A DNA stretch of 37,269 nucleotides from Bacteroidales bacterium. GTDB lineage: Bacteria > Bacteroidota > Bacteroidia > Bacteroidales > DTU049. Position numbers and translations under genes: made by a program. The notes below the pieces were generated by a model that saw only the letters and a list, made by a program, of their open reading frames with translations, had not been told where the DNA came from and did not search any database. Positions 1-37,269 of this stretch are shown here, one piece after another. Position 1 is the first letter of the stretch. Each line of letters starts with the position of its first letter. The stretch is taken from the NCBI GenBank assembly GCA_026418905.1, contig JAOAAK010000038.1:1-37269 (forward strand), given 5' to 3'.

Positions 1-213
1 ACCTTGCCCATTTTCAGTAGCACTTACATACCATTGATTGGCGTAATTCCCATTTGTTCCTGTATTGGTAACTGTCCATGTACCATTGGAACTAGTAAAA
101 CCATTAGCCAATTGTCCTTGATTGCACCCTGTTCCAAAACCTTCAGACCAAAAAACTAATTGACTAAAAACATTCAAAACATAGCAACAAAAAAGTAAGA
201 AATAAATCTTCAT
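1..213 (-). CDS. Secreted protein, 5' end only (runs off left edge)
   Basis: Partial gene read leftwards from an ATG at 213 and still open at base 1, giving 71 residues. Residues 1-18 form a signal peptide (short basic start, FLLFCCYV core, ending FSQ). The following part is rich in Gly, Asn, Thr and Trp (WSEGFGTGCN, then SNGTWTVTNTG), the texture of Bacteroidota surface beta-sandwich proteins that often carry a C-terminal T9SS tail. That tail would lie outside the window, so T9SS export is inference. A perfect 7+7 inverted repeat lies 18 bases upstream of the start. The AraC-type regulator gene lies upstream on the same strand. No specific function is recognisable. Confidence 0.75.
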   Translation of the reverse strand, partial: MKIYFLLFCCYVLNVFSQLVFWSEGFGTGCNQGQLANGFTSSNGTWTVTNTGTNGNYANQWYVSATENGQG

Positions 214-230
214 AGATGTTTTTATTTCTG

Positions 231-245
231 TAACAAATTTTGTTA
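231..245. repeat. 15-bp palindrome upstream of secreted-protein start
   Basis: Bases 231-237 (TAACAAA) and 239-245 (TTTGTTA) are perfect inverted arms around a single T. The site lies between the AraC-type regulator gene and the secreted protein gene, 18 bases before the latter's ATG. It could be an operator, but base composition here is strongly A/T, so chance is a real alternative. Confidence 0.35.
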
Positions 246-402
246 ATTAGATTAGTATGTTTACATTAAGTTTATATAAATTTATGAATTGAAACAAAAA
301 AAAATTATAAAGGTTAAATAAATAGTTAACATAAAAAAACAATAACTTATTCAATTACAATAACTTAATAAATTAAAAATGAAAAAAAAGGTTAACAAAA
401 AG

Positions 403-1506
403 TTATTTTCTCATACATTCCTTTGGAGTAATACCGTATTTTGACTTAAACAATCTATAAAAAGTAGATTTAGAATTAAATCCAGCAAGGGTGGCTATAT
501 GTTCAATGGTGTATTTACCGGATACTTCCTTAAGAAGGTTGCGAGCATGTTCTAAACGATGATGATTGATAAGTTCATTAAAAGAAGATGAATAAAACTT
601 GTTGATCACATAACTCAAATAAGAAGTGTTCGTCCCAAGCAACTTCGAAACCTTAAGCAAATTGATATTGGGGTCAAGAAACAATTTGGTCTCAATGATA
701 TTTCTCTCAAAAAGGGCAGCAAGTTCAATTTGTTTCTTTTCATCATAATGAATAGCAAGTGATTTAACTGCATCCATTTTTTCCATTTCTTCACGTAGAG
801 TAGCTAGCTCATACTTGGACTGTTGTTCAAAAACCATACTCACATTCCATGCATGCTTAATATTGAAAATAAAGAACAAACAAAAGAAAAAGCAATAAAT
901 AACATGGTCAATAATGTGCAAAAAATTTTGACTAATGAAACCATATTGATAACTAATAATGGCTAATCCGTCAGTTACTATCAATATTGCTTGAATATAT
1001 ATGAGAATTTTTGCCCATGAAAGCGAGATTTGTTCTACGTTAGAGGAAATTTTTTTGATGAAATTATCGTATCTTCGTATTTCACGAAAAATTATAAATG
1101 CATAAAAAAGCAGCTGAAGATAGTAAAGAACAATGCTTATGAGTAAGGCATTTTTGTAGAGAAGCTCTATATCAATCCACGTACTAAGTAATACAAAAAC
1201 AGTTATGAGAGCAATCGCGGGCAAAAAATGATAAAAAATTCTCACATCAGCTCTGAACTGAAAAGATAGTATGCGTATGTTTAAATAGAACAGAGGTAAA
1301 AGTACATTAATCACAAATGGCAAAGCAACTAAACGATAAGCGGTATCTTTTTCAAAAGAATAAAAAAAGAATATGACAAAATAAGCAAGATAAAAAAGCA
1401 AGTTAAAAATTTTTTGTTCGTTTCTTTTGATAAGAAAAAATGTGAGAATACTAAGAAGCAATATGGTAGTGACGTTGATCAAAGTAAGAATTGTTCTAAT
1501 TTCCAT
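403..1506 (-). CDS. Membrane-embedded AraC-family transcriptional regulator
   Basis: 367-residue protein. The N-terminal ~220 residues form about six to seven hydrophobic helices, followed by a short linker and a C-terminal AraC/XylS DNA-binding domain of about 95 residues with both helix-turn-helix units (LLKVSKLLGTNTSYLSYVIN and IEHIATLAGFNSKSTFYRLF). Such 'membrane sensor plus AraC' proteins are common in Bacteroidota; their ligands are mostly unknown. An upstream in-frame TTG at 1527 overlaps the -7 element at 1525-1532, so I take the ATG at 1506. It is transcribed towards the secreted protein gene at 1-213, which is a possible target. Family call is firm, signal and regulon unknown. Confidence 0.88.
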   Translation of the reverse strand: MEIRTILTLINVTTILLLSILTFFLIKRNEQKIFNLLFYLAYFVIFFFYSFEKDTAYRLVALPFVINVLLPLFYLNIRILSFQFRADVRIFYHFLPAIALITVFVLLSTWIDIELLYKNALLISIVLYYLQLLFYAFIIFREIRRYDNFIKKISSNVEQISLSWAKILIYIQAILIVTDGLAIISYQYGFISQNFLHIIDHVIYCFFFCLFFIFNIKHAWNVSMVFEQQSKYELATLREEMEKMDAVKSLAIHYDEKKQIELAALFERNIIETKLFLDPNINLLKVSKLLGTNTSYLSYVINKFYSSSFNELINHHRLEHARNLLKEVSGKYTIEHIATLAGFNSKSTFYRLFKSKYGITPKECMRK

Positions 1507-1524
1507 AGATGAATAACCGCTTAG

Positions 1525-1554
1525 CAAAGATAGTCAATTTATGAATTAACTCAA
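1525..1554 (-). promoter_or_regulatory. Bacteroidota-type promoter of the AraC-family gene
   Basis: On the minus strand, TTG (1554-1552), a 19-base spacer, then TATCTTTG (1532-1525) matches the TTTG-N19-TAnnTTTG consensus. It predicts a transcript start near 1519 and a leader of about a dozen bases before the ATG at 1506. Confidence 0.6.
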
Positions 1555-1644
1555 GATGATTTATCCCATTGCATTTACACGAAAACTCTAATAGTTAAAA
1601 ATTTATTTTTTTATAATAAAATTTCATTACTTTTGAAAGTAGTT

Positions 1645-1652
1645 TATATTTG
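1645..1652 (+). promoter_or_regulatory. -7 element of the recQ operon
   Basis: TATATTTG fits the TAnnTTTG consensus, with transcript start expected near 1658. This excludes the in-frame TTG at 1650 as a start codon and decides in favour of an ATG downstream. No -33 TTTG is seen at the canonical 19-base distance. Confidence 0.6.
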
Positions 1653-1685
1653 CAGGCTTATATGACTATGAAAGGAAAGCCTAAC

Positions 1686-3896
1686 ATGAAGCAATTTAGC
1701 GAAAAGGAAATTAAAAAAGTTTTAAAAGAAGTATTTGGTTTTGAAAGATTTAAGGATAAACAGTATGAAATTATCACTTCCTTGTTGGACGGAAACGATA
1801 CATTTGTAATCATGCCGACAGGTGGAGGAAAATCTCTTTGTTACCAACTTCCTGCTCTGTTATTAGATGGGACAGCCATTGTTATTTCCCCTCTCATTGC
1901 CCTTATGAAGAACCAAGTAGATAATATCCGAAATCTTGGAACAGAACAAGGTGTTGCTCATGTATTAAACTCGACCCTTTCCAAAAGTGAACTTCAGGCT
2001 GTGCATGACGATCTAGTTAGCGGCAAAACAAAAATTCTTTACATGGCTCCCGAATCGCTCAACAAGGAGCAAAACGTTGAGTTTTTTCAAAATATCAAGA
2101 TATCTTTTTATGCTGTAGACGAAGCACACTGCATTTCAGAATGGGGGCATGATTTCAGACCTGAATACAGACGAATTCGTCCAATCGTCGAAGCCATTGG
2201 GCAAGATGTACCTATTATTGCATTAACTGCTACCGCAACACCCAAAGTTCAGCAGGATATTATCAAAAATCTTCGTTTAAAAGAACCGAAAATTTTCATA
2301 TCTTCGTTCAATCGCCCCAACCTGTACTACGAAGTACGTCCCAAATACAAAAAAGATGTTAAAAAAGAATTGCTTAAATTCATACGAGAAAACGAAGGTA
2401 AGAGTGGTATCATTTACTGCTTAAGCCGCAAGACGACAGAAGAAATAGCCGAATTTCTAGTGGTCAATGGTATACGTGCTCTTCCATACCACGCGGGTCT
2501 AGAACCAGAGGTGCGTAGGAAAAACCAAGATATGTTTCTGATGGAAGAAGCTGACGTCATGGTGGCCACCATAGCTTTTGGAATGGGCATAGATAAACCA
2601 GACATACGCTATGTTATTCATTTTGACATGCCTCGTAGTCTAGAAAGTTATTACCAAGAAACGGGACGTGCCGGTAGAGACGGAGGTGAGGGTAAATGCA
2701 TAGCATATTTTTCTTACGATGATGTAGAAAAGTTCGAACGATTTGCAAAAGACAAAGGTGTAGCTGAACAAGAAATTGCTCATCAGCTTCTATTGGAAAC
2801 TGTATCTTATGCTGAAAGCTCTGTCTGTAGACGCAAACAACTTCTTCATTATTTTGGCGAAGAATATCACAAAGAGAACTGTGAAAACTGCGACAATTGC
2901 TTACATCCAAGAGAATCCTATAATGCTCGCGAACAAATTCTCACAGTCTTACAAACTATACAAGAAACTCAGGAACAATTTAAAGCCAAAGAAATTGTCG
3001 AAATTCTACTTGGAAGTAAGACTCCTACCATGAAAAAATTGAAAGCTGATAAACTCAAATCCTTTGGAAAAGGTAGTGAATACGATGAACGATTTTGGAA
3101 TTCCGTTATCAGACAGATGCTCATTCAGAATCTCATTGCCAAGGATATCGAAAATTACGGTGTTCTTAAAATATCCGATAAAGGAAAAAAGTTCCTAAAA
3201 AAACCCACAGATATCATCTTTTTCAGGGACAGAGATGCTTTTTCCAAAACTAGTGGCGAAGATGAAGAAGATATGTTCGATCCTGAAAATAAATCTGAAG
3301 GTGCCGATAAGGTTTTACTATCCATGCTCAAAGACCTCAGAAAACAAATAGCTAAGAAAGAAAACTTGCCTCCTTTTGTTATTTTTCAGGATCCCAGTCT
3401 AGAAGAAATGGCTATTCAATACCCTATTACGTTGGATGAACTCAAAAATATCACCGGTGTTGGCACTGGGAAAGCTCAAAAATATGGATCTCCGTTTATT
3501 GAACTCATTAAAAACTATGTAGAGGAAAATGAGATCATTCGTCCCATGGATATGGTAGTCAAAGCACCAGTACTGAAAAGTAGTTTGAAAGTTTTTATCA
3601 TTCAAGCCATTGATAGAAAAGTTCCTTTGGAAGAAATTGCTGCCGCGAAAAACTTATCCTTTGATGAGCTCCTGGATGAGCTTGAACGAATTGTATCAAG
3701 CGGTACTAAAATCGATCTGGATTACTATATTAGCGAATATATTGACGAATATCATCAACAAGAAATTATTGATTATTTCAGACATGCTGAAACCGATTCG
3801 GTTGAGGAAGCCCACGTTCAGCTAGGAGAGAACGAATATACACTAGAAGAAATCAGACTCATGCGTATCAAATTTTTAAGTGATTACGGAAATTAA
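1686..3896 (+). CDS. recQ: ATP-dependent DNA helicase RecQ
   Basis: 736-residue 3'-5' helicase for recombination and fork repair. Walker A (MPTGGGKS) is at residues 43-50, the DEAH box at 145-148 followed by the RecQ aromatic-rich loop (CISEWGHDFRPEY), then helicase motifs V-VI (ATIAFGMGID, QETGRAGRDG). The RQC zinc cysteines C381, C399, C402 and C405 are all present, followed by the winged helix. An HRDC domain lies at about 545-620 and a further helical tail reaches the C-terminus, as usual in Bacteroidota RecQ. In-frame ATGs at 1662 and 1668 would also be possible; I chose 1686 because AAAGGAAAG precedes it and the leader length fits. First gene of a plus-strand operon. Confidence 0.96.
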   Translation: MKQFSEKEIKKVLKEVFGFERFKDKQYEIITSLLDGNDTFVIMPTGGGKSLCYQLPALLLDGTAIVISPLIALMKNQVDNIRNLGTEQGVAHVLNSTLSKSELQAVHDDLVSGKTKILYMAPESLNKEQNVEFFQNIKISFYAVDEAHCISEWGHDFRPEYRRIRPIVEAIGQDVPIIALTATATPKVQQDIIKNLRLKEPKIFISSFNRPNLYYEVRPKYKKDVKKELLKFIRENEGKSGIIYCLSRKTTEEIAEFLVVNGIRALPYHAGLEPEVRRKNQDMFLMEEADVMVATIAFGMGIDKPDIRYVIHFDMPRSLESYYQETGRAGRDGGEGKCIAYFSYDDVEKFERFAKDKGVAEQEIAHQLLLETVSYAESSVCRRKQLLHYFGEEYHKENCENCDNCLHPRESYNAREQILTVLQTIQETQEQFKAKEIVEILLGSKTPTMKKLKADKLKSFGKGSEYDERFWNSVIRQMLIQNLIAKDIENYGVLKISDKGKKFLKKPTDIIFFRDRDAFSKTSGEDEEDMFDPENKSEGADKVLLSMLKDLRKQIAKKENLPPFVIFQDPSLEEMAIQYPITLDELKNITGVGTGKAQKYGSPFIELIKNYVEENEIIRPMDMVVKAPVLKSSLKVFIIQAIDRKVPLEEIAAAKNLSFDELLDELERIVSSGTKIDLDYYISEYIDEYHQQEIIDYFRHAETDSVEEAHVQLGENEYTLEEIRLMRIKFLSDYGN

Positions 3897-3906
3897 AATT
3901 CATTAT

Positions 3907-4569
3907 ATGGAAGAACAAAATAATCCTTTGGAAAGACCCATCGAAGAAATAAAGAAAAAGAAGAACTTCTCTTGTCCATTTATTTTCAATGGACAAATGC
4001 TTTATAACATTTTAAGTGCTTTAGCTATTGTAGTACTTTTTATCTTGCTTTTTACTAAAGGCAAGAAGCAAAACAATACATTGCAGACTGCTGAAATAGC
4101 TCCAACATCCATCCTCTATTTAAATGTGGATACTTTAATGGAAAACTATGATCTGGTGGATAGCTTAGAAAATCATCTTAACGTAGTTAAAGATAGCTTA
4201 CAAAAAGTTTTGGCGACAAGGCAAAATCAACTTCAAAGTAAGATCTTGGATTATCAGCAAAAAATCCAAAGTGGTAAAATTACCACTAAAGACGAAGCCA
4301 GTAGAATCGAACGAAACTTAGCTATGGAAGAGCAAGAGCTGCTCAAAATGAACGAAATGTTCACTACTCAGATTGCTCAATTGCAAAAAGACCTTAATGA
4401 TCAAATTTTGGATTCGATTTATTCCGTTATTAAAAAATTCCCCCATAAATACAAAGCTTCGATTATTTTTGGTTATACCAAAGGTGGTGGAATCATTTAT
4501 ATAGATCCTACGCTCGATATTACTCAACAAATCGTTAAAGACTTAAATCAGGAATTTAATAAAAAATGA
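3907..4569 (+). CDS. Membrane-anchored OmpH/Skp-like coiled-coil protein
   Basis: 220-residue protein. A basic cytoplasmic stretch (EEIKKKKN) precedes one hydrophobic segment at about residues 31-50, with no signal peptidase site, so it is probably a single-pass inner-membrane protein with a periplasmic domain. After the membrane comes the strand typical of the OmpH/Skp family (ILYLNVDTLMENYDLV), a long charged coiled coil, and a C-terminal beta-alpha part (ASIIFGYTKGGGIIYIDP). Skp proteins hold unfolded outer-membrane proteins; here the chaperone is tethered instead of soluble. The start is the ATG at 3907, 10 bases after recQ; an in-frame GTG at 3880 lies inside recQ. It overlaps the next gene by 4 nt. 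Confidence 0.8.
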   Translation: MEEQNNPLERPIEEIKKKKNFSCPFIFNGQMLYNILSALAIVVLFILLFTKGKKQNNTLQTAEIAPTSILYLNVDTLMENYDLVDSLENHLNVVKDSLQKVLATRQNQLQSKILDYQQKIQSGKITTKDEASRIERNLAMEEQELLKMNEMFTTQIAQLQKDLNDQILDSIYSVIKKFPHKYKASIIFGYTKGGGIIYIDPTLDITQQIVKDLNQEFNKK

Positions 4570-4988
4570 GCATTAAATCAGCTTTTTTATTTACGATTCT
4601 GATCATGCTTGTAACCTGCAGAAAAGAGGAACCTGTGAGGCAGGTGGTAGAAAAATATCCTGATGGAAAAGAGAAGAAGGTCGAGTATATCTCCCCTAAA
4701 AGCAATGAAGTAATCAAAATAGAAACTTTTTATCCTAACGGTCAAATTCAGCTTTCACAGGAAATGAAAAATGGAAAAGCTCACGGAAAATCTGTTTATT
4801 ATTACCCAAACGGTCAAATCTGGAGCTCTGGCACATTTAAAGATGGCCTACCTCATGGGGAAAGAATAACTTACTATCAAAATGGCAAAGTTCGTTATGA
4901 AGGACAATACATTGAAGGTAAAAAAGCAGGTAAATGGACTTTCTATGATGAAAATGGTCGAAAAATTAAAGAAGTTCGTTTCTCATGA
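4566..4988 (+). CDS. MORN-repeat (YwqK-like) lipoprotein
   Basis: 140-residue putative lipoprotein: hydrophobic start and a lipobox ending in Cys18 (LVTC). It then has several 20-23-residue MORN-type repeats of the form YYPNGQI..SGTFKDGLPHGERI and YYQNGKVRYEGQY. These repeats are common in Bacteroidota lipoproteins often annotated 'toxin-antitoxin system YwqK family antitoxin', a label with no toxin partner here. Role unknown; a surface or periplasmic scaffold is a guess. It overlaps both neighbours by 4 nt (ATGA), so it is translationally coupled between the OmpH-like protein and pyrH. Confidence 0.8.
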   Translation: MSIKSAFLFTILIMLVTCRKEEPVRQVVEKYPDGKEKKVEYISPKSNEVIKIETFYPNGQIQLSQEMKNGKAHGKSVYYYPNGQIWSSGTFKDGLPHGERITYYQNGKVRYEGQYIEGKKAGKWTFYDENGRKIKEVRFS

Positions 4989-5683
4989 AAAGAATATTGT
5001 TAAAACTCAGTGGTGAATCATTGGGAAGTAAACCACAGACGGGTATAGATTCCCATAAACTTTTGACTTTTGTCGAGAACATCAAAGATGCACTAGGCCT
5101 TAATGTCGAGGTAGGAATAGTTTTAGGTGGTGGCAATTTCATGAGAGGGAATATGGCAGAAACTGCTGGGATTGATAAAACTACAGGTGATTATATGGGA
5201 ATGTTGGCTACTATGATGAACTCCCTTGCTCTCTACGATGTCTTACATAAAATGGGTATTCCTTCAACTCTAACTTCGGCCCTGCCCATCGATGGAATTT
5301 TCGAAAAGTTTTACTTTAAAAAAGCCATAGAAGACTTAAAACAAAAAAAAGTTGTCATCATGGCTGCCGGTACAGGTAATCCTTTTTTTACTACAGATAC
5401 AGCAGCTGCATTAAGAGCTATCGAAATAAAAGCTGATGTCCTGATCAAAGGCACCCGAGTGGATGGCGTCTATGACAGCGATCCTGAAAAAAACCCACAT
5501 GCTAAAAAATTCGATACATTGACATTTGACGAAGTGATTTCTCTCCGACTTAAAGTCATGGATATGACCGCTTTTACCCTTTGCCAGGAAAATGCTTTGC
5601 CCATTGCTGTCTTAAATATCGAACAAAAAGGTAACCTCAAAAAATTTTTGATGGGAGAAAAAATTGGAACCATCATTAAATGA
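4985..5683 (+). CDS. pyrH: UMP kinase
   Basis: 232 residues, normal for bacterial PyrH. Phosphorylates UMP to UDP in the cytoplasm as a hexamer of the amino-acid-kinase fold. Visible motifs are KLSGESLG at the start, GGGNFMRG (nucleotide/UMP loop), AAGTGNPFFTTDTAAALRA, KGTRVDGVYDSDP and the C-terminal NIEQKGNLKKFLMGE. PyrH is often next to tsf, rpsB or frr; here none of them is adjacent. It overlaps the lipoprotein gene upstream and the transketolase gene downstream by 4 nt each. Confidence 0.96.
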   Translation: MKRILLKLSGESLGSKPQTGIDSHKLLTFVENIKDALGLNVEVGIVLGGGNFMRGNMAETAGIDKTTGDYMGMLATMMNSLALYDVLHKMGIPSTLTSALPIDGIFEKFYFKKAIEDLKQKKVVIMAAGTGNPFFTTDTAAALRAIEIKADVLIKGTRVDGVYDSDPEKNPHAKKFDTLTFDEVISLRLKVMDMTAFTLCQENALPIAVLNIEQKGNLKKFLMGEKIGTIIK

Positions 5684-6498
5684 TTATGGATCAAAAAGAC
5701 ATTGCTCTTTTAAAAGAAAAATCACTTTACATCAGAAGACTTATTATTCAAATGCTAACAACGGCAGGGAGTGGTCATCTGGGTGGTTCACTAAGTTGTA
5801 CAGATATATTAACTACTTTATACTTTAAAATCATGAAACATGATCCGCAAAACCCAACGTGGGAAGATAGGGATCGTTTTGTTTTAAGTATAGGACATGT
5901 GGCTCCTGCTTTTTACGCAACTCTTGCTTGTGTTGGCTATTTTCCTGAAAAAGAACTCTTCAATCTTAGAAAACTTGGCAGTATGCTACAGGGACACCCG
6001 TCACGCGAACATCAGGTACCAGGGCTCGAAACATCTTCTGGATCGCTCGGGCAAGGTCTTGGTATTGCAACAGGTATAGCTCTAGCATTAAAACTTAAGA
6101 AAAATACAGCCAGAGTCTTTTGTTTGCTCGGAGACGGAGAACTACAAGAAGGTAGCATTTGGGAATCTGCTATGAGCGCTGCTCACTATAAACTTACGAA
6201 CCTTGTGGCTATCATTGACCGTAATGGGGTCCAAATAGATGGAAAAACCGAAAACGTAATGTCGCTTGAACCACTAGCAGAAAAATGGCAATCATTTGGT
6301 TGGTATGTTTCATTGATCCATGGGCATGATTTCGAAGCAATTTATTCTTCATTAAGCAAAAACCCTGATAGGCCTCATGTGGTTATTGCTCAAACCATCA
6401 TGGGTAAAGGGATTCCCTCCATCGAAGGAAACCACCTTTGGCATGGTAAAGCACCCACACCCGACGAAATAGAAAAATTTCTAAAAGAATTGTATTAA
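5680..6498 (+). CDS. Transketolase, N-terminal (TPP-binding) subunit
   Basis: 272 residues, the usual length of the N-terminal half of split transketolases. Motifs: SGHLGGSLSCTDIL, GHVAPAFYA, SSGSLGQGLGIATG and the thiamine diphosphate/Mg motif GDGELQEG beginning at residue 151 and continuing to DRNGVQIDG. It transfers two-carbon units in the pentose phosphate pathway together with a C-terminal pyrimidine-binding subunit. That subunit normally lies immediately downstream but is absent: the next gene (buk) is on the other strand and abuts it. Start: ATG 5680 overlaps the pyrH stop by 4 nt; a second ATG at 5686 is equally credible. Confidence 0.9.
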   Translation: MIMDQKDIALLKEKSLYIRRLIIQMLTTAGSGHLGGSLSCTDILTTLYFKIMKHDPQNPTWEDRDRFVLSIGHVAPAFYATLACVGYFPEKELFNLRKLGSMLQGHPSREHQVPGLETSSGSLGQGLGIATGIALALKLKKNTARVFCLLGDGELQEGSIWESAMSAAHYKLTNLVAIIDRNGVQIDGKTENVMSLEPLAEKWQSFGWYVSLIHGHDFEAIYSSLSKNPDRPHVVIAQTIMGKGIPSIEGNHLWHGKAPTPDEIEKFLKELY

Positions 6499-7578
6499 TT
6501 ATTCGTATTGTTTTGGTATAATTTCTCCTTTTAGATAGCTTATACCATTCGAAGCAAGAGCTTGCATTTCATCTTCACCAGGATATACAAATACAGGAGC
6601 TAGAAAAGATACACGTTCTTTAATCCACTCAACAAACATGTTATCGTATGCGATGCCTCCTGTAATTAAAATAGCATCAACTTCACCTTTTAACACTGTA
6701 GCACATGCACCAATTTCCTTAGATACTTGATAAGCCATAGCTTCGTAAATGAGTTTAGCGTATTGATCGCCTTCTTTAATCCGTTGCACCACTTCAATGG
6801 CATCATTCGTTCCTAAATAAGCCACAAGACCACCTTGTCCGGTGATCATTTTTTTAACTTCTTCATGGGTAACTTCACCACTAAAACACAACTTAGCTAG
6901 CTCGCCTACGGGTAAGGTGCCACTTCGCTCAGGAGAAAAAGGTCCTTCGCCATCTAGAGCCTGATTGACATCAACAACCCTGCCTTTTCGATGAGCACCT
7001 ACGCTAATACCACCACCTAAATGCGCTACGATAAGATTTAGGTCTTCGTACTTTTTGCCTTGGGACTTTGCATGTAAACGGGCAATAGCTTTTTGATTAA
7101 GGGCATGAAAAATACTCACTCGTTTAAAACGAGGATGTCCAGAAATACGAGCTATATCATCTAATTCATCCACGACAACTGGATCAGCAATAAATGCCTT
7201 AGTTCCAGGTATTTCACGGGCAATATCGTCAGCTATTAAACCACCTAAGTTGCTTGCATGCTGCCCCAAAACTCCTACTTTTAGATCCTCTTTCATTCTT
7301 TCATTGACTTCGTACATTCCAGAAGGTATGGGTTTGATAAGACCACCACGCCCGACAATAATTCTAATGTCCTGAATATTAATACCGGCGTTTCGCAAAG
7401 TTTCAAGAATAACTTTTTTACGGAATTCATATTGATCGGTGATGGTTGGAAAAGGGGCAAGTTCTTCAACACTATGCTTAATATTGGTCAGTAAAAGCTT
7501 ATCACCGTTAATATTAAAAACTGCAATCTTTGTTGATGTCGACCCTGGGTTAATGACTAAAATTAATTGGTTTTCCAT
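6499..7578 (-). CDS. buk: Butyrate kinase
   Basis: 359-residue acetokinase-family enzyme converting butyryl phosphate and ADP to butyrate and ATP (or the branched-chain equivalents). Motifs: ILVINPGSTSTKIAVF at the N-terminus (phosphate loop), VGRGGLIKP, HLGGGISVGAH, GPFSPERSGTLP and the late ITGGIAYD adenosine site. The length and GPFSPERSG are those of Buk and not of acetate kinase (about 400 residues). It follows ptb with an 11-base gap on the same strand, so the pair makes ATP from an acyl-CoA. Its stop codon (6499-6501) touches the stop codon of the convergent transketolase gene. Confidence 0.95.
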   Translation of the reverse strand: MENQLILVINPGSTSTKIAVFNINGDKLLLTNIKHSVEELAPFPTITDQYEFRKKVILETLRNAGINIQDIRIIVGRGGLIKPIPSGMYEVNERMKEDLKVGVLGQHASNLGGLIADDIAREIPGTKAFIADPVVVDELDDIARISGHPRFKRVSIFHALNQKAIARLHAKSQGKKYEDLNLIVAHLGGGISVGAHRKGRVVDVNQALDGEGPFSPERSGTLPVGELAKLCFSGEVTHEEVKKMITGQGGLVAYLGTNDAIEVVQRIKEGDQYAKLIYEAMAYQVSKEIGACATVLKGEVDAILITGGIAYDNMFVEWIKERVSFLAPVFVYPGEDEMQALASNGISYLKGEIIPKQYE

Positions 7579-7589
7579 ATGTTTATCTA

Positions 7590-8495
7590 TTAAACAGCTA
7601 ACAATGATGCTAGAGCAATGGAATAGGTCTTTGTTCTGGCACTGTCGCCACGAGAAGTAAGAACAGCTGGAGCTTTAGCACCAATGACTACAGCAGCCAA
7701 TTCAGCATGTATGAATTTGGTACATGTCTTGAAAAATACATTTCCAGCTTCAATATTTGGAAAAACTAGCACATCAGCGTCACCAGCTACAGGGCTATCT
7801 AATTTTTTAATCTGAACACTTTCTTTATCTATTGCCACATCCAAAGCAAGTGGACCATCTATCTGAGCACCTTTGATTTGCTTTCTATCACCCATTTTAC
7901 TGATAATAGCAGCATCAACACAAGCCTGCATACCGATAGACATCTGTTCTGTTGCAGCAATGAGAGCAACCTTTGGATTTTCTATGCCAAGCTTATGAGC
8001 TACGTCGATGAGATAACCAGTTATGACTATTTTTTGCTGGAGATCTGGAGCGGGAATAATAGCCACATCTCCGACAATAAGCAATTTATGATAGGTAGGA
8101 ATTTCCAACACTGTAACATGACTCAGTATTGCTTTGGGAGGTAATAGACCTTTGTCTTTATCTAAAATGACTCTCATATACTTGTCCGTACTGAGCAAGC
8201 CCTTCATGAGAACATCAGCTTCGCCTTTGTTTATCATTTCGACAGCCAAATAACCACATTTCATCTCGTCTTTTTCATCAACAATATCAAAAACTTTAAG
8301 ATCAAAATTAAGTTTTTCACAAATTTGAGTGATAATTTGCCTGTCTCCAATAAGAATAGGCTTAACCAACCCTATTTGTGCAGCATCATAAACAGCTTCA
8401 ATGGAATGTTCATCATTGGCATAGGCCACTACCAATCTTTTTAAACCTTTTTCTTTTGCTTTATCTATGATTTGATCCAATTTTGCTATTGACAT
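7590..8495 (-). CDS. ptb: Phosphate butyryltransferase
   Basis: 301-residue phosphate acetyl/butyryltransferase-family enzyme forming butyryl phosphate from butyryl-CoA and Pi. Motifs: ANDEHSIEAVYDA, KPILIGD, GEADVLMKGLLSTDKYMRVILDK, IPAPDLQQKIVITGYLIDVA, DGPLALDVAIDKES and the closing SRGDSARTKTYSIALA. The length (~300) and the adjacent buk separate it from Pta. Upstream on the minus strand are a -7-like TACTTTCG (8529-8522) and a G5 run (8508-8504) eight bases before the ATG. That is an unusually strong Shine-Dalgarno-like site for this phylum. No acyl-CoA biosynthesis genes are in the window, so the substrate (butyryl, isobutyryl, isovaleryl) is open. Confidence 0.94.
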   Translation of the reverse strand: MSIAKLDQIIDKAKEKGLKRLVVAYANDEHSIEAVYDAAQIGLVKPILIGDRQIITQICEKLNFDLKVFDIVDEKDEMKCGYLAVEMINKGEADVLMKGLLSTDKYMRVILDKDKGLLPPKAILSHVTVLEIPTYHKLLIVGDVAIIPAPDLQQKIVITGYLIDVAHKLGIENPKVALIAATEQMSIGMQACVDAAIISKMGDRKQIKGAQIDGPLALDVAIDKESVQIKKLDSPVAGDADVLVFPNIEAGNVFFKTCTKFIHAELAAVVIGAKAPAVLTSRGDSARTKTYSIALASLLAV

Positions 8496-8503
8496 ATACA
8501 GAT

Positions 8504-8529
8504 CCCCCGTTGTTTCTTTTGCGAAAGTA
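8504..8529 (-). promoter_or_regulatory. ptb-buk promoter -7 and G-rich ribosome binding site
   Basis: TACTTTCG (8529-8522, minus strand) is a one-base variant of TAnnTTTG just upstream of ptb. It is followed by GGGGG at 8508-8504, well placed to act as a ribosome binding site for the ATG at 8495. It lies in the 64-base gap after porD and implies ptb-buk can be expressed separately from the bamD-porD operon. Confidence 0.45.
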
Positions 8530-8559
8530 AAAAAAATCGTAATAAAATAAAAAAAATTT

Positions 8560-9462
8560 TTATGGGTTAGAAGTAAGAATCTGATTATATTTGGTAGAAT
8601 TAGCGGGATCTATGCTACGTAAGATATTCACTGCTCTTGCTTTTTCAGGAGTAGGAGCAGTTTTAAAAATATTGACAAATTCGTCCGATTTAGCAAATGT
8701 AAAAAGATTTACGATAAAAAGACCAGGTTTCTGACGATATGCTTTTTGTATCATGGTCAAACCATCAAGGATTCCAGCTCTTGCCATCATATCATTTTCA
8801 GCAAAAAGATCCATTCCTTTGATATGGTAGAAGTACAGACCTTGCCTAAAATCTGCATATGAACTATTTAGTAAATTTTCTACTAACCAATATCGGTTTT
8901 TCTGGCTTTCACCAGCTTTCCAACCTTTGTCAGGAGCCATTTGAGCAGAATTTACAATGGACTGAGCTTTTTCATAAAATGAAGTTCCACCCAAAGGTTG
9001 AAAAGAGTCGAAATCGAGCCCAATAATAATATATGCATAAAAAGCCAAAACAGCAGCCAAATTACCTGGAAAAACATTTTCGTAAAAATCGAGTGGTTGG
9101 CCAGGACTGTATTTAAAAGTAAAATCCTTGTCCTGATAATTGAGCATAGGGGTTGAATAAGTTGAATTATACACAGGTCTCCTACTCTGAACATGGATGG
9201 TTCCTGAAAAATTTTCTACATTATCATAAGAAGTTAACGTAATAAGAATACTACATTCGATTTTTTCTTCAGGTTTAAATTCATATGAAGTCCATTTTCT
9301 GTTGTTCATGAATTCATATATAGCTTCTTGCAAATTGTCTATAACAGTTTTATCGCTTAACTGCAACTGAGAAGCGTTAACTTGGACGAAACAGTACAAT
9401 TCCTGCCCACGGATATAACTCAAAAGAAGAAGTGAAATCAAAAAACATAGATTTTTTTTCAT
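8560..9462 (-). CDS. porD: DUF4835 family protein (PorD-type)
   Basis: 300 residues with a clear signal peptide (residues 1-19, ending YIRG before QELYC). The conserved family stretches are visible: FVQVNASQLQLSDK, LQEAIYEFMNNRKWTSYEF, IECSILITLTSYD, QSRRPVYNSTYSTPMLNYQD, ENLLNSSYADFRQGLYFYHIKGMD and a late IFKTAPTPEKARAVNIL. This is the DUF4835 family, which databases name type IX secretion protein PorD from genetic and positional association. It is secreted to the periplasm or outer membrane. It lies directly downstream of coaBC with a 4-nt overlap, the arrangement usual in Bacteroidota. The family call is firm; the link to secretion comes from the family, not from this sequence. Confidence 0.88.
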   Translation of the reverse strand: MKKNLCFLISLLLLSYIRGQELYCFVQVNASQLQLSDKTVIDNLQEAIYEFMNNRKWTSYEFKPEEKIECSILITLTSYDNVENFSGTIHVQSRRPVYNSTYSTPMLNYQDKDFTFKYSPGQPLDFYENVFPGNLAAVLAFYAYIIIGLDFDSFQPLGGTSFYEKAQSIVNSAQMAPDKGWKAGESQKNRYWLVENLLNSSYADFRQGLYFYHIKGMDLFAENDMMARAGILDGLTMIQKAYRQKPGLFIVNLFTFAKSDEFVNIFKTAPTPEKARAVNILRSIDPANSTKYNQILTSNP

Positions 9463-10652
9463 GAACGTAATTTTGCTACTACTTGGACCAGGTGACGTGC
9501 AACTTCTTTTTTAGCCATCATAGGGAGTTCTTCATGATGATCGTGAAAAACAAAAGTAACTTTATTGGTATCAACCATAAAACCGCTTCCTTCATCATTT
9601 AAAGAGTTTAAAACAATGAGATCAGCATTTTTACGTCGCAACTTTTCCCGTGCATGACTTAACTCATTTTCTGTCTCCAGAGCAAATCCAACAATAACCT
9701 GATTTTCTTTTTTAATTTTACCAATTTCTTGAAGTATGTCCGGATTTTGCTCAAGTGTTAGAACAATTTGTTTTCCTTTTTTAATTTTATTCGTTTCTAC
9801 CTTTTGAGGTTTAAAATCAGAGACTGCAGCAGCCATGATAATGCCATCTGCCGAAGGAAAATTTTCTAGGCAGGCATAGTACATCTGATTGGCCGACAAC
9901 ACCTGAATGAATTTTACGCGCTTAGGAGGAACCAAGTTGGTAGGACCACTGATAAGAGTTACTTCTGCTCCAGCTTCCACCAAGGCCTCTGCAATAGCAT
10001 AACCCATTTTGCCAGAACTAAAATTACCTATAAATCTCACAGGATCTATTTTTTCGTAAGTTGGTCCGGCAGTGACAAGAAATTTTTTGCCATTTAGAAG
10101 ATTCGACGATGAGAAAAAAGCCGATACTTCGTGTAAAATATTCTCAGGTTCTTCCATTCGACCTTTTCCTTCGTAACCACATGCCAATTCACCTACGGTT
10201 GGTTCAATGACGAAGTAACCTTTCTCACGTAAGAACAAAACATTTTTTTGAACCACAGGATGATTCCACATTTTTACGTTCATCGCTGGAGCAAGCCAAA
10301 CAGGTCCAGAAAAAGAAAGAAATGTTGTTGAAAGAGCATCATCGGCAATACCATTAGCAAATTTACCAAGAATGTTAGCAGTCGCTGGAGCTACGACCAT
10401 GGCATCTGCCCAATCAGTAATTTCAATATGTTCCGTGTTACGAATCTTTGATTTATCAAACAAATCTACGATAAGTGGTTTTTCACTCAACGTTTCAAGA
10501 GTAGTTAGGGTAATGAACTGTAAAGCATTGTGAGTTGCGACTACCTGAACATGAGCCTTTTCCTTACGAAAAAGTCTAATAAGTTGAGGGATTTTGTATG
10601 CAGCAATTCCGCCAGAAACCCCAAGAATGATATTTTTGCCTTCAAGGCTCAT
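9459..10652 (-). CDS. coaBC: Bifunctional phosphopantothenoylcysteine decarboxylase/phosphopantothenate-cysteine ligase
   Basis: 397 residues, usual for CoaBC/Dfp, catalysing two steps of coenzyme A synthesis. The N-terminal flavoprotein domain (about 1-180) has GVSGGIAAYK, the MVVAPATANILGKFANGIADD segment and APAMNVKMW with the substrate-clamp region (GELACGYEGKGRM). The C-terminal ligase domain has VTAGPTYEKIDPVRFIGNFSSGKMG, AAAVSDF and KIKKG. All landmark motifs are intact. It overlaps rpoZ upstream and porD downstream by 4 nt, so the four genes bamD-rpoZ-coaBC-porD look translationally coupled. Confidence 0.97.
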   Translation of the reverse strand: MSLEGKNIILGVSGGIAAYKIPQLIRLFRKEKAHVQVVATHNALQFITLTTLETLSEKPLIVDLFDKSKIRNTEHIEITDWADAMVVAPATANILGKFANGIADDALSTTFLSFSGPVWLAPAMNVKMWNHPVVQKNVLFLREKGYFVIEPTVGELACGYEGKGRMEEPENILHEVSAFFSSSNLLNGKKFLVTAGPTYEKIDPVRFIGNFSSGKMGYAIAEALVEAGAEVTLISGPTNLVPPKRVKFIQVLSANQMYYACLENFPSADGIIMAAAVSDFKPQKVETNKIKKGKQIVLTLEQNPDILQEIGKIKKENQVIVGFALETENELSHAREKLRRKNADLIVLNSLNDEGSGFMVDTNKVTFVFHDHHEELPMMAKKEVARHLVQVVAKLRS

Positions 10653-10981
10653 TGATTCATGTTTTCATTTTCCGCAAGGCGGTAATAAATTTTATTGTTG
10701 AGAAACTCATGTAAGGCAAGAATGGTCGGCTTTGGTAAGCGTTCGTATGAACGTGCTAGTTCTATGAGTTCTTTGTTCTCAGTGATTTCTTCAAGAGTAT
10801 CCATTTTAGTTGAAAAAGCTTCAGCCTCTTCTTTGAACTGCTCCTTCAACTCAGTAGATATTTGCTTTGCTCTCCTTGCGATGATAACGACAGCTTCGTA
10901 AATATTTCCACATTTATTTTCGATCTCCCTAATGTTACGTGTAATGGCTTCAGTTTCTAATTTTACTTTTTTATAATTCAT
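10649..10981 (-). CDS. rpoZ: RNA polymerase omega subunit (Bacteroidota type)
   Basis: 110 residues. The Rpb6/omega family pattern is visible as TRNIREIENKCGNIYEAVVIIARRAKQISTEL followed by an acidic region and SYERLPKPTILALHEFLNNKIYYR. Omega stabilises beta prime in RNA polymerase. Bacteroidota omega proteins are divergent, but their place between bamD and coaBC is constant, which supports the call. Overlaps both neighbours by 4 nt. Confidence 0.9.
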   Translation of the reverse strand: MNYKKVKLETEAITRNIREIENKCGNIYEAVVIIARRAKQISTELKEQFKEEAEAFSTKMDTLEEITENKELIELARSYERLPKPTILALHEFLNNKIYYRLAENENMNQ

Positions 10982-11790
10982 ATGGTGAGTTGTTTTTTTT
11001 GGACAAATTCAATTTTATTTTGAATTTCCGATAATTCCTTGTTGTATTTTGAGTCAGGATATTGTTTTTTAAAATAGTTGATATTTTTTAAAACTTCCTG
11101 AAATCGTTCGGATTTTTTTTCTTGAATGCTGTTAAGAGCATAGAAATATTGGGATTTGGTCAAATAATACAAAACATTTTCTCTAAAAGTACTAAAAGGG
11201 TATTTTCTGAGAAAATTGTTGAAAGTAGTAATAGCAGCCTTGTAATTTTCTGTTTTGTAATAAGTATACGCTTTAAGATATTCTTTTTTTTCCAATTTTT
11301 CCTGCAACTCGTCCATAAATTGATTAGCCAAATCAACGCGAGTACTGTTAGGATAACGATTAACAAATAGTTGAAAATCATTGATAGCCTCAATGGTAAT
11401 AGATTGATCAAGCGTTGGTTCGGGCGAAGCAAGATATTTTGAATAAGCAGACATGTATAGTGCTTCTTCTGCATTTTTACTGCGAGGAAGTCTCATCGCA
11501 AAATCTTTAAAATAAAAGGCTGCCATCAAATATTCTTCCTGGTAAAACAAGCAATATGCGTAACTGAATAAAATTTCTTCAAACTGTGCCGAACCCTTAG
11601 CTTCAGTAATAACCGACTCGTAAAATTCACGAGCACGGTAGTAATTCTTTTTGTGATAAAAATCATTGGCAGCTTCCAATCTATCGTAAAAAGTACCTTC
11701 TTTTAAAATCTTATCGTAATAGTTTACACAAGATAGCAACGCTAAAAGTAAAAGAAAAATCACCATCAACAACCATTTCTTCATATTCAT
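10978..11790 (-). CDS. bamD: Outer membrane assembly lipoprotein BamD
   Basis: 270 residues. A lipoprotein signal with lipobox LLSC (Cys about residue 21) is followed by a five-TPR-type helical solenoid: NDFYHKKNYYRAREFYESVI, FSYAYCLFYQEEYLMAAFYFKDF, RLPRSKNAEEALYMSAYSKY, NRYPNSTRVDLANQFMDEL and YYLTKSQYFYALNSI. BamD is the essential helper of BamA for outer-membrane beta-barrel insertion. First gene of bamD-rpoZ-coaBC-porD. Start taken at the ATG at 11790; an in-frame ATG at 11784 is also possible. Two -7-like elements lie just upstream. Confidence 0.93.
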   Translation of the reverse strand: MNMKKWLLMVIFLLLLALLSCVNYYDKILKEGTFYDRLEAANDFYHKKNYYRAREFYESVITEAKGSAQFEEILFSYAYCLFYQEEYLMAAFYFKDFAMRLPRSKNAEEALYMSAYSKYLASPEPTLDQSITIEAINDFQLFVNRYPNSTRVDLANQFMDELQEKLEKKEYLKAYTYYKTENYKAAITTFNNFLRKYPFSTFRENVLYYLTKSQYFYALNSIQEKKSERFQEVLKNINYFKKQYPDSKYNKELSEIQNKIEFVQKKQLTI

Positions 11791-11795
11791 AATAG

Positions 11796-11814
11796 CAAAA
11801 TTATGACAAAATTA
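11796..11814 (-). promoter_or_regulatory. Tandem -7 elements upstream of bamD
   Basis: TAATTTTG occurs twice on the minus strand, at 11814-11807 and 11803-11796, offset by 11 bases. Both match TAnnTTTG. The nearer one would give a leader of almost nothing before the ATG at 11790, so the farther one, or the ATG at 11784, may be what is used. Confidence 0.5.
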
Positions 11815-11818
11815 GAAT

Positions 11819-13882
11819 TTAAAATTTGTAGCCATGAAGTGGTGTGATATTGCCATAACGCTTGACAATATCTGGTAGATAACTTTTGATAAATTCAAAG
11901 ATGATTTCATCTTTTTCTTCATTCGAGGTAAAAGTCCTGCTATCTATTTTTTCATCATTTATGTAAAGCCCTACATGATTTTCGTAAACCTCGATTAGAG
12001 GACTATCAGGTAGTAGTTGTTCAAGTAGAGTTACTTCTTCAGCATATGCAGCATCGTCGAGCACTACTATGTCTGCTCCCTGGAAAAGCATTCCATAATC
12101 ATAAATATCATCTTTTTCTTCGGTAAAAAGTGCAAAACTAAGTTGAGGCTTTCTTAGAATAATTTTTTCATTTTGGATATGATCTTCATTTTTGAAGAAA
12201 TATTCTCCGTTGAAATAAACACCATCGCTAAGAAGTGCACCAAATACTGCATCAGGTTCAAGTTCGTGAATGAGATCATTGATCTTAAGCATAAGATTTT
12301 TACTGAAGTAATTACCAGCGATAATAGGTATACGAGCATTTTCAGGTTTACCAAAATGAGACATAATGATCATACCGGGAACATCTATAGAACCACCATA
12401 AGCAGGTGCAAGATGCATAAAGACACCAGGACCTGCATTGATTTCAATAATACCAAAATCACCTTCTTTCCACGAACGTGATATATCAGCTGCAAGAACA
12501 TCTATTCCAAGGTTTCTAATGGTAAAATAAGATGCTATGTCTTCCACAAGTTTTATGTTGTCGGGGTGGATTTTATCCGTAACATTGATAGATACACCAC
12601 CAGCACTGATATTGGCTACGCGACGCAATGTGATATTTTCACCAGCAGGTGGAACATCATCAAGGGTCTTACCTTGGAGTGAGAGAAAATTAATTAGATC
12701 CTCATCAATTTTAATTTTTGCTAAAGGACTACGAGCGTTATCTAAACGAATTTCTTTGGCATTCTCAATTTCAATAAGTTGCTTAATGGTATGCACACCG
12801 TCTCCTACCACATAGGCTGGCACACGTTGAAGTGCTGCAGCAAACTTACCGTTCACAGCCAAAAGACGATGGTCTGTCCCTTGGATTTGCTTCTGAACCA
12901 AAGCTCCTGCAAAAGGAACATTGTTTTCTTCGCTCATAGTTATGATCTTCTGATAAGCTTCTCTTACTTGATCAGCATTCATAATACCAGTTGTAACGCC
13001 TTGACCTTTGTGTCCGTTTACTGGTTTAACAACACAAGGATAGCCAACTTTTTCGGCTGCGTCTACAGCGGCATCCTCAGAGAAAGTATTATAGCCACGT
13101 GGCGTAGGGAAACCACACATTTCAAGAAACTCTCCTACCATGTCCTTATACATCGTAAACTCAGTATCCTTGATACCATCGTTATGGAAAGTAGTTGAAC
13201 GACCACGAAGCTGCTTTTTACCATAACCCCATTGAAACTCATTCTCTTCCCAAATGTAAAAAATAGGAATATTTCTTTTAAGGCCTGCTTCTATCAGAGA
13301 ATAAAGAGTTGGCCCACCAAAGAGTGTTTTATCAAAATCGTCCTGTAGTTTTTTCCATTCACCTATGAAATCGAATCTTCTGTCTTTTGATAATGCATAA
13401 AACCAATCACTTACAAGATAAGCACAATTTTCAGCTACTCGTTTGTCGAAGTATTCAATCGCAATTACATACTCGTCCCTGTCTCTACTTATTCGGTAAT
13501 CTTTCAGATACAAATCAATGTCCATCTTTAAAGTATGAAGCAGAACTTCAGCAAAAAATTCAACCACTCTTTCCGCCTTGCTTTCTTTTAATGCTGGAAT
13601 AACTTCCCCTACCTTTTCTTTATAAAACTCCACTGTATCGCCGACTGGTGCGATAAAGATATTAAATACCATAGCTTTTTTAGGTAAGTAATAATTTGGC
13701 CCATCATAAAAGGCAAACTTGCTCACTTTAAAATCCTTCATATCAAAAAGTTCATACTTATATTCCCGGTCTTTTAAAGCTTCTTCCTCCAATTGCTTTT
13801 TCACAGATTCAAGCAATTTTTTGGCTGCTTCCAGCTCATCGCTCACATTTCCCTGATTCATGTTTAATTCTTCGTTATTCAT
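11819..13882 (-). CDS. Cyanophycin-synthetase-like ATP-grasp protein with truncated, P-loop-less Mur-ligase remnant
   Basis: 687 residues. After a charged leader of about 45 residues, it follows cyanophycin synthetase CphA1 domain by domain: N-terminal domain (GPNYYLP, IEYFDKRVAE), PTLYSLIEAGLKRNIP, then an ATP-grasp domain with YPCVVKPVNGHKGQGV (281-296), GTDHRLL (335-341), AAALQRVPA, RRVANISAGGVSINVTDKIHP (420-440) and the Mg ligands in IIEINAGPG (478-486). All ATP-grasp landmarks are intact. CphA1 then continues RIPI..GTNGKTT into a Mur-ligase domain; here RIPI (517-520) is followed by IAGNYFSKN with no GKT/S. The downstream match (SDGVYFNGEYF 552-562) is recognisable, but the ETARGG motif is replaced by TEEKDDI, and the protein ends some 200 residues early. 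So it could add a residue by ATP-grasp but not by Mur chemistry. True cyanophycin synthesis is unlikely. Confidence 0.85.
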   Translation of the reverse strand: MNNEELNMNQGNVSDELEAAKKLLESVKKQLEEEALKDREYKYELFDMKDFKVSKFAFYDGPNYYLPKKAMVFNIFIAPVGDTVEFYKEKVGEVIPALKESKAERVVEFFAEVLLHTLKMDIDLYLKDYRISRDRDEYVIAIEYFDKRVAENCAYLVSDWFYALSKDRRFDFIGEWKKLQDDFDKTLFGGPTLYSLIEAGLKRNIPIFYIWEENEFQWGYGKKQLRGRSTTFHNDGIKDTEFTMYKDMVGEFLEMCGFPTPRGYNTFSEDAAVDAAEKVGYPCVVKPVNGHKGQGVTTGIMNADQVREAYQKIITMSEENNVPFAGALVQKQIQGTDHRLLAVNGKFAAALQRVPAYVVGDGVHTIKQLIEIENAKEIRLDNARSPLAKIKIDEDLINFLSLQGKTLDDVPPAGENITLRRVANISAGGVSINVTDKIHPDNIKLVEDIASYFTIRNLGIDVLAADISRSWKEGDFGIIEINAGPGVFMHLAPAYGGSIDVPGMIIMSHFGKPENARIPIIAGNYFSKNLMLKINDLIHELEPDAVFGALLSDGVYFNGEYFFKNEDHIQNEKIILRKPQLSFALFTEEKDDIYDYGMLFQGADIVVLDDAAYAEEVTLLEQLLPDSPLIEVYENHVGLYINDEKIDSRTFTSNEEKDEIIFEFIKSYLPDIVKRYGNITPLHGYKF

Positions 13883-13888
13883 ATGCTT

Positions 13889-15067
13889 TTATTTTTTTAA
13901 AAACTTTTTTAAAATTTCTTCGGCTTCCCTGCGGAAGGCTTTTTCTTCTTCTAATTGTTTCTTGAGTTGATCGTATTCTTCACGAGAAATGACTTCATGT
14001 ACCTGTGATTTCATTTTTTCGATTTCTTCTCTATAGTTTTTTATTTCTTGGATCAAAAGCTGATTTTCTTCACATTTTTTTTCATAATCGATTCTCCAAG
14101 AAAGAGCATCGGAAAGTTGCTTTTTAATTTCCGCAAGTTCAATCAACAATCTTTCATTTTCGTCTTGTAAAGGCTTTAAGCTATATTCTTCAGACTCTTT
14201 TTCAAGTTGATCTTTCACCTTCTTGATTTGAGCTATTTCTCCTTGCAAAGCAACAATATACTGTTCCTTTTCAGCAAGCAAAGTAGTATAATGATCATTC
14301 AGTTGTTGCAAATCTTGTTTTAGTTTAGCTACTTCATTTTTAAGATTATCATTTTCTCCCATCAAGGAATTATTTTTGAGTTGCTCGGTTCTTAATTGCT
14401 GAATTTCAGACTCAAGTAAAGGAATTTTCGAAACTTTTTGTTTCAAATCATCCCTTTCAAATATAAGGGTTGAAATTTGATTTTCTAAGCTATTTTTTTC
14501 ATTCCTAAATGTTGATTCCTTATTTTCTAATTCAACTTTCAAGAGTTTAAGCTCCTCTTGTAATTTTTTCACTTCTTCTTCAGCAATATTAGCTTTCTCG
14601 ACCAGCGAAAGCATAGTCTTTATCTTTTTCTTGCATGAAACCGATTTGATAATGAAAGCTAACATGAAAACGAGCCAAAGAATTAATAAACCTCCTACAA
14701 TGCCTAATGCATAATATTTGTATTTTTCATAATATCCATAAAATTCCAAGGGTTTTTTCACCTGATTTTCTAATTCCTGCCGAGCATAAACCAAGGAATC
14801 TACCTTATGAGTGTGAGACGACTGTACAAGACTTAAAAGGCTGTCTTCCTTGAGAAGAAACGTATCGAGTTTGAATATAAGCTTACGCAAAACTTTTTTC
14901 GAAGAATCGTTAATACTGATTATGTAAAATTTTAAATCATTAACAAGATCAGTTCTTTTTTGCCATAAAATACTATCGTTTATAGTCGAATTTGCCTCAT
15001 TCTGCTGTGATTGAATACTAAGATAAAAAAAAGACATCGCTACTAAAAATAAGCTAAGTTTTTTCAT
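13889..15067 (-). CDS. Membrane-anchored long coiled-coil protein of unknown function
   Basis: 392 residues; not recognised beyond its architecture. Residues 1-20 look like a signal peptide (FLVAMSFFYLSIQSQ). A periplasmic region of about 95 residues follows, then one transmembrane helix (YALGIVGGLLILWLVFMLAFII, about 119-140), a basic patch (CKKKIK) and about 235 residues of heptad-rich Glu/Lys/Leu/Gln coiled coil predicted to be cytoplasmic (ENKESTFRNEKNSLENQIST and similar). It lies 6 bases upstream of the cyanophycin-synthetase-like gene with its own promoter, so the two are almost surely co-transcribed. A role in anchoring or positioning the partner enzyme at the membrane is inference. 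Confidence 0.75.
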   Translation of the reverse strand: MKKLSLFLVAMSFFYLSIQSQQNEANSTINDSILWQKRTDLVNDLKFYIISINDSSKKVLRKLIFKLDTFLLKEDSLLSLVQSSHTHKVDSLVYARQELENQVKKPLEFYGYYEKYKYYALGIVGGLLILWLVFMLAFIIKSVSCKKKIKTMLSLVEKANIAEEEVKKLQEELKLLKVELENKESTFRNEKNSLENQISTLIFERDDLKQKVSKIPLLESEIQQLRTEQLKNNSLMGENDNLKNEVAKLKQDLQQLNDHYTTLLAEKEQYIVALQGEIAQIKKVKDQLEKESEEYSLKPLQDENERLLIELAEIKKQLSDALSWRIDYEKKCEENQLLIQEIKNYREEIEKMKSQVHEVISREEYDQLKKQLEEEKAFRREAEEILKKFLKK

Positions 15068-15083
15068 ATGTAATTGATTTTTG

Positions 15084-15114
15084 CAAAGCTACGAAATTTA
15101 TCAATGTAAAACAA
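15084..15114 (-). promoter_or_regulatory. Promoter of the coiled-coil/ATP-grasp pair
   Basis: On the minus strand TTG (15114-15112), a 20-base spacer and TAGCTTTG (15091-15084) fit the Bacteroidota promoter pattern. The distance from the -7 to the ATG at 15067 is 16 bases. Confidence 0.55.
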
Positions 15115-15141
15115 TACACCATCTCATTGCTGTAAAACAAA

Positions 15142-15149
15142 TAATTTTG
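15142..15149 (+). promoter_or_regulatory. -7 element of the M28 peptidase gene
   Basis: TAATTTTG ends only 7 bases before the ATG at 15157, predicting an almost leaderless transcript. The region is A-rich and contains no Shine-Dalgarno. Confidence 0.45.
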
Positions 15150-15156
15150 AAAAAAA

Positions 15157-16512
15157 ATGAATCTTCATTTTGCAATTTTTTCGCTGTATTTACTTTTTTC
15201 ACCTCTTCCAGACAAAGTCGATTCGATTTTTATCTCAAAAATATATCAAGCCGCTCTTAAAAGCATGATAGGTTATGAAGGCTTAAAACAACTAACTGAT
15301 GTTGCTCCGGGTCGACTTGCAGGAAGTGAAAACTCATATAAAGCCATTGAATTTACTGCTAATTACATGAAAGAGCTCAGTTTTGATACCGTGTTCACCA
15401 TTCCTTGCTATGTTGTTCACTGGGACCCCGGCACCAAATGTGAAGGTAAAATTTTATGCAATGATCAGATAATACGCGTTTCAATTCTCCCTTTAGGAGG
15501 GTCAATATCCACACCCAACACTGGTATTATGGCTCCTATCCTACCCGTTGAAAACATTGAAAAGCTGAAGCTTATTTCCAATGAACAAGTAAAAGGCAAA
15601 ATTGTTTTTTTTACTGAATCCTTCTCAGAATCAGATTTTAATCCATTCCATGCTTATGGTAAACTTGCAACGACTCGGATGTACGGACCAGATTTAGCTG
15701 CCCAAAAAGGAGCAATTGCTGCCATTATCAGGTCTATATCTCCATCAATTGATACTTTTCCTCATACGGGAATAACAAAATTTGTGTCAGGGAAAAAAAT
15801 TCCAGCTTTTGCCATTAGTACTTCTGATGCTCAAATAATAGAGCAGCTACTTGCCGAAAAACAAAATTTAAAAATGTTTCTTTACACCGATGCACGCGAA
15901 GTCGGACAAAAAACCTCATACAATGTCGTTGGTGAAATTCGTGGGTCTGTGGAGCCTCAGAAAATCATCACTGTTGGTGGACATTTGGATTCATGGTACA
16001 ATTCACCTGGTGTCCACGACGACGGAGCTGGTTGCATGCATGCCATTGAAGCCATTTACTTACTAAAAAAACTTGGATACAAGCCACGTTATACTCTTCG
16101 AGCCGTCATGTTCATGGACGAAGAGCAATATCAAGCAGGAGGTAAAGCATATGCTCAATATGTTAAACAAAAAGGAGAAAAATCCATCTTTGCCATCGAA
16201 AGCGACACCGGAGGAGATTTACCATTAACTATTACTATTGATAGCGACGAGAAAACATACACTCTCATAAGTTCTTTTGCAAAATTCTTAAGTCATTACG
16301 ACATCACTATCCAAAAAGGGTACGGTGGTGTTGATATTTTTCCCCTGAAAGAACTCGGAACTCCTCTCGCTGGCATTAGGACGAATCCTCATCGTTATTT
16401 TGAACGGCAGCATAGCGCCAAAGATGGTTTTGAAACTGTCCATAAAAGAGAATTTCAGCTTGGTTCTGCTCTCATAGCCAGTCTTATCTATCTTGTAGAT
16501 AAAAATTTTTAA
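15157..16512 (+). CDS. Secreted M28-family zinc aminopeptidase/carboxypeptidase
   Basis: 451 residues. A hydrophobic N-terminal stretch (FAIFSLYLLFSPL) suggests export. A protease-associated insert is seen at about 120-240 (VKGKIVFFTESF, AAQKGAIAAIIRS, IPAFAISTSDAQIIEQLL). The M28 catalytic domain follows with its dinuclear zinc set: H276 and D278 in GGHLDSW, the DDGAG bridging aspartate (D288/D289), E322-E323 in MDEEQ, D350 in IESDTGG and H419 in ERQHSAKDG. Overall pattern is that of plasma glutamate carboxypeptidase-like (PGCP/lysosomal dipeptidase) members, which cleave small peptides. Single-gene unit, divergent from the coiled-coil gene. Family is firm, substrate unknown. Confidence 0.93.
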   Translation: MNLHFAIFSLYLLFSPLPDKVDSIFISKIYQAALKSMIGYEGLKQLTDVAPGRLAGSENSYKAIEFTANYMKELSFDTVFTIPCYVVHWDPGTKCEGKILCNDQIIRVSILPLGGSISTPNTGIMAPILPVENIEKLKLISNEQVKGKIVFFTESFSESDFNPFHAYGKLATTRMYGPDLAAQKGAIAAIIRSISPSIDTFPHTGITKFVSGKKIPAFAISTSDAQIIEQLLAEKQNLKMFLYTDAREVGQKTSYNVVGEIRGSVEPQKIITVGGHLDSWYNSPGVHDDGAGCMHAIEAIYLLKKLGYKPRYTLRAVMFMDEEQYQAGGKAYAQYVKQKGEKSIFAIESDTGGDLPLTITIDSDEKTYTLISSFAKFLSHYDITIQKGYGGVDIFPLKELGTPLAGIRTNPHRYFERQHSAKDGFETVHKREFQLGSALIASLIYLVDKNF

Positions 16513-16828
16513 GAACAAAAGACGTCACCTTCCAATCATAATTGTTTGAGTTAGTTTTTTAATCTTTGAATTACTACATGATTAAAGAAGGGAAAATAAT
16601 GTAGAATAAGCTTGGCAGGATATAAAATTGAAAGAACTATTTTTTTATCTTACATCTGTAGTGACTACGTTGATATCCTGAATTAATCTGGTTTTTTGTA
16701 TTTAACTTACTAAGACATCATGGATGGGTAACCTTAACGAAAAAACCACACACCTTATTGAAAAAGCTTACTTGTTCATCAGGTCGTTCTATGAAATTAA
16801 AATTCAACGCGTTAATTCTTATCAAAGA
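16513..16828. other. Non-coding gap between convergent genes
   Basis: 316 bases between the M28 gene and the end of lptB. It is AT-rich, with only short self-complementary runs (for example GTAGT-G-ACTAC near 16658). I see no strong hairpin plus T-run, no RNA gene and no credible coding frame. Confidence 0.5.
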
Positions 16829-17554
16829 TTATCTGCGCAATTCAAAGTTCTTTCCAAGATATACTTTCTTGACATATTCGTCGTTAGCGAGCTCTTCAGC
16901 TGTACCTTCTTTAATGATCCTTCCCTCATAAAGTAGATATGCTCGATGTGTAATAGATAGGGTTTCATGAACGTTATGATCAGTGATAAGGATGCCAATG
17001 TTTTTCTCTTTTAATCGCCAAACCATTTCTTGAATTTCTTCGACAGCTATAGGATCAATGCCAGCAAATGGCTCGTCCAGCAAAATAAATTTGGGGTTCA
17101 ATGCGAGTGTGCGGGCAATTTCCGTTCGTCGTCGCTCACCACCACTTAACTGAACTCCTTTTGTTTTTCGAATACGATGAAGTCCGAATTCTGTCAACAA
17201 TCTCTCAAGTCTTTCTTGTCTTTCTTTTCGAGAAAGAGGAGTGAATTCTAAAACAGCCATGATGTTTTCCTCTACTGAAAGCTTTCGAAAAATACTAGGT
17301 TCTTGTGCCAAGTAGCCAATTCCCAAACGTGAACGTTGATACATGGGAAGGTTGGTAATGTCCATTTCGTCCAGAAAAATTTTTCCACTGTTGGGTTTTA
17401 TAAGCCCCACGACCATGTAAAACGATGTAGTTTTACCAGCACCGTTGGGTCCTAATAAACCTACAATCTCTCCTTGTTCTACGTAGAAACTAACGTTGTT
17501 GACAACTGTTTTAAGACCATATTTTTTAACTAGGTTATTTGCATGTAGCTTCAT
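16829..17554 (-). CDS. lptB: LPS export ABC transporter ATP-binding protein
   Basis: 241 residues, the normal LptB length. ATPase of the LptB2FG complex that extracts lipopolysaccharide from the inner membrane. Walker A GPNGAGKTT is at 35-43, the Q-loop at QEP (84-86), the signature LSGGE at 136-140, Walker B FILLDEP with D160/E161, and the H-loop in ITDHNVHETL. IGYLAQEPSIFRKLSVEENI and GTAEELA..EYVKKVYLG are LptB hallmarks. It follows the DPP-IV-like gene with a 2-base gap; lptF/G, lptA and lptC are not in this window. Confidence 0.95.
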   Translation of the reverse strand: MKLHANNLVKKYGLKTVVNNVSFYVEQGEIVGLLGPNGAGKTTSFYMVVGLIKPNSGKIFLDEMDITNLPMYQRSRLGIGYLAQEPSIFRKLSVEENIMAVLEFTPLSRKERQERLERLLTEFGLHRIRKTKGVQLSGGERRRTEIARTLALNPKFILLDEPFAGIDPIAVEEIQEMVWRLKEKNIGILITDHNVHETLSITHRAYLLYEGRIIKEGTAEELANDEYVKKVYLGKNFELRR

Positions 17555-17556
17555 GA

Positions 17557-19707
17557 TCAGAGATTTGTTAGAATAAATTGAGTGATTTTGTTAAACAAGT
17601 GATAACGAGTGTAGCCTCCGTAAATTCCATGATTTTTATTGGGATAAAAAAACATTTCAAAATCCTTATTGTTGTTAACTAATTCACGAGCAAGCTCTGC
17701 AGCGTTTTGCAAATGAACGTTATCATCTGTCATACCATGTACGAGCAAGAACTTGCCTTTCATCTTCTTGGCCCAAAAAATGGGACTGTTTTTTTCATAC
17801 CCATCAGGATTTTCGGATGGTTTACGCATGTAACGTTCAGTGTAAATATTGTCATAAAACTTCCAATTGGTAACAGGTGCAACAGCTACAGCGGCTTTGA
17901 AATGATTGGCTCCGCGAGTGATGCAAAGACTGCTTAAAAACCCTCCAAAACTCCAACCAAATGCTCCTATCCGAGTGGAATCGACGTAAGGTAATTTGCT
18001 AAGGTATTTTGCTCCTTCTATTTGGTCTAAAACCTCATATTTGCCTAAATTCAAATAAGTACATTTTTTAAACTCTTCACCTCTGCCACCAGTCCCCCTG
18101 TTGTCGATAGATACAACAATATAGTCGTTTTGAACGAGTAACTGAAACCAAGCATAATTCATAGGATCGTACTCGTTGGTTACTGTGTTAATCCCCGGAC
18201 CCCCGTACATGTACATAAGTACAGGATAACGTTTATGAGTATTCATTTGAGCAGGTTTCATCATCCATCCATTCAACACGATACCTTCCGATGTTGTAAA
18301 AGTAAAGAATTCTTTCCCTACAAAACCATATTTCTTAAGTTTTTCTTTCAATCCACTATTGTCTTCAAGTGTTTTGATATGTTTACCTAAGATGGTATAA
18401 AGAGAATATACGGGAGGTGTGTTTGCATTAGAATAGCTTACAAGCATAAATTGAGCGTTTCCACTTAAGGTAATTTCATACCATCCCAGTTCTTCGAAAA
18501 GTCTTTTCTTTTCTTTCCCGTCGAGCGAAATCATGTATGGCATGCAATGAATGGGACCATCTTCATGAGAAAGATAATATACAATTTTATTCTTTTCATC
18601 CACTCCGACAAGCTTATTAACGTCGTATTTACCTGGTGTTATGCAATATTCCTTCTTCCCATCAAGACTCAAAAAATACAATTGTTGATAACCATTCTTT
18701 TCACTGGAAAAGATAAAACCACTGTTATCTTTCAAAACATAAAAATTATCGGTTATTTCGATATAGTATTTGTTATCCTCCTGGTAAATCACTTGGGTTT
18801 GTCCTGTTTTCACATCGGCCAATAATATATCGAGATGATTTTGAAGCCTATTAAGCCTGAAAATAAGAGCATTTCCAGGAATAAAAGTCCAGTACATACG
18901 CGGAATGTACTGATCATAATCATTACCTAAATTCATTTTAACACTTTTTTTAGAGTGTATGTCATAGACATATACATCCACAAGTGAATTATCTTCTCCG
19001 GCTTTGGGATACTTATATTCATAAATTTCAGGATACACTTCACCTTTGTAATAAGTAAGCTCAAAAGTTTTCACGTTGGATTCATCGAACCGATAATACA
19101 TAACGTATTTTGAATCAGGTGACCAATAAAATCCTTTCTTTATGGAAAATTCTTCCTCATACACCCAATCCACCGCTCCATTGATGATGGCATTCATTTG
19201 CCCATCTTGGGTAATGGGTACTTCTTCCATGGTTTCAAGGTTAAACAAATAAAGATTGTTTTCCTTAACGTAAGCTACAAATTTTCCATCTGGACTTAAT
19301 TCTGCCTGACGAATGTTTTCTTGCCCAGGTATGGGTATTAACTTATTACGTTTGATATCAAGTACTGTATAATTCCCAAGCTTGCTATGACGATATAGAC
19401 TTTTAAAGTCATGCCCAAGTAATATTTTATTTCCATCCTCTGAATATGCATAGTATTCGACTCTTAAATCTTTAATCGTCTCCTGTGGAATTCGAGCGAC
19501 TTCGTTACCTTTACGATAATCGTACTGGACTATGGTATTGTCCTTTAGAATAGTAAAACTTTTACCATCAGGATGGTTCTGAATCTCATCGGGGTAGTTG
19601 GGAAAAAACTCGTATTTCAACCAAATATCTGCTAACGAGATTTTTTCCTGAGATAAAACTACCGCAGATATTACCCATAAGAAACTATACAACAAGAATT
19701 TTTTCAT
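17557..19707 (-). CDS. Secreted S9-family dipeptidyl peptidase (DPP-IV-like)
   Basis: 716 residues. Signal peptide at the N-terminus (FLLYSFLWVISAVVLSQ), then an eight-bladed propeller-type region with DPP-IV marks (VDWVYEEEFSIKKGFYWSPDSKYVMYYRFDES; the paired Glu bind the substrate N-terminus). The C-terminal alpha/beta-hydrolase has the nucleophile in GWSFGG, an Asp in HGMTDDNVH and His in PNKNHGIYGG. It removes X-Pro/Ala dipeptides from peptides in the periplasm or outside. An in-frame ATG at 19740 is rejected because the -7 element TAATTTTG (19727-19720) lies between it and the ATG at 19707, which starts a proper signal peptide. Probably co-transcribed with lptB. Confidence 0.94.
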   Translation of the reverse strand: MKKFLLYSFLWVISAVVLSQEKISLADIWLKYEFFPNYPDEIQNHPDGKSFTILKDNTIVQYDYRKGNEVARIPQETIKDLRVEYYAYSEDGNKILLGHDFKSLYRHSKLGNYTVLDIKRNKLIPIPGQENIRQAELSPDGKFVAYVKENNLYLFNLETMEEVPITQDGQMNAIINGAVDWVYEEEFSIKKGFYWSPDSKYVMYYRFDESNVKTFELTYYKGEVYPEIYEYKYPKAGEDNSLVDVYVYDIHSKKSVKMNLGNDYDQYIPRMYWTFIPGNALIFRLNRLQNHLDILLADVKTGQTQVIYQEDNKYYIEITDNFYVLKDNSGFIFSSEKNGYQQLYFLSLDGKKEYCITPGKYDVNKLVGVDEKNKIVYYLSHEDGPIHCMPYMISLDGKEKKRLFEELGWYEITLSGNAQFMLVSYSNANTPPVYSLYTILGKHIKTLEDNSGLKEKLKKYGFVGKEFFTFTTSEGIVLNGWMMKPAQMNTHKRYPVLMYMYGGPGINTVTNEYDPMNYAWFQLLVQNDYIVVSIDNRGTGGRGEEFKKCTYLNLGKYEVLDQIEGAKYLSKLPYVDSTRIGAFGWSFGGFLSSLCITRGANHFKAAVAVAPVTNWKFYDNIYTERYMRKPSENPDGYEKNSPIFWAKKMKGKFLLVHGMTDDNVHLQNAAELARELVNNNKDFEMFFYPNKNHGIYGGYTRYHLFNKITQFILTNL

Positions 19708-19719
19708 GATTGTTTTTGA

Positions 19720-19727
19720 CAAAATTA
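19720..19727 (-). promoter_or_regulatory. -7 element of the DPP-IV-like/lptB unit
   Basis: TAATTTTG on the minus strand, 12 bases before the ATG at 19707. It decides the start codon because the alternative start at 19740 would lie upstream of the transcript. Confidence 0.55.
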
Positions 19728-19787
19728 GAATGAAATTCAAAAAGCCAGAAAAATTTTACGTGACCCGGCTTATGGGTGAATCATTTT

Positions 19788-20420
19788 TCAGCTCAGTTTG
19801 AATGCTATAGCACAAATCAAGTAACGAAAAGTTTTGAACAAAACCTGATACTCACCCTCGCTTGTCTTCGCAAAAGTCTGACTTGTTCCAGGCATGAAAG
19901 GGTAAATATATATGTGTTGAAGTGAATTCAATTTATTACCTTCTACTTTAAAAACAGCTTCCTTAGCTGTCCAATAAAAATGAGCATGAACAAGATCTTC
20001 TGTCTCCTTCCATGCTTTGATTTCTTCTGCCGACATGTAACGTGGAATTAATCTTTCTATTCTGTTGCTGAGAATTTGAATATCTAAACCATGACGTAAA
20101 TTAATATCGGATGATATTAGAACAGCTGAGAAATTCTCCGTATGAGAAATGCTAATACTACGAGGAGGGTTTGTTAAATAAGGTCTACCTTGGTCGTCGT
20201 AATGAATACGATGAATGAAATCAGAACTCAAAAGAGTCCTTATTAATACACGATAACTCAACCATTGTTTGCGTCGTTTTTCGCTTTTGAAATTGCTTAG
20301 AATTTCAAATTCTTCCTTGTTCAAGAAAAGGTAGCTCAGAAGTTTCTGTTCATCTTCCTCAATGTTCCAGATACCAAATTGCAAAGTTGGACTAAATTCT
20401 TGATAAAAGAAAAGGGGCAT
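19788..20420 (-). CDS. 4'-phosphopantetheinyl transferase superfamily protein
   Basis: 210 residues. Transfers phosphopantetheine from CoA to carrier proteins. The paired Mg/CoA-binding motifs are present: HGLDIQ (about 112-117) and FYWTAKEAVFK (about 148-158), with KRRKQWLSYRVLIRTLL and SISHTENFSAVLIS upstream. Size and motif order are those of Sfp-type enzymes rather than the 120-residue AcpS. Its carrier protein is not in the window. It lies 8 bases after endonuclease I, so both probably share one transcript, although nothing links their functions. Confidence 0.9.
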   Translation of the reverse strand: MPLFFYQEFSPTLQFGIWNIEEDEQKLLSYLFLNKEEFEILSNFKSEKRRKQWLSYRVLIRTLLSSDFIHRIHYDDQGRPYLTNPPRSISISHTENFSAVLISSDINLRHGLDIQILSNRIERLIPRYMSAEEIKAWKETEDLVHAHFYWTAKEAVFKVEGNKLNSLQHIYIYPFMPGTSQTFAKTSEGEYQVLFKTFRYLICAIAFKLS

Positions 20421-20428
20421 GCTACCAT

Positions 20429-21472
20429 TTATTGAGACCGTAAAAATATTATTTTTTCAATAGTTTTCATACTTGAGTTTTCGAATATTAACCAGTAAAA
20501 ACCATATTGAAAAGAAGAAAGATCTATAATGGTTTCGTTTATACCCGCATAGATCAACTTTCCGTCCTGGGAAAAAATAGATACATGAAATGTTTTTTCT
20601 GGTTCGGGATTGGTCAAATAAATTTTCGCACTCGTAGGATCAAAATAAAAAGAAAAGCTATTTTTAGAATTATCCATATTTGAGGCTGTAGGACCCCAGA
20701 TAGAATAGACCCACTCGGGATGGTCCACAAAAGGGTTTCGATTTTTTTGGATTTTAAAAACTGAATCATTACGCAATCTTTCTTTCGTACTCACTGGATC
20801 AAGTTCATGCCATTGTATAAAAAGTTGTTCTGCCCAAGAAGCAAGATCGCCATTCTGATAAACCGGGCTCTGCCAAGAGGGAATTCTGTCCATATAACGA
20901 ACAGTAACGTAAAAAAATATCCTTGCGACATCACCTTTAAAACTATCAATAGGCATGAAAACAGTACCTGAGTATCCACTGCCAGAAAATGGGCCCAATT
21001 TACTTCCATTCATCGAAACCCATGTAGCCGATGCAATATTGCCATAGGGATAGTTCCCTCGTTTATTATTGACATAACCATCGGTGGGTAAAACCATATA
21101 AAGATCAGTATACATAGGTGAAGCATCGTTGAACCAACTCGATGGTACAACGTGTTCGCGATTATAACAGTCACCTTCACTATTATAGTTGCCACACTGG
21201 TTGGTTATAGGAGTGTACTCATAAGGAGGTGTACCACCAGGGATGTCGGAATAGATGTCCCAAATCTTACCATTAGGCTTTACATCCGTACGCGTATATG
21301 CTTGCCACAAGGCAGAATATGACAAAACCTGCACATTAGAAGAAATAATATTGTGCAAAGCAAGTTTTAGTGATTCTCCTGTCAATCCTTCCGCTGGATC
21401 GTAATAACCAGCAGGGATTTGAGATATTATCCATAAACTCAAAAAAAGAAAAATGGGCATCAATAATTTCAT
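20429..21472 (-). CDS. Secreted endonuclease I with T9SS-type sorting tail
   Basis: 347 residues. Signal peptide 1-18 (FLFLSLWIISQ). The catalytic domain is of the EndA/endonuclease I type with the His-Me finger motif DCYNREHVVPSSWF (H107 as general base), followed by YMVLPTDGYVNNKRGNYPYG and QWHELDPVSTKERLRND. Residues about 279-347 form a typical T9SS type-A sorting domain (IYLTNPEPEKTFHVSIFSQD.., IDLSSFQYGFYWLIFE, ending KIIFLRSQ). It therefore probably crosses the outer membrane and digests extracellular DNA, perhaps for nutrient recovery. First gene of the unit with the phosphopantetheinyl transferase. Confidence 0.93.
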   Translation of the reverse strand: MKLLMPIFLFLSLWIISQIPAGYYDPAEGLTGESLKLALHNIISSNVQVLSYSALWQAYTRTDVKPNGKIWDIYSDIPGGTPPYEYTPITNQCGNYNSEGDCYNREHVVPSSWFNDASPMYTDLYMVLPTDGYVNNKRGNYPYGNIASATWVSMNGSKLGPFSGSGYSGTVFMPIDSFKGDVARIFFYVTVRYMDRIPSWQSPVYQNGDLASWAEQLFIQWHELDPVSTKERLRNDSVFKIQKNRNPFVDHPEWVYSIWGPTASNMDNSKNSFSFYFDPTSAKIYLTNPEPEKTFHVSIFSQDGKLIYAGINETIIDLSSFQYGFYWLIFENSSMKTIEKIIFLRSQ

Positions 21473-21477
21473 ATGTG

Positions 21478-21493
21478 TATTTTTGCAAAGTTA
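21478..21493. promoter_or_regulatory. Face-to-face -7 elements of divergent genes
   Basis: TATTTTTG (21478-21485, plus) and TAACTTTG (21493-21486, minus) lie immediately next to each other, 3' end to 3' end. The plus element points to the nitrilase gene (ATG 21512) and the minus element to endonuclease I (ATG 21472). Their predicted transcript starts (near 21491 and 21480) would give RNAs overlapping by about ten bases. Confidence 0.55.
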
Positions 21494-21511
21494 TCATCAA
21501 ATTAGTAACAT

Positions 21512-22315
21512 ATGGATGTTTTACGATGGGCTTTACTCGAATGGGACGTTAAATGGAAAGACCCTTTTGCAAATTTTAAGATCGTAGAAAAAATTTTACC
21601 TCAACTTAGAGATTATACCGATATTGTTTCGATGCCAGAAATGTTTGCAACTGGTTTTGTTAGAGACCCTTCAGATATTGCTGATACTCCTGACGGTGTT
21701 ATCGTCTCGTGGTTAAAAGAGAAAGCGAACGAGTTTCAGCTTTGCCTGACTGGTACTGCAGCTATTAAGGATGGAGACTTAATATATAATCGTCTCATTT
21801 TTGTAACTCCCTATGGAAAACTCTTTACTTACGACAAAAAGCATCTTTTCCGAATGGCCGGTGAACACAAAAAATATGGTAGTGGATCTCAATCCACTAT
21901 TTTTAATTATCATGACTGGAAAATTAAACCCCTTATTTGTTATGATTTACGTTTTCCTGTATGGGCTCGAAATAAATTTGTAAATAATGAATACGAATAC
22001 GACATTCTTTTTTATCCAGCTAATTGGCCTACAAGTCGTATTCACATTTGGGAAACATTGCTCAAAGCTAGGTCGATTGAAAATATGGCAATAACTATTG
22101 GCATCAACAGAACTGGTGTAGATGGAAATGGCTGGGAATATTGCGGAAAATCAACAGCTTGCTTTCCTGACGGAACAGAACTAGATGCTTTAGTTTTGAA
22201 ATCAGACGATATCACAGCTAAAATTTACTCTTTGAACTACAATGCTTTGAAACAATTTCGTGAAAGTTTTCCTGTAGCACTTGATTGGGATTCATTTAGC
22301 ATCATCAATACATGA
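21512..22315 (+). CDS. Nitrilase/omega-amidase family hydrolase
   Basis: 267 residues, carbon-nitrogen hydrolase superfamily. The catalytic triad is visible: E43 in [11 protein letters not shown]109 in [12 protein letters not shown] and C143 in [11 protein letters not shown]. The [18 protein letters not shown] and [14 protein letters not shown] stretches match omega-amidase (Nit2/YafV) members, which hydrolyse alpha-ketoglutaramate or alpha-ketosuccinamate as metabolite repair. First gene of the long plus-strand operon, overlapping the sugar-nucleotide decarboxylase gene by 4 nt. The exact substrate is inferred from family resemblance. Confidence 0.9.
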
Positions 22316-23247
22316 GAAAAAAAATCTTGGTTACCGGAGGAGCTGGTTTTCTAGGCTCCCATCTTTGCGAGAAATTGCTCAACGATGGGCACGAAGTCAT
22401 ATGTCTTGATAATTATTTTACGGGTTCCAAGGAGAACATCTTACACTTGATGAACAATCCTTTTTTTGAACTCATACGTCACGATGTCATTAATCCCATT
22501 TTTTTAGAAGTTGATGAGATTTATCATCTTGCTTGTCCAGCATCTCCCATTCACTATCAATATAACCCTATCAAAACTATAAAGACTTCTGTCATGGGAG
22601 CCATCAACATGTTAGGTTTGGCAAAAAGAATTAAAGCCAAAATTCTTCAGGCAAGTACTAGCGAAGTATATGGTGATCCAACTATCCATCCCCAAGTTGA
22701 AGAATACTGGGGCAATGTTAATCCTATCGGACCTCGTTCTTGCTACGACGAAGGAAAACGCTGTGCTGAATCGCTCTTTCTAAACTACCACAAACAAAAT
22801 GGCGTTCGTATCAAAATTGCACGAATATTTAATACGTATGGTCCCAGAATGCACCCTAACGACGGCCGTGTCGTATCAAATTTCATCATTCAAGCTCTAA
22901 AAAACGAAGACATTACCGTTTACGGGGATGGAATGCAAACCAGAAGCTTCTGTTTTGTTGATGATATGGTCGATGGGTTAATTAAACTGATGAATACATC
23001 CGATGAAATAATTGGACCCATTAATTTGGGAAATCCTGTCGAAATTAGCATACTTCATTTGGCACATCTGATCATTGAACTCACATCATCACGTTCTAAA
23101 ATACGTTTTGAACCAAAACCCGAAGACGATCCTATTCAGCGGCAACCTGACATTACAAAAGCAAAAACATTACTCAATTGGGAACCTTCCACACCTCTTC
23201 GGGAAGGTCTTTTAAAAACCATTGACTATTTTAGAAATAAAATATGA
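22312..23247 (+). CDS. UDP-glucuronate decarboxylase (UDP-xylose synthase)-like SDR
   Basis: 311 residues of the extended SDR family. The NAD-binding GGAGFLGSH is at residues 9-17; [28 protein letters not shown] and [32 protein letters not shown] give the Ser/Tyr/Lys catalytic set. [23 protein letters not shown] and the last third match UXS enzymes closely. It converts UDP-glucuronate to UDP-xylose, for glycans of the envelope. No glycosyltransferase is nearby. Overlaps both neighbours by 4 nt. Confidence 0.92.
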
Positions 23248-24134
23248 ACGTAGAAAAAATTCTAGTTTTAGGGGCAGATGGACAATTAGGAAGTAAACTG
23301 AAACAATTGCATTCATTTTTTTCACCACATGTATTTTTCTTTCGCGACCTTCCAGAATTAGATATAACCCAAAAAAGCAATTTGATCTCTGAAGTCGAGA
23401 GGCTTTCCCCTAGTATTATCATTAATGCTGCAGCCTACACCAATGTAGACCAAGCTGAAATAGAAAAAGAAAAAGCATTTCTTGTAAACGCTTATGCTGT
23501 CGAAAACATTTCTAAGATTTGTGAAGAACATCATATTTTTCTCATTCATATTTCTACCGACTATGTCTTCGATGGAAAAAAATCAACACCTTACGATGAA
23601 ACTGATCCTGTTAACCCAAAATCTGTCTATGGACAAAGTAAACTGGAAGGTGAACTTCTCATGAAAAAAATTCTTTCCCGCGGTGTTATCATCCGTACTT
23701 CGTGGCTATACAACGAAACAGGTCATAATTTTGTAAGAACAATACTAAAACTCTCTCAAGAAAAATCCTTTTTGCAAGTGGTCTATGATCAGATAGGCAC
23801 CCCTACTTGGGCAGAAGACTTGGCCCGAATATGTTTGCACGTAGCCTTCCACAAAGAAAAAATACAAAGTGTTGAAATTTTCCACTATTCCAACGAGGGC
23901 GTAGCATCATGGTACGACTTTGCTCAAGAAATACTATTTCAAAAACAAATTAACATCCCTATTATTCCTATTCGTACGTCACAAATGCCTCGTCCTGCCC
24001 CGAGGCCCTCATTCAGCGTTTTAAGCAAAGAAAAATTGAAAGCATTTTTCAACATCGTTATCCCTTATTGGAAAGATAGTTTATCTTTGTGTCTGAAAAA
24101 TATGAATGAACCGTATGGAAAATTATCTGGATAA
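23244..24134 (+). CDS. rfbD: dTDP-4-dehydrorhamnose reductase family protein
   Basis: 296 residues, normal for RmlD. GADGQLGS (NADPH-binding), [54 protein letters not shown] and the catalytic YGQSKLEGE (YxxxK) are all present, as are [18 protein letters not shown] and [12 protein letters not shown]. It makes the last step of dTDP-rhamnose synthesis, but rfbA, B and C are not in the window, so the set is scattered or this is a related reductase. Overlaps the upstream gene by 4 nt and the phosphohexomutase gene by 20 nt. Confidence 0.9.
24082..24089 (+). promoter_or_regulatory. Possible internal promoter before the phosphohexomutase gene
   Basis: TATCTTTG inside the 3' end of rfbD matches TAnnTTTG and lies 25 bases before the ATG at 24115. 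It may allow separate expression of the mutase. Coding constraint makes chance occurrence plausible. Confidence 0.35.
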
Positions 24135-25827
24135 AGTTCAGCACTGGTTGAATGGCCCTTACGATGAGGAAACAAAAACACAAATCTTATATCTACAAAA
24201 TAATAAACCAGAAGAACTTAAAGAAGCTTTTTCAGAAGAACTGGAGTTTGGAACGGGAGGGCTTCGTGGAATTATGGGTGTTGGACCCAATCGAATGAAC
24301 AAATATACTGTCGGTGCTGCCACACAAGGATTGGCTAATTTTCTTAAAAAACAATACCCTAATCAATCTATTGCTGTAGCCATTTCGTACGACAGCAGAA
24401 ACAACAGCAAATTTTTTGCTGAACTCGCTGCTTCGATACTTTCGGCAAATGGAATCAAAGTTTTTATGTTTAACGAACTTCGTCCAACCCCAGAACTCTC
24501 GTTTACTGTTCGTTATTTTTACTGCAAAGCAGGCATTATGATCACAGCTTCGCATAACCCACCTGAGTACAATGGTTACAAAGTTTATGGAGAAGATGGA
24601 GGACAAGTGGTATCACCCTACGATCAAATGATCATTAACGAAGTGAGAGCCATTACTTCTCCTGATCAGATTAACTTCACACCAGATTCATCTCTTATTC
24701 ACATACTTGATAATAATTTTGATACATTTTATATACAAGCTATACGTAAATCCATTCTCCAGCCTGATGTTATCAAGAAAAAATCTGATCTATCCATTGT
24801 TTATACGCCTTTGCATGGAACTGGATATCGTCTTATGGAGGAAGCTCTTAAAGACATTGGATTCACTAATGTTTTTGTTGTACCCGAACAAGCCGTTATT
24901 GACGGTAATTTTCCAACTGTCAAATATCCTAATCCTGAAGATCCCGAAGCTATGCAACTAGCCATCGAATATGCCAAACAAAGAAATGCTGATCTCGTAA
25001 TAGCTTCGGACCCTGATGCAGATCGACTGGGTGTAGGGATTAAAACTTCCGACGGAAATTACTTATTGCTCAACGGTAATCAGATTGCAACAATTCTTCT
25101 CTACTATACTCTTTCAACTAAGAAAAGCAAAAACGAGCTCCCTCCTCATGGCATGATCATTAAGACCATCGTAACTACTGAGCTTATCAGAGAGATTGCA
25201 AAGGATTTTAATGTAAAAATGTACGATGTCCTGACCGGCTTTAAATACATAGCAGAAATTATTCGAAAAAAAGAAGGGGAAGAATTATTTTTGGGGGGAT
25301 GCGAAGAAAGTTATGGTTATCTGGGTAATGATATGATCCGTGATAAAGACGGTATCATGGCAGGGTGTATGATAGCTGAAGTTGCAGCTTATTGTGCTTT
25401 GCAGAATAAAACTTTACTCGATTATCTCAATGATATTTACGAAAAATACGGATTCTACATGGAAGAGCAAGTATCTCTAACCAAAAAAGGTTTACAAGGG
25501 AAAGAAGAAATCAAAGCTATGATGGAAAAACTTAGACAAAATCCTCCTCAAACCATAGCATCTAAACAGGTTATTAAAATTAAGGATTTCCTTACACGAG
25601 AAGAAGTGGATTTGCCTTCCAAAAACATTCAAACTATTTCACTACCCAAATCCAATGTTCTTCAATACTTCCTAGATGATGAAAGCAAAATAACTGTAAG
25701 ACCTTCAGGAACAGAACCCAAGATTAAGTTTTATTTCGAAGTCAAGATCCATCCTTTCTCAACAGAAGCTAAAACTCTTGCTCACCAAAAGATCAATGTT
25801 TTAAAGGAATTTTTCCTGGAATTATGA
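24115..25827 (+). CDS. Phosphoglucomutase/phosphomannomutase (alpha-D-phosphohexomutase)
   Basis: 570 residues, the long PgcA/PMM2-like type. The phosphoserine loop ITASHNPPEYNGYKVY has the catalytic Ser146, the metal loop DPDADRLG begins at 299, the sugar loop is GGCEESYGYL and the phosphate loop RPSGTEPKIKFY lies near 530. It interconverts hexose 1- and 6-phosphates, feeding sugar-nucleotide synthesis and thus fitting the two upstream genes. I prefer the ATG at 24115 (MENYLDKV); the ATG at 24106 would add three residues. It overlaps rfbD by 20 nt and the next gene by 4 nt. Confidence 0.95.
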   Translation: MENYLDKVQHWLNGPYDEETKTQILYLQNNKPEELKEAFSEELEFGTGGLRGIMGVGPNRMNKYTVGAATQGLANFLKKQYPNQSIAVAISYDSRNNSKFFAELAASILSANGIKVFMFNELRPTPELSFTVRYFYCKAGIMITASHNPPEYNGYKVYGEDGGQVVSPYDQMIINEVRAITSPDQINFTPDSSLIHILDNNFDTFYIQAIRKSILQPDVIKKKSDLSIVYTPLHGTGYRLMEEALKDIGFTNVFVVPEQAVIDGNFPTVKYPNPEDPEAMQLAIEYAKQRNADLVIASDPDADRLGVGIKTSDGNYLLLNGNQIATILLYYTLSTKKSKNELPPHGMIIKTIVTTELIREIAKDFNVKMYDVLTGFKYIAEIIRKKEGEELFLGGCEESYGYLGNDMIRDKDGIMAGCMIAEVAAYCALQNKTLLDYLNDIYEKYGFYMEEQVSLTKKGLQGKEEIKAMMEKLRQNPPQTIASKQVIKIKDFLTREEVDLPSKNIQTISLPKSNVLQYFLDDESKITVRPSGTEPKIKFYFEVKIHPFSTEAKTLAHQKINVLKEFFLEL

Positions 25828-27545
25828 AAATTGTAAGCATATTGTTAATTTCCATTTTTACTACAATCTTCCTCCTAGGACAAGGAGAATTTAAACCTGA
25901 TGGAAGCAAGAAAGCTGCTCGTGGTTACTTTAAATACCAAAATTTTAGATTTTCACTTAAAGAATACGAAGAACTACTTAAAAAAGATTCTTTCAACATT
26001 GAGTATCGGTACAAAGTTGCTCAATGTTATCTCTATACCAATATCGACAAAAACAAAGCCATTAATCATCTAGAATGGGTGGTAAAGCAACCCAAAGCAG
26101 ATCCTAATGCATGGTATGATTTGGGCCGAGCTTATCAGCTTTCTTACAGATTCGATGATGCAAAACGAGCTTTCCAGAAATTTATTAGCCTTACCGACAA
26201 AGATAACAATTACATTCCTGCCAAAAAGCAAATAGAACAATGTGATCATGCCAAAAAACTCATGGAAAAACCACTACAGATACAATTTGAATTGCTTCCA
26301 ACTCCCATTAATTCACCAAGTCCTGATTACAACCCTTATATTTCCGCTGATGAAAATTTGCTGGTGTTTACATCGAAACGACAGGGAAATATTGGTAACT
26401 TCATGGATTATGATGGCTTTCTGACACCTGATATTTACATCTCTCGTAAGGAAAACAACATTTGGAAAAAAGCTAAAAATGCTGGTCCTCCAGTTAATAC
26501 CTACTTAAATGAAGAAATATCAGGTTTAACCCCTGATGGAAAAGTGGCTTTCTTTTTCTACGCCAACGAACAAGGCAATGCTGATATTTTCATATCTGAA
26601 ATCAGTAATCTTTCGTTCAAAAGACCAGTATCCGCTGGTAGTTATGTGAATACTGATAACTTTGAAAATGGAGCAACATTCACACCTGATGGAAAGAAAC
26701 TAATTTTCGCTAGTTCAATGCCTGGCGGTCTAGGAGGGATGGACCTTTATATGAGTTATTTACTTCCGAACGGTGAATGGGGAGAACCCATCAATCTTGG
26801 CCCAAATATTAATACATCCCTTGATGAAGATTATCCTTATTTTGCACCCGATGGTAAAACTTTTATTTTCTCATCGAATGGTCATCCAGGCATGGGAGGT
26901 TATGATTTATTTAAATGTACGTATGACCCCGAAAAAAACATTTTTTCAAAACCTGTGAATTTAGGTTATCCTGTTAATACACCCGACGACGAATTCACCA
27001 TCTCTTTTACTCGCTCCATGCGCTATGCTTACATGAGTCTTTTCCGGCCTAATGGCATTGGTGATCTCGATATATACCGCCTTATCTTTTCTAACGTTCC
27101 TCCTCCAGCAACTCTCATTCATGGATATGTTCTTACTTCCGACAGTACCCCATATTTTCAGAAACTCCATGCCATGAAGGAACAGTATCATCAGTATAAA
27201 ACATTATGGGATTCTATTGTGAAAACTTATCCTTCAAAAACTAAGCTTAGTGATATCGAACAATATCATCCTGATGTAGCCGAAACCAAAAAGATGCTTG
27301 AAGAGCAATTAAAAAATATGCCTCAAGAGATGATAATAAAACTTTACGATCTGAAAAACAATAACCTTTATGGACAATACAAGCCTTCTAAAACGACAAG
27401 TAAATTCATCATTATCGCTGCTCCTGGTGAATATAAAATTGAACTCAACCTGCCACCATACCAACCCATTGAAAAAAAGATAATCATACCAGAAGGAGAA
27501 AATTCCGACGTTCCTCAAAAAATTAACCTGGTTCTTACACAATAA
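25824..27545 (+). CDS. TPR/PD40 beta-propeller protein, PorE-like without OmpA domain
   Basis: 573 residues. A signal peptide (about 1-19) is followed by TPR-type helices (about 30-150; YRYKVAQCYLYTNIDKNKAI, WYDLGRAYQLSYRFDDAKRA), then a PD40/WD40-like propeller (about 165-430) with repeated motifs such as NPYISADENLLVFTSKRQG, GLTPDGKVAFFFYANE, ATFTPDGKKLIFASSMPGG and YFAPDGKTFIFSSNGHPGMGGYDLF. A carboxypeptidase-regulatory-like beta domain closes it (GEYKIELNLPPYQPIEKKIII). This is the order of T9SS PorE, which ends in a peptidoglycan-binding OmpA domain; that domain is absent and the stop is natural. So it may be a periplasmic relative with a different anchor. Overlaps the upstream mutase gene by 4 nt. 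Confidence 0.85.
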   Translation: MKIVSILLISIFTTIFLLGQGEFKPDGSKKAARGYFKYQNFRFSLKEYEELLKKDSFNIEYRYKVAQCYLYTNIDKNKAINHLEWVVKQPKADPNAWYDLGRAYQLSYRFDDAKRAFQKFISLTDKDNNYIPAKKQIEQCDHAKKLMEKPLQIQFELLPTPINSPSPDYNPYISADENLLVFTSKRQGNIGNFMDYDGFLTPDIYISRKENNIWKKAKNAGPPVNTYLNEEISGLTPDGKVAFFFYANEQGNADIFISEISNLSFKRPVSAGSYVNTDNFENGATFTPDGKKLIFASSMPGGLGGMDLYMSYLLPNGEWGEPINLGPNINTSLDEDYPYFAPDGKTFIFSSNGHPGMGGYDLFKCTYDPEKNIFSKPVNLGYPVNTPDDEFTISFTRSMRYAYMSLFRPNGIGDLDIYRLIFSNVPPPATLIHGYVLTSDSTPYFQKLHAMKEQYHQYKTLWDSIVKTYPSKTKLSDIEQYHPDVAETKKMLEEQLKNMPQEMIIKLYDLKNNNLYGQYKPSKTTSKFIIIAAPGEYKIELNLPPYQPIEKKIIIPEGENSDVPQKINLVLTQ

Positions 27546-27570
27546 TCAAATGCTAGAGAATAATCAAATG
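27541..27570 (+). repeat. 12-bp direct repeat duplicating a start codon
   Basis: AATAATCAAATG occurs at 27541-27552 and 27559-27570, 18 bases apart. The first copy holds the stop of the PorE-like gene (27543-27545) and an ATG; the second supplies an in-frame ATG for the same exonuclease gene six codons later. Confidence 0.7.
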
Positions 27571-28383
27571 CCTTTAAAATTAACTCGACCTCTTGTTTTT
27601 TTCGATATTGAAGCAACTGGAATTTTGATCCATAAGGATCGAATTATTGAAATCTTTCTACTTCGAATCGACCCCGACGGGAAGGAACATTCCATGCATC
27701 AGCTTTTTAACCCCGAAATGCCCATCCCACCAACATCAACAGCCATCCATGGCATAAGAGACGAAGATGTGGCAAATAAGCCTACGTTTAAAGATAAAGC
27801 CCATGAAATTCTCCAATTTATTGGCAATGCTGATTTGGCAGGTTACAATTGTCTACGATTCGATGTTCCGTTACTTGTAGAAGAATTTTTAAAGTGTGAT
27901 ATTGATTTTGATGTATCGCAACGACGCATCATTGATGTTATGAATATCTTTCATCGGATGGAACCTAGAAATTTGAGAGCAGCCTACAAGTTCTATTGCA
28001 ACAAAGATATCGAAAATGCTCACACCGCTCAAGCTGACACCTTAGCAACATGGGAGATTTTTCAAGCGCAGTTACATCGATATGAAAATCAACCCCTACC
28101 CCACACCGAATCAGAAATATTTAAGATAGATCTTAACTTTCTTGAGAAACTTAGTCGATTTGATAATAATGCTGATTTAGCAGGTCACATCAAATTCAAT
28201 GATGATGGCGTTGAGGTTTTTGCATTTGGAAAATACTTAGGTGAAAGTGTCGAGGAAGTTTTCAAACGTGAACCTCAATATTACGATTGGATTATGAAAA
28301 GTCAATTTCCCTTAAGCACTAAGCAAGTAGTTACCAAAATTCGTCTTCGCATGTTTAATCAAGGTAATAACACCATCAAATGA
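27550..28383 (+). CDS. 3'-5' exonuclease, DnaQ/DEDDh family
   Basis: 277 residues (271 from the ATG at 27568). DEDDh motifs: FFDIEATG (D19, E21), the central YNCLRFDVPLL aspartate and HTAQADTLATW with the catalytic His and Asp. PPTSTAIHGIRDEDV is the usual DnaQ-like loop. The C-terminal ~40 residues (FAFGKYLGESVEEVFKREPQYYDWI) resemble the exodeoxyribonuclease X-type C-terminal domain, so it is more likely a free-standing DNA repair or degradation exonuclease than the Pol III epsilon subunit. Two in-frame ATGs stand in the 12-bp repeat; homologues usually start near the second. 4-nt overlap with the next gene. Confidence 0.9.
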   Translation: MLENNQMPLKLTRPLVFFDIEATGILIHKDRIIEIFLLRIDPDGKEHSMHQLFNPEMPIPPTSTAIHGIRDEDVANKPTFKDKAHEILQFIGNADLAGYNCLRFDVPLLVEEFLKCDIDFDVSQRRIIDVMNIFHRMEPRNLRAAYKFYCNKDIENAHTAQADTLATWEIFQAQLHRYENQPLPHTESEIFKIDLNFLEKLSRFDNNADLAGHIKFNDDGVEVFAFGKYLGESVEEVFKREPQYYDWIMKSQFPLSTKQVVTKIRLRMFNQGNNTIK

Positions 28384-28985
28384 AAATTATCTGTATTGGC
28401 AGAAATTACATAGATCATGTAAAAGAAATGAACAACAAAATTCCAGAATATCCTGTTTTTTTCGTTAAAAGTGAGAATTCTTTACTTCTTCCTGGAGAAA
28501 ACTTTCGAATCCCAGATTTTAGCAACGAAATTCATTATGAAGGCGAACTTGTTTTTCGTGTTGATGAAAACATCAAAAATACTTCCGAAGAAGAAGCAAT
28601 GAAATATGTTAGTGCTGTTACCATAGGCATTGATTTTACTGCTCGCGACATACAAAGAAGATGTATAGAACGAGGCGAACCGTGGGAAATTGCCAAATCG
28701 TTCGACGGGTCAGCTGCAGTCGGAAAATTCCTCCCATTTAGTTTATCACAACTTCCCTATCATTTTTCCCTCAAAAGAAATGAGACTATCATGCAGGCAT
28801 CATCATCCGACCAAATGATCTTTTCTTTAAGTAAACTCATTGCTTATGTATCAAAATTTATGACCCTTTGTAAAAACGACTTAATTTTTACTGGTACCCC
28901 TTCTGGTATTGGTAAGGTCGAACGTGGCGATGTTTTGAAAGGTTTCATCAATGACATTCTCCTATTGGAAGTAAAAGTCGTCTAG
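28380..28985 (+). CDS. Fumarylacetoacetate hydrolase family protein
   Basis: 201 residues, the short FAH-domain type. IICIGRNYIDHVKEM, PVFFVKSENSLL, the metal ligands in EIHYEGELVFRV and GIDFTARDIQRR, then KSFDGSAAVG and FTGTPSGIGKVERGD are all typical. Such short FAH proteins act as acylpyruvases or oxaloacetate decarboxylases/tautomerases in many bacteria. The substrate cannot be fixed from sequence. It closes the first part of the long operon; gltX follows with its own promoter. Overlaps the exonuclease gene by 4 nt. Confidence 0.92.
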   Translation: MKIICIGRNYIDHVKEMNNKIPEYPVFFVKSENSLLLPGENFRIPDFSNEIHYEGELVFRVDENIKNTSEEEAMKYVSAVTIGIDFTARDIQRRCIERGEPWEIAKSFDGSAAVGKFLPFSLSQLPYHFSLKRNETIMQASSSDQMIFSLSKLIAYVSKFMTLCKNDLIFTGTPSGIGKVERGDVLKGFINDILLLEVKVV

Positions 28986-29000
28986 CTTTGTCATTTTAGT

Positions 29001-29008
29001 TACTTTTG
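29001..29008 (+). promoter_or_regulatory. -7 element of gltX
   Basis: TACTTTTG matches TAnnTTTG and lies 9 bases before the ATG at 29018. It overlaps the in-frame TTG at 29006 and so excludes that codon as the start. Confidence 0.55.
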
Positions 29009-29017
29009 CAACAAAAA

Positions 29018-30535
29018 ATGGTACGTGTTAGATTTGCTCCTAGTCCTACAGGACCTTTACACATTGGTGGTGTACGAACAGCCCTTTACAACTATTTTTT
29101 TGCACGTAAACATCACGGTGTTTTCATCTTAAGAATTGAAGATACGGATCAACAACGATATGTCCCTGGTGCTGAGGAATATATTATAGAGAGTCTTACA
29201 TGGTGTGGTATTAAATTCGACGAAGGTCCTCATTTGGGTGGTCCTTATGCTCCATACAAACAAAGCGAAAGAAAAGAAATTTACAGACAATATGTAGACT
29301 ATCTCGTACAACAAGGTTTTGCATATTATGCTTTTGAAACTCCAGAAGAACTCGAAGAATTGCGCAAAAACTATCAAGAAAGGAATCTTACTTTTCAATA
29401 CGATTGTCGAACACGAAAAAATCTTAAAAATTCTTTGGCTTTACCAGAAAAAATATGGAAAACATGGATTAATGAAGGAAAACCTTATGTGATACGCTTT
29501 AAAATCCCCGAACATAAGAATATCATTTTCGAAGATCTCATCAGAGGAAAAATTGAAGTTAGTTCAAATCAGCTCGACGATAAAGTCCTTTTTAAGAGTG
29601 ACGGCATGCCAACGTATCATCTTGCAAATGTAGTGGATGACCATTTAATGGGCATAACCCATGTTATTCGAGGAGAAGAATGGCTACCATCAGCACCTTT
29701 ACACGTTCTTATGTACGAAGCTTTTAATTGGGAAATGCCTGCCTTTGCTCATCTGCCTTTGCTACTCAAGCCTGATGGACAAGGAAAACTCAGTAAACGC
29801 GACGGCGACAGACTTGGTTTTCCTGTTTTTCCCCTTGCATGGCGAGATCCCTTCACGGGTGAAGAAATCAGAGGTTACCGCGAAGATGGATATCTTCCAG
29901 ATGCACTGGTCAATTTTCTTGCTTTGCTTGGCTGGAACCCCGGCAACGATAAAGAACTCATGAGTATGGAAGAAATGATCGAACTCTTTTCACTTGACCG
30001 TATTAGCAAAAGCGGTGCTCATTTCGATCTACAAAAAGCCAAATGGTTTAATAAGCAATACCTGAACCTCAAAGACAACGAAGAACTCTTGCCTTTTCTA
30101 CAAAATTACTATCACCAACATCATCAATTACAGCTCGAGCCCGAAATTCTCAAAATCGTCATCTCACTCATGAAGGAAAGATCTGATACTCTCATCGACC
30201 TAGCTGAAAAATCTCTTTTCTTTTTTAAAGCACCAACTACCTATAACATTAAAGTTTTTGAGAAATATGTTTTCCAATCTTATGATGAAATACTGTTGAT
30301 TACAATAAATAAACTTAAGGAGACAAAGTGGAACGAAAGCGAAATAGATCAAACTTTACAAACTATCTTGAAAGAATATCAAATTTCAACGGGAAAATTC
30401 TTTAATATTTTAAGACTTGCCATCGTAGGTGACTCATATGGACCGCACCTAGCATCTATATTGCACTTAATAGGCCAAGCTGAAACCATATCTCGAATTG
30501 AAAAATTTATCCAAAACACAAAAAATAAACCTTAA
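29018..30535 (+). CDS. gltX: Glutamate-tRNA ligase
   Basis: 505 residues, class I aminoacyl-tRNA synthetase. RFAPSPTGPLHIGGVRTALYN carries the HIGH motif, RIEDTDQQRYVPG the next conserved block, and GKLSKRDGDRLGFPVFPLAW the KMSKS-equivalent in the form usual for Bacteroidota. The GEEWLPSAPLHVLMYEAFNW and EEMIELFSLDRISKSGAHFDLQKAKWFN blocks and a helical anticodon-binding end are complete. Whether it is discriminating (Glu only) or also charges tRNA-Gln cannot be decided here. Confidence 0.97.
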   Translation: MVRVRFAPSPTGPLHIGGVRTALYNYFFARKHHGVFILRIEDTDQQRYVPGAEEYIIESLTWCGIKFDEGPHLGGPYAPYKQSERKEIYRQYVDYLVQQGFAYYAFETPEELEELRKNYQERNLTFQYDCRTRKNLKNSLALPEKIWKTWINEGKPYVIRFKIPEHKNIIFEDLIRGKIEVSSNQLDDKVLFKSDGMPTYHLANVVDDHLMGITHVIRGEEWLPSAPLHVLMYEAFNWEMPAFAHLPLLLKPDGQGKLSKRDGDRLGFPVFPLAWRDPFTGEEIRGYREDGYLPDALVNFLALLGWNPGNDKELMSMEEMIELFSLDRISKSGAHFDLQKAKWFNKQYLNLKDNEELLPFLQNYYHQHHQLQLEPEILKIVISLMKERSDTLIDLAEKSLFFFKAPTTYNIKVFEKYVFQSYDEILLITINKLKETKWNESEIDQTLQTILKEYQISTGKFFNILRLAIVGDSYGPHLASILHLIGQAETISRIEKFIQNTKNKP

Positions 30536-30540
30536 ATTTG
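30533..30540 (+). promoter_or_regulatory. -7 element of the GH3-family gene
   Basis: TAAATTTG overlaps the gltX stop codon (30533-30535) and lies 17 bases before the ATG at 30558. It also shows that the in-frame TTG at 30498, inside gltX, is not the start. Confidence 0.5.
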
Positions 30541-30557
30541 CAAAAACACACACGAAA

Positions 30558-32090
30558 ATGCCATTGATCAGCGCTTTAATTAAGAATGCCATTGAATTCA
30601 ATAGTAAACTTCCCAAAATCAAGAGACAAAATCCTATCAAAGCACAACAAAAAGTTTTAAAAAAGTTACTCAAAAAAGCTTCGAAGACTGCATTTGGTGA
30701 ATATTACGATTTCGAAAAAATTTTAAATACACAAGATTTCGAAAAATCATTTAGAGAAAACATTCCTATATTTGACTATAACAAAATACACAACGAATGG
30801 TGGTATCGTTCATTGCTCGGTGAAACAGATGTAACCTGGCCTGGAAAAGTGAAATATTTTGCACTCAGCTCTGGCACAAGTGAAGCATCAAGTAAATACA
30901 TTCCTATTACCAACGATATGCTCAGAGCAATTAAAAAGACTTCTGTCCGAACTTTACTAGCGCTTGCCAATTTTGATATTCCAAAAGACTTTTTTTCTCA
31001 CAAAATCCTTATGTTAGGAGGAAGTACCCATCTTCAATATAATGGCACTTATTATGCTGGTGACCTTAGCGGTATTACCACTGGAAATATTCCTTTTTGG
31101 TTTCAATTTTATTATAAACCTGGTAAGAAAATAAGTCGCGAACGAGATTGGGAAAAAAAATTAGAAGAAATAGTCAACAACGCACCCAAATGGGACATAG
31201 GCGCAATTGTTGGTGTTCCTTCATGGTTTCAGATCCTTTTTTTAAAAATCATCGAAAAATACCAACTTAATCATATTCACGAGATTTGGCCCAATCTTAC
31301 CATATTCACACATGGCGGTGTAAGTTTTATACCATATAAAAAAAGTTTCGAAAAATTACTGGGTAAGCCATTGATATATTTAGAAACCTATCTTGCCTCG
31401 GAAGGTTACATTGCTTTTCAGAACAAACCTAACGTCGACTCGATGGCTCTCGTCTACGATAATGGAATTTACTATGAATTTATTCCTTTTAATGATAAAA
31501 ACTTTGATAGTGATGGCAATTTGGTAGATAACCCTGAAACCATCACACTCAAAGACGTACAACCCAACACCGAGTATGCTATTTTACTTAGCACAGTAGC
31601 TGGGGCATGGAGGTATCTCATCGGTGATGTCATTAAATTTACTTCCGTCTTACCTTACGAGTTGCAAATTGTTGGACGCACTAAGCACTATCTAAGTGTT
31701 TGCGGAGAACATCTTAGCGTTGAAAATATGACTCGTGCCATCGAGCTTCTAGAGCATGATTATAAAGTTTCTGTTCCCGAATTCACCGTTGCTGCTTTGC
31801 CTTACCAAGGTATGTTTATGCATAAATGGTGGCTTGGAACCAATCAACATATTGATCCAGTTGTTGCTGCCAACGCCATAGATAATTACCTTAAAAACCT
31901 GAACGACGACTATCGGACTGAAAGACTTGAAGCCATTCGCAAAGTTGAAGTGGAAGTCCTACCTCTCCAATTGTTTTACGATTACTTGAAAAGCATTGGG
32001 AAAATTGGAGCACAGATCAAGTTTCCACGCGTTATGAAGAAAAACTTAGAAGATTGGATAGCTTTCGTCGAAAAAAATAAAAATCGGTGA
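30558..32090 (+). CDS. GH3-family acyl-acid amido synthetase
   Basis: 510 residues. The GH3 auxin-responsive family belongs to the adenylate-forming superfamily; plant members conjugate acyl acids to amino acids. Visible are the phosphate-binding loop FALSSGTSEASSKYIPIT, LGGSTHLQYNGTYYAGDLSGIT, GVPSWFQILF, THGGVSFIPYKKSFEKLL, TYLASEGYIAFQ and the hinge/ATP region YLIGDVIKFTS..LQIVGRTKHYLSVCGEHLSVENMT. Bacterial members are widespread in Bacteroidota, without an established substrate. Start at ATG 30558 after its own -7 element. The stop overlaps a GTG start of the LysE-type exporter by 4 nt, an appealing pairing of an amino-acid conjugating enzyme with an amino-acid exporter. Confidence 0.92.
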   Translation: MPLISALIKNAIEFNSKLPKIKRQNPIKAQQKVLKKLLKKASKTAFGEYYDFEKILNTQDFEKSFRENIPIFDYNKIHNEWWYRSLLGETDVTWPGKVKYFALSSGTSEASSKYIPITNDMLRAIKKTSVRTLLALANFDIPKDFFSHKILMLGGSTHLQYNGTYYAGDLSGITTGNIPFWFQFYYKPGKKISRERDWEKKLEEIVNNAPKWDIGAIVGVPSWFQILFLKIIEKYQLNHIHEIWPNLTIFTHGGVSFIPYKKSFEKLLGKPLIYLETYLASEGYIAFQNKPNVDSMALVYDNGIYYEFIPFNDKNFDSDGNLVDNPETITLKDVQPNTEYAILLSTVAGAWRYLIGDVIKFTSVLPYELQIVGRTKHYLSVCGEHLSVENMTRAIELLEHDYKVSVPEFTVAALPYQGMFMHKWWLGTNQHIDPVVAANAIDNYLKNLNDDYRTERLEAIRKVEVEVLPLQLFYDYLKSIGKIGAQIKFPRVMKKNLEDWIAFVEKNKNR

Positions 32091-32743
32091 ATCCATATAT
32101 TTCCCTATTCATAGAGGGTTTTATCATAGGACTTGTGGTAGCTATGTCACTGGGTCCCGCATTCTTTACTATTATTCAAACATCTATAGATAAAGGTTTC
32201 CGATATGCTATCATTTTTGCAGCCGGAATCGCTTTGAGTGATTTATTCGTTCTTTTACTTTCTTTTCTTGGCCTCTCTTCATTTATCGAAAAAGGGAAAA
32301 ATGAATTCATCGTTCTTATCATAGGCAGCACTATCCTTATCATTTATGGCATTTATACATTCTTTAAAAAACCCGACATTTTGCTTCGAAGAAAAAGAAA
32401 TTTACTTAAGCAAGACCTAAAATCCAAACCATCCGTCGTGACACTTTTCATTAAAGGTTTTTTTCTCAATTTGTTTAATCCTGTTGTAATACTTTTTTGG
32501 ATTAGTGTATCTGGTTATCTAACCCAACGAGCTATAGAAAACCATTTGTATGAATCGGCTTTGTTTTTCTTCGGTGGAATTTTTACCACGATTGTTTCTA
32601 CCGATATTCTCAAATCTTTTGTTGGATACAAAATCAAAAGATTTTTACGCCCACGTGTGGTTTTAATTTTAAACAAAATTGTCGGAATAATTTTGTTTAT
32701 TTTTGCTATTATCTTAATTATTGAAAACGTTTATCACATATGA
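32087..32743 (+). CDS. LysE-family amino acid exporter-like membrane protein
   Basis: 218 residues with about six transmembrane helices: the N-terminal GFIIGLVVAMSLGPAFFTIIQ carries the LysE/RhtB-type GP motif in helix 1, with RYAIIFAAGIALSDLFVLLLS next and NLFNPVVILFWISV in the second half. LysE proteins export amino acids and related small molecules. The start is a GTG overlapping the GH3 stop by 4 nt; the stop overlaps the next start by 4 nt. Coupling to the GH3 enzyme suggests a related substrate, which is inference. Confidence 0.88.
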   Translation: MNPYISLFIEGFIIGLVVAMSLGPAFFTIIQTSIDKGFRYAIIFAAGIALSDLFVLLLSFLGLSSFIEKGKNEFIVLIIGSTILIIYGIYTFFKKPDILLRRKRNLLKQDLKSKPSVVTLFIKGFFLNLFNPVVILFWISVSGYLTQRAIENHLYESALFFFGGIFTTIVSTDILKSFVGYKIKRFLRPRVVLILNKIVGIILFIFAIILIIENVYHI

Positions 32744-33000
32744 GAAAAAAATGGCTTCAAATTACATCTTTTTTATTCCTATCAATAAGTTTCTTTCTCT
32801 GGAACACTGCATGCTCAACTAGGAAAAAGAAAGAAAATTCTACCCTAAAAGATGGTAGTATCCAACAAAATCCTTCTGTTCAAAAGCCCGATTCCCCTTT
32901 CACACCCCCCGTGACTAAATACGGTGTTCGTCCTGCTGTTAAATATGGCCCACCTCCTAGTTACGACACCACACAATTACCTAAAGATACAAGCAGGTGA
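32740..33000 (+). CDS. Small lipoprotein with YG(P/V) repeats
   Basis: 86 residues. Lipobox ends NTAC near residue 25. The mature part is polar and ends in a proline-rich tail with three YG units (TKYGVRPAVKYGPPPSYD). Short lipoproteins with VKYGPPP/YGVP tails are frequent in Bacteroidota but have no known function. Overlaps both neighbours by 4 nt. Confidence 0.7.
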   Translation: MRKKWLQITSFLFLSISFFLWNTACSTRKKKENSTLKDGSIQQNPSVQKPDSPFTPPVTKYGVRPAVKYGPPPSYDTTQLPKDTSR

Positions 33001-33962
33001 AACAAATTCATGCCGTGAAAAAATACATATTTCCTTTTCTTTTCTTAAGCATATTTTTCGCTTCTTGTTCAAAGGAAAAACGTTCCTATCGTGCAGGTAT
33101 TAAAATGAAGGAATGGATCAAAGAGATCTCCAATTATACAAAACAAAAAAAACCTGGTTTTATCATCATTCCTCAAAATGGAATTGAACTAGCAACAAAA
33201 GAGTTAGATGCCAATAGTGAATTGGATATGGATTATCTCAACCATATCGATGCTCTTACCGTGGAAGAACTTTTTTACTTTAACACTTTTTCACCCGACA
33301 GTGAAAGGCTAGCTTTGCTTGATCGTTTGGTTTCCCACAAAAAGATTATTGTCTCTGAGATGGTATCTAACTACCATGACATACCCCATGCTTATCAGCT
33401 CAACATGCAACATGGCTTTATACCATTCGTCCGTGGCCCCAATAATTACATGTACGAATACATTCCCGATACCATTGTTCAAGAAAATAATGATAATATT
33501 GAATCCATTCAAGAAGTAAGAAATGTCCTCTATTACATAGGTGGTAGCAACAAATTTACTAATAAAGAAGATTATCTTGAATCTATTCGCCAGACCAATT
33601 TTGATCTGGTAATCATAGATTTATTTTTTAATGATACTCCTTTAAATTCTGATGATATCAAAGCTCTTCGTCACAAGAAAAATGGTGGTAAAAGACTAGT
33701 TATTGCCTACGTTTCCATAGGATCTGCCGAGCGATATCGATATTATTGGAAAAATAACTGGAGATTACATCATCCATGCTTTATCAGAAAACCCTATCCG
33801 GGCTATCCCGATGAATATTACGTTAAATTTTGGGATAATGAATGGAAAGAAATTATCATGGGATCGGAAAACAGTTATATCGATAAAATTATCCAAGCTG
33901 GCTTCGATGGTGCTTTTCTTGATAATGTGGAGGTTTATTATTATCTTTATTACGATGAATGA
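32997..33962 (+). CDS. GH114/TM1410-like TIM-barrel lipoprotein, circularly permuted
   Basis: 321 residues from a GTG overlapping the previous stop by 4 nt (an in-frame GTG at 33015 is also possible). Lipobox IFFASC with Cys24. Residues about 36-145 (EWIKEISNYTKQKKPGFIIIPQNGIEL, then IDALTVEELFYF and AYQLNMQHGFIPFV) match what is normally the C-terminal half of TM1410/GH114 proteins. Residues about 176-321 (FDLVIIDLFFND, RLVIAYVSIGSAERYRYYW, YYVKFWDNEWKEII, AGFDGAFLDNVEVY) match the normal N-terminal half. The protein thus starts at mid-barrel and ends right after LDNVEVY. Known GH114 members cleave alpha-1,4-galactosaminogalactan; whether this one does is unknown. Confidence 0.78.
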   Translation: MKQIHAVKKYIFPFLFLSIFFASCSKEKRSYRAGIKMKEWIKEISNYTKQKKPGFIIIPQNGIELATKELDANSELDMDYLNHIDALTVEELFYFNTFSPDSERLALLDRLVSHKKIIVSEMVSNYHDIPHAYQLNMQHGFIPFVRGPNNYMYEYIPDTIVQENNDNIESIQEVRNVLYYIGGSNKFTNKEDYLESIRQTNFDLVIIDLFFNDTPLNSDDIKALRHKKNGGKRLVIAYVSIGSAERYRYYWKNNWRLHHPCFIRKPYPGYPDEYYVKFWDNEWKEIIMGSENSYIDKIIQAGFDGAFLDNVEVYYYLYYDE

Positions 33963-34566
33963 AAAAATCTATCAATGACTGATTGGTTTAATGAAAACAT
34001 AAAGAGTTAATCTTTATGGCATAAACTTATGCAAGAAGTTATACCAATAGTAGTTCAACAATAAATAGTTATGTTACACTAAAATATCTATGGAAAAGGC
34101 ATAGTTTTAATAGATATTAAACCATCATATTTAAAAAATTTAACTTTTCTAAGTTGCCATATGGTGAATCAAGATTTCAGGCTTTTTCACTATACTTAGA
34201 AAAAACCAAAAAAGTCCTAAGTGTGGTCCATCAAATAACTCATTTATAGGGAATTTCAGCTCCAACTCAGAATATTCCAAGCATTTAATGTCGTGCTACA
34301 TTATTTAAGATAATGAAAAGGTAGGTTATTGTACATTGAAACCAGATCATAAAATCAATTCACTCAATGTAATATCTTTCTTTTAGTTAATGAAAGCAAT
34401 CCTCGCATTTTCAACTTGGTTTCAATTTCTTAAAAAGATGTGCCAAAATGCAAAGCATAAAGAAAAATTTCTTTTTCATAAAACAAAATTGTTTAGCTAT
34501 TTACATATTTAGCAACTTCATTAAAAAAGTGATTAATGAGGATCTATATTTGCGAAAAAGAGGGCT
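33963..34566. other. Long non-coding AT-rich spacer before surface-protein gene
   Basis: 604 bases with no credible gene. The only items are a short A/T hairpin (AAAGAAA 34459-34465 with TTTCTTT 34468-34474) and the promoter element at 34545-34552. One frame near 34160-34320 stays open for about 50 codons but has no start and no convincing homology. The spacer is far longer than others in the window and may be the edge of an accessory region. Confidence 0.5.
34545..34552 (+). promoter_or_regulatory. -7 element of the propeller surface protein gene
   Basis: TATATTTG matches TAnnTTTG, 14 bases before the ATG at 34567. A purine-rich AAAAAGAGGG lies between and could serve as a ribosome binding site. 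Confidence 0.5.
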
Positions 34567-36396
34567 ATGAAAAAACAGTTTTTTTTAGTATGGGTTGCAT
34601 TATTTTTAAATGCTTATTCCCAAAATGTTGGCATCTCTAATAGCGTAATTGTGCCAGACCCGAGTGCAATTCTTGAGCTCAGATCCACCACAGGTGGACT
34701 TCTAATTCCTCGCATGACCACAGCACAACGCAATGCCATCACCAGTCCAGCTCATGCATTGCTTATCTACAACACAACATCCAATTGCTATGAATGGTGG
34801 AATGCTAATTTGAGTCAATGGCTATCTTTTGCATGTGAGTGTACTGTTCCACAACAACCCAACGCACTCCCCGCCACCAATATCACAAGCAACTCTTTCC
34901 ATGCTCAATGGAGTGCCGTGCCTGGCGCTACTGGCTACTATATTGACGTGGCTTATAATTCAACGTTTACCAATTTTGTATCAGGATATAATAATTATAA
35001 TGCCGGCAACAACACATGGATTCTCTTATCAGGATTGCCCTGCAACAGAAACTACTATTACAGAGTAAGAGCATATAACAGTTGTGGCACAAGTGCAAAT
35101 AGTGGAACTATTACTGTATATGTTCCTTGCAAAGGTTCCTGCTATACCCTCGGACGCTCTGGAGACGATGTAGGAACTGCTATGATCAACACCCTTGATG
35201 GTGGATACCTGCTGATGGGAAGAACAAATTCCTCAGGTTTTGGCTCTAACGATAACTTAATGATGAAATTGGATCATAATTTCAATATTTCATGGTCTAA
35301 AGTTATAGGTGGTACAGCATCTGACGAAGGCTTGAGCATGATAGCAACTCAATTATCGGATCAAAATTTTTTTGGAGCAGGACATACTTATTCCTTCGGA
35401 GCAGGAGGTTTGGATTTTTTTATCTATAAATTCACCCCCACGGGACAAAGGCTTTGGTCCTATACAATTGGAGCTAGCTCAAATGATTTTACCTATGGTG
35501 CAAGTGCAGTTTTAGATGACGGTAGTGTTGTCTGGGGAGGATCTATGGCAGCAGTCGGACCTGGGCTACAGGATGCAGTTATTTTTCGAATGGATAACAA
35601 TGGAAATATTTCAACATCTCTTTACTTTGGTGGAACGCATAATGAAGGTTGTGAAGCCATTTGCAAAACATCAGATGGTGGTTATATTATAGCAGGCAAT
35701 ACCTGGAGTTTTGGAGCTGGCAATCAGGATGGTTATGTTGCGAAATTCTCATCCGCAAACACCTTGCAATGGGCTAAAGCGTACGGTGGACCTGGAAATG
35801 AGAGATTTTGGTCCATGAAACCAACTAACGATTTAGGATACATTTTGTGTGGTTATACAGATAGTTATGGTGTTGGATCTTTCGATGTGTGGGTGTTAAA
35901 AATTGATGGATCTGGAAATCTTCAATGGGCAAGAACCATTGGAGGACCATCGTCCGAAGAAGGTTATCATGTTATCCCTACCAACGATGGAGGCTACCTC
36001 GTGGTTGGTTATACCAATTCATTCGGCGCCGGGGGACAAGATGCCTATGTTGTTAAGCTTTCCTCAACTGGAGCTTTAAACTGGACTAAAACTATAGGTG
36101 GAACAGGAAATGAATGGTTTCAAACTGTCATTTTAAATAATTCAACAGGAGAATACATTGCCTTAGGTACTACCAATTCATTCGGCTCAGGAGGCAATGA
36201 TATTCTCCTTGTCCGGCTTGATCCTAATGGTAATATTTGTACCGATTGTGAATCAGGATCTGGTGGAAACCTTACAACCAGTGCACCAACTGTGAACAAC
36301 TTTACACCTACCACCGGTACTCCTGCCTACACTAGACAAGCAAACGGAAACGACGCTACATTTTTCAGCGATTTTAGAATTCGCTGTAATTACTAA
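34567..36396 (+). CDS. Secreted protein: N-terminal module, FN3 domain and seven-repeat propeller
   Basis: 609 residues. Signal peptide 1-19 (ending NAYSQ). Residues 20-90 are the common Bacteroidota surface module (DPSAILELRSTTGGLLIPRM..QRNAI, LLIYNTTSNCYEWWN). An FN3-type domain follows (about 100-190; FHAQWSAVPGATGYYIDVAY, YYYRVRAYNSCGTS). From residue 198 to about 556 there are seven imperfect repeats of about 51 residues with the core DGGY.(L/I).G.T.SFG.G..D....K....G...W....GG, consistent with a seven-bladed beta-propeller. The last 50 residues (ending FRIRCNY) do not look like a T9SS sorting domain. Function unknown; adhesion or glycan binding is a guess. It is followed by a strong terminator and a paralogue. 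Confidence 0.88.
   Translation: MKKQFFLVWVALFLNAYSQNVGISNSVIVPDPSAILELRSTTGGLLIPRMTTAQRNAITSPAHALLIYNTTSNCYEWWNANLSQWLSFACECTVPQQPNALPATNITSNSFHAQWSAVPGATGYYIDVAYNSTFTNFVSGYNNYNAGNNTWILLSGLPCNRNYYYRVRAYNSCGTSANSGTITVYVPCKGSCYTLGRSGDDVGTAMINTLDGGYLLMGRTNSSGFGSNDNLMMKLDHNFNISWSKVIGGTASDEGLSMIATQLSDQNFFGAGHTYSFGAGGLDFFIYKFTPTGQRLWSYTIGASSNDFTYGASAVLDDGSVVWGGSMAAVGPGLQDAVIFRMDNNGNISTSLYFGGTHNEGCEAICKTSDGGYIIAGNTWSFGAGNQDGYVAKFSSANTLQWAKAYGGPGNERFWSMKPTNDLGYILCGYTDSYGVGSFDVWVLKIDGSGNLQWARTIGGPSSEEGYHVIPTNDGGYLVVGYTNSFGAGGQDAYVVKLSSTGALNWTKTIGGTGNEWFQTVILNNSTGEYIALGTTNSFGSGGNDILLVRLDPNGNICTDCESGSGGNLTTSAPTVNNFTPTTGTPAYTRQANGNDATFFSDFRIRCNY
34614..34712 (+). repeat. 99-bp exact direct repeat, copy 1
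   Basis: Identical base for base to 37110-37208 (offset 2496). It codes the end of the signal peptide and the start of the DPSAILELRSTTGG module. Confidence 0.95.
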
Positions 36397-36428
36397 AAAA
36401 ATAATTAATCGCATGATATATTTAACCG

Positions 36429-36467
36429 TAAAACACAATTGGAAGGTACCCTTCCAATTGTGTTTTA
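36429..36467 (+). terminator. Perfect 18-bp hairpin terminator
   Basis: Arms 36429-36446 and 36450-36467 are exactly complementary around a TAC loop. The stem has a GC-containing centre (CAATTGGAAGG) and A-run/T-run ends, so it can end transcription from either strand. It lies 33 bases after the stop of the propeller protein gene. It is the clearest intrinsic terminator in the window. Confidence 0.85.
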
Positions 36468-37046
36468 TTCTTATGTTAATCTATGACCAACAAACGACCT
36501 AAGAAATGAAGTTTATTGAACAATTTTGCCTCATACAATGATATTTTTTTTATACTTTGAAACGAAGCAAGCAATTAAAAGATAATTTGTATCTCACAAA
36601 TAGTCTAAAATTGAAATTTCTGCTACGATACGAAAAGAATCAAAAAATCAAATAATACCTCTTTGCATACAATTATGGAAGACAAAAATCATGGCAACAG
36701 TTTTTTTATTAGAATTGAATTGATCACCATTTGGCTCAAGATGAATGCGTCATACGACAAGGTCTTCTTTTGAAAAGAGAAAATATTTGATAAACTAAGC
36801 ACAAAAATAGGCATCATATCACTTATGTGATGAGTTCGAGATATTGTAAAGAATTTTTTATACAGAAAAAATTATATTTTACTAATCATACAAAACCACA
36901 CCATTGATAAGGCGTTCTTAACTTCATGTATGATTTTACAAAATGTCATTTATAAAAATAATTCTCCATAAAACAAAACAATCCATTCATTTGATTTCCA
37001 TACCAGTAACGAGTAGTAAAAAACTAACGTTTTTGTTAAATTTTAT

Positions 37047-37054
37047 TAAATTTG
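37047..37054 (+). promoter_or_regulatory. -7 element of the second surface-protein gene
   Basis: TAAATTTG matches TAnnTTTG, 8 bases before the ATG at 37063; the leader would be very short and A-rich. Confidence 0.45.
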
Positions 37055-37062
37055 AAAAAAAA

Positions 37063-37269
37063 ATGAAAAAAACATTTTTTTTAATCTGGATTGGATTCCT
37101 TTTAAATCTTTATTCCCAAAATGTTGGCATCTCTAATAGCGTAATTGTGCCAGACCCGAGTGCAATTCTTGAGCTCAGATCCACCACAGGTGGACTTCTA
37201 ATTCCTCGAATGACCACGGCACAACGTAATGCTATTACCAATCCAGCTCATTCATTGCTTATCTACAAC
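37063..37269 (+). CDS. Paralogue of the propeller surface protein, 5' end only
   Basis: Open from ATG 37063 to the right edge (69 residues). Signal peptide 1-19 (FLIWIGFLLNLYSQ) and then the same DPSAILELRSTTGG module as the gene at 34567. The amino acid sequence from residue 17 to 49 is identical, and the rest shown differs only slightly. What follows the module (FN3, propeller or something else) is outside the window. Confidence 0.88.
   Translation, partial: MKKTFFLIWIGFLLNLYSQNVGISNSVIVPDPSAILELRSTTGGLLIPRMTTAQRNAITNPAHSLLIYN
37110..37208 (+). repeat. 99-bp exact direct repeat, copy 2
   Basis: Identical to 34614-34712. Flanking coding bases have diverged (11 of 47 differ before it, 7 of 61 after it). 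Confidence 0.95.

Follow-up and report, generated by a model that had tools for sequence, protein, structure and literature searches.

CphA2 is a cyanophycin synthetase without the Mur P-loop and Mlid, and joins beta-Asp-Arg dipeptides directly (PMC9427784, PMC10206079). PMC9262961 and PMC10206079 describe it as an enzyme of cyanobacteria, and absence of the motif C-x19-HxxEH serves as a criterion for it (PMC9262961). CphA2 is also named in a Sideroxydans paper (PMC5178258). CphA-like proteins of Bacillus horikoshii 20a have kept the Asp residues and miss the Arg-incorporation residues, like CphA2/CphA2′ (PMC5532821); these are Bacillota proteins and are likened to CphA2 by description only. 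In Bacteroidota, 86 genomes have been counted with CphA1, all of them with cyanophycinase and 22% with IadA/IaaA (PMC10206079). Among the matches listed in a search of titles and abstracts, which leaves the subscription literature mostly uncovered, none dealt with CphA2 in Bacteroidota or with a split form of CphA1.

The window analyzed here is the whole 37,269-nucleotide stretch of contig JAOAAK010000038.1 from a Bacteroidales bacterium. Positions 11819–13882 (minus strand) encode a CphA2-type cyanophycin synthetase of 687 amino acids, termed P0001. A Mur-less architecture with an intact ATP-grasp domain is not new; CphA2, which polymerizes beta-Asp-Arg, is built in this way. What is new is the presence of CphA2 outside the cyanobacteria, often as a cphB-cphA2-iadA operon; a sub-clade, to which the window protein belongs, with an additional helix at the N-terminus and in most cases an adjoining membrane coiled-coil gene; and, in most of the genomes, a second protein derived from CphA1 whose cutting N site is intact and whose G-site histidine is gone.

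Sequence and fold of the window protein

The P0001 reading frame is intact over 687 codons on the minus strand (open reading frame list of the window), and the corresponding frame on the plus strand of 11819–13882 has many stops. The protein matches the cyanophycin synthetase profiles PRK14016 (E-value = 3.4e-102, protein positions 53–611) and TIGR02068 (E-value = 1.4e-96, positions 58–608), with the match stopping about 290 profile positions early. The TIGR02068 score is 324 bits against an NCBIfam cut-off of 850 bits, which places the protein outside CphA1 by this score; it is also far below the PRK14016 cut-off. The ATP-grasp signature is present as KPVNGHKGQGV and EINAGPG. The segment RIPIIAGNYFSKN contains no P-loop, and none follows RIPI; the M domain is not of the Mur type with P-loop and Mlid. 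A sequence-only reading of this DNA had described the intact ATP-grasp domain, the absent P-loop and the shortened C-terminus, and these features are borne out. It had also argued against a fresh pseudogene, which is ruled out by the 687 open codons together with the presence of all checked catalytic positions. A promoter and terminator scan gave no more sites than shuffled sequence.

The solved proteins nearest in sequence are CphA2 from Gloeothece citriformis (7ta5, E-value = 1.6e-142) and from Stanieria sp. (8fxh/8fxi, E-value = 8.5e-130); the best CphA1 structure is 7lgn (E-value = 2.7e-67). An AlphaFold2 model built from 47 sequences has a pLDDT of 90 and a pTM of 0.83. Foldseek orders its matches as 7ta5 (E-value = 9.3e-66, TMt 0.94), the 8fxi/8fxh chains, and then CphA1. 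VIA also ranks 7ta5 first (Z 35.5, rmsd 2.2 Å, 583 aligned residues, 43% identity), with TeCphA1 7wae within 1 Z unit of it (Z 34.9) at an rmsd of 4.4 Å. In the VIA alignments the identity to cyanobacterial CphA1 structures is 26%–27%. The earlier reading of the protein as a cyanophycin synthetase relative holds, but it was likened to CphA1, and CphA2 (7ta5) is nearer.

Four regions can be distinguished, all on the minus strand. A predicted helical extension (13736–13849, residues 12–49) precedes the N domain (13325–13735, about residues 50–186, limits approximate), which has no C-x19-HxxEH motif. The ATP-grasp or G domain (12335–13324, about residues 187–516) is followed by an M-core scaffold (11861–12334, about residues 517–674) that has neither P-loop nor Mlid and matches the M-core fold of CphA1 and CphA2. 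Structural alignment of the model extends as far as its residue 671; the matching chains are covered to residue 709 in CphA1 and to residue 636 in CphA2 8fxi. The stretch after residue 515, whose fold had been proposed as a check, thus folds as a Mur-core scaffold and not in an unrelated way.

P0001 resembles the CphA2 proteins 7ta5 and 8fxh/8fxi in fold, length, a live-looking G domain, an M core without P-loop and Mlid, the lack of the N-domain peptidase motif, and F/Y at the position of CphA1 R458. It differs from the cyanobacterial CphA2 members in sequence (35%–43% identity) and in its host lineage, which is outside the cyanobacteria. The 38-residue N-terminal helix and the frequent coiled-coil membrane neighbor of its clade, as well as the cphB-cphA2-iadA clusters in which the operon-type relatives often lie, are further differences. 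With CphA1 (SuCphA1 7lg5, TeCphA1 7wac, TmCphA1 7lgn, AbCphA1 7lgm) it shares the order of N, G and M core and the ATP-grasp catalytic residues, but it lacks the Mur P-loop, the Mlid and C-x19-HxxEH, has R458 replaced, and falls in another clade. GshF/GshAB (3ln6, 3ln7) resemble it in the ATP-grasp module (VIA Z 25–28), however only 316–327 residues align, and cyanophycin synthetases are characterized by a His in the P-loop of the G domain (PMC9427784).

Sampled loci and phylogeny

Genome contigs were scanned with the patterns FGIIEINA and [VI]KPV[NA]GHK. This gave 80 loci, 52 non-cyanobacterial (L053–L103, L130) and 28 cyanobacterial. The non-cyanobacterial titles are mostly Bacteroidota, with two Holophagae, one SAR324 and one Eisenbacteria. 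Five MAG titles name other phyla while their sequences fall among or beside those of Bacteroidota, and these MAGs may be misbinned or misnamed.

An unrooted tree of 73 rows places CphA1 and CphA2 on opposite sides of a single branch (SH-aLRT 100), with the 12 cyanobacterial CphA2 used forming a single group (support 99); the program warned of long branches in this tree (L103, L136 and the branch connecting CphA1). P0001 groups with cyanobacterial CphA2, away from CphA1, in this unrooted split. The split recurs when 25 rows lacking long end branches are used, and with these rows the AU test rejects a joining of Bacteroidota CphA2 with Bacteroidota CphA1 (p-AU = 1.06e-7 and 1.76e-7). By sequence, fold and tree, P0001 is a member of the CphA2 family. 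It is not, as had been proposed, a CphA1 that itself lost its Mur chemistry, but belongs to a characterized family that has this same architecture.

Active site

Active-site positions were mapped onto TeCphA1, with residue roles taken from PMC9427784, in an alignment of 47 CphA2 rows. TeCphA1 positions K261, H267, R309, R323, N394, E450, N452 and G456 correspond to K286, H291, R339, R353, N424, E480, N482 and G486 of P0001. Each of these eight catalytic positions is kept in all 47 rows, although for K286, H291, E480 and N482 the conservation is partly built in, because the loci were fetched by patterns containing GHK and EINA. The position of TeCphA1 R458, a residue near the alpha-carboxylate of free Asp (PMC9427784), is occupied by F in 38 of the 47 rows, Y in 6, N in 2 and L in 1. 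The N-domain peptidase motif of CphA1, C-x19-HxxEH, is present in none of the 47; one row (L095) has HxxEH without the cysteine. The Walker motif G..GK[ST] was found in none of the 47 homologs from residue 481 onward.

Genome context

The genome from which the window comes, 2.1 Mb in size and 97% complete, encodes a cyanophycinase above the TIGR02069 cut-off, in a 290-aa open reading frame, and an IadA isoaspartyl dipeptidase above cut-off. No maker of beta-Asp-Arg was recognized in it; other Mur-type matches were taken as peptidoglycan Mur ligases. Long CphA2 matches occur in 9 of 59 relatives, own genome included (the raw tally is 11/59; weaker matches in G022 and G026 cover the ATP-grasp part only and were counted as CphA2-negative). 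Cyanophycinase above cut-off is present in 9/9 of the CphA2-positive relatives vs. 5/50 of the others (Fisher 1.6e-7), and IadA in 8/9 vs. 6/50 (Fisher 1.1e-5). Among 47 non-cyanobacterial CphA2 genomes, own included, 44 have cyanophycinase above cut-off, two only below it and one has none, compared with 2 of 14 control genomes. The genome of locus L100 is outside the genome-wide counts of cyanophycinase and CphA1-type matches.

Of the 32 loci whose CphA2 has no N-terminal extension (contig ends truncate some of these), 16 have cyanophycinase as the immediate upstream gene and 17 have IadA as the immediate downstream gene. The corresponding numbers for 20 N-extended loci are 0 and 1, and a cyanophycin gene lies within the fetched flanks of only one of them (L071). 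G044 has the gene order cphB-cphA2-iadA-cphA1-like. In cyanobacteria cyanophycinase is nearby at 21/28 loci, but in no case on the same strand within the preceding 350 bp.

Several other observations were made. Five CphA2-negative relatives have cyanophycinase and IadA on one contig (G021:C24, G024:C153, G031:C84, G035:C15, G043:C103), resembling the scavenging loci that PMC10206079 credits to Ben Hania et al. A 649-aa protein (G000:C3:79159–79647; L169:4326–6275, minus strand) has a cyanophycinase-like S51 part behind an N-terminal part, and several relatives have long frames with S51 matches below cut-off. In the window, adjoining acyl kinase and phosphate acyltransferase open reading frames (6499–8495, minus strand) are presumably a butyrate kinase/phosphotransbutyrylase pair, and a 530-aa open reading frame (30498–32090, plus strand), judged by eye, we take to be like the GH3-type acyl-adenylating enzymes.

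N-terminal helix and membrane neighbor

The window's clade contains 24 other loci. Twenty of them share the helix, some 38 residues long and placed ahead of the N domain, whereas L065 and L077 have no extension and two more loci are cut. A profile of the extension matches the window and the 20 loci with E-values of 1.5e-15 or better; the remaining 60 loci give no match (E-value = 0.92 at best; three of the 60 are cut or have no anchor motif).

The gene at 13889–15067 (minus strand) encodes a 392-aa coiled-coil membrane protein with a signal peptide, one span near residues 120–140 and a long polar coiled coil. A gap of 6 bp separates its stop codon from the start of cphA2. The gene belongs to a real family, with leave-one-out E-values of 1.5e-11 to 6.2e-36 for 13 members and 5.2e-15 for the window copy. 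Besides the window, the gene is directly upstream in 11 of the 16 N-extended loci with 800 bp or more of sequence ahead of cphA2; L056, L057, L058, L064 and L066 are N-extended and have no adjoining copy. Elsewhere in the 80 loci the only convincing copy is in L093 (2241–3422, minus strand), divergent from cyanophycinase (E-value = 3.9e-10). The family profile matches at 2e-42 or better in six of 59 relatives, the same six that have an N-extended CphA2; since copies from all six were used to build the profile, only the lack of equally strong matches in the other 53 is informative (the best there are 8.5e-17 in G023, 1.8e-11 in G024 and 9.1e-11 in G016, with five more of 1e-6 to 1e-4). A further copy, at a contig end, is divergent from a CphA1-like gene (L163:5832–6548, minus strand). 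We infer that the helix binds the coiled-coil protein and so keeps CphA2 at the membrane.

A probable partner protein derived from CphA1

The window's genome also encodes a 699-aa CphA1 homolog (C32). It lies in a cluster (L037:6585–10326, minus strand) of PepE (S51), methyltransferase, CphA1-like and rhodanese genes. The same cluster occurs in G001, and G008 has it except for the rhodanese (families by Pfam for the own genome, by eye for the other two). In a Pfam search the CphA1 homolog matches the cyanophycin synthase N-terminal domain (E-value = 7.3e-40), with no family of ATP-grasp or Mur type reaching its cut-off, although phmmer still aligns the remainder with CphA1. The ATP-grasp loop, the Mur P-loop with its lysine, and the Mlid are gone.

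A CphA1-type match accompanies CphA2 in 41 of the 47 non-cyanobacterial genomes; in the other six there is none at an E-value of 1e-40. Some matches are partial: in G079 only profile positions 151–470 are covered, and in G076 the match is a fragment of the N domain where a contig ends. A standalone N domain in G037 and G076 was considered and rejected, as the frame leaves the contig end. Thirty-eight distinct CphA1-type open reading frames were recovered. After a G-domain-only paralog (L022, 365 aa) was dropped, five canonical CphA1 (two of them cyanobacterial) were compared with 32 others; the homologs of G065, G066, G084 and G099 were left out of this partner set, and the frames of L020 (contig end) and L146 (stop in frame) were read without the N domain.

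The N-site residues C59, H79, E82, H83, H57, S60, R70, E87 and T101 are present in all 30 partners that have an N domain. E607 of the M domain, which keeps the polymer in place at the N site (PMC9262961), is present in 32/32. The catalytic H267 of the G site, on the other hand, is found in none of the 31 with a G domain, and the G456 position is D or N in all 31. Mean identities of N, G and M core are 46/54/55% within the five canonical CphA1, which are few and come from several phyla. They are 60/49/40% among 26 other homologs and 61/35/29% among three of the window's family. Domain constraint is thus inverted in the partner relative to canonical CphA1, the M core being the least conserved domain.

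SuCphA1 made inactive in G (H267A), in M or in both causes a primer-dependent CphA1 to become primer-independent in trans (Sharon et al., PMC9262961), an effect that acts through the N domain (PMC9262961). With H267 missing and the cutting site intact, the partner looks like a natural counterpart of this published primer-maker.

Other arrangements were also seen. A SAR324 locus (L098:6933–11433) has cyanophycinase, CphA2 and a CphA1 homolog with N domain and M core and no ATP-grasp domain; the model of this 510-aa protein, made from five rows only, has a pLDDT of 62 and a pTM of 0.44, too poor for a fold search. Intact-looking CphA1 is found in three non-cyanobacterial genomes (L133, L136, L137), and G078 has a window-type CphA2 together with an intact-looking CphA1.

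Proposed function

Family, catalytic set, gene context, co-occurrence and partner conservation point to a CphA2 that recycles dipeptides together with cyanophycinase and IadA, on primers cut by the CphA1-derived partner; we give this reading, whose enzyme activity is inferred, a probability of about 0.7. CphA2 would use ATP to activate the backbone carboxylate at the C-terminus of a cyanophycin chain and then add a whole beta-Asp-Arg dipeptide, its probable substrate. Because the dipeptide would be added whole, no Mur domain would be needed, and the Mur-like remnant would be a structural core. The sequence-only reading had suggested an unbranched or oddly branched polymer; since P0001 belongs to CphA2, which polymerizes ready-made beta-Asp-Arg (PMC9427784, PMC10206079), ordinary branched cyanophycin is the expected product.

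Cyanophycinase would free beta-Asp-Arg from the polymer, IadA would split the portion to be burned, and CphA2 would relink the rest. The CphA1 descendant, its own synthetic sites lost, would cut primers by means of the endo-cyanophycinase site in its N domain. CphA2 has no polymer-cutting N site, so primers most likely come from this protein. Given that no beta-Asp-Arg maker was recognized in the window's genome, the dipeptide there should derive from imported or inherited polymer. The data suggest a division of labor, in which CphA2 polymerizes dipeptides and the CphA1 remnant cuts primers. Several observations weigh against it: no beta-Asp-Arg maker was recognized in the window's genome, G078 pairs a window-type CphA2 with an intact-looking CphA1, six of the 47 genomes have no CphA1-type match, and the partner's M domain may still be alive in relatives.

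A more far-reaching form of this proposal is tentative, and we would not bet on it in full. Here the synthetase function is split such that CphA2 is the sole polymerase and the CphA1 descendant a dedicated endo-cyanophycinase, its synthetic domains either a frame (E607) or decaying; the window's organism would live by salvage only, making no beta-Asp-Arg of its own, with its CphA2 tethered to the membrane by the coiled-coil neighbor.

Alternative explanations

As the window clade is mostly outside the cyanophycin operon, its substrate could have drifted. The N-extended proteins would then be CphA2 paralogs that polymerize or ligate another beta-aspartyl dipeptide, or make a short peptide, at the membrane. 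Seven of the 47 genomes do have two CphA2-type matches (G062, G063, G065, G073, G074, G077, and G079, one partial), and the clade has its own N-extension and often the membrane coiled-coil neighbor. We nevertheless consider this unlikely, as the eight catalytic positions and the F at the R458 position are identical to those of operon-type CphA2, and the window's genome has both cyanophycinase and IadA.

De novo synthesis could also be distributed over two proteins, the partner's M domain making beta-Asp-Arg from Asp and Arg and CphA2 polymerizing it. The P-loop lysine K499 is kept in 28 of 32 partners and the Mg ligand E558 in 31 of 32, so that the M domain may not be dead in these relatives. 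For D585/H586 of the M site the alignment is unsure and yields no usable count: DH is absent from the corresponding columns in every partner, but EH stands there in four, and a DH pair lies slightly further along in many. A C-terminal part of Mlid length is present in nine partners (one of them, L146, has a stop near the start of its frame), absent in 21 and cut by contig ends in two. Deletion of the Mlid substantially lowered TeCphA1 activity (PMC9427784), and the 21 partners end before it. With both P-loop lysine and Mlid gone in the window's own genome, and the M core the partner's least conserved domain, this explanation is improbable.

That P0001 is a non-catalytic scaffold or allosteric protein, a role which its extra helix and membrane coiled-coil neighbor might fit, is very improbable since the checked catalytic set is kept. 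A Mur-dead CphA1 that arose inside Bacteroidota independently of CphA2 has in its favor the same domain order and the occurrence of CphA1 homologs in that phylum, but can be dismissed as ruled out by the tree and AU tests, by the higher identity to CphA2 7ta5 than to cyanobacterial CphA1 (43% vs. 26%–27%), and by the absence of C-x19-HxxEH in 47/47.

Significance

Recycling of dipeptides by CphA2 with a primer-cutting partner, the preferred reading, bears on several questions. An isoaspartyl dipeptidase is offered for Bacteroidota, where PMC10206079 calls it undiscovered. The coiled-coil neighbor is a possible membrane anchor for cyanophycin synthesis. As the partner would be a natural version of a bench construct, the question of why CphA1 bears a cutting site becomes directly testable. 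CphA2 is found in genomes of Bacteroidota, Holophagae and SAR324, where cyanophycinase almost always and IadA frequently accompanies it, and repolymerizing of dipeptides therefore looks like a wider strategy.
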